Assembly: GCF_030068615.1 (NCBI RefSeq)
Contig: NZ_JASJOC010000016.1
Span: 1-64,000 of the forward strand
Direction of reading: 5' to 3'
Source: Halostagnicola sp. A-GB9-2
GTDB lineage: Archaea > Halobacteriota > Halobacteria > Halobacteriales > Natrialbaceae
Length of the DNA stretch: 64,000 nucleotides
The notes under the pieces were generated by a model. It was not told the origin of the DNA and did no database searches. It worked only from the letters and a program-made list of their open reading frames with translations. Position 1 is the first letter of the stretch; each line of letters begins with the position of its first letter. Below, piece after piece: positions 1-64,000 of this stretch. The position numbers and the translations under genes are program-made.

Positions 1-59
1 CGCCTGCGTTTCGGTCAGTACTGGAGTGGGAGACCCTCTGGGAAATCTGATTCGCCGCC
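1..59 (+). rRNA. rrf: 5S rRNA, 3' part only (window edge)
   Basis: The first 58 bases are identical to the last 58 bases of the complete 5S gene that follows at 134-254, so this is the 3' half of another 5S rRNA cut by the window edge. The flank just after it (CCTCCACTCATAC) also resembles the flank after the second copy (CTTCCATTCATAC), which indicates a tandem duplication that includes some downstream sequence. The rest of the rRNA operon presumably lies upstream of the window. Confidence 0.9.
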
Positions 60-91
60 TCCACTCATACACAATCATCGAAATCGAAGCG

Positions 92-133
92 ATCGACATT
101 GGCATTGCGGCGGTTCGATTCCGCCGGTCGACA
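92..133 (+). other. tRNA-like remnant between the two 5S genes
   Basis: A perfect T-arm is present: stem GGCGG (109-113), seven-base loop TTCGATT (114-120), stem CCGCC (121-125). It is followed by a seven-base 3' acceptor-like strand GGTCGAC (126-132). An upstream ATCGAC (92-97) can pair with most of that strand. Only about 11 bases lie between it and the T-arm, so the D-arm, anticodon arm and variable loop are missing. Haloarchaeal rRNA operons often carry a tRNA gene after 5S, so I read this as a deleted tRNA and not a working one. Confidence 0.5.
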
Positions 134-254
134 TTACAGCGGCCACAGCGGCGGGGTTCCTCCCGTACCCATCCCGAACACGGAAGATAAGCCCGCCTGC
201 GTTTCGGTCAGTACTGGAGTGGGAGACCCTCTGGGAAATCTGATTCGCCGCTTC
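134..254 (+). rRNA. rrf: 5S rRNA
   Basis: Full-length haloarchaeal 5S rRNA of about 121 nt, the ribosomal large-subunit RNA. The hallmark internal segment CCCGTACCCATCCCGAACAC lies at about 162-181. The 5' AGCGGC and 3' GCCGCT pair as helix I. The ends are set by that helix and may be off by one or two bases. The sequence after it shows no tRNA-Cys, which often follows 5S in haloarchaea. Confidence 0.93.
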
Positions 255-538
255 CATTCATACTTTATCATCCGTAGCAACTGCTGTCTGGGTTTACTCC
301 CACGTTTCAACGAAACCAGCTTGTACTAGTATGGGTTTTCTTCAGGCATTTCACCATTCCAAGATAATCAAAGAAATATCATTTATAACTAATAGGATGT
401 CCGCGTGCCCGACTATCGCTCGAGAACGGGAGCGATGCGGAAGAACGAGAACGACACCGGAGGACAAACGGTGTGGTCGTTGGTTTCGTAACGGAGTCAA
501 TGCCAACAATAATTTATCATGGAAGCTGACATCCAGTC

Positions 539-985
539 ATGTCTGAATCGTTTTCGTGGTTGTCACTCGATTCGGACGAGGAGGTCGTCTGGTCCGGCCG
601 CCCTCGTCTGCACGTGTTACTCTGGGTCGTCGCCTCCGGACTCGCCGTCCCAGCTTTGTTGTTGATAGTCTGGCCGACGCCGCTGAGTGCGGCCCTCGGC
701 GTGCTCGTTCTGGTCGCTATCACTGCGATAGGATATTTTTATGTGACGAACATCGACTACGTCGTTTCGACGAAGTACGTCTACTCGAAGTGGGGAGTAC
801 TCGGACGTTCGGTTACGCAAATCGCTCTCCAGAACATTCAGGATACAACGCTCAGCCAGGGGATATTCGGGACACAGTCTGACTATGGGACTGTCTCCTT
901 CAGCACGGCCGGTGGAGAAGGATCAACGCTCGCGTTCTATCTGGTCGATGAACCGTCGACGGTGAAATCGGCGGTGGATCGGTAG
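539..985 (+). CDS. PH-domain (DUF304/bPH2-like) membrane protein, ended early by an amber codon
   Basis: 148-aa product. The N-terminal motif LSLDSDEEVVWSGRP is typical of haloarchaeal bacterial-PH-like proteins, followed by two hydrophobic segments (about residues 27-45 and 50-68) and a beta-rich PH-like part with NIQDTTLSQGIFG. The neighbour at 1129 is a clear paralogue. The TAG at 983-985 is in frame with a further 48 sense codons whose product matches the neighbour's C-terminal helix, so the gene looks truncated by a single nonsense mutation, or the codon is read through. The PH part is complete before the stop, so the short form may still fold. A TATA-like TTTAT at 513-517 lies about 26 nt before the ATG, which fits a leaderless transcript. 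The function of the family is unknown. Confidence 0.8.
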   Translation: MSESFSWLSLDSDEEVVWSGRPRLHVLLWVVASGLAVPALLLIVWPTPLSAALGVLVLVAITAIGYFYVTNIDYVVSTKYVYSKWGVLGRSVTQIALQNIQDTTLSQGIFGTQSDYGTVSFSTAGGEGSTLAFYLVDEPSTVKSAVDR

Positions 986-1132
986 GTTGCATCAGCACGT
1001 AGGGAGAAGAAAACCGAAAAAGACCCATCGAAGTCCAGCGGTATCGACGAGTTGCTTTCGGAGGTTCGTGCGTCACGAAAAGCCGCCCAGCGCATCGATC
1101 AGGGTCTCGAGCAGGGAGGGAACCAATCGTGA
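986..1132 (+). pseudogene. In-frame C-terminal tail beyond the amber codon of the first PH-domain gene
   Basis: Continuing the frame of the gene at 539 past the TAG gives 48 codons up to TGA at 1130-1132. The residues SGIDELLSEVRASRKAAQRI correspond to the amphipathic C-terminal helix of the next protein (VLEELTEEMRATRKALESI). The restored stop TGA overlaps the GTG start of the next gene (GTGA at 1129-1132), the usual sign of translational coupling. The undamaged gene therefore spanned 539-1132 (197 aa) and formed a coupled pair with its paralogue. Confidence 0.75.
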
Positions 1133-1689
1133 GCGCAACTGAGTACGACTGGCTGTCGCTCGAGCCGGACGAAGAGGTGGTCTGGTCTGGGCAACCGGAA
1201 CTCCTCGGGTATGTCTGGGTGTTTGTTACCGGAATCGTCCTGATCCCGCTATTCGGTGTGGGATTGGTGATCATCGCGTCGACGTACTTCCACGCACAAA
1301 ACACCGCATACGTGATCACGACCGACAGCGTGTTCAAGAAGACCGGTATATTCTCGCGAAAAATAACCGATATCGGTCACGAGAACATTCAGGACACCGG
1401 GTATAATCAGGGTATCGTCGGCCGCCGATACGGATTCGGGACCGTTCAGATCAGCACCGCTGGCGGCAGCGGTGTCGAGATGTCTCTCTCGTACGTGCAA
1501 GATCCGTTGGCAGTCCAGTCACGGCTTGACAGAGCGGTAACTAAGCGTCCGCAGACGGACGATAGCGCCGAGAGCGACGGTCTGGGATCAGTCCGGATTG
1601 ACGCCGCTGTGCTCGAGGAACTTACCGAGGAGATGCGTGCGACGCGAAAGGCGCTCGAGTCGATCGAAGAGCGATTGGACGAGCAGTAG
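1129..1689 (+). CDS. PH-domain (DUF304/bPH2-like) membrane protein
   Basis: 186 aa, GTG start overlapping the ancestral stop of the preceding paralogue. It begins with LSLEPDEEVVWSGQPEL, has two hydrophobic segments around residues 23-60, then the PH-like domain with HENIQDTGYNQGIVGRRYGFG and a hydrophilic, charged C-terminal helix (about 155-186) likely to form a coiled coil. Proteins of this type sit in the cytoplasmic membrane and are often encoded in pairs, as here. Pairing suggests a hetero-oligomer, but that is inference and the biochemical role is unknown. Confidence 0.85.
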   Translation: MSATEYDWLSLEPDEEVVWSGQPELLGYVWVFVTGIVLIPLFGVGLVIIASTYFHAQNTAYVITTDSVFKKTGIFSRKITDIGHENIQDTGYNQGIVGRRYGFGTVQISTAGGSGVEMSLSYVQDPLAVQSRLDRAVTKRPQTDDSAESDGLGSVRIDAAVLEELTEEMRATRKALESIEERLDEQ

Positions 1690-2312
1690 TCCTCGATCGG
1701 ACAGCGCCATTCCGACGGATCGTCTCAGATGCTCGAGGGTGGCCTTCAGTGGCCAAGTCCGACTTCGTGCGTCGCAGGTCGAAAGTGGGAACAGGCCTAC
1801 AATGCTGGTTGCTAACACACCTGGGAAATAATTATGTATGTGTACCAACACTGATTGAGTAGCTGATCACGGTTCGGTTTCGACGTCCAGTCGAAGTCGC
1901 CGGAATCGTGTTCACCGAATCCATGATCTCGCACACGACCAATCCGTCGCCACTCGTCGTCCATCTTCGTCCGACGAGTGGAGGCTATGGACCGGGGCCG
2001 GCGATCGGCCTCGAGTCGAACGGTCGTGGGTGGGTTGGGATGCCGTCGCTGTCGATTGGACTCGGCAGCACCTCCATCCGCGCCGCGTAGGTTCGATTTC
2101 TGGCCGGATGGATGGTGTCACTCGAAGGACCTCTCGGTATTTTACGTCACACAATTCCGGGGTTCCGTCGGTCCCGTGGCTCGTTCGTCCGGTCAGTCTG
2201 ACCTCCGCGGGGCGTTCCCCCGTTGTGTGCCCCAGTGAGCATCCGACTCTCTGGCACTGGTCAACGCGCGGACGTCCACTCGAGCGCCGAGTTCGATCCT
2301 CGGCGGGGGAGT
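1690..2312. other. Gene-poor stretch
   Basis: I found no convincing gene in these 620 bases. The open frames overlap one another, begin with poor starts and have Arg/Ser-rich compositions typical of shadows of GC-rich DNA. A TATA-like AT run lies near 1828-1838. There is no canonical tRNA arm: TAGGTTCGATTTC near 2089 resembles a T-loop, but its flanks do not pair. Confidence 0.5.
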
Positions 2313-2690
2313 ATGGAACGCACTAGCCACTCGTTCGCAGTGGGATTGGTCGTTCGAGTTCCGATCAACGCAACCGGCAGTCTCGTCGACGGCGCGAGAA
2401 GAGTCCTCGAGCGCGTCGAAGTCGTCGAAGTCGTCGATGACCCACAGGTTCGTGGGCTCGAACCGGGCCTGAACGATATCACCGTCGAACTGGACGTTCG
2501 ACTCGAGCTCTCGATCGATGAGCGCGGCGAAGACACTGCGCTGGCCAGACGGCGACTCGAGAGCGGCGTCGGCGTCCTGACCGTCGAACGTGTCGACGCG
2601 CTCGCGAGTACCCCTGATAACGCCGTCACGGTTTGTGGAAACCCGCCGACGAGCCCCGATGAACTTGAGCCGGAATCGATCGAGCGGTAA
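2313..2690 (+). CDS. Conserved hypothetical haloarchaeal protein
   Basis: 125 aa. The ATG at 2313 was chosen because the acidic, conserved-looking sequence begins there (MERTSHSFAVGLVVRVPINA) and is preceded by the purine-rich GGCGGGGGAGT. The upstream extension is of poor composition. The segment VRGLEPGLNDITVELDVRL is the most distinctive part. The fold looks alpha/beta, with alternating beta strands and two helices, no signal peptide and no membrane segment. I recall similar small proteins in other haloarchaea but know no function. It lies tail-to-tail with the helicase gene at 2853. Confidence 0.6.
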   Translation: MERTSHSFAVGLVVRVPINATGSLVDGARRVLERVEVVEVVDDPQVRGLEPGLNDITVELDVRLELSIDERGEDTALARRRLESGVGVLTVERVDALASTPDNAVTVCGNPPTSPDELEPESIER

Positions 2691-2852
2691 AGGCCACCGC
2701 GAACCCTAGTGGCGAACCAAGCCTGAACTGATGGGTGAATCTGATAGCGGTCGACTGGCTTTACACATCAGTCGACGCCTGGGGCGGTACTAGTTGGTGA
2801 ACGGTCTGTTGAGGGTGCTTCGTGTTGACCTGTTAGACAAGTCGACCCAGGA

Positions 2853-4820
2853 TTACTCTCCGATGTCGACGTTCTGCTCGCGAACCGTCATCCCCTTGCG
2901 CCCGAGATGCTGGAGCTGCTTTCGGGCGAAGTCTTCCTCTCGAGTTCCTCTCGTCGCCAACACGTAGACGAGCGCGCCACCCGCGGGACGCATCGTTCGA
3001 CCCGCGCGTTGAGTTCCCTGACGTCGGGAACCGCCGAGCCCGGAGGCGATGATTGCGAGGTCGGCAGTCGGCAGGTCGATCCCTTCGTCGCCGACTCGAG
3101 AGACGACGAGCAGCTCGCGTTCGTTCCGTCGGAACTCCGCTAAGAGCCGTCGGCGTTCGTGGTGAGGTGTTTCGCCGCTCAGGAACGGCACGCCGACCGC
3201 GTCGGCGATTGCCCTCCCCTGCTCTAGGTAGTCCACGAAGACGAGCGCCTTCGAGTCGGGGTGGGCCGAGAGCAAGTACCGAACGTCGTTGATCTTTCCC
3301 CGATTTCTCGCGGCGATACGGTACTTCTCTTGGCCGTCGGCCGAGCCGTAGGCGTTTTGTTGCTCGTCGTCGCCCCACGGAACGTACCGGATCTCGAGTT
3401 CCGGTTCGGCGACGAAGCCGTCCTCGAACAGCGCCTCCCAGTCGGTCCCGATCGGCGGGCCGACGAGGGTAAAGATCTCGGTTTGGCGGTCGTCTTCCCG
3501 GATCGGGCTCGCGGAGAGGCCGAGGCGGTGGCGAGACTGGAGGTGGGTGCTCCGCCGGTAGACGTCGCTGGGAACGTGCTGGCACTCGTCGAAGACGACG
3601 AGCCCCCACTCTCGGTCGTCGAACAGCGAGCGGTGTCTGTCCATCCCAGCGATCTGGTAGGTCGCAATCGTCACCGGACGGATGTCCTTCTGGCCGCCGT
3701 GGTACTGGCCGACCTGGTTGGGCTCGAGGGAGGTCTGTACGAGAAGTTCCTCGTTCCACTGTCTCGCCAGGTCGCGACTGGGGACGAGCACGAGCGTTTC
3801 GCCGCCGACGTGGGCCATCGCTCCCATCGCCGCGACCGTCTTTCCGCTCCCCGGCGGGCCGACGAAGACCCCTTCGCCCGCCTCCGCGAACCGATCGACC
3901 CAGGTCCGCTGGTAGTCTCGGAGCTGGACCTGCAACTCGATCGGAAGCTTTTCGCCGCTCGCGAGTTCTCGCTGATCCTGCACCGGATACCCCGCCTCGT
4001 AGAGCACTCGCTTAATCGCGGCCTCCGCACCCTCCCTGACCCAGTCCTCCGTTTCGGAGATGGGCGCGTGGACGTGTTCCTCGTCGAGTTTCTGTCGGGC
4101 GACGTTGCCCATGATTTCCGCGCTTTGGGCCTCGAGCACGGTGTAGCCGTCGTCGTGGGTCACGAGTCGGAACTGTCGGGCGCGGTCCCACTGGCTTTCG
4201 ACCCAGTCCTCGAGATCGTCAGAGCGTTGGCTGAGCGCCTGTCGCATTGTTCGCGCGAGTCCCTCGAAGGAATCGTGGGGGGCCTGCCAGACGTCCTCTG
4301 GACGGACCTCGTATCGGTAGCCGTTCTCGCCGTTCGTGTCGGCGAGGTGGGCGAACTGCGAGAGTTGGGCGCGCGTAAACTGGTCGGGCCGGTCGACGAT
4401 TATCTCCCGACGTTTCGGAAAAACAACGACTCGTTCCCTGTCGGTCAGATCCTCGAGTTCGCTGGGATACCAGACGACAGGATCCGTCGAGACGGACAGC
4501 GATTCGATCTCGCCAGCGTCCTCGAGTTTCTCGAGCTGTTCGGAGACGGCCTCGTGTGGTTCCTCGAGCGCGCGTGCGACCCCGCCGGCTGTGAGCACAG
4601 GTCGCCCTTCGTGCTGGCAGGCGTCGTGGAACGCTGCGAGCGTGAGCGTGTGCTCGTCGTCTTCAACGGCGTCGGTGGATTCGTTCTCGGATCCCCCACT
4701 GCTATCGCGTTCTGCATCTCCCGCCCGGTCCAACCCGACGCCGTCGTCGGTCGTCCGATTCGATTCGTCGGAACTCGCTCGATCTTCAGAACGGCGGTTG
4801 GAAGAACGGTCGTCGGTCAC
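2853..4820 (-). CDS. rad25: XPB/Rad25-type superfamily 2 DNA helicase
   Basis: 655 aa with a GTG start. After an acidic, disordered N-terminus (about 1-55) there is a winged-helix-like segment (58-110). The SF2 helicase core follows: Walker A GPPGSGKT (321-328), Walker B/motif II DECQ (411-414), motif III SAS (436-438), and motif VI QRAGRTMRP (604-612). Haloarchaeal XPB homologues are ATP-dependent DNA translocases presumed to act in nucleotide-excision repair or transcription-coupled remodelling. The DECQ box differs from the usual DEAH/DEVH and is seen in this haloarchaeal branch as far as I recall. It is not in an evident operon. A 539-aa open frame on the other strand is a shadow of it. 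Confidence 0.9.
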   Translation of the reverse strand: MTDDRSSNRRSEDRASSDESNRTTDDGVGLDRAGDAERDSSGGSENESTDAVEDDEHTLTLAAFHDACQHEGRPVLTAGGVARALEEPHEAVSEQLEKLEDAGEIESLSVSTDPVVWYPSELEDLTDRERVVVFPKRREIIVDRPDQFTRAQLSQFAHLADTNGENGYRYEVRPEDVWQAPHDSFEGLARTMRQALSQRSDDLEDWVESQWDRARQFRLVTHDDGYTVLEAQSAEIMGNVARQKLDEEHVHAPISETEDWVREGAEAAIKRVLYEAGYPVQDQRELASGEKLPIELQVQLRDYQRTWVDRFAEAGEGVFVGPPGSGKTVAAMGAMAHVGGETLVLVPSRDLARQWNEELLVQTSLEPNQVGQYHGGQKDIRPVTIATYQIAGMDRHRSLFDDREWGLVVFDECQHVPSDVYRRSTHLQSRHRLGLSASPIREDDRQTEIFTLVGPPIGTDWEALFEDGFVAEPELEIRYVPWGDDEQQNAYGSADGQEKYRIAARNRGKINDVRYLLSAHPDSKALVFVDYLEQGRAIADAVGVPFLSGETPHHERRRLLAEFRRNERELLVVSRVGDEGIDLPTADLAIIASGLGGSRRQGTQRAGRTMRPAGGALVYVLATRGTREEDFARKQLQHLGRKGMTVREQNVDIGE

Positions 4821-5068
4821 TGGGAGGTGCTAGTGCCGGTACGACTAAACAGATTTCGTTCGCCGTTGTGGTTTCATTGAACGTGTTCTCACACTTCCTG
4901 TTCTTCAGCTTCGGATTTCCCGTTGTCGCTCCCCGTTTTAGTCCGCTCTTGCTCGCTATATCGTCTCCCAGTGATCCCTCGGTTTTCCCATTCGACAGAC
5001 TGGTAGCACATTCATCGTATATGATGTTTCCCGTACAGTATTTCTCCGTGGACATCGTACAACCGAGC

Positions 5069-5245
5069 ATGTACAGAGCAATACTCCCCGAAGGCCAGAT
5101 CGTCTGTGAACGCTACGACGAGATGGAAAAGGGACTCGAGTTGTACGACGAGGACGACGAGTTCATCGCGTTCGTTCCCTATACAACCCTTCACGCGCTG
5201 ATAAACGAAGAGGTCTACGGCGAGGACGAGCGCTCGATCATGTAG
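5069..5245 (+). CDS. Small conserved haloarchaeal protein
   Basis: 58 aa. The frame stays open upstream to 4868, but the coding-like, acidic part begins at the ATG at 5069 (MYRAILPEGQIVCERYDEME). It contains GLELYDEDDEFIAFVPY and LHALINEEVY, so a small beta-hairpin/helix fold is likely, with no Zn motif and no membrane segment. Its last 8 bases overlap the 3' end of the convergent TFB gene. The same arrangement of a tiny acidic protein beside tfb may be conserved, but I cannot verify that. Function unknown. Confidence 0.7.
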   Translation: MYRAILPEGQIVCERYDEMEKGLELYDEDDEFIAFVPYTTLHALINEEVYGEDERSIM

Positions 5246-6203
5246 CTACTTCGGGCTCTTGATCGATCGCTTCGAGTTGCTCGCGATATCGGTTTCTGAC
5301 GGTGACTACGGTTGTCTGGGCAGTCTCGGCGACGGCCCGCTGCGGGATCGTTTCGTCACAGAGGAGCCCGGCGGCGTAGATCGCCGCAGCGGCGAACCCC
5401 GTCGGTGACTTTCCGGAGTGAAGTCCCTGTGCGGTCGTTTCCTCGATGATTTCGATCGCTTTCGATTCGACGGTCGTTCCGACGTCGAGCTCCGAGCAAA
5501 ATCGCGGAACGAACTGGCTCGGGTTCGTCGGCTCCAGATTGATGTCGAGTTCGTCGGCGATGTACCGATAGGTGCGACCGATCTCGCGCTGATCGACGCG
5601 TGCGACGGCGGTGACCTCCTCGAGACTCCGGGGAATATCTTCCTTTCGGCAGGCCGTATAGAGCGCGCTCGTCGCGACGCCTTCGATCGATCGGCCACGA
5701 ATGAGGTCTCGCTCGAGTGCCTGCCTGTAGATGACGGAAGCCGTTTCTTTGACTGGCTTTGGAACGCCGAGCGCGCTCGCCATGCGATCGATTTCGGAAA
5801 GTGCGTACTTGAGGTTTCGTTCGCCGGCGTTTTTCGTTCGGATTCGCTCCTGCCAGACGCGCAGTCGATGGAGCTGACCGTGCTTGTCTGCCGACATCGA
5901 ACGGCCCTTCGCGTCCCGGTTACGCCAATCGATAGTTGTTGTTAATCCTCTGTCGTGCATCGATTGCGTGAGGGGTGCGCCGACTCGTGACAGCTGATCG
6001 TGTTCCTGGGCGTTAAACGCTCGCCACTCTGGTCCGTAGTCGATCGGATCTTCACTCAGGACGAGACCGCAGTCCTGACAGACTCGTTCACCTCGATCCG
6101 GGTCCTGGATGATCGTTGCGGTCTCACAGTCAGGACACAGGTCCGCTTCGGTTTCTGTCTCCTGTGTCTCGTCTCTAATGCGGTGGATGGTAGACCGGCT
6201 CAT
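5238..6203 (-). CDS. tfb: Transcription initiation factor IIB (TFB)
   Basis: 321 aa. It recruits RNA polymerase to TBP-bound promoters and reads the BRE element. The N-terminal zinc ribbon has C23-x2-C26 and C42-x2-C45. The B-linker and reader region (about 50-120) contains DWRNRDAKGR. Two cyclin-like repeats follow (about 125-215 and 220-315). The ATG at 6203 (MSRSTIHRI) was chosen over an upstream 78-aa extension of poor composition, because TFBs start just before the ribbon. Haloarchaea carry several TFB paralogues, and which one this is cannot be told here. Confidence 0.93.
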   Translation of the reverse strand: MSRSTIHRIRDETQETETEADLCPDCETATIIQDPDRGERVCQDCGLVLSEDPIDYGPEWRAFNAQEHDQLSRVGAPLTQSMHDRGLTTTIDWRNRDAKGRSMSADKHGQLHRLRVWQERIRTKNAGERNLKYALSEIDRMASALGVPKPVKETASVIYRQALERDLIRGRSIEGVATSALYTACRKEDIPRSLEEVTAVARVDQREIGRTYRYIADELDINLEPTNPSQFVPRFCSELDVGTTVESKAIEIIEETTAQGLHSGKSPTGFAAAAIYAAGLLCDETIPQRAVAETAQTTVVTVRNRYREQLEAIDQEPEVAT

Positions 6204-6962
6204 CAGTAATTGAAAAACCGATGGCAAGACTGTAAGGGGGTCACATGGTTTCGACGGAAATACAGACTTACCGGGAGCCGCTAATCGCCCCGTACTTTTC
6301 GTCGTTCTGACCTCGCCTCTCCATCGTTGTTTCGCCGGCGTGTATCGGAGACGGCTACCCTTTTGGAAATCGACTCCCGGCACCTGATTCAGTCCTTCTT
6401 CACACGCTATCCGAACTGCTGTCCGGTGACTTGGCAAAGCTCTCCCGAGGTTCTCGTGTCGTTTTGTACCCGGGTTAGAAATGGGGGATTCACCTCGTAA
6501 AGAGAGATTTTAGTACCGAACTGTCGAGTTAGTTTATGTCGATGGCATCGAACGTCTCGTCCCAGTGACTCCATTACGATGCTCCTCTCGTTACCGATCT
6601 GTTCCTCGAAATTTGGTATCGAACCCGAATTCTTCGCCTACAGTGTGGATAGCGGTTTCCAACCGGGACGAGATGCTTGGCGATACGCTCGACGAATTGT
6701 TTCGTGTGGTTGTCTGGGTTTCAGCAGTGGCGGGCCGATACGACAGTCGGGGAAGTGACTCCGTACCAGCTTTGCAATGGATGCGAAACGTGGCCGTGTT
6801 TAAGAGTATCACCGTTGGTCTACAAATTGGTGTGTTAATCGTGATTGCGACCTGCCGTTCATCGGTACAGTGGGTGGTGACGAAGGGCCCGTCTAGTGGT
6901 TATTTCGAGGACTGGATGAGTCGATTTGAAACGGGTCGAACCGCTCGTGGAGGCGTACGGTA
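6204..6962. other. Intergenic stretch without a supported gene
   Basis: 760 bases between divergently transcribed tfb and the DUF7344 gene. The longest plus-strand frame (6565-6963) has no recognisable similarity and an atypical residue mix, so I do not call it. AT-rich tracts near 6504-6540 may hold promoter elements. No repeats or RNA genes are apparent. Confidence 0.5.
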
Positions 6963-7559
6963 ATGTCCTCAGTAGATACGTCATTACCCGAAGAAATCAC
7001 GGCGGTAACTGACCCGGAGCAGAACGCTCGCCTTTCGAAGGACGTCATTTTCGAACTGTTGAAAAACCGCCGTCGTCGAGAAGTACTCTCGTATTTGCTC
7101 GAGACTGAGGGAACCGTAACCCTCGGTGAACTCGCCGAACAAATCGCGGCCTGGGAGAACGACACGGATATCAATGCATTAAGTTCGGACCAACGAAAAC
7201 GGGTGTACGTCGCGTTGTATCAGACTCATCTCCCGAAGATGGACGATGCTGGCATCGTCGAGTACGATCAGGATCGGGGCCTAATCGACCTCTCCGATAA
7301 CGCCGACTTGCTAATGATGTACCTCGATACGGACACCCATCAACAGGATCGCTGGGATCGGTTTTACGCTGTGTTGAGCGTCGTTGGTGTTGCCGTACTA
7401 ACGGGTGCATTTCTCGGCGTTCCGCCCCTGACTGCAGTTCCGACCATGGCCCTCGCTGGCGCAGTCGTCGTTGCCTTCTGTCTCCTCTCGATCGTTCACG
7501 TGGTTGCCAATCGACGAGAACAACAGACAGTCGACGGCAAACTCTCGCGGATTGAGTAA
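6963..7559 (+). CDS. DUF7344-type winged-helix regulator with two membrane segments
   Basis: 198 aa. Residues 25-110 form a winged-helix domain: DVIFELLKNRRRREVLSYLL, then LGELAEQIA, the basic QRKRVYVALYQTHLPKMDDAG and the wing IVEYDQDRGLI. This is the signature of the haloarchaeal DUF7344 family. Two hydrophobic segments (about 130-150 and 155-178) follow, with a short charged tail. It is probably a membrane-tethered DNA-binding protein. No target is evident, but the next gene downstream starts the surface-glycan region. Confidence 0.85.
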   Translation: MSSVDTSLPEEITAVTDPEQNARLSKDVIFELLKNRRRREVLSYLLETEGTVTLGELAEQIAAWENDTDINALSSDQRKRVYVALYQTHLPKMDDAGIVEYDQDRGLIDLSDNADLLMMYLDTDTHQQDRWDRFYAVLSVVGVAVLTGAFLGVPPLTAVPTMALAGAVVVAFCLLSIVHVVANRREQQTVDGKLSRIE

Positions 7560-7917
7560 CCAGTTGAGTGAACACTGCAAGGGTTTTTGTCGCAGAATCT
7601 CTTACGATGAGGTGGCTCCCGATTCGTCTTTCACTGCCGGAACAGTTCGCGTGCCAGCAATGTGTTCCTGGTGGGGGAGCCACTTTTTCATCGAGTCGGT
7701 ACACTGCGACCGAAACATTCGTCACGAGTGTTTACAACGGACTTACTACAGTTCGAAACGACCGACTAGCGAATCGACGCGGCGCTAACTAAGTGCTACT
7801 GACGACAGTATTGCTCGACAGTATGTCCGCTATACCACGTTTCAGTTTCTCGTTTTCGACAGTGTTCAAAACGGTAACCGGTCCAAAACTAATACTGTTT
7901 GTCGACACCCGTTCGAT
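7560..7917. other. Intergenic region upstream of the first Gfo/Idh/MocA gene
   Basis: No gene is supported here. The last 40 bases contain an AT-rich ACTAATACTG about 28 nt before the ATG at 7918, preceded by GGTAACCGGTCC. This is compatible with a BRE/TATA promoter for a leaderless transcript. Confidence 0.4.
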
Positions 7918-9030
7918 ATGGCAGTTCGAACTGCAGTCGTTGGCGGCGGAACGATTTCACGCGTGCACTTGCGCGGCGCTCGAGAGAACCCCCAAACTGA
8001 ACTCGTCGGTATCTGTGATCTCGACGAATCGGTCGCGAGAGAACGCGCCCGCGAGTTCGGAACGATGGCGTTTACGGATTTCTCGGAACTATTGGCGGCG
8101 GGAATCGACTGTTTGCATATCTGTACGCCGGTTCAGAGCCACTTCGAAATCGCGAGTCAGGCGATCGAAGCGGGCGTCGGCGTCATCATCGAAAAGCCGG
8201 CCACGGTCACCGTCGAAGAAATCGAGAAACTCGAGGAGCTCTCCGAAGAATACGACGTTCCCGCGACCGTTATTCACAATCACCTGTTTTACCCGGTCGT
8301 TCGACAGGCTTGCGAGATGATCGAGTCCGGCGAGCTCGGCAAGCTCCAGAGCGTCGACGTGATCTATACTGGTCTCACACCACCCGACCAGGTTAACCGC
8401 GGGTCCTGGGTGTTCGACCTTCCGGGCGGCGAATTCGAAGAGGGGATCCCACACCCCATCTACACCGTTCTGGGCGTCGGCGGGTTCCCCGAGAGCATCG
8501 ACGGTATCTCCGCACAGACGGCGCTCCTCGAGGAGTACGAGGACGGATTTAGCTACGACCAGGCGCAGGTCAACTACGTCTCGGAGTCGGGCGTGCTCTG
8601 TAGTGTGAAGATGCTCTCGGGCGGGCAGCCACAGCGCATGCACGTGATCAACGGCTCCGAGAAGTCGCTCATTCTCGACGAAATCAATCAATCGCTGTAC
8701 ACCGTCGATGAAGATTACACGAACTCGGCTGTCTCCCGGACGAAAAAAGCGGTCGACGTCTCAATGGCACAGCTATCGAGCACCGCTCAGAACGTCAAAC
8801 TCGTCGCGTCGAACCGATTCGACGATAGCTGGGAGAACGAGGCCGAATCCAACTCGCACTTCGCCATCTTCGACGAATTCGTCGAGTGCCTTGAGGGTCA
8901 CGGAGACGTTCCCGCGTCGCTCGAGCAGTCAAAGTGGACGATTCGAACCATGGAAGCGATTCGAGCCGCCGCAGAGCCGTCGACCGAGAAATCTCAACCG
9001 GCCGAGGAAACGGTCTCGATCACGCAGTAA
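7918..9030 (+). CDS. Gfo/Idh/MocA-family sugar oxidoreductase (copy 1 of the duplicated module)
   Basis: 370 aa. The N-terminal Rossmann domain (1-120) has the glycine-rich VVGGGTISRVHL and the family hallmark EKP (IIEKPATVT). The C-terminal alpha/beta domain (about 125-350) carries GGEFEEGIPHPIY, where the His probably corresponds to the catalytic His of the GGGxxxDxGxH motif. Family members oxidise or reduce sugars or nucleotide sugars with NAD(P). The protein is clearly paralogous to the one at 56511-57602 along its whole length (both have CTPVQSH and NRGSWVFDLPGGEFEEG). It precedes a flippase and a beta-helix protein gene, as its paralogue does. Likely role: making a modified sugar for a surface glycan. 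The substrate is unknown. Confidence 0.88.
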   Translation: MAVRTAVVGGGTISRVHLRGARENPQTELVGICDLDESVARERAREFGTMAFTDFSELLAAGIDCLHICTPVQSHFEIASQAIEAGVGVIIEKPATVTVEEIEKLEELSEEYDVPATVIHNHLFYPVVRQACEMIESGELGKLQSVDVIYTGLTPPDQVNRGSWVFDLPGGEFEEGIPHPIYTVLGVGGFPESIDGISAQTALLEEYEDGFSYDQAQVNYVSESGVLCSVKMLSGGQPQRMHVINGSEKSLILDEINQSLYTVDEDYTNSAVSRTKKAVDVSMAQLSSTAQNVKLVASNRFDDSWENEAESNSHFAIFDEFVECLEGHGDVPASLEQSKWTIRTMEAIRAAAEPSTEKSQPAEETVSITQ

Positions 9031-9130
9031 CGCAGATCGCCTCGACCAGGCGGTAACGCGAGTCGTTTCGATCACGCACAACGTGAGTCGACTCGATCGC
9101 ATTGGGACGCGAATCGTCGATTATCACCGC
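9001..9130 (+). repeat. Degenerate 26-bp tandem repeats at the end of the first Gfo gene
   Basis: About five consecutive 26-base units begin at 9001, 9027, 9053, 9079 and 9105. Units 1 and 3 both end TCGATCACGCA. Units 2 and 3 begin GTAACGC, unit 4 CAACGTG and unit 5 GGACGCG, with AGTCG or AATCG following in units 3-5. The stop codon of the Gfo gene (9028-9030) lies inside the array and the flippase starts 26 bases after its end. Confidence 0.5.
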
Positions 9131-9156
9131 GGTAGGCTTCCCTCACTTCGATAGCA

Positions 9157-10617
9157 ATGTCTCTCTCACAACGTATCGCTCGCGGAGTCAAAGCGACCTT
9201 CGGGGCGGAACTCGTTCATCTTGGTGCACAGGCCGGAATTATTTTGTTGCTTACCCGGATGCTCGGGCCCGACGGATACGGGACAGTGTATCTCGCCATC
9301 TCTATCTTTTCGGTCGCGTCGTTGTTCGGCACGGTCGGCATTCCGAAATCGACGGCGAAATTCGTCACCGAGTACGCGCAGAAAGATCGCACGCAGGTTC
9401 GTCACGTCGTTCGCCGGTCGACGGTGGCACTCGTTTTCACGACGGGAATCGTCTGTCTCGTCTATTTTGCTCTCATCGAACCGATCGTTGTCGTCTACGA
9501 CGAGCCGGCATTGGGTCCACTGCTCGTGGTTGGTACGGCATACATCGCGATCAACGTCGCGTACGGATACGTGACGATCCTGTTTCAGGGGTTCGGAAAG
9601 GTCCCCCTGACCGGTGTGACGAGGGCGGTCGCCAACGCGAGTCAGTTCGGGACGATCGTGCTCTTTCTCGTCCTGGGATTCGGAACGGTCGGAGTGATCG
9701 GGGGATTCGTCATCGGCTACGCGATTGCGGTCCTTCTCGCCAGTCTCTACATCGCAAAAATCGTTCGAACGTACCCGCGGACGGAATCGGCCGAACCGGG
9801 TCTCACTCGACGTGTGCTCGAGTACAGCGTTCCGTTGACCGCCTCGCAGGGCGGCAACGTGTTGTACAAACGAGTCGACACACTCATGGTCGGGTTTTTC
9901 TTGACACCCGTCGCTGTCGGATTCTACGAACTCGCAAAGCAAGTGTCGACGTTCGTTATCGCCCCTGCGGGTTCGCTCGGGTTTACCGTGGCTCCGACGT
10001 TCGGTGAACACAAATCCTCGGCACAACTCGAGCGAGCAGCGCGAGTGTACGAGCAATCGCTCGAGTACATTCTCTTGCTCTACCTTCCCGCGGTCGTGGG
10101 AATCGTTTTGCTCGCCGAACCGGGTATTCGGTTCGTTTTCGGTTCAGAGTACCTCGGCGCTGTCCCCGTATTACAGCTATTTAGCGTCTTCATCCTCTTT
10201 CAGGCAATCGATAAGATCACGAACGACAGTCTCGACTATCTCGGGCGAGCCACCGAGCGGGCGATCGGGAAGGGAGTCACCGGAACTGCGAACTTCGGCC
10301 TGAACATCGCGTTGATTCCGCTCATTGGCGTCGAGGGAGCCGCGCTCTCGACGGGAGTGTGTTTTGCGCTGATGGTCTTCTATAACCTGTATTTGATCGA
10401 CAGCGAACTCGACCTTCGCTGGGAGACGATCGCCAGATCGTTCGGTGTGACGGGCGGTATTACCGTCGCGATGACTGTAGCCGTCTACGCGCTGGCACCG
10501 TTTATCAGCGGGCTGTTTACGCTCTTGGGCGTCGTCGCCTCCGGTATCCTCGTCTGGGCGCTGTGTTCGGTTGCGAGTGGTGTCGTCGACGTTGGCGAGG
10601 TCAAAGCGCATCTCTGA
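9157..10617 (+). CDS. Polysaccharide/lipid-linked oligosaccharide flippase (Wzx-like)
   Basis: 486 aa with about 14 hydrophobic segments, the length and layout of the MOP/MATE-like polysaccharide flippases that move lipid-linked glycans across the membrane. Family-typical parts are the N-terminal LLTRMLGPDGYGTVYLAISI (residues about 31-50) and the mid-protein VDTLMVGFFLTPVAVGFYEL. It is a full-length paralogue of the protein at 54922-56385 (both share YKRVDT, FVFGxEYLGAV and DKITNDxLDYLGRA). It is probably cotranscribed with the Gfo gene 126 bases upstream. Haloarchaeal AglR is a related protein, but the sugar carried here is unknown. Confidence 0.9.
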   Translation: MSLSQRIARGVKATFGAELVHLGAQAGIILLLTRMLGPDGYGTVYLAISIFSVASLFGTVGIPKSTAKFVTEYAQKDRTQVRHVVRRSTVALVFTTGIVCLVYFALIEPIVVVYDEPALGPLLVVGTAYIAINVAYGYVTILFQGFGKVPLTGVTRAVANASQFGTIVLFLVLGFGTVGVIGGFVIGYAIAVLLASLYIAKIVRTYPRTESAEPGLTRRVLEYSVPLTASQGGNVLYKRVDTLMVGFFLTPVAVGFYELAKQVSTFVIAPAGSLGFTVAPTFGEHKSSAQLERAARVYEQSLEYILLLYLPAVVGIVLLAEPGIRFVFGSEYLGAVPVLQLFSVFILFQAIDKITNDSLDYLGRATERAIGKGVTGTANFGLNIALIPLIGVEGAALSTGVCFALMVFYNLYLIDSELDLRWETIARSFGVTGGITVAMTVAVYALAPFISGLFTLLGVVASGILVWALCSVASGVVDVGEVKAHL

Positions 10618-11068
10618 GCGGACGTGCCGTTTTCGGGGACACCGTTCTCGCCGGCGACAGTCCGTCCGTTCGGGATAACGGTTGTCAGCGCGCGGTTTCG
10701 GACAACTGGTTTTCACCGCTGTACCGGAGACGATCGAAGAACACACACGCGTTAGTAAAATTTGACCGGACTGATAGTGATCGAACAGTGAACCGGGTCG
10801 ATAGCACTCGTTCGAGTTTCCGTCTCTATGACGTATTGCCATTGGACAAACTTTCCATTTCTAGTGAATCCTGTGGATAAGCCGATTGCCTGGCGAGTAA
10901 TACTCAATTATTGCAACTTGATCCGGGAGGTTCCTCGGTAATATAGTATTGGAAACTCAATGTTTTAACCGATATATAATAATTCGTGAGTAAAAATCCA
11001 TGAATAACTGAACGAACATTCTCAATACAAGGATAATCTATTAATTTTATAAAAAATACAAGGGAAGG
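10618..11068. other. AT-rich intergenic region upstream of the first beta-helix gene
   Basis: No gene is supported. From about 10880 to 11060 the DNA becomes markedly AT-rich, with many TAATA and AAAAAT runs, unlike the GC-rich neighbours. Similar AT-rich tracts precede the other two beta-helix genes. The region may hold upstream regulatory sites or be horizontally acquired. Confidence 0.5.
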
Positions 11069-11100
11069 TTTATACCGGTATGATGGAATTACCCGAATGC
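11060..11100 (+). promoter_or_regulatory. Promoter of beta-helix gene 1 (BRE/TATA)
   Basis: A purine-rich BRE-like AGGGAAGG is followed by TTTATA starting at 11069, exactly 32 nt before the ATG at 11101. The same element and spacing occur before the other two beta-helix genes. It places the transcription start a few bases before the ATG, giving a nearly leaderless mRNA. It argues for the ATG at 11101 over the in-frame ATG at 11080, which would be upstream of the expected start site. Confidence 0.65.
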
Positions 11101-13143
11101 ATGGCACGCGAACCTCCGGTATTGGACGAAGACGTAGTCCATACTGACGCTGAGACGGACGAATTGAGCGGTAATAACGGATTACTCCATAGACGATCGT
11201 ATCTCAAACTCGCTGGGACCTCCGCGGCGACTGCTGCGGTTGCGAGTGCGAACCCGGTTTCGGCTGACGAAGACGAGTACGACGTCATCGGTGGTGCTGG
11301 TCAAATCAGGCTCGGCGACGGCGAAACGCTCGAGAACGTGATCATCGATTTCGATCAGGGATGGACGATGCTTCACTGCACCGGTGATAACGTAACGATT
11401 CGAAACGTCGGTTTCCGAGGCACTCACACCGCAGATCAGCACGCAATCGTCGTTAGCGGGGGCGACACGGTAATCGACAACGTGTACATGGGCGACGGAT
11501 GCGTTCGACCCGCACAGTACTCCAGTCACGGTCAGTGCGGTATCTTCGCTCACCGAGACTTTTATGGACACCTCGAGATCCGAAACTGTAACATTCAGGA
11601 TTGGCCGAACAACGGCATTTACGCCTCCGCTCCGGAGTACGACGGCGGCGGAACGATCGAAATCGATAGCTGTTATGCGGCCAACAATTACGTTTCCTGT
11701 TACCGGCTCGCAACGGACGGCTCCTCGGTGTCGAACTCCGTCGCGTACAACGATGGCAACGGGCGATACACCGGCCGAGCGTTTTGGGGATGGTCGCCGG
11801 GAACGCTAACGATCGAGAACTGCGACTTCCAGGAAGGATCGTACAATCAAGCGATCCACCTTCGGGACAGCGGCTCGATCCAGATACGCGATACGAATCA
11901 CACCGGCATTCACGGTGCTGGGTCGTGGGACATCTCCGAGTCCAACGTGGGCTCGAACCCCGACCTTTCGATGCCCGACGGCGTTCCGACGTCGGCCGAA
12001 GAGGCGGCCACCGGCAGTTCCGACGGCGACTCGGGCGAAGCGCCGCCCGAAGACGACGAGGACGACGACGAGGTCCCCTCGCTCACGAACACCATCGTCT
12101 TCGACGGCAACGGAACTCCGGATACGACGAGCTACGAGTTCGTCGTCAGCGAGGTGGTCGAACCGAGCGAACACGAGGATGCCTCTATCGACGACGCGGC
12201 ATCGGTCGATGAAACCGAGGCGAGCGGCGACGTTGCTGACTACCTCGATGCGTGGGAGTTCGACGGGGAAATCGAACGCCTTTCGGTCGACGGCGACGCC
12301 ACGGTCCGCGTCAACGGTGATGAGATCGACCCGGACGATTACGACGACGTCTTCGAGAACGTTATTCTACTCGACGGTTCCGAAGAAGACGTCACCCGCT
12401 ACGAGTTCGTCGTCGACGGCGACGTTATCCCGTCGAATTACGAGGGAGCCTCGATTGACGACGAAGACGAAATCGACGACGGAACGGTTCACGGCGTCGT
12501 CGCCGACTGGAAGGACGCCTTCCGCTTCAACGGGGATCTCGAGCAGTTCACGGCGGACGGTCCGGCGTCAGTTTATCTGAACGACGAGGAAATCGATCCG
12601 GCGGAGTACGGCGAGGACCGTCCACACCAACTCCTCGTGGAAGGGCGGGGCGTTCCGACGAGCTTCGGAATCACGGTTGACGGAACGATCGAACTGGATT
12701 CGGAGGCCGATCCGGAAGACGAGGCGACGACGGTCTCGGGATCGACCGCACAGAGTTCCGTCACTGACGGCACGCAGGAGTTTTGCTTCTCCGGTACGCT
12801 CTCTGATATCACCTTTTCGGACGGCGAGGCGGCCGTCTTCCTCGACGGCGAGGAAATCGACGTCTCAGAGTACGGTGATCAGGAACTGTTCGCCAACGCG
12901 CTGATTATCGACGGAACCGAAGCAGATGGGCCCAGCACGTATTCCTTCAAAGCATCCGGCGGTGTCGTTAAATCCGATTACGAAGCGGCCTCGATCGACG
13001 ATGAAGACGTGATCGAAGGCAAACGCGTCAGTGGAGCCGTTGCGGATTGGCTCGACGCCTACTGGTTCGACGGCGATATCGAGGAACTCCAGGTACTCGG
13101 TAACGCGAAAGCCGAAATCCAGTACAACGCCCGCGATCAGTAA
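11101..13143 (+). CDS. Tat-exported right-handed beta-helix protein with C-terminal tandem repeats
   Basis: 680 aa. A Tat signal with R31-R32 (RRSYLKLAG) and a hydrophobic stretch ends near ANPVSADE. Residues of about 65-305 form a parallel beta-helix with NVTIRNVGF, DNVYMGDG and IEIRNCNIQDWP-like turns, as in pectate lyases and C5-epimerases. An acidic linker (DDEDDDEVPS) leads to four tandem domains of about 85-90 aa, three of them marked by SYEFVV/YEFVV or YSF, 'ASIDD' and 'VADWxDAxxFDG', each ending near 'VDGxxxxVYLNxEEIDxxEYGD'. The first two beta-helix paralogues match best in the helix part. Expected outside the cell. Probably binds or modifies an exported glycan, but no catalytic residues can be assigned. 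Confidence 0.85.
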   Translation: MAREPPVLDEDVVHTDAETDELSGNNGLLHRRSYLKLAGTSAATAAVASANPVSADEDEYDVIGGAGQIRLGDGETLENVIIDFDQGWTMLHCTGDNVTIRNVGFRGTHTADQHAIVVSGGDTVIDNVYMGDGCVRPAQYSSHGQCGIFAHRDFYGHLEIRNCNIQDWPNNGIYASAPEYDGGGTIEIDSCYAANNYVSCYRLATDGSSVSNSVAYNDGNGRYTGRAFWGWSPGTLTIENCDFQEGSYNQAIHLRDSGSIQIRDTNHTGIHGAGSWDISESNVGSNPDLSMPDGVPTSAEEAATGSSDGDSGEAPPEDDEDDDEVPSLTNTIVFDGNGTPDTTSYEFVVSEVVEPSEHEDASIDDAASVDETEASGDVADYLDAWEFDGEIERLSVDGDATVRVNGDEIDPDDYDDVFENVILLDGSEEDVTRYEFVVDGDVIPSNYEGASIDDEDEIDDGTVHGVVADWKDAFRFNGDLEQFTADGPASVYLNDEEIDPAEYGEDRPHQLLVEGRGVPTSFGITVDGTIELDSEADPEDEATTVSGSTAQSSVTDGTQEFCFSGTLSDITFSDGEAAVFLDGEEIDVSEYGDQELFANALIIDGTEADGPSTYSFKASGGVVKSDYEAASIDDEDVIEGKRVSGAVADWLDAYWFDGDIEELQVLGNAKAEIQYNARDQ

Positions 13144-13144
13144 T

Positions 13145-13178
13145 CTACCAGCCTCTGGGTAGCCGCTTCGGTCTTTTT
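13145..13178 (+). terminator. Probable terminator of beta-helix gene 1
   Basis: Immediately after the stop codon, CTACC pairs with GGTAG (CTACCAGCCTCTGGGTAG). The run TCTTTTTT at about 13171-13178 follows. A T-rich tract after the stop is the main archaeal termination signal, and the hairpin is an optional aid. Confidence 0.5.
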
Positions 13179-13766
13179 TGCGGTGATCGTGTTCGTCGAG
13201 TCGCGACGAACCGCCACCGTGTACCGGTCAGCGCGAAGCCACGGATCGATCAGTTCGCGACGCGACCGTAAACGAATCGGAAAGCCATTCCTCGAGTCGG
13301 GCTCACGGTTTCTGCGAACCGGGATGCGTTGTTCGAACCGAGGTCGAGTTTTCTCGAGCGACTCGGCTTTCCTCGACTCGCCTCCAATCGGATCCTCCTC
13401 TCGGTACGCGTACTGTTTCCCGTTCCGTCGATCCGTTTCACTCGCCAGTTTCGAACCGTTTCGATAGTAATACACTATTGTTCCGCGTGCCGAGCCGCGG
13501 CGATCCGTTCGCGAGAATCTCACGGAATCACACGAACGCCGTCCGGGTACGGCATACTATCGAGACGCAGATCCCAAAAAGAGCCGTCGACCACCCGTCA
13601 CGTCTCATCCGCCACGTCTCGAGGAGATCGACGTACTGTTCGTTCCGGAGTACACTACATTGGGGCGCGACTGGACGTCGGTTCGAAAAAACGGAGATGA
13701 AGCGTAAAGCGGCCGCGGACGAATAACGAAAACTAATTATCGTGCTGTCAACAGCGATTACTTCGC
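13179..13766. other. Intergenic region between convergent beta-helix genes
   Basis: About 590 bases with no convincing gene on either strand. The overlapping frames are Arg-rich and mutually exclusive. No long repeats or RNA-like structures were noted. Its base composition is GC-rich, unlike the AT-rich promoter regions nearby. Confidence 0.45.
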
Positions 13767-14714
13767 CTATTCTCCGCCGGTCGCTGCTTCTTCGGGTGAG
13801 GTTGGCACACCCTCCGGAACGAAGGCTTCCGGGTTGGTGTCGACGTTATCTCCGAACTGAACGTCCGATCCACCTTCCTCGCCGATTCCGCCGTCCATAC
13901 CGGTGTCGTAATCGGTATCGGAAACGACGACGCTCGTTCCCTGCCCGTTTGCGCCGGCGACGATCGATTGGTTCGCGCCGTTCATCTCGAGTTGGCAGTT
14001 TTCGACTTCGATAGTACCGGGCGACCACGCCCAGATGCCACGGCCGCTGAAGCCGCTGCCGTCGACGTAGACGCTCGAGTTTCTGATGCTACTCCCTTCG
14101 GTTGCAACGCGATAGTGTGAGACTTCACAGTCGGCCGCGAAACAGCTATCGATGTGGACCGTTCCGCCACCTGCACCGCCGGGGGCGGAGCCGTAGATAG
14201 CGTTGTCCGCGAAGCCTTGAATGTTGACGTGCTCGAACTCGAGCTGTCCGGAGTGTTCGGGGTTGACCCAGAACGCCGTCTGTCCGTGGCCAGTACTACT
14301 TCCGTTGCGCGCGTCGGATCCGTCGCCCAGATAGACGTTTTCGATGGTACTCGTGTCGCCGCCGGTGTCGGCAACGCCGAAGGTCGCGGAGCCGGCTCCG
14401 GAGGTGTTCTCTCCTTCGAAACCGACGTTTCGTATCGACCACCCGGATCCCTCGGCGGTGATAATAATATCCTGGCCTGTCGTCATGTCGACGAGTTTGT
14501 TCTCCCAGGTTTCACCTGACCCGATCTGGATCGTCTGTCCGGACGCTTCGATGAGTTCGTACTCTTCGTCGGCGGTGGCCGATCCTGCAACGCCGATGGA
14601 AGCGGTTGCGGTCGCGACCGCTGCGACCGAACGCACGTACGAACGGCGCGTTAAGTTCGAATTACTGTCTGAAGTTGGAGGGGCTGTCTCGTTAGTGCGG
14701 GAATTCTCTGGCAT
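13767..14714 (-). CDS. Tat-exported right-handed beta-helix protein, short form
   Basis: 315 aa. The Tat signal has R23-R24 (RRSYVRSVAAVATATASIG), then AGSATADEE before the mature part. Residues of about 55-290 form the beta-helix, with SIRNVGFEG, STIENVYLGDGSD, LEFEHVNIQGFADNAIYGS and VENCQLEMNG. These resemble the helix parts of the protein at 11101, so the two are paralogues. The repeat domains are absent and the protein ends VPTSPEEAATGGE, as the helix part of the larger one ends VPTSAEEAATG. It faces the larger gene tail-to-tail. It is likely secreted and folded before export. Substrate unknown. Confidence 0.85.
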   Translation of the reverse strand: MPENSRTNETAPPTSDSNSNLTRRSYVRSVAAVATATASIGVAGSATADEEYELIEASGQTIQIGSGETWENKLVDMTTGQDIIITAEGSGWSIRNVGFEGENTSGAGSATFGVADTGGDTSTIENVYLGDGSDARNGSSTGHGQTAFWVNPEHSGQLEFEHVNIQGFADNAIYGSAPGGAGGGTVHIDSCFAADCEVSHYRVATEGSSIRNSSVYVDGSGFSGRGIWAWSPGTIEVENCQLEMNGANQSIVAGANGQGTSVVVSDTDYDTGMDGGIGEEGGSDVQFGDNVDTNPEAFVPEGVPTSPEEAATGGE

Positions 14715-14752
14715 GCATTATGGAAACACGACCTTGTGGCCATAAACCTTTC
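14715..14752 (-). promoter_or_regulatory. Promoter of beta-helix gene 2
   Basis: Read on the minus strand, AAGGAAAGG precedes TTTATG whose first T is at 14746, exactly 32 nt before the ATG at 14714. This spacing and the BRE-like sequence match the promoters of the other two beta-helix genes. An AT-rich stretch lies further upstream (14757-14830). Confidence 0.6.
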
Positions 14753-15178
14753 CTTAGAGATGGGTATTAAATTTATAGATATTATTTTGTTCGTACTGGA
14801 TTACTCAAGATATAGTGAATTTAATTCGTCAATCAGGGCACTCCTTTTCATCGAAACCGATGTGGGGCGTCGAGGGAAATTGAATATTGACGCGGAAACA
14901 CCGATCGGTCCGCCCTTTTTCGAGCGTGACTCGAGACGATGTGACTGCTTACTCCCCTTCCACTCCGTTGGCCACTCTAACTTTCTGACGCGATTGACAC
15001 TGCAACTTCCTCACAGGATTGACATCCTCCCCGCGCTGAAGCACGAGGCTTTCTCCTTGTGCCTCGGTAACCGTTTCGACGCTTGCTCGAGTCATGCTCG
15101 AGGACGGACTCGATTCGATTCGAGTGGCGGCCACGAGCCGCCGCTACTCTTGAATTCGGTCTCGGGGCAGATTCGATT
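14753..15178. other. AT-rich to GC-rich intergenic region
   Basis: No gene is supported. 14757-14830 is AT-rich (promoter-distal DNA of the short beta-helix gene). The remainder is GC-rich and contains a short transposon-end-like hairpin at 15019-15056, listed separately. Confidence 0.45.
15019..15056 (-). mobile_element. Possible remnant of an IS200/IS605 (TnpB-type, IS1341-like) right end
   Basis: The plus strand reads TTGACATCCTCCCCGCGCTG followed by AAGCACGAGGCTTTCTCC. This resembles the conserved hairpin found at the right end of haloarchaeal IS1341-type elements, where the element strand reads CGGGGAGGATGTCAA. No tnpB gene or second end is seen, so it would be a solitary relic. Confidence 0.4.
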
Positions 15179-16471
15179 TCAGCGGGTATCCTGTTCGGCG
15201 AACGTTATCGTCCAGTTTGCGGCGTCTGCGATGGCGCGGCCCGCGATCGTCCAGTCGTGGCCGCCTTCGGAACTGATGGGGTACGTAACCTGAGTCGTCG
15301 GCTGCGATACGCGTGAGAGCGGCGCTGAAAGATCCGAGTGAAACCCGAAGTTCGAAAGCATCGAGTCGGGGATTCCGTCGCCACTGAAAGCAAGCAACGA
15401 GTCATCGCGCCGATCCTCGATGATTCGCGCCAGCAGTGTCTGGAGGCCGTCTCGGCGATCCCTCGTCGTCGCCAACGGTACGACATCGGTGAGATTGGTA
15501 ATCTGTGACCCGCCTTCGCTCGTCGTTCCGGTGATTATTCCTGCTATCGGCGTTCCGTCCCGTCTCGCGACGTAGGCGTCGTAGGACAACTTCGGATTGT
15601 CGAACCGCCAGTCGTAGAACGTTTCGGTCCGGTTTGCGTGGAGTGTTCCGGGAACTGCTTGACGATATAGCTCGGCGAACGTGCCGGCGGGAACCTCCTC
15701 GAATCGTTCGACAGAAACGCCTTCGACGCCGCGTTCGCGTGACTCGCGTGCACGAAGATAGCGTTTTAAAACCGGGGTTGCGGCGCTCGTCAGCGACGAG
15801 AGGCGTTCGGATTCGTCCGTCTCGAGCATCGAATCTGGTTGCTGAATGCGGTAGTACGTCGGCACCTCCTCGACGATTTCCCAGCCGTGTTTGAGACTCC
15901 CTGAGAGTGTCGCCGGATTCGGGAAGTTGAAAAACAGTTCCGGATCCCGCTCCCGGTAGTGTTCTTTCATTCGTTCGGTTGTTCGAGAGTAGAGCCCACG
16001 ACGGCGGTGGTCCGGATGAACCATGACATCCGCCGGCTGATAGCCCCTGAACGTCCGGTCTTCGACGCGCAACTCGAGGACGAAACTGGGCTTCGTCCCG
16101 ACGATCTCTCCCTCGTGGGTCGCAAGAATAATCGGAACGTGATCGACGTAGGGATTGTCCTCGTACTTCCACTGAAACCACGCTTCGTCGACGTCCCCGA
16201 AAACGAGGTCGTACAGCTCGAGGAACCCATCCCGGTCCGCCGGTTCGTAACGTCTGATCTCGTATGGGTCCGACTCGTCTTCCTCGCTACTGGCTCCTGC
16301 CCGTTCGGCTTCTTCCGCCCGGTCAGCGCTTTCGGCCGTGCGATCGTCGGCGGCGGGTACCGAACTGTCGTCGGACTCCGTCTGCCCGGACCCGTCTCGA
16401 TCGATATCCATCTCATCCGTCTCCTTTCCGCTCGTTTCCTTCTCGTCAGTTCTGGGGTTGTTTGACGCCAT
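15179..16471 (-). CDS. GNAT-fold N-acetyltransferase
   Basis: 430 aa. The first 70 residues are acidic and low-complexity. A GNAT domain follows (about 72-215): YEIRRYEPADRDGFLELYD at its start, VVGTKPSFVL, then the acetyl-CoA loop VMVHPDHRRRGLYSRTTERM. The C-terminal half (about 220-420) looks like a second, degenerate acyltransferase-like domain, with YVARRDGTPIAGIITG. It could acetylate an amino sugar of the surface glycan, but no substrate can be derived. It lies 6 bases after the CoA-transferase gene and is probably cotranscribed with it and with the polytopic protein gene upstream. Confidence 0.8.
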   Translation of the reverse strand: MASNNPRTDEKETSGKETDEMDIDRDGSGQTESDDSSVPAADDRTAESADRAEEAERAGASSEEDESDPYEIRRYEPADRDGFLELYDLVFGDVDEAWFQWKYEDNPYVDHVPIILATHEGEIVGTKPSFVLELRVEDRTFRGYQPADVMVHPDHRRRGLYSRTTERMKEHYRERDPELFFNFPNPATLSGSLKHGWEIVEEVPTYYRIQQPDSMLETDESERLSSLTSAATPVLKRYLRARESRERGVEGVSVERFEEVPAGTFAELYRQAVPGTLHANRTETFYDWRFDNPKLSYDAYVARRDGTPIAGIITGTTSEGGSQITNLTDVVPLATTRDRRDGLQTLLARIIEDRRDDSLLAFSGDGIPDSMLSNFGFHSDLSAPLSRVSQPTTQVTYPISSEGGHDWTIAGRAIADAANWTITFAEQDTR

Positions 16472-16477
16472 TGCTCG

Positions 16478-17698
16478 TTACTTGTTCTGGCCGCTGCTAT
16501 CGGATATCCCGATGCGTTCGGGGGAAATTTCCTCGAGCTCCGCTTTGGACAACGATTCCGTCTCGAGTAACTCCGACCGGTGTTCGTCGAGCAACGGTGC
16601 GCGATTACCCGGCTCCGGCGGCGTTTTGGTCATCTTGATCGGCGTTCCGGCGATCGTGACGGTTTCGTCGATGTGGGGCAGATCGGCTTCGACGAGCATC
16701 TCTCTCCGTTCGGCGTGCTCGCAATCGTAGACGTCGGCGATATCCTGAACGGGGCCACACGGCACGTCTCCCTCGAGCGAAGAGAGGACCTCGTCGGTGG
16801 TCCGCGTCGAAACCCAGTCCGTGATTTTCTCCCGAAGCTCGTCACGGTTCTTTAGTCGATCGTTTGCGTGCGGGTAGTCGACGACCCACTCGGGCTTGCC
16901 CATCGTCTCACAGAGTCCGCGCCAGTGGTTGTCGCCGAGTGCGGCGATGACGATGTAACCGTCTTTGGCTTCGAACGCGTTGTATGGAAAGAGCGTTGGA
17001 TGAGCGTTTCCCTGGCGTTTCGGAACCTCGCCCGTGTAGGAGTGCTGGTAGACCGCTCGCTCCGCGAGACTCACCATCGCGTCGTACATCGCGGTATCGA
17101 CGAACTGGCCGACGCCCGTGCGGTCTCTGTAGTGGAGCGCGGCGAGAATGTTGACGGTGTGTAACACGCCCGTAAAGATGTCACCGACGCCGAAGCCGAC
17201 TTTCGTCGGCGGCCCGTCTTCGTCGCCCGTCTGGTGCATCACGCCGCCGAGCGCCTGGGCGACCAGATCGAAGGCCGGTTCGGCCTGTTTCGGGCTCGCA
17301 CCGGTTCGCGGATCGCCAAACCCGCGCATCGACGCGTAAACGAGCTGTGGATTGATTTCCGCGAGCCGTTCGTACTCGAGGCCGAACTTCTCCATCGTTC
17401 CAACGCGGAAGTTCTCGACGACCACGTCGGCTTTTTCGACGAGAAACCGGAAGTGCTCCCGATCCTGCTCGTCGGTAAAGTCCAACTCGAGACTCCGCTT
17501 TCCGCGGTTGATACTTTGAAAGTAGCCGCCGAACTGGTCCTCGTCGGAGTAAAACGGTGGCGTCTCTCTGACGAAATCGCCGCCCGGCGGTTCGATCTTA
17601 ATGACATCGGCACCGAGATCAGCCAACAACATTGTACCGTAGGGACCACCGAGGACCCTCGTCAAATCCAACACACGTACGTCCTCAAGGGCAGACAT
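16478..17698 (-). CDS. Family III CoA transferase (CaiB/BaiF)
   Basis: 406 aa, full length for the family, which transfers CoA between acids through an aspartyl-CoA thioester. The N-terminal VLDLTRVLGGPYGTMLLADL and the KIEPPGGDFVR segment are typical. The catalytic Asp is probably D206 in AMYDAMVSLAE. Haloarchaeal relatives include the succinyl-CoA:mesaconate CoA transferase of the methylaspartate cycle, but I cannot assign a substrate. It sits between a GNAT gene (6 bases downstream) and a polytopic membrane protein gene (75 bases upstream), which suggests acyl-CoA supply for glycan acylation. That is inference. Confidence 0.88.
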   Translation of the reverse strand: MSALEDVRVLDLTRVLGGPYGTMLLADLGADVIKIEPPGGDFVRETPPFYSDEDQFGGYFQSINRGKRSLELDFTDEQDREHFRFLVEKADVVVENFRVGTMEKFGLEYERLAEINPQLVYASMRGFGDPRTGASPKQAEPAFDLVAQALGGVMHQTGDEDGPPTKVGFGVGDIFTGVLHTVNILAALHYRDRTGVGQFVDTAMYDAMVSLAERAVYQHSYTGEVPKRQGNAHPTLFPYNAFEAKDGYIVIAALGDNHWRGLCETMGKPEWVVDYPHANDRLKNRDELREKITDWVSTRTTDEVLSSLEGDVPCGPVQDIADVYDCEHAERREMLVEADLPHIDETVTIAGTPIKMTKTPPEPGNRAPLLDEHRSELLETESLSKAELEEISPERIGISDSSGQNK

Positions 17699-17772
17699 TG
17701 TCGTATCAACCGTGGAGGGTGGATTCGGGCTTTGTTATGCACGCGTTTCGTGAACCGTCGCCGAGTACGGTA

Positions 17773-19563
17773 TCATTCCTCGTCTGCAGTGATAGCATAC
17801 ATCCTGAACTCGTCGTTGGAAATGACCTTGTTCGCGTTCGGTTCCTCGTCGACTCCTTCGAGTGCCGCCTCGCTGTGATGAAGCTCTTGGTACACCTCGA
17901 GCTCCCGCGTCGTGTCGTACTCGGACACGACGAAGTAGTAGTCGTGGCCGTCGTAGGCCCCGCTGTAGTTCCCGCTTTCGAACTCGGTCGCGTTGACAGC
18001 CCCGCTTTCGTACGGCGTCGTGGCGACGCTTTCCACTTCGATACCGTTGATTCCGTGATCGAACCGGAACGGGTCCGCTCCGTAGCCGACGTGGGGTCGT
18101 TCCTCGACTGCGTGTTCGTAACTCGACTCGTACCCGTTCAGGTGTTGATCGGTCACGTGCTGGTTCGGCTGATAGATGATCGGCGAGGCGTAGACCGTCA
18201 TCAACCCGAGGATCAGAAACGCCGCGAGCATCGTCGCGACGATCGCGTTCGCGCCCGGTGTCGTGATCACCTTCGAGAGCCCCGCCGTCGCGTGTGCGAT
18301 CGCGATCCCCGACAATATCGTAAGGACGACGAAAATAAATCCAACCTGTCTGAACGCCATCGTCGGCGTTCCGACGAAGTAGACCAGGAACATCCCGCCG
18401 AGCGGGATCAACGCGAGCCCAAAGTACGTACAGAACGCCTTCGTTTCGAGGTCGATGTTCGACCATCCGAGCCAGATAACCACCAGGAAAACCGCGACGA
18501 TCAGGCCGATGATTGCCGCCTCGAGGAACATTTTGACGAACAGTTCGGCGAGACTTCCCCCGAGCTCCGTCAGGGAAGACCCTCGTTGGTCGACTTCAGC
18601 GCTCGCGCCGATGTCGTCGGCGAAAATCCCATAAACCAACGAGGAAAACGAGTCCCGAAATCGCTCGTTACTGATCGCCCAGATACCGACGAGCGCCCCC
18701 AGTACGGTCGAGTGGACGTACGTCGTCGAATGATGGACCATCGGATGTTCTTCGAACCGCCACCGCGCGAGATACTGGACCGCACTGATCGACCCGAGCA
18801 GGACGACGACGGCGACCATCTGTTGTGGGTGAACGAACAACAGCGCGAGACTGGTGAACACGATGAGCACGCTGAACGGTGAGAGTCCGAGCGGGAGCCG
18901 CTCGATGTCGCTTCCTCGTTTGAGATAGGCGACGAACGCGAAGATCACGACCGGAACGAGAAACAACGCGTTCGAGTTCGTGTGTGCGCCCATGTGCGTC
19001 GCGACGTTGTTGATCGGGAGGATCATCCACGAGATGATGGCAGCGATACCGACCGCAAGCGCGCTTCCGGAGAGCTCGCGGACTGTAAGCGGAATAAAAA
19101 TCACGAACGGAACGAAGAAAACGATGATCATCAAGAGCACGGATCGCTCGAGGGGGACGCCGCCGACGAAGTGGATGGCAGACGCGATCGAGTGCAATCC
19201 GGGATAGAACAGTTCGTGGGGGAGGAGATCCCCGCGGACGATGTCTCGAGTCCAGCCGAGGTGAGAGAGCGCGTCACCCACGCCCGCGAATCGGTAGTTT
19301 CTGATGAACGGGAGGCTGACGATCGTCGTGACCGCACACGCTCCGAGACCGATCGCGATCGCCTGGTACCGGCCCCGGCACGTCAGCGTCGTACTCACCG
19401 CGATCGCGAGGCCGATCGCCACGCCGATCCAGGTCGCTGTCGGCGATGCCATATACACGGACGATTCGTAGCCCGTGGCGGGATTTGCCCGCGCGATGAG
19501 GATAGCGGCGGCAACGGCAAAATAGCCGACTGCGAGGACGACGTCGAGTGCGACCCGTTTCAT
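17773..19563 (-). CDS. Large polytopic membrane protein, GT-C or polymerase-like (copy 1)
   Basis: 596 aa with about 12-13 hydrophobic segments over residues 5-465, followed by an exposed C-terminal domain of about 130 aa. The first long loop holds NYRFAGVGDALSHLGWTRDI, and HELFYPGLHS follows. The paralogue at 57825-59642 has the same YRFxGxxDALxHLGWxR and YYPGIH. An acidic residue followed by HLGW in the first external loop recalls the catalytic loop of GT-C glycosyltransferases, but a Wzy-type polymerase is equally possible. The role in the glycan pathway is inferred from gene context. It probably heads the operon with the CoA transferase and GNAT genes. Confidence 0.72.
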   Translation of the reverse strand: MKRVALDVVLAVGYFAVAAAILIARANPATGYESSVYMASPTATWIGVAIGLAIAVSTTLTCRGRYQAIAIGLGACAVTTIVSLPFIRNYRFAGVGDALSHLGWTRDIVRGDLLPHELFYPGLHSIASAIHFVGGVPLERSVLLMIIVFFVPFVIFIPLTVRELSGSALAVGIAAIISWMILPINNVATHMGAHTNSNALFLVPVVIFAFVAYLKRGSDIERLPLGLSPFSVLIVFTSLALLFVHPQQMVAVVVLLGSISAVQYLARWRFEEHPMVHHSTTYVHSTVLGALVGIWAISNERFRDSFSSLVYGIFADDIGASAEVDQRGSSLTELGGSLAELFVKMFLEAAIIGLIVAVFLVVIWLGWSNIDLETKAFCTYFGLALIPLGGMFLVYFVGTPTMAFRQVGFIFVVLTILSGIAIAHATAGLSKVITTPGANAIVATMLAAFLILGLMTVYASPIIYQPNQHVTDQHLNGYESSYEHAVEERPHVGYGADPFRFDHGINGIEVESVATTPYESGAVNATEFESGNYSGAYDGHDYYFVVSEYDTTRELEVYQELHHSEAALEGVDEEPNANKVISNDEFRMYAITADEE

Positions 19564-20156
19564 TGCCGATCGCCCGGTTCAAATCGATGTCTCCGTACCA
19601 TTTCGATAGCCATTCTTGAAGACTCGAGTACGGATGACTGGTTTGTTATAGGGTTCATACCCGGTGATCATCCGACCGAGCGAACTGTCTCAGTTCACGA
19701 ACGATCCGCCGAGAACACGAGTATCGCGTTTCAAACCGCTCTCGATCGGTGCCAGACTCGTGTCGATTTCTCTCCCACATCGTGAGGGTTTCTGCCCCAC
19801 GTCGTGAGAGGTTTCTCCCCCACGCAAGCCCAGTTATACCAAATATTAGAACTCAACCGGAGGCTCAATCAGGTTTGTTCGACTGGGAAGCGCCTGCTCA
19901 CGTTCCGAATCCGAACCGTTTTTTCACCGAAACTCCCATTTTCCCATCGGTCGAGTTCGGGTACCAACGATCGTTCTTTCAGCACCCGAAGACTGTAGTA
20001 TTCCGTTGAATCAGTTGTACGCCGCCCCATCGATTACTACGATCGGACTTCAAGTTTTGCGATCAATCAACGATTCTCTCGGTTTTTGTATCGGTTCGTG
20101 GTTGATCCGCTCGAATCGAACTGCGATCGTCCGTACACACCACGCTCCCTCAACAC
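19564..20156. other. Intergenic region with a short tandem repeat
   Basis: 593 bases without a supported gene. At 19767-19831 there are about 2.6 tandem copies of a 22-23 base unit (TTTCTNNCCCACRTCGTGAG). The rest is a divergent promoter region between the polytopic membrane protein and the PP-loop protein. The stretch 19900-20110 is moderately AT-rich. Confidence 0.5.
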
Positions 20157-21470
20157 ATGTCATCCATCATCATCGACTCGGTTACCGCAGACGACAGCAC
20201 GCTCGAGTCCGAGATCCGCCCGTCGTCCGATCTCGAGCGCTTTTTTACCGGAGACCCGTTTCGAACGACCTACGACGTTCCTGTCGGGAACGTCCCCGAG
20301 GGCGTTCTCGCGATTCCCGTTCTCGCACACGTCTGTCCCGTTGCGTGGGCACAGGGGGCCGACGTCTACGTCGACGAGGTCGACGCCTCTTTCGCCCGCG
20401 CGCTAGAGGACGTCAAAGCCTCGTTGCTCTCGATGTACGACTTTCTCGAGGGCGGAACGCTCTACGCGCGCAACACGGTCGACATCGCTCCACAGGCGGG
20501 CGGCGAGTCCGGATTGCTGTTTACGGGCGGCGTCGATTCGACGTCCTCGTACGTCCGCCACCGAACGGAGGAACCGACGTTGATCAGCGTCAGGGGCTGG
20601 ACAATTACGCCCGACGAAAGCGACGACGAAGACTGGGATCACCTCCGGTCGCGAGTCAGGAACTTCGCGGACGAACGCGGTCTCGAGACCGCCTTCGTCG
20701 AGTCGAACATGCTTTCGGCGCTCGACCATCCGATGTTGTTGGCTCACTACAAACGCCACGTCGACGGCGCGTGGTACAGCTCCGTCGGCCACGGCCTCGG
20801 GTTACTCGGACTCTGTGCGCCGATGGCTCACGCGCGCGGGATTGAAGATTTGTATATGGCCGCAACGCACTGGGACGGAATCGACCTCGAGTGGGGCTCT
20901 CGGCCGGATATCGACGACTACGTCCGGTGGACGGGAACCCGGTGTCACCACGACTGCTACGATATCACCCGCCAGGAGCGACTCGAGTTGATCGCCTCCT
21001 ACGTCGAGGACCGTCGTTCCGACCCGGACGCCTCTCGGCTCGAGTTACAGACCTGCAACGTACGGATGGACGGGAACTGCGGGGAATGCGAAAAGTGCTA
21101 TCGGACTGCGGTCGGACTCCGGCTGGCGGGACTGGAGCCGTCCGCCCACGGCTATCCGTTCGAGCACGACGACTACCACGAAATTCGGTCATCGTTCGAA
21201 AACGGCGACTGGATACTGGGACTCGACGAACGATACATGTGGGAGGATATCCAGCACACTGTTCGCAAAACCGAGCCCTCGAGCCCCTCTGAACGGGCGT
21301 TCTTCGAGTGGCTCTCGAGTGCCGACCTCGACGCGCTGGTCGCGGAGTCGGGGTCCCCGCTCCACCATCGACTGCTTCGGGCCGGCGCTCGCAATGCCCC
21401 GAACAGGGTTTATAATACGGTCTATCCCGTTTGGAACGCGGCGAAGGCGGGTGCTCGGCGCGTGCAGTGA
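20157..21470 (+). CDS. QueC-like PP-loop (N-type ATP pyrophosphatase) protein
   Basis: 437 aa. Residues of about 115-320 form a PP-loop domain. The nucleotide-binding loop is TGGVDST (123-129), corresponding to SGGxDS. A C-terminal zinc site, C299-x7-C307-x2-C310-x2-C313 (NCGECEKC), closely resembles the QueC Zn motif. The N-terminal 110 residues and the last 110 residues are family-specific. PP-loop enzymes adenylate a carboxylate or carbonyl to attach ammonia or sulfur. Examples are QueC, asparagine synthetase and the sugar amidases WbpG/PseA. In a glycan region, amidation of a sugar acid is attractive but unproven. A terminator-like hairpin follows the gene. Confidence 0.75.
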   Translation: MSSIIIDSVTADDSTLESEIRPSSDLERFFTGDPFRTTYDVPVGNVPEGVLAIPVLAHVCPVAWAQGADVYVDEVDASFARALEDVKASLLSMYDFLEGGTLYARNTVDIAPQAGGESGLLFTGGVDSTSSYVRHRTEEPTLISVRGWTITPDESDDEDWDHLRSRVRNFADERGLETAFVESNMLSALDHPMLLAHYKRHVDGAWYSSVGHGLGLLGLCAPMAHARGIEDLYMAATHWDGIDLEWGSRPDIDDYVRWTGTRCHHDCYDITRQERLELIASYVEDRRSDPDASRLELQTCNVRMDGNCGECEKCYRTAVGLRLAGLEPSAHGYPFEHDDYHEIRSSFENGDWILGLDERYMWEDIQHTVRKTEPSSPSERAFFEWLSSADLDALVAESGSPLHHRLLRAGARNAPNRVYNTVYPVWNAAKAGARRVQ

Positions 21471-21612
21471 GCCGGGCGTCGTCTCTGAACTGTATTTCCC
21501 GACCACCACAGGCGGTGATCAGTTGGGCCTTCTTCCGGTAAGTACAGTACGAGGACTCCCCGCTGTCGCATCCGTGCTCGCTCCGCGCGTACGGTTCACC
21601 GACGCGAGGCCG

Positions 21613-21636
21613 AAGGCCGAGCTGTCGGCCTTTTTT
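21613..21636 (+). terminator. Hairpin plus T-run downstream of the PP-loop gene
   Basis: AAGGCCGA (21613-21620) and TCGGCCTT (21625-21632) form a perfect 8-bp stem with loop GCTG. The T-run 21631-21636 overlaps the end of the stem. It lies about 140 nt after the stop codon. Confidence 0.6.
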
Positions 21637-21639
21637 CAT

Positions 21640-21671
21640 CGAATTTTTTGCGCCTCGGCGCAAAAAATTCG
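21640..21671. repeat. Perfect 15-bp inverted repeat with a 2-nt centre
   Basis: Arms CGAATTTTTTGCGCC (21640-21654) and GGCGCAAAAAATTCG (21657-21671) are exact reverse complements around TC. It lies between convergent genes. The AT-rich part of each arm provides a T-run in both directions, so a bidirectional terminator is the simplest reading. Confidence 0.7.
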
Positions 21672-21748
21672 GTTGGCATCTCTCGCGTCCGGTACTTCTC
21701 GAAATGAGCCTTCAGCGCCGCTCGACTCGAGCCGCCCAGATCGCGCTC

Positions 21749-22195
21749 TTACTCCTCGTACTTGTCGCTGATCGTCGCTTCCTCGGCCGCCAACTTTTCG
21801 ACTCCGGCTTTGACTCCGTGGGTGAGAACCGTCTCGCCGAGGTCCGTGAGTGCATAATAGGAGTACGGATCTTCGGTTCCCGTGTTCGGGTCCCGGCGAT
21901 TTCGGATCAGAGCGGTCCGCTTGAGCTTTCGGAGATGGTAGTGAAGCTCGTTGCCGTCGCGATCGAGGGCCTCGGAGAGTTCGCCGGCGCTGAGGCGTTC
22001 TTCCTCGCTCAGTGCACAGAGGATGCTAAAGGCCGGTTCGGACGACGCGACATCGTACATCTCGAGGTACTCCTCGAGGGTGAAGAGACTGTCTTCGGGG
22101 AGGTCGACGCCGAGGAGTGAGTTCGTCTCGTGGCTCCCGCCGTCTTGGTCCCGAAGGACCCCGCCGTCGGCTCGCGTATCGCGTTGATTGGTCAT
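21749..22195 (-). CDS. Winged-helix transcriptional regulator (ArsR/MarR-like)
   Basis: 148 aa. The N-terminal 40 residues are polar and variable. The helix-turn-helix (about 50-105) reads EPAFSILCALSEEERLSAGELSEALDR, then the recognition helix NELHYHLRKLKRTALI and a wing (RRDPNTGTEDPYSYYALTDLG). The C-terminal helix may form the dimer interface. It is divergently transcribed from the gene at 22324 across 128 bases, so it may regulate that gene. The minus-strand TATA-like TTTTTAATA lies near 22250-22259. Confidence 0.8.
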   Translation of the reverse strand: MTNQRDTRADGGVLRDQDGGSHETNSLLGVDLPEDSLFTLEEYLEMYDVASSEPAFSILCALSEEERLSAGELSEALDRDGNELHYHLRKLKRTALIRNRRDPNTGTEDPYSYYALTDLGETVLTHGVKAGVEKLAAEEATISDKYEE

Positions 22196-22282
22196 GGTGG
22201 TGATCGAGGTTGTGGTAGTCGTCTATCTGTCGGTACGGTCCCAACCGTATTAAAAATATTTACCCCGGTGGAGGTGGACCGC

Positions 22283-22323
22283 ATACTGAGGTTTATATTC
22301 GCCGGATCGAATAATAGGTCAAT
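22283..22323 (+). promoter_or_regulatory. Promoter of the DUF7509-type gene
   Basis: ACTGAGG followed by TTTATATT (22292-22299), about 30 nt before the ATG at 22324, is a good BRE/TATA promoter for a leaderless transcript. Confidence 0.55.
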
Positions 22324-22926
22324 ATGCGTGACCGTCTGCTCGAGGCTCTCGACGAGAGCGAGTACCTCACCCACGAGGCGAGCAAGCGTGGGTTTCTCGT
22401 CTACCTGATGGGGCCGTACAAATCCTATCCACCCTACGAAACTCCCAACCCTGAAGAGGCGGCCGTCGCGACGACTCGACCGACGCTCGACGAAATCGAC
22501 CATCGGATCCGGGAGGGCCGACTCGATTTGGCTGTCGACGAGGCGCTCGCGTTGTTAGTCCAAATCAGGAGAGACCTACGGAAGAATACGGGCGTGAACG
22601 CGTTTCTTGCGACCGATCCACAGATCCCGTTGCACGAAATGGACGCGGCGACACAGAGCATCCACTACACCGAGGCCGCAGTCGCGACCGTCTTCGTCGC
22701 CCCAGCAATGGGTGATACCCTCGGCGTCGGTATCGAAATCGGATCCGTCTGCGAACATTTCGACGACCCGAAACGCCTCAGTGACGTCGCGTTTTTCGGG
22801 GAAGCGAACGTCGAGAGTTCGATGATCGATGCCGTCTCGAGTCGGTGGCACGTGACGACCGACGACTTTCGCAGCTACGACGATCTCTTCCGCGCTGTTC
22901 GCGCACACCTCCGCGCCGTCGCATGA
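22324..22926 (+). CDS. DUF7509-type protein resembling nucleoside 2-deoxyribosyltransferases
   Basis: 200 aa. VYLMGPYKSYPP (residues 27-38) resembles the 'GPx' nucleotide-binding start of the nucleoside 2-deoxyribosyltransferase/TIR-like fold. AAVATVFVAPAMGD followed by TLGVGIEIGSVCE (131-143) resembles its catalytic loop, with E137 in the place of the nucleophilic Glu. The family is widespread in haloarchaea as an uncharacterised DUF. If active it could cleave or transfer an N-glycosidic bond, for example in NAD or nucleosides. This is inferred from motif likeness only. It has a leaderless promoter and a divergent regulator. Confidence 0.7.
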   Translation: MRDRLLEALDESEYLTHEASKRGFLVYLMGPYKSYPPYETPNPEEAAVATTRPTLDEIDHRIREGRLDLAVDEALALLVQIRRDLRKNTGVNAFLATDPQIPLHEMDAATQSIHYTEAAVATVFVAPAMGDTLGVGIEIGSVCEHFDDPKRLSDVAFFGEANVESSMIDAVSSRWHVTTDDFRSYDDLFRAVRAHLRAVA

Positions 22927-23028
22927 TACCGCCTGTTGGGCAGTTACCGTCGTTCCGTCGCCGTTCGAGAACTCGAGACGTGATCGCCGCCTTCGTTCGC
23001 GTGTAAAGCGCTGGCCCTCCACGCCGTG

Positions 23029-24618
23029 TTATTCCATGTATCCCAGCCCTTTGAGACGATCTTCGACGTCGGTGAAGTCGTCGTCGACCGCTTCGTCGTC
23101 GCTCGAGCGCGTGAGGTCCGTGCGCTGGACCTTGGTTCGAGATGCGGGTGCGTCCTCGCGGAACGCGTCGAAGAGGACCCGGCCGTCCGCGTTCGCCGGA
23201 ACGGGTTCTCCGATGCCGTGGAGGAGCGTCGGTGCGACATCGACGACGCGCGCGCCTCGGAGCTCGGCTCCCGGGTCGATCGACGGCCCGCGACAGAGTA
23301 CGATTCCCGTGCTTCGGTGGCTCGCCGCTGTCACGCCGGTGTCGCCGAACGGTTTGTCGGCGATCGAGTTTCGCGATTCGTAGCCGTCTTTTCCGTTGAC
23401 GATAAAGTTCGGCGACTTCGGATCGTTCGGGAACAGGTCGTCGCCATCGAAGACCCGCAGTATCTGTTCGTCGTCTTCGTTCGTGACCGATTCGAACAGG
23501 TCCATCAGCTCTGCTTTCAACGCCGGGACGTCCGCCGGATCGACCGTTCCCTTTTCGAATCGTCTGGTGTCGTTGATGTAGCAGTTTCCGGCGTCGTGAA
23601 CGAACGCGATCGTTCGTTCGTAATCGACGTCGTACAGCGCGTGTTCTCCCGGAATCTGCTCTGCGACGGAGTCGACCAGGGTTCGCGGAAGGGTCTGGAT
23701 GAGCATCTCCTCGGAGATGCCGACCCGATTGAGCGCCTGCTTGACGTTGCTTCGCGAGATTCCCAGACTCGCGAGTGCACCTCTGGTCCCCTCGTCCTCC
23801 CGCCTGAACAGGTACCCTTCCTGTTCGAGGAAGTGGTTGACGTAGACGAGTTGGTCGATCTTTCCGAACCCGTGATCGGAGACGACATAGAGATCCGCGT
23901 CGTGTTCGTCCGTGTAGGTCATCACTTCCCCGAGCATGTCGTCGAGTTTCTTGTAGTGCTCGAGGAGCAGATCCATGTCCCAGACGAGGTGCTGGAACCG
24001 ATCGGGCGCGGTGTAGACGAAAAAGAACAGCTGCCAGTCCTCGGCGTGTTCCATCTGCAGTCGCATGAGATTCCGCCGTTTGTCGAGGATGTCGTTGACA
24101 GCGGCCTCGAACTCGTCGAGGCGGTCGGCGTACTCCGGATAATTGAGGCTGATTTCGTAGCCGGGGATGCGGTTTTTGATCTCTGCCCCTAACTCCGGTG
24201 GATGCGTGAAATCGCTCTCCGTCGAGGGAGTCATCATTCCCGTGACCATCGTGCCGTCGATATCGCTTGCGGGGTAGGTCAGGGGAACGTTACCGACGTG
24301 GGCCGGCGAGAGTTGCTCCCAGAGGGGCGGCTGTTTGCAGTCTCGACTCGTATACATTTCGTGAGAATACTCCCTGGAGAGGTTCTGAAATCCGTAGATA
24401 CCGTGTTTATCCGGCCAGACACCCGTTGCGATCGATGGCCAGGCAAGCGGCGTCGTCGGGGGACGCGTGCTCTCGAGCGTTCCCGCTGCACCCTCCTCTC
24501 GCATTCTGGCGAAGTTAGGTAGCTCACCGTCGTCTGTCCATCGTTCGATGAGTCTCCACGGTACGCCGTCGAGACCGAGTACGAATGCTCGCTGAGATGT
24601 CGGAGTATGTCCGCTCAT
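23029..24618 (-). CDS. Alkaline-phosphatase-superfamily (type I phosphodiesterase/nucleotide pyrophosphatase) protein
   Basis: 529 aa from the ATG at 24618 (MSGHTPTSQRAFVLGLDGVPW). The frame extends 60 codons further upstream with a poor composition. The metal-binding start VLGLDGVPW and the nucleophile region TPLAWPSIATGVWPDKHGIYGF (Ser/Thr in WPSIATG) are typical. Later metal-ligand motifs are VYTAPDRFQH and YVVSDHGFG. There is no signal peptide or TM segment, so it acts in the cytoplasm or at the membrane face. In glycan clusters such proteins may transfer or remove phosphate groups. A second member starts at 63562 in this window. Confidence 0.83.
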   Translation of the reverse strand: MSGHTPTSQRAFVLGLDGVPWRLIERWTDDGELPNFARMREEGAAGTLESTRPPTTPLAWPSIATGVWPDKHGIYGFQNLSREYSHEMYTSRDCKQPPLWEQLSPAHVGNVPLTYPASDIDGTMVTGMMTPSTESDFTHPPELGAEIKNRIPGYEISLNYPEYADRLDEFEAAVNDILDKRRNLMRLQMEHAEDWQLFFFVYTAPDRFQHLVWDMDLLLEHYKKLDDMLGEVMTYTDEHDADLYVVSDHGFGKIDQLVYVNHFLEQEGYLFRREDEGTRGALASLGISRSNVKQALNRVGISEEMLIQTLPRTLVDSVAEQIPGEHALYDVDYERTIAFVHDAGNCYINDTRRFEKGTVDPADVPALKAELMDLFESVTNEDDEQILRVFDGDDLFPNDPKSPNFIVNGKDGYESRNSIADKPFGDTGVTAASHRSTGIVLCRGPSIDPGAELRGARVVDVAPTLLHGIGEPVPANADGRVLFDAFREDAPASRTKVQRTDLTRSSDDEAVDDDFTDVEDRLKGLGYME

Positions 24619-24631
24619 GATTGATGAATGA

Positions 24632-24646
24632 GGCGTCACTGACGCC
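24632..24646. promoter_or_regulatory. Palindromic operator-like site upstream of the phosphatase-superfamily gene
   Basis: GGCGTCACTGACGCC is a 7-bp perfect palindrome around a single base, 14 bases upstream of the ATG at 24618. It is the right size and place for a dimeric regulator's site, but no regulator is assigned. Confidence 0.35.
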
Positions 24647-24901
24647 CGCTGTGGATGTGGTGGCGAGACGACCGTTTTGTTATGTGTAGGTTGCACGGAG
24701 AAATGCCGACGAACGCGTGATAATTCAGCGACTGAACTGGTCTCACCGTGGCGAGTATCGGCGCGTAATCCGATCGTCACGTTCGTGATGTTCTCCAACT
24801 AAACCGTGACGTTCCCCGCTTGAAACAGGTCAACAACAGGATATCCATAACAATACCACTCGGAGGGAACTCACACCTATGAACGTTGGTTGGTGGAGTG
24901 A

Positions 24902-25837
24902 ATGGGAAGCGTCGTAATTTCTCTCGATGCCGAACTCGGCTGGGGATTCCACGATCTGGATTCGCCACCGGAACACCGGGTCGAGGCCGGTCGACGAGGC
25001 TGGCAAGCGATGCTCGATTTGCTCGAAGAGTACGACGTGCCCGCAACCTGGGCCGTCGTCGGCCATCTGATGCTCGAGTCCTGCGACGGCGAGCATGACG
25101 CACATCCTGCGCCATCGGGCTGGTTCGAACGCGAGCGGACGGAGTGGCGTGACCGACCCGATCTTCGGTTCGGACGCGATCTCGTGGAGCGAATCCTCGA
25201 GTCGGATGCCGATCACGAGTTTGCGAGCCACTCGTTTTCGCACGTGTTGTTCGGTGACCCCGAGACGTCTCGAACGCTCGCGAAAGCGGAAATTTCCCGG
25301 AGCGTCGAGATCGCAAACGAGTGGGGACAGTCAGTCGATTCGTTCATCTTCCCGCGAAACGACGTCGGTCACCGGGACGTACTGGCGGAGTACGGAATCA
25401 CCGCCTACCGTGGTCGGTCACCGACCCCCGACGGAGCTCGCGGTGTCGTCGACTCGGTGTTCAAGGATGGCTCCCTGCTGGTGTACCCGTCGATCGACGA
25501 ATACGGCCTCGTCAACGTTCCGGCGTCGATGTTCTGTTTCGGGTTTGAAGGATCGGCCAGAACGATCGCGGAGTCCGTCTGGGCGGACCCGATGGTTGTG
25601 GAGGCTCGACAGGGGATCGACGAGGCGGCCAGAGAGGATGGCGTGTTCCACCTGTGGTTGCATCCCAACAATCTCACGCACGAACGAGACGACCGTCGGA
25701 TGCGTGCCATTCTCGAGTACATAGACCGACGGCGTCGCGAGACCGACCTGTCCGTTGAAACGATGGGTGATGTTGCCCGCCGTTTTCGTGACTCAGCGCC
25801 GACCGCAGAGCCCAGTCCTGCCGCGTACTCGCGGTAA
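24902..25837 (+). CDS. Polysaccharide deacetylase (CE4/NodB-like)
   Basis: 311 aa. VVISLDAELGWGF (residues 4-16) replaces the usual TFDDG start, with the catalytic and metal Asp at D9. The second motif ASHSFSH (about 107-113) supplies the HxxxH metal ligands, and WLHPNNL near residue 252 corresponds to the C-terminal histidine motif. CE4 enzymes remove N- or O-acetyl groups from amino sugars. No signal peptide is seen, so it would act on a cytoplasmic lipid-linked or nucleotide-linked precursor. The gene is divergent from the phosphatase-superfamily gene. Confidence 0.87.
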   Translation: MGSVVISLDAELGWGFHDLDSPPEHRVEAGRRGWQAMLDLLEEYDVPATWAVVGHLMLESCDGEHDAHPAPSGWFERERTEWRDRPDLRFGRDLVERILESDADHEFASHSFSHVLFGDPETSRTLAKAEISRSVEIANEWGQSVDSFIFPRNDVGHRDVLAEYGITAYRGRSPTPDGARGVVDSVFKDGSLLVYPSIDEYGLVNVPASMFCFGFEGSARTIAESVWADPMVVEARQGIDEAAREDGVFHLWLHPNNLTHERDDRRMRAILEYIDRRRRETDLSVETMGDVARRFRDSAPTAEPSPAAYSR

Positions 25838-25891
25838 GGGATACCAGCGTATCGACCCCAATACTGATTTTCGGACCATTCCCACGCGTAC

Positions 25892-25993
25892 TATACTACC
25901 GGCTGTCCGTCGCTCCTACCGGCTGTCCGTCGCTCACAATTCTCGTCGCCCCGGAGGTGCGAGAATCTTCACATCGTTACAGCTGGTAGTATA
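25892..25993. repeat. MITE-like element with 15-bp imperfect terminal inverted repeats
   Basis: TATACTACCGGCTGT (25892-25906) and ACAGCTGGTAGTATA (25979-25993) match as inverted repeats at 14 of 15 positions, 72 bases apart. Inside, TACCGGCTGTCCGTCGCTC occurs twice in tandem (about 25897-25915 and 25917-25935). No transposase frame fits. The same 15-mer with one change occurs at 47662-47676, so it is a dispersed motif. Confidence 0.55.
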
Positions 25994-26127
25994 TCCCTGC
26001 GTACAGCTCTTCGACGGTTTTCGGAGACTCGGGCTCCCGCTCATCACCTCGAAACCACTCCCTACGGGTTGTCGACGAACGGTAAGCCAGCGATAACAAA
26101 GCCTGCAGACGGTCCGGTTTCGAGAAG

Positions 26128-27228
26128 ATGCGCTCTTTCATCCGCCGTCGACTGTCGCGCTCCGATTCGGTACGGATCGGAGTTCTGGGAGTCGGCAACA
26201 TCGGCAGTGTACACCTCAAATCGGCGCTCGCGATGCCGGGCGTCGACGTCGTCGCCGCGGCTGATACGGTTCCGAAGAATCGCGACCGGGCAGACAGCGC
26301 GGGCGTTACCCGCGTGTACGACGACTACGTGACGTTACTCGAGTCGGAAACGCTCGATGTCGCGATCGTCGCGTTGCCCCCGTTTCTCCACTGCGACGCC
26401 GTCGAAGTGGCCGCAGAAACCGGCGTTGATGTTTTCGTTGAAAAACCGTTTGCCCGGTCGACGGCCGAAGCCGACGAGATGCTCGAGGCGGCGTCCGAGG
26501 CCGGAATCCGCGTCGGCGTCGATCACACGCTTCGCTACCAGCCGGATCTTACCGGGCTCAAAGGGGCCTACGAGGACGGCACGGTGGGCCACGTTCCCCA
26601 CGCCTCGATGGTTCGGGTGAACGACGGTCCGCTGGGTCGACCGCCGGTCGAGGATGCACCCCCGGCCTGGCCGCTCGACCCCGACGCGACCGGCGGCGGC
26701 TCGCTGATGGAACTCGGCGTTCACTGTTTCGACTACCTGGAGTGGACGTTCGGTCCGCTCGAGATTCGGGATGCGATGATCGATACGACCCTCGAGGTGC
26801 CGGTCGAGGACGCAGCGACGGTCCTCATGGAAGCCCGAGAGACGGGAACCGCGGTTACGCTCCACTGTGGTTCCTACCAGTGGGAGGAGCTTCCGGAGGT
26901 GAACACCAACGTCCGCCTCGAGGGTATTACAGGCACAATCGAGAGCGAGGAGTATCTCCCGACGAATTTCTACGGGAGCGCCGCCCTCTCGGCCCTTTCG
27001 AACGTCGCGAGTCGGTTTACCGGCGGCGATCCGGCCGTTTACGGACCGACGTTCTACCTTCAGGCGCACTACGATGCGCTCTTCGATTTCGTGGACTCGA
27101 TTCGCGCGGACGAGACGCCGCCCGTAACCGGTGAAGACGGTCGACGGACGCTCGAACTGGTCGAGACGGCCTACGAACTCGCGGACGAAGATTGCGCCGA
27201 AGCCGACGCCCTCGAGGTGGTTTCATGA
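26128..27228 (+). CDS. Gfo/Idh/MocA-family oxidoreductase (operon with DUF362 and SDR genes)
   Basis: 366 aa. Rossmann start RIGVLGVGNIGSVHL (16-30), hallmark EKP (DVFVEKPFARS), and the canonical C-terminal GGGSLMELGVHCFDYLEW with the catalytic His. It is more canonical than, and distinct from, the paralogues at 7918 and 56511. The N-terminal 15 residues (MRSFIRRRLSRSDSV) are a basic extension with no alternative start. The stop TGA overlaps the next ATG (ATGA), so translation of the three-gene operon is coupled. It probably oxidises a nucleotide sugar of the surface glycan. Confidence 0.88.
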   Translation: MRSFIRRRLSRSDSVRIGVLGVGNIGSVHLKSALAMPGVDVVAAADTVPKNRDRADSAGVTRVYDDYVTLLESETLDVAIVALPPFLHCDAVEVAAETGVDVFVEKPFARSTAEADEMLEAASEAGIRVGVDHTLRYQPDLTGLKGAYEDGTVGHVPHASMVRVNDGPLGRPPVEDAPPAWPLDPDATGGGSLMELGVHCFDYLEWTFGPLEIRDAMIDTTLEVPVEDAATVLMEARETGTAVTLHCGSYQWEELPEVNTNVRLEGITGTIESEEYLPTNFYGSAALSALSNVASRFTGGDPAVYGPTFYLQAHYDALFDFVDSIRADETPPVTGEDGRRTLELVETAYELADEDCAEADALEVVS

Positions 27229-28247
27229 ATGACGATCGATCGCTGTCGGTTTCCAGCGTCTCCGTTCCGCGCGCGAATTCCAAGGGGCAACTGGCGGCAC
27301 GCGAATCGGCTCTCGAGGTGACGACCGAACGGTCTCAGGCGGGCGGGAACAACTGGACGCCCGCGATCGACGCGCGAATGGCCCGACTCGAGGGGCCCGT
27401 TCGAGAACTGATCGGATCGGTGCCGGATCCGTTCGCCGACGCCGCCGAGATAACTCTCTTGCCCGACGTCCACTATCCATTTCATCCCTCGACGGGGATG
27501 GTAACAGATCCGGCGGTCGTCGGCGCGGTCGCGGGCTATCTCGGGAACGAGACGTCGGCTGACCTCGTCGTCGCCGGCTCGAGCACCGAATCGATGGACC
27601 TCGATCGGACGACCGACTATCTCGGATATCCGGCGCTCGAGGAACGCTTCGACTGTCGACTTCGGGATCTTTCCTCGGATCGGGATTCTCGAGTCACCGT
27701 TTCGCTTTCCGATAGCGAGGCTCCGGTCGAACTCTCGATCCCGGACTTGTTGCTCGAGAACCCTGTCGTCGTCGTTCCGACGCTTCGCCCGACCGAAGCG
27801 GGGCCGATTGCGGGGGCGATGCGAACGCTCGGTCGACACGTCGAACCCGGCGTCGAGGGCCGCGGGCTGTCGGATGACCGCCGTGCTCGTGCGGCGACGA
27901 ACGCGGTCGAACCCGAACTATCGATCCTCGACGCGACGACCGTGTTCGCCGGCGAGGCGTTCGCCGCGGAAACCTTGTTCGCGGGCGACCCACTCGGCGT
28001 GGACACAGCCGGAACGACACTGCTCGGACGGGACGTTAACGATGACGCTGTGCTATCGACCGAACTCGGGCCGGGTCAGACATCGATTCAGGTCTCGGGG
28101 TGTGACTTCGATGCCCTTCGAGATCGCGTTCCGTCCGGCGATCTGCCGCCGCGGACGACGACCCATCCCGCAGTCTCGATCGCGTACGGGCTGTACGCGA
28201 AGGTCAGCGGGGACGCCGTTCCGCCCCAACTCGAGGTGGACCGATGA
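27225..28247 (+). CDS. DUF362-domain protein
   Basis: 340 aa from the ATG at 27225, which overlaps the upstream stop. An earlier in-frame start is inside the previous gene. ITLLPDVHYPFHPSTGMVTDPAV, AVAGYLGNETSADLVVAGSS and PVVVVPTLRPTE are typical of the DUF362 fold. No Cys pairs for an Fe-S cluster are present, unlike many DUF362 proteins. The product is soluble. Its place between a sugar oxidoreductase and an epimerase/dehydratase suggests a role in nucleotide-sugar or glycan metabolism, but the biochemistry is unknown. Confidence 0.78.
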   Translation: MNDDRSLSVSSVSVPRANSKGQLAARESALEVTTERSQAGGNNWTPAIDARMARLEGPVRELIGSVPDPFADAAEITLLPDVHYPFHPSTGMVTDPAVVGAVAGYLGNETSADLVVAGSSTESMDLDRTTDYLGYPALEERFDCRLRDLSSDRDSRVTVSLSDSEAPVELSIPDLLLENPVVVVPTLRPTEAGPIAGAMRTLGRHVEPGVEGRGLSDDRRARAATNAVEPELSILDATTVFAGEAFAAETLFAGDPLGVDTAGTTLLGRDVNDDAVLSTELGPGQTSIQVSGCDFDALRDRVPSGDLPPRTTTHPAVSIAYGLYAKVSGDAVPPQLEVDR

Positions 28248-29212
28248 CGAAGACGGCCGCCGTCACCGGTGCGACGGGCTTTCTCGGGTCACACCTCTGC
28301 GAACGATTGCTCGCCGACGGGTGGACGGTTCGCGGGCTCTCTCGCCCGACGTCGGATCGGGGCGACCTCGAGGGTCCCGTCGAGTGGTACGTCGGCGATC
28401 TGTTCGACGACGCGACGCTTCGATCGCTCGTCGACGAAACGGACGCGGTCTTCCACCTGGCCGGCATCGGCCTCTGGAGCGGCGACGCGGAGACAGTCGA
28501 GCGCGTCAACGCGGACGGAACGAAACGGCTCATCGATGCGTGTCAGCATTCGGAGACGGATGCCGGCAAACTCGTGTTTACGAGCACGGCGGGAACAAGG
28601 CGACCGCCCGTCGAGGGTGAGGTCGCGGACGAAACCGACTACGCCGCGCCGGTGGGTGCCTACCAGTCCTCGAAAGCCGAGGCGGAGGTGCTCGTCGACA
28701 ACTACGCGAGCACCGCGGGAGAGGCCGTCACCGTCCACCCGACATCGATTTTCGGCCCCGGAGACGAGACGTTCACCGCCCAGTTACTCGCGATGGCGAC
28801 CGATCCCACGATGTTCGTCTATCTCCCCGGCGGATTGAGCATCGTCGGCGTGGCGGACGTCGTCGACGGCATACTGGCCGCCTACGAACGCGGCGAAAAC
28901 GGCGGGCACTACATCCTCGGCGGCGAAAACCTCACGCTCGAGCAGGCTATCTCTCGAATCGCTCACTGTACGGGCGGTCATCGTGCACCCATCGAGGTCC
29001 CCTCGACGGCGATTCATGCCGCCGGACCCGTCGCCGAAACAGTCGGGGCCGTCTCCGGATTTCGAGTGTTCCCGTTCGACCGGGATATGGCCAAGTTGGC
29101 GACCAAGCGGCTCTACTACACCTCGAGAAAGGCACACGACGAACTCGGGTATACCTACGATCCGCTCGAGGAGCACGTCCCCGACGCGATGGCGTGGTAC
29201 CGTTCGCTGTAA
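28244..29212 (+). CDS. NAD-dependent epimerase/dehydratase (extended SDR)
   Basis: 322 aa. NAD-binding TGATGFLGSHL (8-18), AVFHLAGIGLWSGD, the catalytic Ser/Thr in VFTSTAGTRR and the YxxxK pair in YQSSKAEAE. It is the third gene of the ATGA-coupled operon. Family members make UDP-sugars or act on other nucleotide sugars and flavonoid-like substrates. Exact specificity cannot be told. HPTSIFGPGD and ILGGENLTLEQ are typical of the extended subgroup. Confidence 0.88.
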   Translation: MTKTAAVTGATGFLGSHLCERLLADGWTVRGLSRPTSDRGDLEGPVEWYVGDLFDDATLRSLVDETDAVFHLAGIGLWSGDAETVERVNADGTKRLIDACQHSETDAGKLVFTSTAGTRRPPVEGEVADETDYAAPVGAYQSSKAEAEVLVDNYASTAGEAVTVHPTSIFGPGDETFTAQLLAMATDPTMFVYLPGGLSIVGVADVVDGILAAYERGENGGHYILGGENLTLEQAISRIAHCTGGHRAPIEVPSTAIHAAGPVAETVGAVSGFRVFPFDRDMAKLATKRLYYTSRKAHDELGYTYDPLEEHVPDAMAWYRSL

Positions 29213-29402
29213 GTGAGTCATTTATAAACCGAACGTGAGTTGTCCGAAGTTTGTTCTAAGAACCATGGGCACCGTTCTTTAAATCACAAGTCTTGTTCAC
29301 TCGCGAGTCCGTTCTCTCCGGAATTCATTCGACACTCGACGAATTTCGATTCGGCAAACGTTTCCGAAACCAATTTGGGCATATGCTTGATTGAATCCTG
29401 CG

Positions 29403-29433
29403 TTTTTTATACTGATAATTGGAATCCGAGCAT
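29403..29433 (+). promoter_or_regulatory. Promoter of the CitMHS transporter gene
   Basis: TTTTTTATACT (from 29403) lies 24-30 nt before the ATG at 29434. This supports that ATG as the start on a leaderless mRNA instead of the TTG at 29419. Confidence 0.6.
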
Positions 29434-30759
29434 ATGCTAGGATCTGGCTTACCGCTGGGTATTATCGGGTACGGAGCAATCTTTCTCATCCTGTTTCTTG
29501 TCATACGAAAAAGACTATACGTCATTCCGACACTAATTATCGTTCCGGTCGTTGCCGCGATAGTTGCCGGCTTTTCGTTTAACGAGATCGCGGAGTTCGC
29601 CGAAGAGGGGCTCCAGGGGATCGTCGGCATCACCGCGATGTTCGCGTTCGCCGTCTGGTACTTTAGCATCATGCGCGACAGCGGCCTGTTCGATCCGTTC
29701 GTTTCCAGAATCGTGAGCAGTATTATCAGTAAACCAGCGTTGCTCACGGTCGGTACCGTCGCCCTTGCGATGGTCACGCACTTAGACGGTGCCGGCGCGA
29801 CGACGATGCTCGTGACGATTCCGGCGATGTTGCCGCTGTACGACGCGCTCGACGTCGATCGAAAAATACTCGCCGCACTGGTCGCGCTTACGGCTGGGAC
29901 GATGAACATGGTGCCCTGGGGCGGACAGGTTGTCCGCGGCGTCGCTGCGATTGACCCGGCGACGATTTCAAACGTGTTCAACCCGATGATTCCCGCACAG
30001 GCCGCCGGACTGTTATCCGTTTTCGCGATCAGCGCCTTCTACGGTCGAAAGATTCGACAGGACATAGACGCCGTCACCGCCTTCGAGGGCGTTGACGAAC
30101 AGTCGCTCATCGACGAAGCGATCGACGACCGCAAAGTCGAGATGGATCGAACGTGGATCTTCAACTTCCTCCTCACAGTGGTCGTTCTCGGTGCGCTGAT
30201 CAGAGGGATTACGTCGCCGGAAGTCGCGTTCATGATCGGCGTCGTCCTTGCGCTCATCGTCAACGTGCCCGATTACGAGAAACAAAAAGAGGTCCTCGAG
30301 TCCTACGCACCCGACGTGATGACGTACGTCGGCATTCTGTTCTCTGCCGGTGTTCTCATTGGCGTTCTCGAGGAGAGCGGTATGGTCGACGAGATGGCGA
30401 ACATCATGGTGTACCTGATTCCGGACATGCTCGGCTCGCAACTCCCGGTCGTCATCGCAGTGTTGTCGCTTCCCGCCCGACTCCTGTTCAGTCCGGATGC
30501 GTTCTACTTCGGCGTCTTGCCGGTCCTCTCGGAAACGGCCGCCGCGTACGGACATGATCCCGTTTCGGTCGTCCGCGCGTCGCTAGTCGGCCAGACCGTC
30601 GGCTTTCCTGTTTCGCCGTTCACCGGTGCCACGTATCTCCTCATCGGGTTAGCAGGCGTCGAACTCGGCGAGCACATCAAGTTTACGTTGCCGCTCATGG
30701 TGATTCCATCAGGCGTCATCCTCATCGTCGCGGTCCTCACAGGTGCGATTCCGATATAG
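29434..30759 (+). CDS. CitMHS-family citrate/tricarboxylate transporter
   Basis: 441 aa with about 11-12 hydrophobic segments. THLDGAGATTMLVTIPAMLP (about residues 112-131) matches the family motif near the substrate site (LDGDGTTTLLL in citrate carriers), and NMVPWGGQVVRG is typical too. The start at 29434 is set by the TATA box. CitMHS proteins import metal-citrate or related acids by proton symport. It is followed by the 5-oxoprolinase-like gene set, so it might carry a substrate of that pathway, but no shared promoter shows this. Confidence 0.85.
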   Translation: MLGSGLPLGIIGYGAIFLILFLVIRKRLYVIPTLIIVPVVAAIVAGFSFNEIAEFAEEGLQGIVGITAMFAFAVWYFSIMRDSGLFDPFVSRIVSSIISKPALLTVGTVALAMVTHLDGAGATTMLVTIPAMLPLYDALDVDRKILAALVALTAGTMNMVPWGGQVVRGVAAIDPATISNVFNPMIPAQAAGLLSVFAISAFYGRKIRQDIDAVTAFEGVDEQSLIDEAIDDRKVEMDRTWIFNFLLTVVVLGALIRGITSPEVAFMIGVVLALIVNVPDYEKQKEVLESYAPDVMTYVGILFSAGVLIGVLEESGMVDEMANIMVYLIPDMLGSQLPVVIAVLSLPARLLFSPDAFYFGVLPVLSETAAAYGHDPVSVVRASLVGQTVGFPVSPFTGATYLLIGLAGVELGEHIKFTLPLMVIPSGVILIVAVLTGAIPI

Positions 30760-31100
30760 GCTCCGCTAGTTTCGTTCTCGAGCCAACACGTCGGTTCTTG
30801 ACGCATCCGTTCCGTAGCGGAGCAGACACCTTTGCCCCCGTTTGCGACATACCGTTGCCATACTGTCGTACGGTCCGCTGTTCCGATTTACCGGTGCAAC
30901 CGCGACTGTCTTGGGTTGCACCGGAAACGATTGACAGCAATCCGTCTCAACCAATCCTCGCTTCTTTTCTCCCGTCGAGTAGCTGCTCCCAGGAATGTAA
31001 CTCCAACGGGCGAAATTGTACTGGATTCGAAACAATATCCAAATCTTGATTTTAGACCAATATTTATTAATCAGTGTACGGTGAATTGTCATCCCACAGC
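30760..31100. other. Intergenic region with a perfect 11-bp inverted repeat and a promoter
   Basis: The inverted repeat CCGGTGCAACC (30891-30901) and GGTTGCACCGG (30914-30924) lies about 130 nt after the transporter stop. It has a 12-nt spacer and could be a terminator or a binding site. Upstream of pxpB, TATTTATTA (31061-31069) forms a TATA box 32-40 nt before the ATG at 31101. No gene is supported. Confidence 0.6.
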
Positions 31101-32003
31101 ATGGCAACCGAACAAATCACCCCTGTCGATCTTCCCGATCCCCGGTACGAGTACGGAGCCGATGATTTCGTGTTCGTCGAACTCGCGGAAGCGATGAGTT
31201 TCACCGCCAATTTCAAGGCGATGGCGATCACCCAGCAGGTCGCCGAGCGGGACATCGAGGGCGTCATCGAGAACTGCCCCGGCAACGCCTCGTACATGCT
31301 TCGGATCGATCCCGAAGTCATCCATCCGGACGGGTTGATCGAGCGGCTCAAATCGATCGAATCAGAGATCGATATCTCCGAGTACGAGTGGGAAACGCGC
31401 GTTATCGACGTCCCGGTGTTGTTCGAAGATCCGTGGACTCACGAGACGCTCATGGAGTTTCGGGACCGCCACCAGGATCCAGACGGAACCGACCTCGAGT
31501 ACTCCGCGGAACTGAACGGCTTCGATTCCGTCGACGCGTTCCTCGAGGCGTTCGTCGGCGCACCGCACATGGTTACGATGGTCGGGTTCGTTCCCGGTCT
31601 TCCGTGGTGTTTCCAGATGGTGCCCCGGAGCGAGCAACTCGAGGTGCCGAAGTACGTCGAACCGCGAACCGACACGCCGAGTCGGGCGGTCGGGTTCGGC
31701 GGGGCCTTCTCGGTCATCTATCCCGTCCAGGGAGCCGGCGGCTACCAGCTGTACGGCCGGACGCCGGTCGAAGTCCTGGACGTCGATCAGGAGCTTCCGG
31801 ATTTCGAAGAGTCGATCGTTTTCCCGAACCCCGGCGACATCCTGAACTACCGAGCCATCGACCGCGAGGAGTACGACGCGATCCGCGAGGAAGTCGAGAC
31901 CGGAACGTACGAGTACACCTACGAACGGGTCGAGTTCTCCCCCGACGAGTTCTTCGACGCGCCCCACGAATACAATGACCGTCTCGTGGAGGTGATCGAA
32001 TGA
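31101..32003 (+). CDS. pxpB: 5-oxoprolinase subunit PxpB (KipI family)
   Basis: 300 aa from the ATG at 31101 (MATEQITPVDLPD). The frame opens 9 codons earlier, but the TATA box argues for 31101. Carboxyltransferase subdomain C/D-like: FVFVELAEAMSFTANFKAM, PVLFEDPWTHETLMEF and the glycine motif GFVPGLPWCFQM (family: GFxPGFxYL). KipI-family proteins pair with KipA-family ones. With PxpA they hydrolyse 5-oxoproline using ATP, and they are homologous to the transferase half of urea carboxylase. The stop overlaps the PxpC start (ATGA), so the two are coupled. Confidence 0.88.
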   Translation: MATEQITPVDLPDPRYEYGADDFVFVELAEAMSFTANFKAMAITQQVAERDIEGVIENCPGNASYMLRIDPEVIHPDGLIERLKSIESEIDISEYEWETRVIDVPVLFEDPWTHETLMEFRDRHQDPDGTDLEYSAELNGFDSVDAFLEAFVGAPHMVTMVGFVPGLPWCFQMVPRSEQLEVPKYVEPRTDTPSRAVGFGGAFSVIYPVQGAGGYQLYGRTPVEVLDVDQELPDFEESIVFPNPGDILNYRAIDREEYDAIREEVETGTYEYTYERVEFSPDEFFDAPHEYNDRLVEVIE

Positions 32004-33004
32004 TCGAGATCCACGAGGGCGGTATTTCGAGTACCGTCCAGGACCTCGGTCGATCCGGGAACTATCACATCGGGATGCCGCCGTCGGGGGCGATGGACTC
32101 CTACGCACACACCGTCGCCAACTACCTCGTCGGGAACGAGGCCGACGCGGCGACGATCGAGATGACCTATCAGGGAATCACGGCAACGGTTCGGGAGGAC
32201 GCCGTCATCGCAGTTACGGGCGCGGATATGTCGCCGAGCGTCAACGGCGATCCGATCGGCATGTGGGAAACCGTCGCCGTCGAGGCGGGTGACGAACTCG
32301 CGATTTCCTTTGCGACCGACGGTGCTCGAGCCTACCTCGCTGTCGCGGGCGGGATCGATGTCCCGAACGTGATGGGCAGTCAGTCGACGTACACGCTCGT
32401 CGGAATCGGCGGCCACGAGGGACGGGGACTCGAGGACGGCGATCGGCTCGCGATCGGGAACGGTGACGGGGTCTCGAGCGCCGGCGGCGAAACCGCTTCA
32501 CCCGAGGAACTGGTCGGCACTGAACTTGCTGAGGAGTACGTCCCCGATTACGCCGAGGAAGATTCCGTCCGAATCGTCCTCGGATTGACCGATTACCGGC
32601 TCACGGACGACGCGAAGGAAACCCTTTGTGACACCGAGTGGAAGGTGTCCCCGGAAGCCGACCGGACCGGCTACCGGCTCGAGGGGCCGGATATCGAGTT
32701 CAAAGAGCGCGAACAGCCTTTCGGTGCTGGCCCGAATCCGTCGAACGTAGTGGATCTGGGGTACCCGGTCGGCTCGATTCAGGTCCCCCAGAAGCCGATC
32801 GTTCTCATGCAGGATGCGGTGACGGGAGGCGGATACGCGACCGTCGGAACCGTCATCAGCGTCGACCGCGGACTGCTCGCACAGCGCCAAACGCATAAAA
32901 CGGTCGCGTTCGATGCTGTCGACGTCGAAGCGGCTATTTCGGCGCGCGAACAACAGACTGAGCGACTCGAGGCGATCGAAGCCGAGATCGCGGGTGAACG
33001 GTGA
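32000..33004 (+). CDS. pxpC: 5-oxoprolinase subunit PxpC (KipA family)
   Basis: 334 aa, ATG overlapping the PxpB stop. Starts MIEIHEGGISSTVQDLGRSG, the usual KipA N-terminus, and has MPPSGAMDSYAHTVANYLVG. Near the end are QVPQKPIVLMQDAVTGGGYATVGTV-type motifs (quoted here in part: PIVLMQDAVTGGGYATVG). It pairs with PxpB as the transferase-like subunit. The 81-base gap to the biotin-carrier gene below contains AT-rich stretches, so that gene may have its own promoter. Confidence 0.88.
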   Translation: MIEIHEGGISSTVQDLGRSGNYHIGMPPSGAMDSYAHTVANYLVGNEADAATIEMTYQGITATVREDAVIAVTGADMSPSVNGDPIGMWETVAVEAGDELAISFATDGARAYLAVAGGIDVPNVMGSQSTYTLVGIGGHEGRGLEDGDRLAIGNGDGVSSAGGETASPEELVGTELAEEYVPDYAEEDSVRIVLGLTDYRLTDDAKETLCDTEWKVSPEADRTGYRLEGPDIEFKEREQPFGAGPNPSNVVDLGYPVGSIQVPQKPIVLMQDAVTGGGYATVGTVISVDRGLLAQRQTHKTVAFDAVDVEAAISAREQQTERLEAIEAEIAGER

Positions 33005-33085
33005 ACTGCACCGCACGACTCCGTTTGGACGATAACCGAAACGAAGAGCATAATTGGGACTAAATTCAATACGATACCAACGACA

Positions 33086-33328
33086 ATGTCAGAGACCACC
33101 ACTATCAACTCACCAATGCCGGGCGTCTTTTACCGACGGCCGGACCCGGACGAAGAACGGTTCGTCGAAGTAGGCGACCAGGTCGAGGAGGGCGAGAGGA
33201 TCGGCCTCGTCGAAGTAATGAAGAACTTTCACGATATTGAGGCCCCCGAAGCGGGGACCGTCGTCGAGTTTCTCGTCGAGAACGAAGGCGAGATAGAGGC
33301 CGATCAGGCCATCGCCCGACTCGAGTAG
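33086..33328 (+). CDS. Biotin/lipoyl attachment domain protein (BCCP-like)
   Basis: 80 aa, a bare biotinyl domain. INSPMPGVFYRRPDPDEERF is typical, with K46 in VEVMKNFHD in the place of the biotinylated Lys (family E-A/V-M-K-M; here N follows). Its end EIEADQAIARLE matches the domain's last strand. It carries CO2 between a biotin carboxylase (34365-35708) and a transferase, the most obvious candidate here being PxpB/PxpC. There is no N-terminal linker, unlike bacterial AccB. Confidence 0.87.
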   Translation: MSETTTINSPMPGVFYRRPDPDEERFVEVGDQVEEGERIGLVEVMKNFHDIEAPEAGTVVEFLVENEGEIEADQAIARLE

Positions 33329-33534
33329 TTATTGATTACTCGGCTCGAGCTCCCGTTGCTTGTCGAAGCGTTTTGTTCGAGGTCCAGAGCTGAGTTGCGT
33401 GATTTCCAACCCCAACCCGATTAATTATATATTGTGCAGACTTTTCGTCTGAGGGTAGATATGGTTCGAACTCTCCTCCTTTCGTTAGATAGATTGACGC
33501 AAGTTATATGGCCGTTTGCGTACGTGTAACGCGC

Positions 33535-34296
33535 ATGGACTCGATCGACATCAACTGCGATATTGGCGAGAGCTTCGGAAATTGGCAGATGGGCAACGAC
33601 GAACAGGTCATGCCCTACATCACGTCGGCGAATATCGCAGGCGGTTACCACGCGGGCGATCCCCACGTCATGCGAGAGACGGTCGAACTCGCCGCCGAGC
33701 ACAACGTCGGGATCGGCGTCCATCCCGGACTGCCCGACAAGATGGGGTTCGGTCGACGGACGATGGACGCCAGCCCCGAGGAAGTCCGGGACTACGTCGT
33801 CTACCAACTCGGCGCGCTCACGGCGTTCGCACGCCGCCACGGCGCGACCGTCCAACACGTCAAACCCCACGGCGCGATGTATTCGATGCTCTCCGACAGC
33901 GAGGACCACGCCCGCGCCGTCATGGAGGGAATGCTCGAGGTCGACCCTGATCTCATCTACCTCGCGACCGATATGAACATCTACGAGGTCGCACAGGACG
34001 TAGACGGATTACGGGCAGTTTTCGAGGGCTACGTCGATATCGATTACCGCGAAGATCGATCCCTGATCGTCGAGAAGGAGGTCGGCGATCGGGATCCCGA
34101 ACTCGTCGCCGAGCGGTTCGTCTCGATCGCAACTGAGGGGGTCGTCGAAGCTGTTACCGGCGAGGAGATATCCGTTCCAGCCGATAGCATCTGTATTCAC
34201 GGTGACAACCCCAACGCCGTCGAAATCCTCGAGGAGATTCACGATCGAATCGACGAGCACGATATCGGACTCGCCTCGCTTCCCGACATTGTCTGA
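33535..34296 (+). CDS. pxpA: 5-oxoprolinase subunit PxpA (LamB/YcsF family)
   Basis: 253 aa from the ATG at 33535, which has TTATAT at 33504-33509 about 27 nt upstream. The GTG/ATG frame reaching back to 33508 starts at the TATA box itself and is rejected. Family signature SIDINCDIGESFGNW, NIAGGYHAGDPHVM, GVHPGLPDKMGFGRR and QHVKPHGAMY. It is the subunit thought to bind and open the pyroglutamate ring. It is convergent with the biotin carboxylase gene, with 68 bases between the stops. Confidence 0.9.
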   Translation: MDSIDINCDIGESFGNWQMGNDEQVMPYITSANIAGGYHAGDPHVMRETVELAAEHNVGIGVHPGLPDKMGFGRRTMDASPEEVRDYVVYQLGALTAFARRHGATVQHVKPHGAMYSMLSDSEDHARAVMEGMLEVDPDLIYLATDMNIYEVAQDVDGLRAVFEGYVDIDYREDRSLIVEKEVGDRDPELVAERFVSIATEGVVEAVTGEEISVPADSICIHGDNPNAVEILEEIHDRIDEHDIGLASLPDIV

Positions 34297-34364
34297 GGGG
34301 TTTTCGGACGGCAGTGAGCCGCTGGCGACGAATCTGTCGTCTGAGAATTCGTTCTCTCCCCGGT

Positions 34365-35708
34365 CTACTCTTTGATCAACTCTTTTTCGACGTACGTCGT
34401 CGAGTGCTCGTTCTCGAGAAAGCCCTCGTCCTCGAGTAGTTGCTGATGGAAGGGAATCGTCGTCGGAATACCCTCGATATCGGTCTCTGTGAGCGCCCGC
34501 TTGCCGCGAGCGATCACTTCGTCCCTGTCTTCGCCGGTGACGATCACCTTGCCGAACATCGAATCGTAGAACGGCGTGATCGAATCACCTACGTCGACGC
34601 CGTCGTCCACTCGAACCCCGATTCCGCGGGGCGGGTTGTACGTCGAAAGCGTTCCGGGAATGGGCGTGAAATCATTGTCCGGATCCTCGGCGTTGAGGCG
34701 AAACTCCATCGCGACACCGTGTCGTTCGACGTCGTCCTGGTCGAAGGAGAGCTCTTCACCGGCTGCGACGCGGAGCTGCCACTTGACGAGGTCGATCCCT
34801 GTCAGTTCCTCGCTGACGCCGTGTTCGACCTGGATTCGCGCGTTAACTTCGATGAAATAGAACTCGCCGTCGTCGTACAGAAACTCGACCGTCCCGGCGT
34901 TGACGTATCCCGCACTCGAGACCCCTCGACGGGCGGCTTCGCAGAGGTCTTCGCGAGTTTGGTCGTTGAGTACCGGTGCTGGGGCCTCCTCGACGAGTTT
35001 CTGCTGGCGTCGCTGGATGCTACAGTCGCGCTCGCCGAGGTGGCGAACGTTCCCGTGCTCGTCGGCGATGATCTGCACCTCGATGTGGCGCGGATTCTCG
35101 AGGAAACGCTCGAGGTAGACGTTCGGATTGTCGAAGTAGGCGTCCCCCTCGCGAACCGCCTCCTGCAGTTTGGATTCGATCTGGCCGGGTTCGTAGACGA
35201 CCTTGAGACCGCGTCCGCCGCCGCCGCCGTCGGCTTTGATCGCGAGCGGGTAGCCGTGTTCTTCCCCGAACGCCTCGACCGCCGCCGGCTCGGTGACGGG
35301 CTCGGCCGTTCCCGGAACGACCGGCACGTTCGCCTGCTCCATGATCTTCCGCGCTTTCGTCTTCTCCCCGAAGTCGGCCATTGCCTCGCTTGGCGGGCCG
35401 ATCCACTCGAAGTCGCTCGCTTCGACGTTCGCGGCGAACGATTCGTTTTCGGCCAGGAAACCGTAGCCGGGGTGGATCGCGTCGGCGTCGGCCTCGCGGG
35501 CAGCCTCGAGGAGCGATTCCTGATCGAGATAGCTGTCTTTCGCCTTCGACCCGCCGATATGATAGGCCTCATCCGCTACTCGAACGTGTTTTGCATCTTC
35601 GTCTGCGTCACTGTAAACGGCAACGGCCTCGACATCAAGCTCTTTGCAAGCGTGAATGATACGAACCGCGATCTCCTCGCGGTTCGCGATTAGAACCTTC
35701 TCGAACAC
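34365..35708 (-). CDS. accC: Biotin carboxylase
   Basis: 447 aa from the GTG at 35708 ([17 protein letters not shown]), the usual start of the family. A TTG 4 codons upstream is less likely, and a TATA-like CTTTATC lies about 30 nt upstream of the GTG. ATP-grasp fold: [14 protein letters not shown] (about 158-171) is the Gly-rich loop. [18 protein letters not shown] carries the conserved RIQVEH, with Gly in place of the usual Pro. It carboxylates biotin on the separate carrier at 33086. Haloarchaeal acyl-CoA carboxylases usually fuse this domain to the carrier, so a lone form beside pxp genes fits a split urea-carboxylase-like enzyme. Confidence 0.9.
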
Positions 35709-35948
35709 AGTGTGATACAATGCGAACTATTGGAAGATAAAGCTAACTTATATTTCTCAATTGAATACGATCCATAAATTCAGGCATACTCTAGATAGTA
35801 AGCGTCACTGACTCGGTTTTTTTACTATCGGTTCTCCGGACGGGTTCGCCTCTACTAGCGTTTCGAGGTCGTTTCCGCTCCGATCCCGGTTCCCGTTGAA
35901 CCCGACCGGGTCGTGACCTCGAGATGCCGGTGGTTGTCTCGAGGCGAT

Positions 35949-37214
35949 TCATCCGGGTGACGATATTCCGTCCGCACGACGGATTTCAACCTCCACGGCG
36001 TTCGGCTCGTAGGCGTTCGCGGCGTACCCACCCTCGTTCCAGGGGAAATCGTCGTTCTCGAGCGCGTCGCGCCACGCGTCCGGTTCGGAAATCTTGGCCG
36101 GTTGTCGGCGGCCAAGTTCGTCCGTCGCACGCGACACCACCACATGAGTTCCCGGTTCGGCGTCCCAATCGAATCGGAATAACCGCCACGCGCGGGGGTA
36201 GTCGGGACCGAACAGTTCCGCGTCGTCCCACGACTCGCCGCCATCGGTCGAAATTTCGACGCCGCTAACCGCATCGTCGCCGGCCCAGGCGACGCCGCGA
36301 ACGTCGACGGTGCCGTCGGCTGGCACCGTCACGGGTGCTTTCCCGTCGGGGATGCCAACTACCGACATGACGTTCGCGTCGAACGTGTACGGATGGTCGA
36401 CCGCACCCTCAAGTTGCTCCCACGTATCGACGGTTTCGACGGTCTCGTTCGTCTCGGGCTCGACCCCCTCGGGATGGATGCGGTAGGACTCCTGTTGCCA
36501 GAACGCGTGTTCACCCGGTCGCTCGAGTGACCCTTCGGTCACCATCGAGTTCGTGATTCGAAGTTCTTCGACCCACTTTACGCTGTTGACGCCGTACCAT
36601 CCCGGAACGATCAGGCGGATCGGGTAGCCGTGTTCCCGCGGGAGTTGCTCGCCGTTCATCTCGTACGCCAGGAGACAGTCCTCGAGCGCCTTCGCGAGCG
36701 GAATCGAACGCGCGAACACGTCGTCTCCGTCCGCCGGGTCTCCGCCGATAGCAGTCATCCACTTTTCGTCGGCTGATTCGACGCCGTGTTTGCGGAGAAT
36801 CGAACTGATCGGGGTGCCGGTCCAGAAGGCGGTGGCCGCGGCTTCGAAGCCCCACTGAACGCTTCCAGTCTCGGGTCGATGCTGGCCGCGGCCGTTGCCT
36901 GCACATTCCATCGTATGCGCGACCGCGACCGTTGGAAACTCGTCTTCGATGTCGGACATCGAGATATCTCCCCCGATCTGACCGGTGAGAGAGACGATCC
37001 ACGCGTCGCGGTCGATATCTGGGATGTCGTTCCGGTGACAAACGAAGTGCTCTTCGATCGGCGTCAACCAGTTCACGAAGGTGCGTCGCTCGGCTGCGCC
37101 GACGACAGTGTACTTGTCGGCCTCGTCGCGCGTCTCCCTCACGCCACCCGCTTTCGTCTCGACTATTGCGTCGATTTCGTCGCGCCGGCTTTCTCGAGGG
37201 CGTTCGATACCCAT
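35949..37214 (-). CDS. Sulfite-oxidase-family molybdopterin oxidoreductase
   Basis: 421 aa from the ATG at 37214 (MGIERPRESRRDEIDA). The frame opens 18 codons earlier. The molybdenum-pterin domain has HTMECAGNGRGQHRPETG, with the Mo-ligand Cys at about residue 104. Later GYPIRLIVPGWYGVNSVKW and the C-terminal Ig-like dimerisation domain (about 280-400) with GVAWAGDDAVSGVEISTDGG complete the family pattern. There is no heme domain and no Tat signal, so a cytoplasmic form of the sulfite oxidase/nitrate reductase family is likely. Electron acceptor unknown. The electron-transfer operon 5 kb downstream is a candidate partner. Confidence 0.85.
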   Translation of the reverse strand: MGIERPRESRRDEIDAIVETKAGGVRETRDEADKYTVVGAAERRTFVNWLTPIEEHFVCHRNDIPDIDRDAWIVSLTGQIGGDISMSDIEDEFPTVAVAHTMECAGNGRGQHRPETGSVQWGFEAAATAFWTGTPISSILRKHGVESADEKWMTAIGGDPADGDDVFARSIPLAKALEDCLLAYEMNGEQLPREHGYPIRLIVPGWYGVNSVKWVEELRITNSMVTEGSLERPGEHAFWQQESYRIHPEGVEPETNETVETVDTWEQLEGAVDHPYTFDANVMSVVGIPDGKAPVTVPADGTVDVRGVAWAGDDAVSGVEISTDGGESWDDAELFGPDYPRAWRLFRFDWDAEPGTHVVVSRATDELGRRQPAKISEPDAWRDALENDDFPWNEGGYAANAYEPNAVEVEIRRADGISSPG

Positions 37215-37380
37215 AGGATGTCCTCCACTCACACGGTCAAATAACGATCCCCCTGGGACGTCTCCCACCTCTGTTGGCGACGCGAGTGGCGGGGTCCTCT
37301 CGACAGAACCGCCTTCACGGCGAGAGGTCCGCCTCGTTTTTCCGGGTCCCCGAACCTGACGAACTGTTCTTCCAACCCGT

Positions 37381-38772
37381 TTACGTCGCTGGCTCGATGT
37401 TCTGGTTTACGTGGAAGAAGTTGTCCGGATCGTACTTCGCTTTGACTTTCTGTAGTCGTTCGTAATTGTCGCCGTAGGTAGCACGGATCCGATCCTGTCC
37501 TTCCTCCATCATGAAGTTGACGTACGAACCGCCTGCCGAGTGCTCGTGGAGCGCCTGCCAGTAGTTCCGAGCCCAGTCTTTCATCTCCTCGAAATTTGCC
37601 GGATCTGGGTCGACGCCCGCGATGACCATCGACCAGTTGGCGTCTCGGTAGTTCCAGGCGGTCTCGTCCTCGCCGACGCTGTGGACGGCACCGTCGACGG
37701 GATAGAGGTGCATCGTCGACTTTGCGGTTGGCACCTCGGCGAAGCGCTGATGTTCGACAATGGCCTCGTCGGTGAGTTCGTCTACGAAGTCCCCCTTCCA
37801 GTACCACTGGTCACCCGGTGGGTAGAGACCGTCGAACATGCTTTGGAGTGCCGGATAGGGCATCGGATCGACATGCTCGAACAGCGGCTCAGCGATGTCT
37901 CGTGCCGGTTGTAACACGTCCTCGATTTCGTCTCTCGGGCCCGTGTAACACCACATCAGGCCACAGACCTTCTCGCCGTGGATCTCTTCGGGGAAGGGAT
38001 CACCCGGAACCTCGGCGGTGAGGTAGAACGCGTAGATATCTGCTGTCACTTCCGGGAGCCATTCGCGATACCAGCCCATTGTGGTCTCGAGTTCCTCGAT
38101 CGGCCAGAACATCGGTCCGGCGACCACCGTCTCCACCGGATGTAACTGGAACTCGAACGAGGTCACCACGCCGAAGTTGCCGCCGCCGCCGCGGAGCGCC
38201 CAGAACAGGTCTTCGTTTTCGTCTTCGCTCGCACGAACCAGCCGTCCGTCGGCCAGCACCACGTCCGCGCTCAGCAGATTATCGATAGCTAAGCCGTATT
38301 GTCGTGATAGATAGCCGTGACCGCCGCCGAGGGTCAGGCCGCCGACGCCTGTCGTGGAGATGATTCCGCTGACGGTCGCCAGCCCGAAGGCGTGGGTTGC
38401 GTGGTCGACGTTACCCCACGTACATCCGGGTTCGACGCGGACGGTTTTCGCTTCGGGATCGACACGGATGCCCGTCATCTCGGACAGGTCGATGACGAGC
38501 CCGTCGTCGACGAGAGACAGTCCGGGACCGTTGTGACCACCGCTCCGGATCGACGTTTCGAGATCGTGTTCGCGCCCGAAATTCACCGCTTTGATCACGT
38601 CCGCGATGTCGCGACACTGCGCGATCAGCAGCGGGTGTTTGTCGATCATCGCGTTATAAATAGCACGCGTATCGTCGAACTCCTCGTCGTCCGGTTGTAT
38701 CAGTTCTCCTCTATATGTTTGTTGTAATTGTTCGATCGCTTCGCTGACGTCGTCTTTTGCTGTCGTTGCCAT
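37381..38772 (-). CDS. FAD-linked oxidoreductase (berberine-bridge/BBE type)
   Basis: 463 aa from the ATG at 38772. The choice rests on a strong Shine-Dalgarno GGAGGAG about 6 nt upstream. The N-terminal FAD domain has ETSIRSGGHNGPGLSLVDDG, where the His of RSGGH should hold 8-alpha-histidyl FAD, and GVGGLTLGGGHGYLSRQYG. The Cys that would give the second covalent FAD link is missing (GIISTTGVGG). The C-terminal BBE segment GGSYVNFMMEEG and YDPDNFFHVNQNI completes it. Family members oxidise sugars or alcohols. A TATA-like TTATATGG at 38871-38878 is about 100 nt upstream, so this mRNA has a leader. Confidence 0.88.
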   Translation of the reverse strand: MATTAKDDVSEAIEQLQQTYRGELIQPDDEEFDDTRAIYNAMIDKHPLLIAQCRDIADVIKAVNFGREHDLETSIRSGGHNGPGLSLVDDGLVIDLSEMTGIRVDPEAKTVRVEPGCTWGNVDHATHAFGLATVSGIISTTGVGGLTLGGGHGYLSRQYGLAIDNLLSADVVLADGRLVRASEDENEDLFWALRGGGGNFGVVTSFEFQLHPVETVVAGPMFWPIEELETTMGWYREWLPEVTADIYAFYLTAEVPGDPFPEEIHGEKVCGLMWCYTGPRDEIEDVLQPARDIAEPLFEHVDPMPYPALQSMFDGLYPPGDQWYWKGDFVDELTDEAIVEHQRFAEVPTAKSTMHLYPVDGAVHSVGEDETAWNYRDANWSMVIAGVDPDPANFEEMKDWARNYWQALHEHSAGGSYVNFMMEEGQDRIRATYGDNYERLQKVKAKYDPDNFFHVNQNIEPAT

Positions 38773-39056
38773 GCTGTCTCCTCCGTTCCCGCGCTCTCGA
38801 CACATCACAGACTGCTCTCCGTGTCACTGAGCGCTAGTCCGTCTACAACGCATGCAATGTTAATTGTTACCATATAACAAGGGGCCTGTGAGTCGCTCGG
38901 CGAACGGTTCGAGCGCGTGAAAATAGGTCACTCTCTGCTGGCTCCGGATACTCACGTTCGCTCGGGAGTCGTTTCGGATGTCTGTTTCGTACAACACAGC
39001 AAGTCAGGTACCGGTTGCGTAGATCGGGCAGAATTTCTAGATTTGGCTGATCTCGA

Positions 39057-40373
39057 TTATGCCTCTTGGACGGTTTCTACCGCACGATGCAGTTCTGAAA
39101 GGCCGTGTTCGAGCTGTTCGCGGCTGATTATCAGCGGCGGCTGGAATCGCAGGACGTTCTTGTAGTAGCCGCCGACGCCCATCACGACGTTTGATTCCTC
39201 GCGAAGGTGGTCGCTCACAGCCGTCGCTAACTCGGCATCCGGTTGCGGGGCGACGCCGTGTGGGCCGGTTTCTGTCGGCTCTACGAGTTCGATACCGTGC
39301 ATCAAGCCGATTCCGCGGGTTTGCCCGACGACGTCGAACTCCTCCTCGAGCGCTCCGAGTTCGCCCTCGAGCCACTCGCCGTGCTCGCGCGTTTCCTCGA
39401 CGATTCCATCCTGAAGTGCTTCGATCGTTGCGAGTGCAGCCGCGCAGGCGACGGGGTTTCCGCCGAACGTCGAAAGGTGATCTCCGGCTTCGAACGCGTC
39501 TGCCACCTCGGCCGAGGCCGTGAACGCACCGAGTGGGAGCCCGTTGGCGATTCCCTTCGCTTGCGTGAGGATGTCGGGTTCCGCGCCGAAGTGACTGCTG
39601 GCGAACAGTTCGCCGGTCCGACCGTACCCCGTCTGGACTTCGTCCGCAATCAAGAGCGCGTCGTGGTCGTGTGCGATCTCCTGGACCCGCTCGAGCCACC
39701 CTTCAGGTGGAACGATGATCCCGGCTTCCCCCATTACGGGTTCGACGACGACGGCCGCGAGGTCACCGCTGGTGTGGGTACCGATGACGTGCTCGAGGTC
39801 GTCGGCACACGACTCGTCGCAACTGTCTCCTTCGCAGGTCGAACAGCGATAGCCGTACGGAGCGGCGGCGTGGGAAACGTCGTTTAACGTCGGTGCCATT
39901 CCCTTCTTGTAGGCGTTGTTTCCCGTCAGCGACAGGCTCCCGAGCGTTCTCCCGTGAAAGCCCATCTCGAGGGCGACGATTTCCTTCGATCCGGTGTACT
40001 TCCGGGCAAGTTTGACCGCCCCTTCGACGGCTTCGGTCCCCGAATTACAGAAGAAGCTCTTCTGGAGATTTCCCGGGGTCACGTCGGCGATCGTCTCCGC
40101 GAGCGTCGCGACCGGCTCGTTCGGGTGGACGTACGAGCAGCCGTGGACGAACTCGTCGAGTTGGTCTTTCGCCGCGTCGACGACAGCCTCGTTTCCGTGA
40201 CCGACGTTCGTTACCGAAATCCCAGAGAAGAGATCGAGGTATTCGTTTCCGTCGAAATCCTCGAGCGTACACCCGGTCGCTTGTTTGATGGGCACGTTCA
40301 GTGACTTCCAGATCGGCATGACGTGTTCGTCGTAGGTCGCTTTGACCGACGAGTTCGTCTGATGTTCGGACAT
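39057..40373 (-). CDS. Class III aminotransferase (PLP)
   Basis: 438 aa. FFCNSGTEAVEGAVKLARKY binds PLP phosphate. LLIADEVQTGYGRTG holds the PLP-N1-binding Asp, and K273 in TQAKGIANGLPLGAF is the Schiff-base Lys. An insert with C177-x2-C180-x4-C185-x3-C189 occurs near the active-site region, as in many archaeal and bacterial class III enzymes. It could be a 4-aminobutyrate, alanine-glyoxylate-type or other omega-aminotransferase. The Lrp/AsnC regulator gene is divergent across 193 bases and probably controls it. Confidence 0.85.
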   Translation of the reverse strand: MSEHQTNSSVKATYDEHVMPIWKSLNVPIKQATGCTLEDFDGNEYLDLFSGISVTNVGHGNEAVVDAAKDQLDEFVHGCSYVHPNEPVATLAETIADVTPGNLQKSFFCNSGTEAVEGAVKLARKYTGSKEIVALEMGFHGRTLGSLSLTGNNAYKKGMAPTLNDVSHAAAPYGYRCSTCEGDSCDESCADDLEHVIGTHTSGDLAAVVVEPVMGEAGIIVPPEGWLERVQEIAHDHDALLIADEVQTGYGRTGELFASSHFGAEPDILTQAKGIANGLPLGAFTASAEVADAFEAGDHLSTFGGNPVACAAALATIEALQDGIVEETREHGEWLEGELGALEEEFDVVGQTRGIGLMHGIELVEPTETGPHGVAPQPDAELATAVSDHLREESNVVMGVGGYYKNVLRFQPPLIISREQLEHGLSELHRAVETVQEA

Positions 40374-40566
40374 ATTGTAGATAGTTGCATATGGTCCTAA
40401 TAAAGAGTTACGTATGAAACTGTGTTCTGGAACAGCACACCAGACAGTCGCGCGATCTCGCTTCGTTTCCCCCCTTCAAACTAGATCGAGGATCGAATCC
40501 GGTTCTCGTTCAACTCCTACGACAGTTTTCGAATGTTGTTTATTGGACTTGGTCGTTGAATGGGGT

Positions 40567-41058
40567 ATGGATCAACGTGACATTCGTATCCTTCAGGCGA
40601 TTGCACAACTCGGGTCGGGAAGCCCGGACGAGATCGCAGATCACACCGACATCCCCAAATCGACAGTACACTATCGGTTGACCAAACTCAAAGAGGCGGA
40701 CGTCGTGACCAACGACCTGTTCGATATCGACCTCGAGAAGCTGGGACTGGATATTACGGTCGTCACGGAGGTCATCGCAGAGTACGACGAGCAGTACCAC
40801 AAACAGGTCGGCAATAAACTCGCCGACATCGAGGGCGTTAATCAGGTCTATTTCACGATGGGTGATACTGATTTCGTCGTTATTTCACACCTCTCGGATC
40901 GGGAGATGGTCAACCGGCTCATCAGCGACTACGAACGAATCGACGAGGTCGTCAGAACCAGTTCGCAGTTCGTCGTCGAAACCGTCAAAGACGAACCGAA
41001 TCCGCTCAACGATTTCGAACTGGAGACGCTTCTGGAACAGACACACGAAATCGACTGA
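40567..41058 (+). CDS. Lrp/AsnC-family transcriptional regulator
   Basis: 163 aa from the ATG at 40567 (MDQRDIRILQAIAQLG). The upstream 51 codons are rejected as they lie in the promoter; an AT-rich TGTTGTTTATTGG about 30 nt before the ATG fits a TATA box. HTH: SPDEIADHTDIPKSTVHYRL. The C-terminal RAM-like ligand domain follows (about 65-150), with VVTEVIAEYDEQYHKQVGNK. It is divergent from the aminotransferase and likely senses an amino acid. Confidence 0.88.
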   Translation: MDQRDIRILQAIAQLGSGSPDEIADHTDIPKSTVHYRLTKLKEADVVTNDLFDIDLEKLGLDITVVTEVIAEYDEQYHKQVGNKLADIEGVNQVYFTMGDTDFVVISHLSDREMVNRLISDYERIDEVVRTSSQFVVETVKDEPNPLNDFELETLLEQTHEID

Positions 41059-41062
41059 CCGA

Positions 41063-41479
41063 TCACCGAACGACAGTCACTGGGACGGGTGCGCGCCGAA
41101 CGATTTTCTCGGCGACGCTCCCGAGTAAGACACGAGAGACGCCCGACCGACCGTGGCTCCCGACGAGGATGTGATCGATGTCGTTTTCCTCCGCGAACGC
41201 GACGGTTTCTCGAGCGGGATTCCCGACGACCGTCTCCATTTGCAATTTAATATCGTCGTCGTCGAGCAGGTCCGTTACTTCGTCCGAGAGCTCCGTTTCG
41301 GTCTCGTTTTGTAACTCCATCAGCTTCTCCTTGGCGAGATTGACGCCCGCCGACGTCGAGCCATCCGCGGCCTCGATGACGCGGAGGAGGACGATTTCCT
41401 CTTCGGGGTGCTCATCGATAGCCCACTGGAGCGCTTTCTGTGCAGGACCCGAACTATCGTACGCGACGAGTATCGTCAT
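41063..41479 (-). CDS. Universal stress protein (UspA)
   Basis: 138 aa from the ATG at 41479 (MTILVAYDSSGPAQKAL). The frame extends 144 codons further, but that part overlaps the DUF7127-like gene and is not coding. The ATP-binding motif G-2x-G-9x-G-S is present as VGSHGRSGVSRVLLGSVAEK. The 3' end lies 5 bases from the convergent Lrp/AsnC gene's stop. Stress-linked ATP-binding protein. No specific role is shown. Confidence 0.9.
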   Translation of the reverse strand: MTILVAYDSSGPAQKALQWAIDEHPEEEIVLLRVIEAADGSTSAGVNLAKEKLMELQNETETELSDEVTDLLDDDDIKLQMETVVGNPARETVAFAEENDIDHILVGSHGRSGVSRVLLGSVAEKIVRRAPVPVTVVR

Positions 41480-41624
41480 GCGTCGAACTAGCGCCCGAGC
41501 GGTCATAAGTCCAACCGATCCTATTGACCTGGAGGGAACAATCGCGGTACAACGGTAATTCCATCCGCGAGTACAGGCAGGTTCGTGCAGTGTACTTACG
41601 AACAGTGCTCGCCAGCACTCGAGT

Positions 41625-41870
41625 ATGGAAACGCCCCCTGAACTGCAATCAACAGCCGAGGAGCAAACGGACATCACGATCAGCAACCGCGAGTACGATG
41701 ACAAGAGCATCATCGCAGTCGATTTCGGCCCAGCCGCTGGCAAACTGACGGTCGATGTCGTCGAAGAGACAGCTATCGTCGTGGTCGGTAACCAGCAGTT
41801 CGAATTCGCCGTTCCGGAGGGCGCTGACGACGTGACGGTTAACGACGGTATCTTAACGATCAGCGGATAG
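41625..41870 (+). CDS. Small Hsp20-like/DUF7127-type protein
   Basis: 81 aa with the compact beta-sandwich pattern of a minimal alpha-crystallin-like domain: IIAVDFGPAAGKLTVDVVEE, AIVVVGNQQFEFAVPEGAD, then VTVNDGILTIS, which is typical of Hsp20 C-terminal strands. Haloarchaeal proteins of this size are annotated as DUF7127. It may act as a small chaperone or have another role. It is divergent from the universal stress gene. Confidence 0.78.
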   Translation: METPPELQSTAEEQTDITISNREYDDKSIIAVDFGPAAGKLTVDVVEETAIVVVGNQQFEFAVPEGADDVTVNDGILTISG

Positions 41871-42243
41871 CGGTCGACGACTCGAGCGGGTTCCCGTCGT
41901 TCGTTTCCCATAGTTCTCGGAACTGAAGTGACACTCTCGGAAACAAACTTTCACGGAGGATCCTTCGACCCCCCACGAGATAACCGATAGTTCATAACCA
42001 CAAAAGAGTGTCATAGAAGAGTTCTCCGACACCTCAAGCACAAACTAATCGAGACGAGTACGGGAACAATCTGGACGGATGTCGAGCGGTGATATGAGTC
42101 GCCCTTCGACCGTCACGATAGTCCGCGTACTGAGGAGTGCTGACGTCCTCATCGCGGCGAGTAACCGAGAATTTTCGCTGAAACAGTGAGCGTATTGATG
42201 CGGCTCGCAATCGAATCCTTGAGCAGAGGCAACTGATTACTGC
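41871..42243. other. Intergenic region
   Basis: 373 bases with no supported gene, RNA or repeat. Only short frames without start context occur. The 40 bases before 42244 contain no clear TATA box. Confidence 0.45.
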
Positions 42244-42666
42244 ATGGACGACCCCGAACATCGAGAAACGCGGCGTCGACTCCTCGAACTCGCTGGCACC
42301 GGCTCGGTTATCGCGCTCGCCGGCTGTCTCGATATGGGAGCAAACGGTACTCCCGGCGCCCCGCTAGACGACCGCCCGGTGGATTGGTGTCTCGATATGT
42401 TAGACGATGAGGTTCCGGAAGAGGAGGCCACCGCCCCGAGCATCGACGGCATCGAGCGACGAGATGAGGACGAACTGGACTCGAAGAGCGACGCGATTTA
42501 CGAGTGTGGAGCCAGAGCCGGGGATCAATGTGGGAACTGTACCTATTACATCGACGACCGAACTGGCGACGGGTTCGGTGCCTGTACTGAGGTAGCGGGA
42601 CAGATTCGGTCGGTCGACTGGTGTGCACTCTGGCAACCCAGAGAAAAGCTGGGCGAGGGCGATTGA
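42244..42666 (+). CDS. High-potential iron-sulfur (HiPIP-like) lipoprotein
   Basis: 140 aa. The N-terminus has R10-R11-R12 (ETRRRLLELAGTG) and a lipobox LAGC with C28, so it is probably exported and lipid-anchored, perhaps through Tat. The C-terminal domain has C96-x2-C99-x14-C114-x12-C127 and ends VDWCALWQPRE, very close to the HiPIP pattern C-x2-C-x14-16-C-x13-C and its GWCxxWxP end. HiPIPs carry electrons through one [4Fe-4S] centre outside the membrane. It precedes the ferredoxin/NrfD genes and is a candidate electron carrier for that complex. Confidence 0.78.
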   Translation: MDDPEHRETRRRLLELAGTGSVIALAGCLDMGANGTPGAPLDDRPVDWCLDMLDDEVPEEEATAPSIDGIERRDEDELDSKSDAIYECGARAGDQCGNCTYYIDDRTGDGFGACTEVAGQIRSVDWCALWQPREKLGEGD

Positions 42667-42791
42667 TTCGAGCTGATGAGTATCAAAGTGGCTGAACAGT
42701 CAGTATATATCCATATAACTACTCTAATATCGAATTAACGACCGTATCTCCCCGCAGTTCTTTTGTGAATGCTAGCGTAGGTTATGTTCCC

Positions 42792-43121
42792 ATGGCTCAC
42801 ACATATCGAACCGAACCGGATCCGCCGGAAGAACCGACCGAGTGCGATTCTCGAGACGCCACAGAGACTGCGGAGGCGTTCTACGACGGGATATGGGTCG
42901 CCGTTTCGTCGATGTTCGGCGTCCTCTTTCTCGTCGTCGCCATGATTCAGGTGACGCGTCTGTTTCCCGAGTCGGGCGCGTATGGGACCGCGACGGCGAC
43001 GAGTTGGATCGCCTTTTTGCTCTCCGCGCTGTTGCTCCTCGGTATCATCTCGTGGGGTCTGAAAAACCGTCAAACAGCTAGTTCGACGAGTACAACCGAT
43101 TCCAGGGGTTCGACTGAATGA
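42792..43121 (+). CDS. Small two-TM membrane protein of the NrfD operon
   Basis: 109 aa from the ATG at 42792 (MAHTYRTEPDPPEEPTEC). The frame opens 9 codons earlier. Two hydrophobic segments lie at about residues 35-57 and 68-90, with a polar, Ser/Thr-rich C-terminus. The stop overlaps the next ATG (ATGA), so its translation is coupled to that of the ferredoxin subunit and it is probably part of the same complex. No cofactor motif is visible. Function unknown. Confidence 0.7.
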   Translation: MAHTYRTEPDPPEEPTECDSRDATETAEAFYDGIWVAVSSMFGVLFLVVAMIQVTRLFPESGAYGTATATSWIAFLLSALLLLGIISWGLKNRQTASSTSTTDSRGSTE

Positions 43122-44524
43122 ACGCGGACGACGATTCAACCGGATCTCCCGATTCGTTCCACCCGCTCGGAGACGAGTGGGAACGGGAACTCGAGGAACT
43201 TCTCGAGGAAAGCGACTACGATGCCGATCTCGGAATGGAGATGGCTCGGGACGCAATGGAGGTCACGAAGGGCGAGCTCTCCGAGGCCGAGTTTCACGAA
43301 CGGTATCACGACGACGTCATGGAGGAGTTCGGCCAGGACGATCGGCCGACCGAAGCGGCACTCGAGGAGCTGGAATCGGACGCGGGCCTCGACGGGAGCG
43401 TTTCCGAGGCGCTCGCGGCGTTCGGTGACGACGGTGCGGTCGACCGCCGGGAAGTGATGAAGAAAATGGGTGCAGGTGCCGCGTTCCTCGGACTCGGTGC
43501 CTGGGCGACGATGGACGAGACCGACCCGAGCGTTGACGCCGCCGCGGCTCAGGACGACGAAAGCGAGGATGGAACGCAGTGGGGGATGGTTCTTGACCTC
43601 GAGCGTTGCGACGGCTGTCTCTCTTGCGTGCAAGCCTGTGCGGACGAGAACCAGCTCGATTCCGGGGTTAACTGGATGTACGTCCTCGACTGGGAAGATC
43701 CGGACGAACAGCTTGACACCGGCCGACAGCGGCTCATTCGGCCGTGTCAGCACTGTACCGACGCCCCCTGTGAAAAGGTTTGTCCGACAACGGCACGGCA
43801 CACGCGGGCGAGCGACGGACTCGTTCTCACCGACTACGACATCTGCATCGGGTGTCGGTACTGTCAGGTCGCCTGTCCGTACGGCGTTAACTACTTTCAG
43901 TGGAACGAACCGGGTGTCTCGGCCGACGCGCTCGACGAGGACCACATCTACAGCGACCGAGGACGGCCGGTCGACAGTCGTGCGCCCCGCGGCGTGATGA
44001 GCAAGTGTACGTTCTGTCCGTCCCGTCAGGACGGAAACATGGGCGAAGAGATGGTCGGTAGCACGGCCTGCGAGGACGCTTGCCCACCGAACGCGATCCA
44101 GTTCGGCGACATGAACGACCCCGAAAGTGCGCCCCAGCAGTACCGCGAAGATCCGCCGCTACAACGGGCGAGGTCGATGGCGTCCGACGATGACGACGAA
44201 CTTCAGGAGGCTATCGATATTATTGACGGCGAGGAAGAACCGGCCGAAGACGCCGAGGATGGAATGACAGAAGCGGAGGCTCGAGCGATGATCGACGATC
44301 TCGGCGGGACGGCCGATTCGACGTTCAAGTTACTCGAGGAGATCGGTACGAACCCGAACATCGTCTACGTCGGCAACGAACCCGGTCCGAACGCAGAGCA
44401 GGTTGGTGGCCCCATCCAATACGACGAGTTGAGTTACGAGAACGTAGAAGAAGAGATGGTCCAACTGGCGGACGAGCGAAAGGACGTTACTGACGAAGGA
44501 ACGGTCGGTGAGTATCCGCTATGA
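43118..44524 (+). CDS. Four-cluster ferredoxin subunit (DmsB/NrfC/HybA-like)
   Basis: 468 aa. The electron-transfer core has four Cys groups: C164-x2-C167-x2-C170-x3-C174 (RCDGCLSCVQAC), CQHCTDAPCEKVCP, CIGCRYCQVACPYG, and CTFCPSRQ with a later CEDACPPNAIQFG, the pattern of four [4Fe-4S] clusters. Unusually, a Tat-like R110-R111-E-V-M-K-K-M with a hydrophobic stretch follows about 105 acidic residues. The last 120 residues are acidic. It is translationally coupled on both sides and passes electrons between NrfD/quinone and a partner. No catalytic molybdo-subunit gene is adjacent. Confidence 0.87.
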   Translation: MNADDDSTGSPDSFHPLGDEWERELEELLEESDYDADLGMEMARDAMEVTKGELSEAEFHERYHDDVMEEFGQDDRPTEAALEELESDAGLDGSVSEALAAFGDDGAVDRREVMKKMGAGAAFLGLGAWATMDETDPSVDAAAAQDDESEDGTQWGMVLDLERCDGCLSCVQACADENQLDSGVNWMYVLDWEDPDEQLDTGRQRLIRPCQHCTDAPCEKVCPTTARHTRASDGLVLTDYDICIGCRYCQVACPYGVNYFQWNEPGVSADALDEDHIYSDRGRPVDSRAPRGVMSKCTFCPSRQDGNMGEEMVGSTACEDACPPNAIQFGDMNDPESAPQQYREDPPLQRARSMASDDDDELQEAIDIIDGEEEPAEDAEDGMTEAEARAMIDDLGGTADSTFKLLEEIGTNPNIVYVGNEPGPNAEQVGGPIQYDELSYENVEEEMVQLADERKDVTDEGTVGEYPL

Positions 44525-45882
44525 GCACCGAGCGACCGAGCAAGGAGGATATTCTGCGTCCGATCCAGCGCACCTCGAGGGGGTATTACATTCTCCTGGG
44601 GATTGCTACCCTCGCCTTCGGACTCTTTCTCGTCGGCTGGATGTACCAGTTGTCCGAAGGGATGATCGTCACCGGACTCTCGGATTGGGGAAGCGGCGGC
44701 GGCGTCACTTGGGGCCTCTATATCGGCGCGTTCATCTGGTGGGTCGGAATCGCCCACGGCGGCATTATCCTCTCCGCGGCGGTGCGGTTACTGGGTATGG
44801 AACGATACATGCCGGTCGCTCGCCTCGCTGAACTACTGACGATCGCGGGACTCTCCGCGGCCGGCTTTTTCATCGTCGTACACCTGGGTCGGCCCGACCG
44901 AATGGTGACGAGCATTATCGGCCACTATCACATCACGGTCCACAGCTCGCCGCTGGTCTGGGACGTGACCGTCATCACGCTCTATCTGGTGTTGACGGCG
45001 ACGTATCTGGCGCTGACGCTTCGTTACGATATCACCCGCCTCCGCGATGATCTCCCGAATCACTTCGAACCGATTTACAAGGTCATGACGATCGGATACT
45101 CGGAAAAAGAAGACCTGATCGTCCAGCGGATGGTCTGGTGGCTGGCACTCGCGATCATTATTCTCGCGCCGTTGCTTCTTCACGGCGGTGTGATTCCGTG
45201 GCTGTTCGCACTGATCCCCTCGATGCCGGGCTGGTTCGGTGCCGTACAGGGCCCGCAGTTTCTCACTATCGCACTGACGTCGGCAATCAGCGGCGTCATC
45301 CTTCTCTCGTACGGATTCCGGTACTCCTACGACTGGCAACACATCATCGCCGACGACGTCTTCCGGGGACTCACCCTCTGGCTGGGTTTCTTCTCGCTTC
45401 TGTTCCTGTGGCTCCAGCTTCAACAGGTGGTTGGCGGGACCTACGCAGCACCACTCGATCAGAGCACGGTCGTCAGCGCGATGATCTCCGCCCCGATCTA
45501 CATCACCTCGATGACGCTCGTCTTTCTGGTTCTCGTGTACACGTTCGTTCAGGCGGTTCGTCCGTCACTCTTCTCGAAGAAGCGATCGGTCGTCGCGGCG
45601 GTCGCCGTCCTTACCGCGACCCTCCTCGAGAAGATACTGTTCGTCGTCGAGGGGCTGATGTATCCGACGTTTAGCATCTACGGCGCGGTTCCGGGAAGTT
45701 ACTGGCCGAGCTTGATCGAATTCGCGTCCATCACCGGGACGATCGGCATGGTGACGATGTTCTTCCTGTTGGTCTCGAAGGTCGTTCCGGTTGTCGAACT
45801 CCACGCCGTCGAGCATTTACAGGAGGATCACGGCCACGAACGCTCCGGCGACGGCGGTGCCGAAACTGAGGTGGAAGCATAA
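44521..45882 (+). CDS. nrfD: NrfD/PsrC-family quinone-interacting membrane subunit
   Basis: 453 aa with about 9-10 hydrophobic segments, overlapping the ferredoxin gene stop (ATGA). It has the family-typical WVGIAHGGIILSAAVRLLG near residues 78-96 and IVVHLGRPDR after the third segment. NrfD proteins form the membrane part of Act, Qrc, Psr and Nrf complexes and oxidise or reduce quinone. The downstream gene overlaps it by one base (TAATG). The polar C-terminus ends GHERSGDGGAETEVEA. Confidence 0.9.
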   Translation: MSTERPSKEDILRPIQRTSRGYYILLGIATLAFGLFLVGWMYQLSEGMIVTGLSDWGSGGGVTWGLYIGAFIWWVGIAHGGIILSAAVRLLGMERYMPVARLAELLTIAGLSAAGFFIVVHLGRPDRMVTSIIGHYHITVHSSPLVWDVTVITLYLVLTATYLALTLRYDITRLRDDLPNHFEPIYKVMTIGYSEKEDLIVQRMVWWLALAIIILAPLLLHGGVIPWLFALIPSMPGWFGAVQGPQFLTIALTSAISGVILLSYGFRYSYDWQHIIADDVFRGLTLWLGFFSLLFLWLQLQQVVGGTYAAPLDQSTVVSAMISAPIYITSMTLVFLVLVYTFVQAVRPSLFSKKRSVVAAVAVLTATLLEKILFVVEGLMYPTFSIYGAVPGSYWPSLIEFASITGTIGMVTMFFLLVSKVVPVVELHAVEHLQEDHGHERSGDGGAETEVEA

Positions 45883-46166
45883 TGTCAGCGACAATCGACC
45901 CAATCCTGTTAACGACCGCCGAAATAGTATTGACTCACGGATACGGCGGCGAGGTTCCCACAGCCGGCTATCCGGATACGGGAACCTGGCTGATCTTCGG
46001 CATCATCCTGATGCCCGTCTACGTGATGGTCGCTGCGTGGTTCCTCGGCGCGCCGCGAGACACGAAATCGGCGCTGATGGGTGTCGGCTACCTCGTCTCG
46101 ATTACGACCGGGCTCTGGCTATCGATGTTTATCGGGATGGAAATCGTCGGGCTGGTGTTCTACTAG
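45882..46166 (+). CDS. Small membrane subunit at the end of the NrfD operon
   Basis: 94 aa with two hydrophobic segments (about 35-54 and 66-92) separated by LGAPRDTKSALMG. The ATG overlaps the previous stop by one base (TAATG), so it is translated with the NrfD gene. It is probably a structural membrane subunit of the complex. No cofactor motif is visible. Confidence 0.8.
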   Translation: MSATIDPILLTTAEIVLTHGYGGEVPTAGYPDTGTWLIFGIILMPVYVMVAAWFLGAPRDTKSALMGVGYLVSITTGLWLSMFIGMEIVGLVFY

Positions 46167-46220
46167 CGAACGCTGGGCGTCCCGTTTGCAGGGACCTATC
46201 TTGGACTCGAGTCGAACCGT

Positions 46221-47138
46221 TCACGCCACGCGTTCGTACACCTCGAGCATTTGGGCGGCCGTTCGCTCCACGCTGATCTCGGTGGCCGCCTCACGCCCGT
46301 TCGAGCGTTCACCGCGCTCGAGTATTTCCCGTAGCCCCTCGACGAGTTCTCGGTCGTTTGTCCCGACCACGGACGGGTTCACTCCCTCGAGTTGCTCGGG
46401 CACGTCGCCGACGTCGACGGAAACGACGGGAACGTTGCAGGCCATCGCTTCTTTGACGGAGTTCGGCGACCCCTCGCTTTTCGAGGTCAACAGAAGCGCG
46501 TCCGCGGCGTTCATGTAGTTTACCACCTCGTCGTGATCGAGACCGTGGACCGTCCGCAACCGCACCGGCTCCTCGAGCAAGCCGTCGATGGTCCTGACGA
46601 TTCGCTCGGCCCGGGGGTAATCTTTGACCTCGCGGTCGGGCGAGTACGGAAAGAGTACGTCGTATCCGACTTCGTCCCACTCGACAGTCTCGCGGGCCTG
46701 TTCCTGTGGAATCGGGTAGAACTGCTCGAGATTGACGCCGTCGGGGATCACGGTGCACTCTCGTCCGAGCGTTCGCCGCATCTCCTCGGACATCACCACC
46801 ACTTCGTCGCACAACGGTGCGCAAACCCGGCTGACCGGCTCCCCCGGACCGAAGATATCCGTGCCCCACAGGGAGAGCACGGTCGGTTGGTGGAACTGCG
46901 CGACCGCCATCGGCGCGGTGAGACCGTAGTGGGCGTGAATCAGATCGTAGCCGTTCGTCGACTCCCGAAACACCGTTGGAAAGAACTTGAAATACTCGAG
47001 GATACTCCGTGATTGTGCGGGTCCCGTTTCTCCGCCGACAGATTGGATCGTAAACGAGACACCGAGGCGCTCGAGCGCGGCGATCTGCTGGTTCATAAAC
47101 GGCGCGTCCTCGTTGGTCGTCAGAATCAGGACGTGCAT
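46221..47138 (-). CDS. Glycosyltransferase, GT4-like (GT-B fold)
   Basis: 305 aa. N-terminal acceptor domain with IHAHYGLTAPMAVAQF and LSLWGTDIFGPG. The C-terminal donor domain has the E-x7-E-like SKSEGSPNSVKEAMACNVPVVS. It is short for the family (usually about 370), but both domains are present. It uses a nucleotide sugar to extend the surface glycan, and the sugar is unknown. It lies back-to-back with the NrfD operon and begins the second glycan stretch. Confidence 0.87.
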   Translation of the reverse strand: MHVLILTTNEDAPFMNQQIAALERLGVSFTIQSVGGETGPAQSRSILEYFKFFPTVFRESTNGYDLIHAHYGLTAPMAVAQFHQPTVLSLWGTDIFGPGEPVSRVCAPLCDEVVVMSEEMRRTLGRECTVIPDGVNLEQFYPIPQEQARETVEWDEVGYDVLFPYSPDREVKDYPRAERIVRTIDGLLEEPVRLRTVHGLDHDEVVNYMNAADALLLTSKSEGSPNSVKEAMACNVPVVSVDVGDVPEQLEGVNPSVVGTNDRELVEGLREILERGERSNGREAATEISVERTAAQMLEVYERVA

Positions 47139-47472
47139 TCAGGTGCTGAACTAGGGGATTTTACGGGGCTTTGTTAAGCATTGCATTCAGTTCAGGTTGC
47201 GTTTCGAGCGATAGAGTCTTCTGTGGCGAATTGTTGTATTCCGCCACTGCTGGCCGAGATCAGGGCTTACAGTGGTAAAACTCTCATCTACTGGAGATTA
47301 TACGAGACCGTTGCCGAATTCGAAGCCGGACGGACGTGGCCTTTGAGAGACCGCGGAACTCTCCGACGGCATACTGTTTTTTGAGAAGTTGAACCGACCA
47401 TATAATAGTATGGATCCCCTAACAGCGGAACGCTTATTCGGTCCTTTCAGGTAGTGGCGGTTGTTCACCTGT

Positions 47473-47607
47473 ATGTGTCTCTCTGAACTCATCTCTGGGT
47501 TGTTCACCGGCCCCGAGCCCGATTCAGTAGATCATCCAAAGCAGACTGCAGAGAGCGGGGGACCGATATTCGTTCACGAGTGTCGCACATGTGGGACGAT
47601 AGAGTAA
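47473..47607 (+). CDS. Tiny CxxC protein, possibly truncated
   Basis: A 44-aa frame that begins MCLSELISGLFTGPEP and ends FVHECRTCGTIE with C38-x2-C41-G. Haloarchaea have many zinc-ribbon-like small proteins with CxxCG knuckles. Here the second knuckle expected further on is missing, so it would form only half of a site or bind metal as a dimer. The frame is GC3-rich only in part. It could be real, or a decayed gene. Confidence 0.4.
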   Translation: MCLSELISGLFTGPEPDSVDHPKQTAESGGPIFVHECRTCGTIE

Positions 47608-47646
47608 CTCGAACTCGAATTGTCCGCTCTCATCAGCACCCCCTCA

Positions 47647-47679
47647 GTTACGGCAGTAAATTATACTGCCGGCTGTAAC
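47647..47679. repeat. Hairpin copy of the dispersed TATACTRCCRGCTGT motif
   Basis: GTTAC-GGCAGTA (47647-47658) pairs with TACTGCC (47664-47670) and GTAAC (47675-47679) with a four-base bulge. The segment 47662-47676 (TATACTGCCGGCTGT) matches the left arm of the MITE-like element at 25892 at 14 of 15 positions. Confidence 0.5.
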
Positions 47680-47861
47680 CTGTTCTTGCGGTTACACCGT
47701 GCTCTCCGTATCGTCATCTCGCTACCCGATTTCTGCCAAGACGGTATTCATCCGTTCGATAGGCCGACCCGTTCGAGTTAGGCACGGTACAGCCACCTAT
47801 AATGACTCCATTACTATCGTATCAGATCTGGTGATAGTGAACACGTAATGAGTGAGACGCC

Positions 47862-49181
47862 ATGAAGACAACGTCGCTGACCGTCGTCGCAATCGCGTTC
47901 CTGCTGGTGATCGGTGGAATCGCCGGCGTCGCACAGCCGTCCGGTGCAAATACCGATACGACGAGTCCGCCACCGGCGGATAGCTACGTCGTCGAGCAGG
48001 GAGATCTCTGTCAGCCGATCGAACCGGTCTCGACCAGCGGTACCGTCGAGTCGTTCTACGACTATCGGAACCACGAAACCCACCCCGAGGATGTCGATCG
48101 AAATTACAGCTCCTACGGGACCTCACACCTCCAAGAAGACAATACGAGCATCCTCTTTCTCCACGAGGGAACCGACGGGATGAGTCTCGTTATGGTTCAC
48201 GATCGGATCGACGGTGAAACCGAGGGCGGGGTCGCGACGTTCGATATCGTCGGCCTGCCGACCGAGGCGGAGTGGGTCGTCCAGGACGACCTCTACGACG
48301 GTGAATCGAACATGGTCGAGTGGGGAAGCGGCGATAACTGGGCCTCCGCGTCCTGGATCTGGGAAGAAGCCAGAACCGACGGCGGTGCGATTCGCGGCGG
48401 ACTCAACGACGAGTTCGCTGTGACGATTCATCCTGCCTTCAACGAGGACGCGGAGTTTTACGATGACGATGACCTGTACGATCCGGAGTTCTTCGGGGAC
48501 GGTGAAATAGAGGATTGGGAGGTCCTCTCCGGGGACTCGGAGGACCCGGACCGTACGACGCTTTCGTCGCTCGAGGAGCCAGTCACACTCCGTACGGGGA
48601 CGTGTGACGACCCATCGGTTACGTACACTCAAACTGACGACGGTGTCGCCGTCGACTTCAACGGCACGACGACCGACGACCGGATCTCGCTCGAACCGTC
48701 GGCTGGAACGACCGATGGCGTCACGTTCGAAGGGATCGAAATACACGAAATCGGTGATACCGATTCGATCACCTTCGAAAATCGACAGCCTGCAGATCTG
48801 CCGGAGTCCCCCGCAGATGTCGAGTCGCTATCGCACTTGACGACGACGGGAGACGCGGTTCAGGATCTCTCCGCAACCGTGACGTTCAGCGTCGAGGCGG
48901 AGACTCTCGAGGATTTCGGCATCGATCCCGAGCACGTAGCGCTCTACGAAGCGGATGGTGATGACTGGGCCGAGTCTACCACGACGGTGAGTGACGACTC
49001 ATCGACGGCGTATCAGTTCACCGCGGAGGTCTCCTCGCTCGAGGGTCTGACCGTTGCACAACAACAGGACGTTCCTGAATCTGAATCCGAGTCTTCGATA
49101 CCCGGCTTCGAAGCGGGAGCGGCTATCGCGGCGATCATGCTGTTGGCCGTCCTGTGGGCGATCAGGACCCGGAACCGGTAA
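47862..49181 (+). CDS. PGF-CTERM-type surface protein with a PGF-pre-PGF-like domain
   Basis: 439 aa. A Sec signal peptide is present (MKTTSLTVVAIAFLLVIGG, cleaved near PSGANT). The mature part is very acidic. It contains TFENRQPADLPESPADVESL, and LSATVTFSVEAETLEDFGID matches the PGF-pre-PGF domain type. The C-terminus has IPGFEAGAAIAAIMLLAVLW and IRTRNR, the tripartite PGF-CTERM signal (PGF, hydrophobic stretch, basic end). In haloarchaea such ends are processed by ArtA and lipid-anchored. It is thus a cell-surface protein beside glycosylation genes. The function of residues 40-300 is unknown. Confidence 0.8.
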   Translation: MKTTSLTVVAIAFLLVIGGIAGVAQPSGANTDTTSPPPADSYVVEQGDLCQPIEPVSTSGTVESFYDYRNHETHPEDVDRNYSSYGTSHLQEDNTSILFLHEGTDGMSLVMVHDRIDGETEGGVATFDIVGLPTEAEWVVQDDLYDGESNMVEWGSGDNWASASWIWEEARTDGGAIRGGLNDEFAVTIHPAFNEDAEFYDDDDLYDPEFFGDGEIEDWEVLSGDSEDPDRTTLSSLEEPVTLRTGTCDDPSVTYTQTDDGVAVDFNGTTTDDRISLEPSAGTTDGVTFEGIEIHEIGDTDSITFENRQPADLPESPADVESLSHLTTTGDAVQDLSATVTFSVEAETLEDFGIDPEHVALYEADGDDWAESTTTVSDDSSTAYQFTAEVSSLEGLTVAQQQDVPESESESSIPGFEAGAAIAAIMLLAVLWAIRTRNR

Positions 49182-49274
49182 CGGGCGACCGAAACGGAAC
49201 AGTCGCCCCCTGCTTCGAGGGAGGACCGAGTAGTGATCGTATACTAATGTGTGTATGTTCGGAAATCGTGGTAG

Positions 49275-50561
49275 ATGAAGACGCAAGGCTCTCCCGAACC
49301 AGACGGACGCATCGAGATGGCGAGACGGATTCACGAGTTCGACCGGTACTTTTCAGTTCTCGATTCGACCCTCGAATATGCGCGTCGGCGCGAGTATACC
49401 GGGCCTGATTACGGCGACGGAATGAGTAGCCAACTTCTTCAGGCGCTGCCAGTAGAGAACAGGGTTCTCAATCTGGTCGTTCAGGAAGTCATCAAGCGCG
49501 CCCCGATCGATGTCAGGCCCCAGTTGCGCGTCGAACACCGACGAAATTACAAGGGGGCGGCGCTGTTTACGATGGCTAATCTCAATTACAGCGAACTCGC
49601 GAGCCGGCACGGCGAGGGAGGGGCGCTCGGATTTGATCCGATCGCCGAAGCAAATCAGCTCGCCGAGTGGCTCCTCGAGGAGCGGGTGACCGGCTACAGC
49701 GGATTCTGTGGCGGCCACCGTCACGAGATCCAGCATCTGCACTCGAAAGGGGTCCCCAGCGACCCCGATATCGTCTCGACAGCGTACGCGGTCAAGGCGC
49801 TCTTGCGCGCCGCAGAACTGGACGAGGAGTACGCCAAAGTCGCACGAACGGCGACATCGTTCCTGGTCGAGGATTTGAACTATCGGGAGGTACCCGAGGG
49901 TGCGAAGATCGACTATCACATGAACCATCCCGAGGATTCTTACACCATCAACGCGGCCGCCCTCGGTGCCGGAATGCTCGTCGACCTCTACGAGTACTTC
50001 GGCGACGAGGAGCTGCGGGAGCGAGCGACGAAAATCCTCGATCATGTCGCGGCCGTCCAGACCGAGAGAGGCGGGTGGCCGTATCGGCTTCCAGCATCCG
50101 CGTCGCACCTCTCGATGGACAGCCACCACAACGGATTCGTGATCGAATCGTTCCAGCGCTATCGTGCTGTGGTCGACGAGGACCGATACGCGGAGACGAT
50201 CACCGACGCCCTCGAGTTCTACCGGACGGAACTGTTCGAACTAGATGGGACGCCGAACTTCGACGAGAAGAACGCCTATCCACGCGATATCCACGCTAGC
50301 ACGCAGGGAATGTTGGTTTTCACGCGCGAAGGTGATCTGGAGTTCGCCGACCGGATCCTCCGGTGGGTGCTTGCAAATATGCAAGTCGAGGAGGGACAGT
50401 TCTACTTCCGAAAGCACCGCCATCACACGAAGCAGGTGACACTGATGCGGTGGTGTCAGGGGTGGATGTCGTATGCGCTGTCCGAGTTCTTGGTGGCGAG
50501 TCAGGACCGTCCGCTGCTGGAATCGGAAACTGAGCGCGACCGGACGCCGTTACAATCGTGA
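49275..50561 (+). CDS. Alpha/alpha-toroid protein (AglQ-like or glycosidase-like), surface-glycan associated
   Basis: 428 aa, mainly amphipathic helices in repeated pairs (IVSTAYAVKALLRAAELDEE, TINAAALGAGMLVDLYEYFG). It also has Gly/Trp-rich loops (ERGGWPYRLP, GFCGGHRHEIQHLH). This is the pattern of six-hairpin/alpha-toroid folds found in glycosidases, lyases and terpene cyclases. There is no signal peptide. Haloarchaeal proteins of this type are sometimes annotated as AglQ or, misleadingly, as ABC transporter permeases. The stop overlaps the next GTG start (GTGA), so it is coupled to the glycosyltransferase below. Catalytic residues cannot be fixed. Confidence 0.72.
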   Translation: MKTQGSPEPDGRIEMARRIHEFDRYFSVLDSTLEYARRREYTGPDYGDGMSSQLLQALPVENRVLNLVVQEVIKRAPIDVRPQLRVEHRRNYKGAALFTMANLNYSELASRHGEGGALGFDPIAEANQLAEWLLEERVTGYSGFCGGHRHEIQHLHSKGVPSDPDIVSTAYAVKALLRAAELDEEYAKVARTATSFLVEDLNYREVPEGAKIDYHMNHPEDSYTINAAALGAGMLVDLYEYFGDEELRERATKILDHVAAVQTERGGWPYRLPASASHLSMDSHHNGFVIESFQRYRAVVDEDRYAETITDALEFYRTELFELDGTPNFDEKNAYPRDIHASTQGMLVFTREGDLEFADRILRWVLANMQVEEGQFYFRKHRHHTKQVTLMRWCQGWMSYALSEFLVASQDRPLLESETERDRTPLQS

Positions 50562-51754
50562 GCCGACCATCAACACGAAGTACATCGACGGAACCGTCGG
50601 GTAGTCACGACTCACCGTCGGTCGGGGAGGCCCCTCGAGACGGGGAGTCAGCGAACCGGAACCAGCGTCAACGGACGACGAGAGGAAGTGAGACAACCCC
50701 GGACGATACGCGCGTTCTCGTCATAACGGGATTGTCCCACAAAAACGAGTGTCACTACGGTCCGCTCGTAAATGTTGCCGGCGAGACGACGCTCGTTTGT
50801 CTCGATCCGACCTACGACATAGACGACGCGAACTACGTTCGAGTTCCGGGAGTCGGCCCTCGAATCCTTCGAATCGCGCTCTTGTTTGTTATCGCCCTGT
50901 ACGAGGGGCACAGGAACGACTACGACGCGGTTGCATCGATCTCTCTCGTTCCGTACGGAATCTACGCTCTCGCGCTGAAAGCGCTCTACGGGTATCCGGC
51001 TCACCTGGGAATTATCGGCATCGATCTCGACTACCACGCCCGCCAGTGGTACGGTGCAGGTCCCCGGTGGGCGTTCAGACGGTTCGATGCGGTCTCCGTT
51101 CCCGGCCCCTCTCACGCCGAGGCGCTTTCCCGCACCGGCGTTTCGGATGATCGAATTGAGATTCTCACGAACGCTATCGATACCGAAACCTACCGACCGG
51201 TCGAAGATGGTGCGGATGCTGATTGCGAATTTGTTTGGGTGGGCCGGTTCAGCGAGGAGAAGGATCCGGTTCGGTTCGTCCGGGCGCTTGCGGAGCTCGA
51301 CGCACCCGGACGAGAGTTTCAGGCGGTCATGGTCGGTGACGGACCGCTTCGATCGGCCGTCGCCGCCGAGATTCGTGCAAACGACCTGGAAAATCGCGTC
51401 GACCTCACCGGCTGGGTCGACGATCCAGTTGCGTATTATCGACGCTCGGAGGTGTTCGTGCTCACCTCGAGTCGTGATGCGTTGCCGCTGGTGATGATCG
51501 AAGCGATGGCGACCGGTCTCGCTCCCGTGGTCCCATCGGTCGGTTCGATTCCGGATATCGTCACCGACGGACATAACGGCATCGTCGTTTCCAACCGGGA
51601 TCCGACTACCTTCGCCGAGGCGATGAAGCGCTGTCTGGATGATTCCGCCTATCGGTGCACGATTGGGGCGAACGCGACGTCGATCAGACTGTCGTTTTCG
51701 TTGAGTCAGGCGAGCGATGACTGGTGTCGGATCCTTTCGACGCTCGAGGAGTGA
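50558..51754 (+). CDS. Glycosyltransferase, GT4 family
   Basis: 398 aa with a GTG start overlapping the previous stop. The first 45 residues are Ser/Thr/Arg-rich and disordered. FVWVGRFSEEKDPVRFVRAL, VMVGDGPLRSAVAAEI, VDLTGWVDDPVAYYRRSEVF and the E-x7-E-like SRDALPLVMIEAMATGLAPV mark a GT-B family 4 enzyme. A perfect 7-bp hairpin (51847-51864) lies 93 bases after the stop. Confidence 0.9.
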   Translation: MSRPSTRSTSTEPSGSHDSPSVGEAPRDGESANRNQRQRTTRGSETTPDDTRVLVITGLSHKNECHYGPLVNVAGETTLVCLDPTYDIDDANYVRVPGVGPRILRIALLFVIALYEGHRNDYDAVASISLVPYGIYALALKALYGYPAHLGIIGIDLDYHARQWYGAGPRWAFRRFDAVSVPGPSHAEALSRTGVSDDRIEILTNAIDTETYRPVEDGADADCEFVWVGRFSEEKDPVRFVRALAELDAPGREFQAVMVGDGPLRSAVAAEIRANDLENRVDLTGWVDDPVAYYRRSEVFVLTSSRDALPLVMIEAMATGLAPVVPSVGSIPDIVTDGHNGIVVSNRDPTTFAEAMKRCLDDSAYRCTIGANATSIRLSFSLSQASDDWCRILSTLEE

Positions 51755-52070
51755 GATAACTATCGTGCCGGTTTCGAACGGATTGCCGGTCGCTTCCAAC
51801 TCGGTTTGACCGCTCTCTCGGACTACAGGCGGAACAGGTCGAGTGTCTCGGGGCTTTCCCCGAGGTACTTCACCGGTCTTGTTCCGGTTCGGTACCGACC
51901 CTCCCGTGTAGATCAACCGGTACAAGGCGTATAAATCGTCTATGTCTCCAAGACACTCAGGATATCGTTATATTTCCTTCCGGACAATACTGCTAACCCG
52001 ACTTTCCTCGGTCGTTACTTGACGGTAACAACACGATAACAAAACGGATACTCATTGTCTGAAGAACCCC
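51755..52070. other. Intergenic region with a hairpin
   Basis: 316 bases without a gene. CTCGGGG (51847-51853) and CCCCGAG (51858-51864) form a perfect 7-bp stem with loop CTTT, without a T-run. GCGTATAAATCG near 51927-51938 is TATA-like, but it lies about 135 nt before the next ATG. Confidence 0.5.
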
Positions 52071-53090
52071 ATGGAAATTGAGCAACTGACGCTCGAGGAA
52101 TGGGGGGATGCGCTCCCCCAGTCCGGGTTCGAGGTATTCCACGACCCGGATGCGCTGGCCGTACTCGACAGCCACATCGACGCCGAACTGCAACTCTACG
52201 GAGCGTACAAGGGTCAGCAAGTGGTCGGACTCCTTCCCGTTTTCGTCGATGAAAAGTCGATCGGTCGGACGGTCTTTTCACCGGCCGTCTCGTTCGGCGT
52301 TCCTCGGCTCGGGCCGATCATCAACCCAAATAGTCCCAAGCGTCGGAAGTGGGAGCGAATCAATAGCGGGTTGGCCGAGGCGGTTATCGAGCGGCTCGAA
52401 ATCGACAAACGGTCGACGCTGTTTCGAATGACCTGTCCGCTCGGGTATACGGATCCGCGGCCGTACGGCTGGAACGAGTTTACGATGGAACCGGAGTTCA
52501 CGTACGTCGTCGATCTCGAGGGCTGTGACGACGTCGAGGATGCTATGATGGGGTTCAGCAAGAGCCTCCGGAACGAGATGCGGCGATACGATGAGCTAGA
52601 TCTGACGATCAAAACGGAGGGTATCGACGCCGCACTCAGGATTTACGACGACGTCGTCGAACAGTACCAGGAGTACGACGATACCGCGCCCATGTCTCGG
52701 CTGTTTCTCCGCGATCTTCTCTCCCGTCTAGACGATGATCGGTGGCGCGTGTACGTCGCAAGAACTCCGGATGGGACGTACAAGAGCGGTATCATTACGC
52801 TGTTTTCTAACGACCTCGCCTATTACTGGCAAGGCGGCGTCACGGCGTCCTACGAACGGGTCAGCGTCAATAACTTGCTCCAGTACGTCATCCTGGAGGA
52901 TATCGTTACCGATCCCGAACTCGAGTCGGTGACCGGATACGATCTCGTCGGTGCAAACACCGAACGCCTCTGTGAGTACAAGGGCAAGTTCAACGGCGAA
53001 CTCCGACCGTACTACGTCGTCGAGTCGTCCGGCTTGGAGATGACGGTGGCGAAGTCAGTCTACCGCGCCGTAAGCGGCCCGCTGAAGTGA
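52071..53090 (+). CDS. FemAB/GNAT-fold transferase (copy 1)
   Basis: 339 aa, the length of a double-GNAT-fold FemAB/BioF2-like protein. The motifs YKGQQVVGLLPVFVDEKSI, RPYGWNEFTMEPEFTYVVDL, and LVGANTERLCEYKGKFNGEL are shared in order with the paralogue at 62438 (YKGQEPVGLFPVF, PRPFKWNEY, LVGADTRRINRYKAKFNPEL). These enzymes transfer amino acids or acyl groups to sugars or peptides. Substrates here are unknown. There is no signal peptide, so it would act in the cytoplasm on a glycan precursor. Confidence 0.8.
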   Translation: MEIEQLTLEEWGDALPQSGFEVFHDPDALAVLDSHIDAELQLYGAYKGQQVVGLLPVFVDEKSIGRTVFSPAVSFGVPRLGPIINPNSPKRRKWERINSGLAEAVIERLEIDKRSTLFRMTCPLGYTDPRPYGWNEFTMEPEFTYVVDLEGCDDVEDAMMGFSKSLRNEMRRYDELDLTIKTEGIDAALRIYDDVVEQYQEYDDTAPMSRLFLRDLLSRLDDDRWRVYVARTPDGTYKSGIITLFSNDLAYYWQGGVTASYERVSVNNLLQYVILEDIVTDPELESVTGYDLVGANTERLCEYKGKFNGELRPYYVVESSGLEMTVAKSVYRAVSGPLK

Positions 53091-53188
53091 GACAACCCGT
53101 CGAGTTCGTCCCGAAGTTTCTCGAGAGAGTCCAAAATCGAATCGGGCACTTTGATTTCGTCGCCGTCGGCTTTGCTCGAGAGACCGTT

Positions 53189-54550
53189 TCACTCCCCGTC
53201 TCCGCCGGTTTCCTCGATCACTTCTTCGATCGCCATCTCCTCGCCGTCGAGTTCGATCCACATCGCGTCGGGTTGCTCGATGTCGATCGAGGTGATCGAT
53301 CCGTCGACGGAGAAGGTATCGCCGTGTCCGCCGCCCGTGACTCCGCCGGCGTGGTATTCGCCGTCGCTTTCTTCGATGAAGTCCTCGCCGGAGTAGGTGC
53401 CGCCCTCGATGCTGTCGCCGGACGGGCTGTCGGATGGTGCGTCGGCGAATTCGACGGGCCCGTCGGCCGTGAACACGTAGCTAGCTAAGTGGGCCTCCCG
53501 TTCAGTGACGAACGAGAGGAGGTATTCATTTCCCTCGACGTGATCCTCCTCATCTCCTTCGTTAGGTCGCTCGCTTGATTCCGCTGGTCCAGACGCGGCG
53601 TCCTCTGCGCTCAGCGGGACACCGTCGACCTCCGCAGGCTCGGTCCGTCGCGGCGTTCCGCCCGACGAACCGGAAATTGTCGCACCGCTATTGTCTTCTG
53701 TCCCGTAGTGGGTGTTTGTGACGGTCATTTTGGCTTGTTGTCCCTTTGACCAATCCGGTGCCCCACATCTAACGTCCGCGTGAGGGGAATCGGATATATC
53801 GCAGTCTTTGACCTCGGTGTGTTCGTAATAGCCCCAAACACCTTTATCGCAGTTTACCACGACGCAGTTCTCGATAAGCGAGCCATCGGTGCCGACGCGG
53901 AAGCCAGCGGCTCTGGAGTTGCGGGCGTACGAGTCTTTGATGGTAACTGGACCGCCACCTCCGGCACCGCTAGGGTGGTTCGAGGAGTCTCCGGGGTTAC
54001 TCGCGTATATCGAATTGTCCGGACAGTTCTGGATATTGACGTTCCGAATCTCGATGTCCCCTGCGTGTCCGTTTGCAACGTTGATACCGGTGATTCCGGG
54101 ATACGTATTATCGTTCTCGCTCCCCATGAAGTAGACGTTCTCTATCAAGCCAGTAGCGTTCGAGCTGTTGACCTGACAGATGATGGCGTCCTCCTTTGTA
54201 GTACTATCCCAGTTGCCACGGAAGCCAACGTTCCGAATTTCCCAATTGTCTGCGATCGCTCGAATGTGAAACGTGGCGTTGGTTGCTGTGATATCGACGA
54301 GGACGTTCGAGAAGGTTTCACCGTCGTCCAGGCGGACCGTCTCAGAGCTACCGGCTGAGACTTCGATTACCTCGTAGTCTTCGTCCGCCGCCCCGACGCC
54401 GGTCATCGCGGCGGTAGCGGCCGCAGCAGTTCCAGCAAATCGTAGAAATCCTCGTCGCTGGAGCGTCCTACTGTTGGTGGAGTCAGTACCTGCTGGATCT
54501 GTATCGCGAGTATCATCTCTATCAGCTATCGTGTTATTATCGCGTGCCAT
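53189..54550 (-). CDS. Tat-exported right-handed beta-helix protein (copy in second module)
   Basis: 453 aa from the ATG at 54550 (MARDNNTIADRDD). The frame has an ATG 9 codons upstream, but the promoter spacing favours 54550. Tat signal R32-R33 (RRGFLRFAGTAAAATAAMTG). Beta-helix at about 55-320, with WEIRNVGFRGN, GLIENVYFMGSE, DIEIRNVNIQNCPDNSIYAS and VKDCDISDSPHAD. An acidic linker and one C-terminal domain (about 345-450, EYLLSFVTEREAHLASYVFT) distantly echo the repeat domain of the protein at 11101. It is the last gene of the Gfo-flippase-beta-helix set and is expected at the cell surface. Confidence 0.85.
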   Translation of the reverse strand: MARDNNTIADRDDTRDTDPAGTDSTNSRTLQRRGFLRFAGTAAAATAAMTGVGAADEDYEVIEVSAGSSETVRLDDGETFSNVLVDITATNATFHIRAIADNWEIRNVGFRGNWDSTTKEDAIICQVNSSNATGLIENVYFMGSENDNTYPGITGINVANGHAGDIEIRNVNIQNCPDNSIYASNPGDSSNHPSGAGGGGPVTIKDSYARNSRAAGFRVGTDGSLIENCVVVNCDKGVWGYYEHTEVKDCDISDSPHADVRCGAPDWSKGQQAKMTVTNTHYGTEDNSGATISGSSGGTPRRTEPAEVDGVPLSAEDAASGPAESSERPNEGDEEDHVEGNEYLLSFVTEREAHLASYVFTADGPVEFADAPSDSPSGDSIEGGTYSGEDFIEESDGEYHAGGVTGGGHGDTFSVDGSITSIDIEQPDAMWIELDGEEMAIEEVIEETGGDGE

Positions 54551-54590
54551 ACAGTCAGCTAATTTGAAGTCGGACATATAAATCTTCTGC
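54551..54590 (-). promoter_or_regulatory. Promoter of beta-helix gene 3
   Basis: Read on the minus strand, AGCAGAAGA precedes TTTATA with its first T at 54582, exactly 32 nt before the ATG at 54550. This is the same spacing as for the genes at 11101 and 14714. An AT-rich region follows upstream (to about 54680), including ATAGTG and CACTAT as a small inverted repeat. Confidence 0.6.
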
Positions 54591-54921
54591 TTATCTTACT
54601 TCAAATTAAACAGACATTCATTTCTTCGGTGAATAGTGTATAGAACACTATGAATATCTCAATATTATTTTTATGACGGAAGCAAGGCTTTGAACTAGAA
54701 AACGCGGTACGCGATCGGTGACCGTCCATTTGTGTCGGTCAATATCTACAAAACCGACTTTCTTCTCGTCGGCAATCGCGTTCGAGATCAGCGGGGACGC
54801 CAACGCGATTGGGAGGGCGGATCTCCCGTCATCACGAAACAGCGGTATAGGCTTGTCCTGCTCTGTAGGGTGTCTTCCCGTCGCCGGGTGGCCAATCGCC
54901 GGGTACGCAGCACGAGGCGGT
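54591..54921. other. AT-rich intergenic region between the third beta-helix gene and the second flippase
   Basis: About 330 bases without a supported gene. 54591-54680 is AT-rich, and the inverted repeat ATAGTG...CACTAT lies near 54636-54655. The remainder is GC-rich. Like the other two, this beta-helix gene has its own promoter after a long AT-rich stretch, so it is not simply read through from the flippase. Confidence 0.5.
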
Positions 54922-56385
54922 TCACAGATGAGAGAGCGCCCGCCGAACGTCTACTAGCCCGCTCATGGCGGCGAACAATAACCAGATGACGGTCCCGAGG
55001 AGGACAACGGCGAGCAGCGAGGTGATATCGGTCGCAAGCGGCAACGTCAACAGAACCACTGTAGCCATCCCGAGTGTTATGCCACAAACGAGCAGGAACG
55101 ATTTGAAGAGGGAGCCAAGGGAAAGCGTGAGTTCGGTGTGAATTAAATACATGTTAACGGCAACCATGATACCGTAGCTCATGACGGTCGAAATAGCAGC
55201 CCCGACGATACCGATGGTGGGGATAAGCAGGAGATTCAATCCGAAATTCATGATTCCGGTTACCCCCTTCGAAATCGCTCGATGCTTGGCCCGGCCGAGG
55301 TAGTCCAGCGCATCGTTTGTTATCTTATCTATCGACTGGAAAACGATAAAAACGGAAAAAATCTGGATAACGGCCACCGCACCGAGATACTCCGCGCCGA
55401 ATACGAACCGGATTAGCGGCTCCGCGACGAGAACGAGTCCGACTGCGGCCGGAACGTAGAACAGAACGTTATATTTGAAGGTTGTCTCGTAAATTTCAGC
55501 AGCCCGATCAAGCTCGCTGTTGGATTTGTATTCTCCGTAAGAGGGGGAAACTGCGAACCCGAGCGAGCTCGCGGGTGCGATGATGAAATCGGAGAGCTGC
55601 TTGGCGAGCGTGTAGTATCCTACGGCTGCTGGCGTGAGAAAAATTCCGATGAGTATCGTGTCGACTCTCTTGTAGAGAACGTTTGATCCGCTCGATACCG
55701 AAAGAGGAATGCTGTACTCGAGCAGCCGCTTCGTAATTCCCTGCTCCTTCGCGGGTGCCCGGTCGAACGTCCCGAGAAATATCCACAATACAACGAGACC
55801 ACAAAGCGCACCAAGTGCGTATCCCACAATATACCCGAATAGCGCCCCGACTGCGCCGAATCCCAGTAATAGCAGCGTTAAAACAGCGATGAAAATTCCA
55901 CAGTTCGAAACGATCGCCACTTTGGCACTCCAGGCCACGCGATTGAATCCCTGAAATACTGTATAGATATACGAGTTCGCGGTTTTGGCGATAATGTACA
56001 AAAACCCGAGAAGCAAAAACGGAGCGAGTTCGGGTTCTCCGAACACGTTCGATAACGGCCGATGAAACGCTCCAATTACAGCGGCGACAAGCAGTGTGGT
56101 GACAGCGATATACTTCAGCGATTCACGCACGATATATGGGACCTGGCCGGGATCGTTTTCGCGATAGTCGGTTACGTATCTCGCCGCCGAACGTGGAATC
56201 CCCAATCTGCTAAAGAGTAATGCAACTCCGAAAACAGAAATGGCGAGAAAGAGCAACCCGTACTCGTCGGGAGTCAGGAAGGTGCGAGCGAGCAGTACAA
56301 TGAGAACTCCCTTCGCGACGGTCCGAACGGCCTCTGCGACCAGCGTCGCCTTGAACCCCGAGAGTATCTTCCGCTCATCCACCAT
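54922..56385 (-). CDS. Polysaccharide/lipid-linked oligosaccharide flippase (Wzx-like, copy 2)
   Basis: 487 aa with about 14 hydrophobic segments. Starts MVDERKILSGFKATLVAEAV. LLARTFLTPDEYGLLFLAIS, YKRVDTILIGIFLTPAAVGY and RFVFGAEYLGAVAVIQIFS are each nearly those of the flippase at 9157. It lies 125 bases after the second Gfo gene, the same order and spacing as copy 1. It moves a lipid-linked glycan across the membrane; the exact cargo may differ from copy 1. Confidence 0.9.
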   Translation of the reverse strand: MVDERKILSGFKATLVAEAVRTVAKGVLIVLLARTFLTPDEYGLLFLAISVFGVALLFSRLGIPRSAARYVTDYRENDPGQVPYIVRESLKYIAVTTLLVAAVIGAFHRPLSNVFGEPELAPFLLLGFLYIIAKTANSYIYTVFQGFNRVAWSAKVAIVSNCGIFIAVLTLLLLGFGAVGALFGYIVGYALGALCGLVVLWIFLGTFDRAPAKEQGITKRLLEYSIPLSVSSGSNVLYKRVDTILIGIFLTPAAVGYYTLAKQLSDFIIAPASSLGFAVSPSYGEYKSNSELDRAAEIYETTFKYNVLFYVPAAVGLVLVAEPLIRFVFGAEYLGAVAVIQIFSVFIVFQSIDKITNDALDYLGRAKHRAISKGVTGIMNFGLNLLLIPTIGIVGAAISTVMSYGIMVAVNMYLIHTELTLSLGSLFKSFLLVCGITLGMATVVLLTLPLATDITSLLAVVLLGTVIWLLFAAMSGLVDVRRALSHL

Positions 56386-56510
56386 TGACTTGCCTGCTGG
56401 TTCTGGATCGCATCACGGACATTCGTTATACCATCGCTCAGTGTCGAAGCGGGTTCGTACGGAGAGTTCTCGATGTCGCTCCCGAGAACGGATGACTGCC
56501 GGACGACAAC

Positions 56511-57602
56511 TCATATCGTTGTGATGGGCGGGGCTTCGGCGGTCGCTGAGTTACGGATCTGTTCCATGATCCGCAGTGTCCACATCGACGATTCGAGGGG
56601 GACTGGCATCTCGGTGCCGTTCTCGAGTGCACGCGCCGTTCGATCGAACTGGTCGTAGTGGGGATTCATTCGTTTGGCCGTCTCCCAATCGTCCTTGTAC
56701 TGCGCCTCGGCCACGAGTTTGAGATTGGAGAAAAGGCTCGAGAGATGGTTTGCCGAGCGACTAATCGACTGCTTGCCTTTCTCTATCGAAGAGAGGTGAT
56801 AGTCGCTCTCGATCGTCTGCACGGATTGCAGAATCATGTCTATTTTCACGGACATGTTCTCACCGTGGATCTGGATCTCGTGTTTTGGTCTCGATCCGGA
56901 TATCATCTTGAGGTTGCACAGGATGTCGTCGCTAGTCACGTACTGCACCTGAACGGTATCGTAGGTGAATTGTTCGTCGTAATCGCCGACAAGACAGGTT
57001 GTCGCCGATACGCTCTCTTCGGAGCGAGGATACCCGCTCACCCCGAGACCGGAGTAGATCGGGTGTGGTAGTCCCTCTTCGAACTCTCCGCCGGGGAGAT
57101 CGAATACCCAGGAGCCACGGTTCACGTCGTCCGGTGCCGAGAGACCCGTGTAAATGAGGTCGACTCCCCGAACCGTTCCGATTTTCCCCGATCGAAATAG
57201 CTGGCGTGCTTTGCGCATCACCGGGTCAAACATGTGCTGATTTACCGGTGAGACCGGCACGTCGTGGCGGTCGGCTAGCCGTTCGAGTTCCTCGAGCTCC
57301 TCGACCGTTTCCGTGATCGGTTTTTCGATCAAGAGCGGAATCCCCGCTTCGATCGCCTGTTTACTGATCTCCAGGTGGCTTTGGACGGGGGTGCAGACGT
57401 GGAGCCAGTCGAGCGATTCCTGTGCGAGGAGTTCGGTTAGGTCCGAATACGGCGTGATACTGTATCGCTTTGCAGCGTCGCTCGCCTGCTCAAAATCGAT
57501 ATCGCAGATCGCAACGAGATCCGTTCGCGGATTTTTTTCCAACCCAGACAGGTGGACTTCCGAAACCGTTCCCGCGCCAACTACTGCGGTGCTGACTGTC
57601 AT
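56511..57602 (-). CDS. Gfo/Idh/MocA-family sugar oxidoreductase (copy 2)
   Basis: 363 aa. VVGAGTVSEVHL start, hallmark LIEKPITETVEEL, and the C-terminal GGEFEEGLPHPIYSGLGVSG with the probable catalytic His. It matches the protein at 7918 from end to end, with the same CTPVQSH and NRGSWVFDLPGGEFEEG. A TATA-like GATATAAC (about 57636-57643) lies 35-40 nt upstream. It heads the second Gfo-flippase-beta-helix set and the polytopic protein gene lies just upstream on the same strand. Confidence 0.88.
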   Translation of the reverse strand: MTVSTAVVGAGTVSEVHLSGLEKNPRTDLVAICDIDFEQASDAAKRYSITPYSDLTELLAQESLDWLHVCTPVQSHLEISKQAIEAGIPLLIEKPITETVEELEELERLADRHDVPVSPVNQHMFDPVMRKARQLFRSGKIGTVRGVDLIYTGLSAPDDVNRGSWVFDLPGGEFEEGLPHPIYSGLGVSGYPRSEESVSATTCLVGDYDEQFTYDTVQVQYVTSDDILCNLKMISGSRPKHEIQIHGENMSVKIDMILQSVQTIESDYHLSSIEKGKQSISRSANHLSSLFSNLKLVAEAQYKDDWETAKRMNPHYDQFDRTARALENGTEMPVPLESSMWTLRIMEQIRNSATAEAPPITTI

Positions 57603-57824
57603 TCTCTCTTAGACGGCGGACTGATAGCTGTATTGTTATATCTCTACTTACGGTATTAACAGCGCGTTTACTCACCGGGAATGTCGCATACGAAACAGCC
57701 GAGCCACGATTTCGGCGGGAGCAACTTCGCGTATCGCGTCGTAAGCCGAACCGTGACAGGGGGTTCGACAACAGTTCGGCTTCCAGAAGAACCGACCGGA
57801 TTTCGGCCCCTCGATCGGGGTCGG

Positions 57825-59642
57825 CTACTCTCCTCCCGCGTCGACGTAGTACAGATCGAACTCCCCGTTCGACTGAATGCGGTTGACTTCCGGTTGCGTT
57901 TCAATCGAATCGAGTTCTTCCTCGGTGTACCGAAGGCCCTGATATGCGATTCCCTCTCTCTCGTAATCGGATTGAGTGAGCGCGAGATACCGATCCTCGT
58001 CGGACTGGTTGGCGAGCCCTTCTTCGATTGCGGACTCGGAAAGGTCCCAGTGGAGTCGCATTCGCTGTTCGTTACCGTTAATTGCATCATCGTGCCGGTT
58101 GGGGGCGTCTCGCAGTCCAACGAATACGAGGTCTTCGTCCTGGGTGGTAAACGCTGACTCGTATCCGACCATCTGTTGCTCGCTAACGTGTGGCGAAGAG
58201 TTGTACGTGTACGGTGATGGGAACACGGCCACAAGAGAGACGATCAAAAGGAACGCAAAGCCGACAGCAACCAGCGGTCGAGTGGACGAAGTAAATCTAA
58301 ATCGCTTTCGTTCGCTCGAATGCCGTGCTATAATCCCGTGTATCGCAACTGCTCCCAGAATTGTCACGAATACCATCATCAATCCAAATACCCGGAAGTA
58401 CATCGTCCCGGGTGCGAGGAAGTAGATTCCAAACACCGGCACGAGTCCGACCAAGCCGACGAGAAAATACGCGGTTTCGGCACGCATCTGACCGACCCAA
58501 CCCGAATTCTTGACGAGGACTGCTCCCAGAGCGAGTCCGCCAACGAGTACCACGTACACCACGTGTGCGGTGAACAGTTTGAAAAAGATCTCGAGGAGAC
58601 TGCCGCCAATAGCGCCGAGAGAACCGCCCTGAGCCGCGACGGCATCCCCCGCTCCGCCGCCTTCTCCGAGCAGGAAATCGACGGCTGAACCGAAGAAATA
58701 CTCGATCGTCCCGCCGAAAAACCCGTGATTCGACGTCCACAGTAAGAACAGGCCGATGAGTAGCAGTGCGTGCCCGTACACCGGCGTCTGTGCGGCCATC
58801 CGGCCGCCGCTTGCAACACGTCGCGAGAGGTATTGGAGCGCACAGATCCCGACGAACACGACGATCAAGTGAGCGACGAGTTGCGGATGATAGACGACGG
58901 TTGCGATTGCTGCGAGGACGAGTGCGACGCCCACACCGGAAACCGATTTCGTCGCGGTACCCGTCCGGACGTATTTCATCAACAGGTACGCGATTATCGA
59001 CGAGAACAGCACCGCTTGCGTCATCGCGTGTGCCATCGGGTACATTGAGATTGACGTGATCGGTAGCAACAGGAACGCAGAGAACGCGCCGATCACTGCT
59101 CCTCGTTGATCCCGAACGATCGTTCCGACAGACAGCGGAACGAACACGTAAAATATCACCATCGCCAGCACCACGACCAGAAGTAGCGAGTGCGAAATCG
59201 AGATTCCAATCGTCGAATTGATAAACGCCGTAACCAGGTGAATTCCCGGATAGTAGAGATCAAACGGCGTAATCGTCCCCTCGCTGATGGCTCGAGCCCA
59301 ACCGAGGTGTGTCAGCGCGTCATGATGGCCGTAAAACCTGTATCCCCGAACGATGGGTAAGCCGGCGAAGACAGCCATTACTAGCCCGCCGAGGACGAGA
59401 GCGACCGATTGTGTTCCGCTTCCCTTCCTCGATAACGGAACAAAAGCGACCGCCAATGCAACGCCCAGCGCACCCGCTAACCCCGCCCAGACCAAGGTGG
59501 GCGTCGCTGTATAGAGCGATAGCTCGTACCCATCCGCCGGCGTGGTGTGTGCAACGAGTACGCCCCCAAAGAGGGAAAGAAACCCGAGTGCAAGCGCTAA
59601 CTTCCGAAATAATTCCCCGTTGACGGCAGACTGAGTAGACAT
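57825..59642 (-). CDS. Large polytopic membrane protein, GT-C or polymerase-like (copy 2)
   Basis: 605 aa from the ATG at 59642 (MSTQSAVNGELFRKL). A GTG 15 codons upstream is possible. It has about 12-13 hydrophobic segments and a C-terminal domain outside the membrane of about 130 aa, similar in layout to the protein at 17773. The external loop YRFYGHHDALTHLGWARAI and then FDLYYPGIHLVTAF match copy 1 in position and sequence. Acidic residues in this loop make a GT-C-type transferase or a polymerase possible. Its linkage with a flippase and Gfo gene favours a glycan-assembly role. The identity of the reaction is inference. Confidence 0.72.
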   Translation of the reverse strand: MSTQSAVNGELFRKLALALGFLSLFGGVLVAHTTPADGYELSLYTATPTLVWAGLAGALGVALAVAFVPLSRKGSGTQSVALVLGGLVMAVFAGLPIVRGYRFYGHHDALTHLGWARAISEGTITPFDLYYPGIHLVTAFINSTIGISISHSLLLVVVLAMVIFYVFVPLSVGTIVRDQRGAVIGAFSAFLLLPITSISMYPMAHAMTQAVLFSSIIAYLLMKYVRTGTATKSVSGVGVALVLAAIATVVYHPQLVAHLIVVFVGICALQYLSRRVASGGRMAAQTPVYGHALLLIGLFLLWTSNHGFFGGTIEYFFGSAVDFLLGEGGGAGDAVAAQGGSLGAIGGSLLEIFFKLFTAHVVYVVLVGGLALGAVLVKNSGWVGQMRAETAYFLVGLVGLVPVFGIYFLAPGTMYFRVFGLMMVFVTILGAVAIHGIIARHSSERKRFRFTSSTRPLVAVGFAFLLIVSLVAVFPSPYTYNSSPHVSEQQMVGYESAFTTQDEDLVFVGLRDAPNRHDDAINGNEQRMRLHWDLSESAIEEGLANQSDEDRYLALTQSDYEREGIAYQGLRYTEEELDSIETQPEVNRIQSNGEFDLYYVDAGGE

Positions 59643-60415
59643 TCGAAGCTGCTGTGAGGGTTTCCGGTAGGCATCCTTGTTATTCACCGATTTCTGAAAG
59701 TAAACATCTCGATACCGTACTCACGCTTGTCTTTTTGAAGTCGGCCCCGCAAAACCCTCGAGGAGTACGTTAGTCGTCGGCGATCTCACCCGATGGAAAC
59801 CCGTCCGCAATCCGCTGATCTCGAGGCGCTCGGTTATGGCGTTACTCTCTCGAATAATGAAGGAGACACCAATGGCGGCGGCAGTCATCGGGTAGACGGA
59901 CGCCACCCCAGCGTTACCAAAGATCATATAGAGCCCCACGTCACCGGTATTCGAGCGGGGGAGAAGACCGGAATTCGTTTCGGAGAACTCTATCGATGGG
60001 GGCTGCGCCGTCGCTGGAAACACCTTTATTGGGATCGTTGGTCCGGCCCTTGGCCTGACTCCTGGCTACCTGCACCTCCATCCGTTCGATTCGGGTTCCA
60101 AGTTGCTAGGAGAAGGTGTCATAGAACGGTTCGCATCCCTCTTCGACTACCCGACGAACGGTAAGTACAAGCAAACGATGGAACGCTGCGGATTGGGACC
60201 TATCAAGTATCTGTAAAGAACGGCGTGTTGAAGACAGAGCGAAAATCCAGCACGGCGACGAGTGTAGACGGAGACACGTGGACTGGTAGATACAGATGAA
60301 CCAGCAACGAGAAGGATTTTGCTTCCTCTGACACCTACTAAGAAAGTGGAAGACGCGCCTTGGCTCACTTTTTTTCAAGAGTATATCCCATGCCCAACAA
60401 TTGCGTAGGGCTATT
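59643..60415. other. Intergenic region with a possible decayed gene
   Basis: About 770 bases. One frame (59932-60216) looks coding but has no start and is listed separately. Opposite-strand frames (59721-60023, 60106-60441) have no known features. No transposon ends were identified. Confidence 0.4.
59932..60216 (+). pseudogene. Start-less coding-like frame (94 codons), probable gene remnant
   Basis: After a TAG at 59929-59931 the frame stays open for 94 codons to TAA at 60214-60216 without any ATG or GTG. The second half reads like protein (GIVGPALGLTPGYLHLHPFD, then LFDYPTNGKYKQTMERCG and LGPIKYL at its end), with codon use like the neighbours. I do not recognise the family. It may be the 3' end of a gene lost by deletion. 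Confidence 0.3.
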
Positions 60416-60841
60416 TTATCGGGTAACCAAGACGATCCCAATAACTGCGAACGCTATCCCAGCAACTCTCGTTATCGTAACTTCGTCTCCAAGAATGACC
60501 ATACCGATGAGAGCCGCGACGACGAAGTACATCGCACCGAGAGTAGAGACGACGGTTGTTGATCCTCCGGAAAAGCCGATGTACATCGAAATCAGGCCTA
60601 TTCCGGTGAACACTCCGGCCGTGCCAGCGAGCAGTCCTCCTCTCGCAGTAATGACAAGCGATGCGTCTGAAACGAGGATGTATCCGAGTGCAAGGGGTGC
60701 CGCAACAAGATAGGAGATTGCAGCGGCCGTCCTCGGATCGATAGACTCCGACGCAGCGTTGCCCAAGACTACCCAGATTCCCCAGGTTACCATTGTAATC
60801 AAACCAAAGAATACAGCCGAATCTATCTCAGGAAAACTCAT
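60416..60841 (-). CDS. Half-size EamA/DMT-family membrane protein
   Basis: 141 aa, exactly one EamA repeat, with 4-5 hydrophobic segments (FFGLITMVTWGIWVVLG, AAAISYLVAAPLALGYILV, AGVFTGIGLISMYIGFSGG and IAFAVIGIVLV). Family transporters usually have two repeats. One-repeat proteins work as dimers (EmrE-like) or flip undecaprenyl-linked aminoarabinose (ArnE/F). Near flippase genes, movement of a lipid-linked sugar is a reasonable guess. It is not in an obvious operon. Confidence 0.8.
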   Translation of the reverse strand: MSFPEIDSAVFFGLITMVTWGIWVVLGNAASESIDPRTAAAISYLVAAPLALGYILVSDASLVITARGGLLAGTAGVFTGIGLISMYIGFSGGSTTVVSTLGAMYFVVAALIGMVILGDEVTITRVAGIAFAVIGIVLVTR

Positions 60842-60906
60842 TAGTGTGTAATTCTACCTTGCTACCGAAAAGTATCCCCCTTCCTTGTTTATGGTTCTCA
60901 AATAGC

Positions 60907-60938
60907 CTCTATTCAAGAATAGAGCGCGCTAGTGCGCG
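60907..60938. repeat. Two adjacent perfect hairpins
   Basis: CTCTATTC (60907-60914) and GAATAGAG (60917-60924) form an 8-bp stem around AA. Immediately after, CGCGC (60925-60929) and GCGCG (60934-60938) form a 5-bp stem with loop TAGT. They lie between the EamA gene and the 3' end of the DUF1616 gene, and may act as terminator or mRNA-end structures. Confidence 0.5.
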
Positions 60939-61112
60939 GTATATGCAGCACGGCTCAACAAACATAACCAATATATGATAAAAATCCTGCCGTTCGGTTC
61001 GCAGGCCTACTGACCGTACTATCCATTGAAGGTTCGGTCGAAATCAATCCTTGAGAACCCTTCTATGACCTCCTTTGTCAGGAAGGTAGTCTTCTGCTGT
61101 GGATTGCCCATC

Positions 61113-62150
61113 TCACTCCGCCGCTGTCTCGTCAGTCACCTCGGTCGTGAAATACGTGTACCGATATGCGTTGTCGTGCGTCGGCGTGTCAGGAACGTCG
61201 CCGTCGTACAACATGACCGATATCCGAATCGCTCCACTCTCGGCTTCAGGGGTGACGTTTTGCTCACTGTATTCGATCGAACCGTCGTCGAGATTGTAAT
61301 CGCTCCGTTCTAATTCCGTTCGCTCGAGTATCTCTCCGTCGCTGATCCACTGTTCCTGGACGACAACTGTGTACTCCATTTCCTCTCCTTCCTGGTTCTC
61401 GGTGGCGACGGTGAACGGAATTGCTTCACCGGATTCGACCGACGTCGAATAGTTCGACGCAACGAACTCGTCTGAGCCGTCTTCAGTGAGAAGTCGCAAA
61501 TCCGTGTACTCCGCTCCCTGTTGCGGTGAAACGAGGGCATAGCCGACGGTCGTCAACGCAAGCAACATACTGACCACCAGTAAGACGTTGACGGCGGTGT
61601 GGATCGCCGATCCCGTGTCGAACACCGCTCGGCGACCGGCAGCGAGCTTTCGGCCGAAATCGAATCGATAGCGCTCAGCACTAGCAATTCGGTGTCGCCT
61701 CGCAGCAGCGATCCAGACGCCGACCAGCGTGTAGATGCTTACAGCGCCGACGACGGCCGATGTCGTAAACCCGAACGGCGTGAGACCGATTCCGAGCCCG
61801 AGTAGGGGAAGGAGACCAAAACTCAAGCCGAAGGCCAGTGCCGCACGTTCCGCCTCCGTTATCGGTCGGGTGTGTTCGACCAGGAGAGTGGCCTCACCGC
61901 GTTGAGAGGGTGATGCTCGCGGAAAGAGGGCCGATACGGTCGCGTATCCTGGCGCGAGAAACAATAGCGGAAACCCGACCGCCGCACGAACGAGCGGGGA
62001 CGCGATATCGAGAATCGCTAACAACGCGCCAGCAACGACAACGAACGCGGAGACGGCGACCAGATCGGTCGGCGCTCGCCTGAGAATACGGTTTGGTTTT
62101 CGGTCGGCGGTTACGAACGGTTGGAATACTCGAGTTAAACGATCCTTCAT
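61113..62150 (-). CDS. DUF1616-family membrane protein
   Basis: 345 aa. Four hydrophobic segments precede residue 220 (about 30-50, 55-75, 105-135 and 185-208), with LVRAAVGFPLLFLAPGYATV typical of DUF1616. The second half (about 210-345) is a soluble beta-rich domain with IPFTVATENQEGEEMEYTVV, likely outside the cell. The family is widespread in haloarchaeal and methanogen glycan regions and its function is unknown. Confidence 0.87.
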   Translation of the reverse strand: MKDRLTRVFQPFVTADRKPNRILRRAPTDLVAVSAFVVVAGALLAILDIASPLVRAAVGFPLLFLAPGYATVSALFPRASPSQRGEATLLVEHTRPITEAERAALAFGLSFGLLPLLGLGIGLTPFGFTTSAVVGAVSIYTLVGVWIAAARRHRIASAERYRFDFGRKLAAGRRAVFDTGSAIHTAVNVLLVVSMLLALTTVGYALVSPQQGAEYTDLRLLTEDGSDEFVASNYSTSVESGEAIPFTVATENQEGEEMEYTVVVQEQWISDGEILERTELERSDYNLDDGSIEYSEQNVTPEAESGAIRISVMLYDGDVPDTPTHDNAYRYTYFTTEVTDETAAE

Positions 62151-62437
62151 CTATTCGATAGTTATTGATTATTCGGACGTTCAGCTATTGTTACTCGTCG
62201 CATAACGTGGGGTGTCCGAGAGCCTGTGCCCGGAACCGGGGCCAATTCGTTCGAATCGGATTCGACTGCGTAGACCGCGCTCTCGAGCACGGATGAACGA
62301 TACTACCATCGCCACCTGGCGCTTTGTCTGGGTGGAAACAGGGTGCTTACAAAGTAATTGTAAATCGACTCGTCTCGTATGGTATGGCGAGCGACCAACT
62401 GTAAGGATCGGTCATCTTCGTTCGAGCGGGTGAATCG

Positions 62438-63448
62438 ATGAGCGTCGATGTACGTATCGGGACCGATGATGACCTCGAGACGTGGAACAGGTTCGTAAAA
62501 CGGTCGCCACAAGGAACCTTGTGCCACGAACTCGAGGCGCTCAGGGTGCAGGCCGAACACGCCAACGCGACGTTGCATCCGTTGATCGGGTACAAGGGAC
62601 AGGAGCCGGTTGGACTCTTCCCCGTCTTCGAGATCAGAAAGCAGTTCGTCACGACGGCGTTTTCGCCGCCGCCTCACCTCCGCGTACCGTATCTCGGTCC
62701 GGCCTTTCTAAACATGGGGAAGCTAAAACAGCGAAAGCGCGAGCGTCGTCGACAGCAGTTCATGGACGGCTGTTTCGAATGGATCGAATCGGAGCTGTCT
62801 CCAACGTACGGACACGTTCGAACGGCGACGGCGTTCGAAGATCCACGACCGTTCAAGTGGAACGAATACGACGCAACGCCGGAGTACACCTACGGCGTCG
62901 ATCTCACGCTCGAGGAGGAGGAGCTTCTGATGACGTTCAGTAGCGATGCACGGAGTAATATCACGAACGCTGACGAGGACGCCTACGAAATCGACGTCGG
63001 CGGACCCGCGGAGATTCGACTGATACACGAACAGGTCAAAACCAGGTACGAATCCCAGGGAATTAGCTTCGGCGTCCCGATCGAGTTCGTTCTTGATCTC
63101 GCCGAACGAACGCAGAACGGACACGTTCGTCCGTACACGTTCCGGATGGATGAGGAGTTCATCGGCGGCATTCTGGCCCTCGAATACGACGGAACCACCG
63201 GACGATGGATGGGCGGCGTCCGAACCGACGCCGACGTCGACGTGCCGACGAACGACCTGCTCGACTGGGCGATCATGAAAGACGGTCTCGAGAACGGCCT
63301 CGAGACGTACGATCTCGTCGGTGCCGATACGCGTCGGATCAACCGGTACAAGGCGAAGTTCAATCCGGAGTTACAGACGTACTATAGCCTCGAGTACGGG
63401 TCGTGGATCATGCGGACGGCCGCCTCGATGTACAACAGCGTCAAATGA
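62438..63448 (+). CDS. FemAB/GNAT-fold transferase (copy 2)
   Basis: 336 aa. It is a paralogue of the protein at 52071, sharing YKGQEPVGLFPVFEIRKQF, the PRPFKWNEYDATPEYTYGVDL region and the ending LVGADTRRINRYKAKFNPEL. These are the FemAB/BioF2-like features of a double GNAT fold. It may add an amino acid or acyl group to a sugar or lipid-linked glycan. It precedes a phosphatase-superfamily gene 113 bases downstream on the same strand. Confidence 0.8.
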   Translation: MSVDVRIGTDDDLETWNRFVKRSPQGTLCHELEALRVQAEHANATLHPLIGYKGQEPVGLFPVFEIRKQFVTTAFSPPPHLRVPYLGPAFLNMGKLKQRKRERRRQQFMDGCFEWIESELSPTYGHVRTATAFEDPRPFKWNEYDATPEYTYGVDLTLEEEELLMTFSSDARSNITNADEDAYEIDVGGPAEIRLIHEQVKTRYESQGISFGVPIEFVLDLAERTQNGHVRPYTFRMDEEFIGGILALEYDGTTGRWMGGVRTDADVDVPTNDLLDWAIMKDGLENGLETYDLVGADTRRINRYKAKFNPELQTYYSLEYGSWIMRTAASMYNSVK

Positions 63449-63561
63449 CGCACACGGCGTCAACGACCATACACGATCAAATACCAAATCCGCCCCGTAA
63501 CGCGCTCCGGAAGGCAGTGGGTAGGGGAGAGTAGTTCCCTTCATAACGAAGGGTAAACGGG

Positions 63562-64000
63562 ATGCAGGTCTCGACAATGAACGACGAATCCTCCCTGCAA
63601 ACGCTGCTGGTCGGCATCGATGCGGCCTGCGACCGGGTTCTCGATCCGCTGTTCGAAGCGGACGAGGTACCGACTCTCGAGTCGATTTATCGGGACGGGA
63701 CGAACGGCCCGCTCGAATCTCAGATCCCACCGTGGACGGCGTCGGCCTGGCCGTCGCTGTCCACGGGGATGAATCCCGGTAAACACGGCGTCTACGGTTT
63801 TCTTTCGTTCGATGGCTACGATTGGGATGTCGTCAATGCCACCGACGTTCGCGAGCGGACGCTGTGGGAAGTACTCGCTCGCCACGGGATTCGGAGCGTG
63901 GTTGTAAACGTCCCAGTCACGCACCCGCCGCGGGAGTTCGACGGCGCATTGATCCCGGGGTACACTGCGCCGGAGGATCCAGATTGTCACCCGCCGGGAT
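63562..64000 (+). CDS. Alkaline-phosphatase-superfamily protein, 5' part (runs off window)
   Basis: The first 146 codons are present and the gene is cut by the window end. From the ATG at 63562 (a second ATG at 63577 is possible) it reads LLVGIDAACDRVLDPLF, the first metal site, then PPWTASAWPSLSTGMNPGKH with the nucleophile Ser/Thr region, and HGVYGFLSFD. The same landmarks occur in the protein at 23029. A CCCTTC/GAAGGG inverted repeat (63537-63553) lies just upstream. No signal peptide is seen. Confidence 0.82.
   Translation, partial: MQVSTMNDESSLQTLLVGIDAACDRVLDPLFEADEVPTLESIYRDGTNGPLESQIPPWTASAWPSLSTGMNPGKHGVYGFLSFDGYDWDVVNATDVRERTLWEVLARHGIRSVVVNVPVTHPPREFDGALIPGYTAPEDPDCHPPG

Follow-up and report, generated by a model that had tools for sequence, protein, structure and literature searches.

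Five neighboring genes of the Halostagnicola window (the whole stretch of 64,000 nt from Halostagnicola sp. A-GB9-2 analyzed here) probably encode one multi-subunit, biotin-dependent amide or lactam N-carboxylase with PxpA as product hydrolase, as judged from sequence comparisons. The data supporting this reading are the gene set as such, its all-or-none inheritance, its urea-carboxylase-type features and the separate recruitment of its biotin carboxylase (BC). In the reaction cycle that we envisage, the lone BC would use ATP and bicarbonate to form carboxylated biotin on the lone carrier, and PxpB and PxpC, acting together as carboxyltransferase (CT), would pass the carboxyl group on to an amide nitrogen, most likely that of a lactam. 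The N-carboxy-lactam, activated in this manner, would be hydrolyzed by PxpA, the resulting carbamate would lose CO2 to yield the open amino acid, and the class III aminotransferase of the window may feed the latter into central metabolism. We infer from the evidence below that the proteins form a complex in Halostagnicola, that an N-carboxy intermediate arises, and that PxpA acts in the way proposed.

An earlier note on this DNA had placed PxpA, PxpB and PxpC beside a lone biotin carrier and a lone BC, and had assigned the biotin site of the carrier to K46 in the motif EVMKN. Both assignments proved correct: homologues of the three Pxp subunits are encoded together with the other two proteins, all five with Pfam matches, and K46 (codon 33221-33223, within VEVMKNF) lies in the carrier frame. 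The reading frames of PxpB and PxpC share a 4-base overlap (32000-32003). PxpB has the longer C-terminus of the urea carboxylase form and aligns with K. lactis urea carboxylase across residues 11-294; for PxpC, a structure model of middling quality (pLDDT 73) was used solely to confirm the CT fold. The carrier resembles the C-terminal domain of E. coli AccB, and PxpA matches the Pyrococcus PH0986 structure (1v6t, E=6e-74). According to Pfam, BC comprises full N, ATP-grasp and C domains without a carrier domain, and alignments indicate retention of its catalytic motifs. The parts of a biotin-dependent carboxylase in general, an intact BC and a carrier with a biotin lysine motif, are thus present; a PF01039 carboxyltransferase was not found within the five-gene set. 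The BC gene is convergent to the other four, which all reside on the plus strand, so that the five genes of the window cannot form one transcript, a point against the proposal.

Table 1. Features of the five-gene set and of two neighboring genes in the window.
Feature	Position	Strand	Remarks
PxpB/KipI-type protein	31101..32003	+	ATG at 31101; 300 aa; CT subdomain C-D; PF02682 (CT_C_D) 124 bits
PxpC/KipA-type protein	32000..33004	+	CT subdomain A-B; PF02626 (CT_A_B) 290 bits
PxpC loop of the urea carboxylase type (residues 237-255), R..PFGAGPNPSNVVDLGY	32708..32764	+	alignment
Lone biotin carboxyl carrier	33086..33328	+	80 aa; PF00364 (Biotin_lipoyl) 65 bits; NF005457 105.7 bits (cut-off 87)
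PxpA (LamB/YcsF family)	33535..34296	+	PF03746 (LamB_YcsF) 300 bits; NF003814 303.5 bits (cut-off 226)
Lone biotin carboxylase (BC), ATP-grasp	34365..35708/35720	-	NF006367 611 bits (cut-off 597); start codon GTG 35708 or TTG 35720
Class III aminotransferase	39057..40373	-	probable downstream pathway gene; retained at 5 haloarchaeal loci, the window among them
Lrp/AsnC-type regulator	40567..41058	+	near the set in 6 haloarchaeal loci

PxpB and PxpC score below the thresholds of the curated 5-oxoprolinase subunit families (PxpB, 73 bits in TIGR00370, cut-off 145.55/145.6; PxpC, 205 bits in NF045499, cut-off 500), and the urea carboxylase model TIGR02712 fits them better (104 and 218 bits, respectively). 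The individual proteins correspond to different portions of this model, with BC, CT and carrier modules all there, but as separate proteins (104, 218, 25 and 494 bits versus a cut-off of 1303.85) instead of a single chain of ~1200 aa. Urea carboxylase/urea amidolyase (TIGR02712; K. lactis 3va7, 5i8i) is built from the same BC, CT (PxpC-like plus PxpB-like) and carrier modules and has the CT loop R..GAG..PSN..D..Y in common with the window PxpC. The loop residues R237, A243, G244, N249, D252 and Y255 are conserved to at least 90% in both urea carboxylases and the window clade, and are missing from other PxpC proteins in our alignment. The label "split urea-carboxylase-like", which the earlier note had put forward, therefore suits the sequences. 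In urea carboxylase systems, too, a hydrolase of the carboxylated amide comes next, as proposed here for PxpA; the window set differs in consisting of four separate proteins and in having PxpA in place of an amidase-type allophanate hydrolase.

The likeness might suggest that the set is a genuine urea or guanidine carboxylase in split form, where BC, carrier and PxpBC would produce allophanate or carboxyguanidine for hydrolysis by PxpA or a nearby amidase. Urea carboxylase is indeed the closest curated model for PxpB, an amidase adjoins 3 of 17 haloarchaeal loci, and a cytosine permease/deaminase adjoins another one. We nevertheless regard this as quite unlikely: the amidases reach only ~180 bits versus the allophanate hydrolase cut-off of 511, the PxpC of the set branches apart from full-length urea carboxylases, in a clade of its own, in our tree, and one alphaproteobacterial genome (G100) carries the five-gene set in addition to a full-length urea carboxylase. 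Urea itself is an unlikely substrate, because all complete loci retain PxpA but not a genuine allophanate hydrolase.

The earlier note had proposed to ask whether the five genes co-occur across genomes, and they do so in an all-or-none manner in haloarchaea and as a single operon in alphaproteobacteria. Among 100 related genomes, PxpA and the lone BC were present in the same 18, whereas PxpC and the lone carrier coincided in 19; the additional genome holds a decayed remnant, with fragments only at the locus in G089. Within this sample, we found neither a lone BC or carrier without pxp genes nor complete pxp genes without lone BC and carrier. As Fisher tests ignore phylogeny, we put weight on all-or-none differences inside genera, and presence or absence of the set does differ within several of them. 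Linkage of the five genes persists in haloarchaea although their order and strand are scrambled; at a distance of tens to hundreds of kb on the same contig are BC and PxpA in G019 and G043, and the carrier in G005, which counts against the proposal. Given the all-or-none pattern, co-occurrence of the five genes is not a matter of chance.

These findings bear on the possibility that the lone BC and carrier are parts of an acyl-CoA carboxylase with a distant carboxyltransferase, PxpABC being a biotin-free 5-oxoprolinase and a chance neighbor. The earlier note had named such a distant subunit, together with pxp genes standing alone in relatives, as evidence against its proposal; in haloarchaea, we encountered neither complete pxp genes on their own nor an extra carboxyltransferase. 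The genome does contain two Carboxyl_trans genes beyond one that adjoins a fused BC-carrier gene, and the haloarchaeal lone BC descended from acyl-CoA carboxylase BCs, nesting among those of haloarchaea (100/100). However, the mean number of acyl-CoA carboxyltransferases is 2.23 in genomes with and 2.26 in those without the pxp set (p=0.73), whereas the mean number of BCs is 2.38 versus 1.19. A housekeeping acyl-CoA carboxylase role for BC and carrier was rejected on the carboxyltransferase counts, and with lone BC and carrier genes tied to pxp genes wherever they occur in the 100 relatives and united with them in one alphaproteobacterial operon, the scenario appears very improbable.

Bacterial loci were collected by a contig scan with a narrow PxpC alignment, which listed 80 loci, all alphaproteobacterial. 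The operon pxpA-BCCP-BC-pxpB-pxpC occurs in 77 of these 80 among the matches listed, the 3 exceptions residing on short contigs, and a gene for the biotin transporter BioY was seen near 16 of 82 bacterial loci among the matches listed, often directly 3' of pxpC. The window PxpC groups with the PxpC proteins of these operons (support 100/99). The haloarchaeal BC, in contrast, lies apart from the operon BC; coming from haloarchaeal acyl-CoA carboxylases, it was recruited separately to the same type of PxpBC. BC was also found with pxpABC in other PxpC lineages, and the joint presence of PxpB- and PxpC-type chains and AccA3 in PDB entry 9yx5 likewise speaks for the proposed enzyme. That the five-gene form with BC and carrier exists in two domains of life, with BC recruited separately, indicates a carboxylation mechanism, and its recurrence in unrelated bacteria challenges the accepted view of a biotin-free PxpABC.

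PxpABC is the commonest 5-oxoprolinase of prokaryotes (PMC13274462), and its mode of ATP use is only assumed. Direct phosphorylation of the lactam by PxpBC, a literature assumption (PMC13274462), counts against N-carboxylation, as does the ATPase activity reported for co-purified PxpBC (PMC8453981); in the literature searched, we found no biochemistry for the PxpBC clade of the window. PxpABC might accordingly phosphorylate the lactam with ATP, with BC and carrier providing only a boost (e.g., by supply of carboxyphosphate or bicarbonate) and the substrate never becoming carboxylated. This would conform to the accepted scheme (PMC13274462) and to the existence of PxpABC loci without BC, and the unrelated ATP-dependent caprolactamase CapAB requires bicarbonate without biotin (PMC8453981). 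Yet it leaves the conserved biotinylated carrier, BioY and the urea-carboxylase loop unexplained, and PxpBC belongs to a carboxyltransferase family, a Pfam search having revealed no ATP-binding family match for PxpB or PxpC; we thus deem it unlikely. Like the PxpABC 5-oxoprolinases (E. coli YbgJKL, B. subtilis KipI/KipA/YcsF), to whose three subunits it has homologues that stay together, the window set comprises PxpA, PxpB and PxpC, but an obligate BC and carrier are added. CapAB and the eukaryotic-type 5-oxoprolinase likewise open lactams at the expense of ATP, as proposed here for the biotin-dependent N-carboxylase, but have an unrelated fold and no biotin.

As to the substrate, genes for lactam and omega-amino-acid metabolism neighbor loci of the set: the class III aminotransferase, which adjoins BC in H. 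larsenii, SSADH, a Mo hydroxylase and, in 9-10 bacterial loci among the matches listed, caprolactamase suggest a catabolic lactam. We lean toward a lactam as the substrate, while 5-oxoproline in particular is doubtful; since neighboring genes vary, no single substrate is fixed. An upstream CitMHS permease gene (29419-30759) was rejected as a member of the system, as it occurs in no other locus.

If the proposal holds true, biotin chemistry would extend from urea and guanidine to the N-carboxylation of amides or lactams, and many "acetyl-CoA carboxylase" annotations, probably wrong, would be accounted for. It is conceivable, at somewhat less than even chances, that biotin dependence extends to every PxpABC "prokaryotic 5-oxoprolinase", PxpBC being a lactam N-carboxyltransferase and lineages without their own BC and carrier borrowing the housekeeping AccB/AccC or AccA3; in that case, lactam phosphorylation, as currently accepted, would be the wrong mechanism. 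In line with such a general dependence, PxpC lineages with and without a linked BC are intermingled in the tree, where E. coli falls within one of the BC-linked clades. Moreover, of the 48 positions that are conserved in both urea carboxylase and the window clade, 37 remain conserved to at least 70% in BC-free PxpC. Likewise, PDB entry 9yx5 (M. smegmatis) lists canonical PxpB- and PxpC-type chains together with the BC-carrier subunit AccA3; its PxpC is devoid of the urea-carboxylase loop, and BC and carrier are fused there in the alpha subunit common to mycobacterial acyl-CoA carboxylases, whereas they are separate and dedicated here.

The earlier note had raised the possibility that pxpA, pxpB, pxpC, a lone biotin carrier and a lone biotin carboxylase (BC) encode a split urea-carboxylase-like enzyme, and all five genes are indeed present in the window where it had placed them. 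Their products gave complete Pfam matches with scores well above the cut-offs. With the curated NCBIfam models, PxpB (73 bits vs a cut-off of 145.6) and PxpC (205 vs 500 bits) remained below the 5-oxoprolinase equivalog thresholds, and the urea carboxylase model outscored the 5-oxoprolinase models for both (104 and 218 bits, respectively). Genes for a sulfite-oxidase-type molybdopterin oxidoreductase and a berberine-type FAD oxidase (35949-38808) separate the BC gene from an aminotransferase gene, whereas in H. larsenii the two directly adjoin. Conserved between H. larsenii (L067) and the window is a stretch upstream of pxpB encoding a DUF362 protein and an NAD-dependent epimerase (window 27192-29212, adjoining a Gfo/Idh/MocA oxidoreductase and a polysaccharide deacetylase).

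Coordinates of the five genes in the window
Gene	Position	Strand	Remarks
pxpB	31101-32003	+	
pxpC	32000-33004	+	
lone biotin carrier	33086-33328	+	80 aa; K46 within EVMKN
pxpA	33535-34296	+	
lone biotin carboxylase	34365-35708 (GTG start) or -35720 (TTG start)	-	convergent with the other four genes

The co-occurrence about which the note had asked was borne out in 100 related haloarchaeal genomes: PxpC and the short carrier (scored at E<1e-20) were found in the identical 19, PxpA and an unfused BC in the identical 18. The odd genome, G089, retains a PxpC fragment beside the carrier only, without PxpA or a lone BC; this locus is decayed. Within genera g1, g3, g5, g14 and g26 the set is present in some members and absent in others, and thus has repeatedly been gained or lost as one unit. 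From one haloarchaeal species to another the genes are reshuffled in order and strand, with spacing mostly within a few kb; BC and PxpA (G019, G043) or the carrier (G005) lie farther away on the same contig. Among complete genomes of the same family, the mean number of acyl-CoA carboxyltransferases (PF01039) did not rise with the set (2.23 present vs 2.26 absent), while that of BCs did (2.38 vs 1.19). The window's genome encodes one further BC, which is carrier-fused and adjoins its own carboxyltransferase.

In bacteria, annotated plasmids carry pxpA-BCCP-BC-pxpB-pxpC (BCCP, the carrier) as a single operon in Rhizobium, the same parts differently arranged in R. leguminosarum, and pxpB-pxpC-carrier-BC-hydrolyase-pxpA-NRAMP in Lactiplantibacillus. 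A genome scan recovered the Rhizobium order on one strand in 77 of the 80 alphaproteobacterial loci among the matches listed (frames broken in one, L134), the other three being on short contigs. Stand-alone PxpC loci in a random Pseudomonadota sample had a BC in some cases and none in others. One R. leguminosarum locus (L062, 4878-5300) encodes, between BC and pxpB, an additional 140-aa protein that resembles the carrier; neither in it nor in those of L207 and L208 could the usual biotin-lysine motif be recognized, and these are possibly non-biotinylated structural copies. L192 and L171 have PxpB and PxpC fused in one frame of 711 codons; BC, carriers and PxpA are encoded on the opposite strand at a distance of a few kb.

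On a PxpC tree with full-length urea carboxylases as outgroup, the window PxpC forms a clade (support 100/99) with that of the alphaproteobacterial five-gene operons, to the exclusion of every other PxpC. Residues 237-255 of the window protein form a loop that is conserved in this clade and in urea carboxylases and that other PxpC lack. This tree requires five changes in BC linkage, and PxpC of E. coli, which has no linked BC, is nested within a BC-linked clade. On the BC tree, the haloarchaeal lone BCs are nested within haloarchaeal acyl-CoA carboxylase BCs (support 100/100), and the alphaproteobacterial operon BCs form a separate clade elsewhere. Since the two trees differ, one and the same PxpBC type must have obtained BC partners of different origin, strong evidence that such a partner is required.

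Clues to biotin chemistry itself come from a BioY biotin transporter gene that accompanies 16 of 82 bacterial loci and directly follows pxpC in several of them, and from PDB 9yx5, whose entry names 'Allophanate hydrolase subunit 1' and '2' together with AccA3, which bears both BC and carrier. In alignments to the window proteins, these subunits are close to M. smegmatis 3mml chains. A related complex is thus already in other groups' hands; the publication behind it was not found in the open-licence literature, nor was any report of a biotin-dependent PxpABC. 5-Oxoproline phosphorylation by PxpBC was the literature's assumption as of May 2026 (PMC13274462). For the unrelated caprolactamase, bicarbonate is required and lactam carboxylation is among the proposed mechanisms (PMC8453981).

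The neighbours of the set suggest lactam or omega-amino-acid catabolism. A class III aminotransferase occurs in the window, in L022, L023, L025 and L068, and in seven alphaproteobacterial loci, six of which add a succinate-semialdehyde dehydrogenase. Molybdenum hydroxylases of the xanthine dehydrogenase family lie near five haloarchaeal and 11 alphaproteobacterial sets, suggesting an upstream step in which a heterocycle is oxidized to the lactam. The haloarchaeal loci L021, L024, L026, L034 and L035 have three-subunit genes of this family, L027 has XdhC and MoeA, and bacterial sets such as L195 and L138 have large subunits alongside. In the pathway we envisage, an N-heterocycle or cyclic imine would yield a lactam (by the Mo hydroxylase, where present), which BC, carrier and PxpBC would convert to the N-carboxy-lactam; PxpA might then open the ring and the resulting amino acid pass to the aminotransferase. 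Caprolactamase CapAB is encoded near the set in 9-10 loci (L132, L133, L135, L140-L142, L145-L147, L150), thereby juxtaposing two unrelated systems for ATP-dependent lactam opening. CapA and CapB of L135, the one locus tested, scored above the curated cut-offs; the homologues in L150 are only weak.
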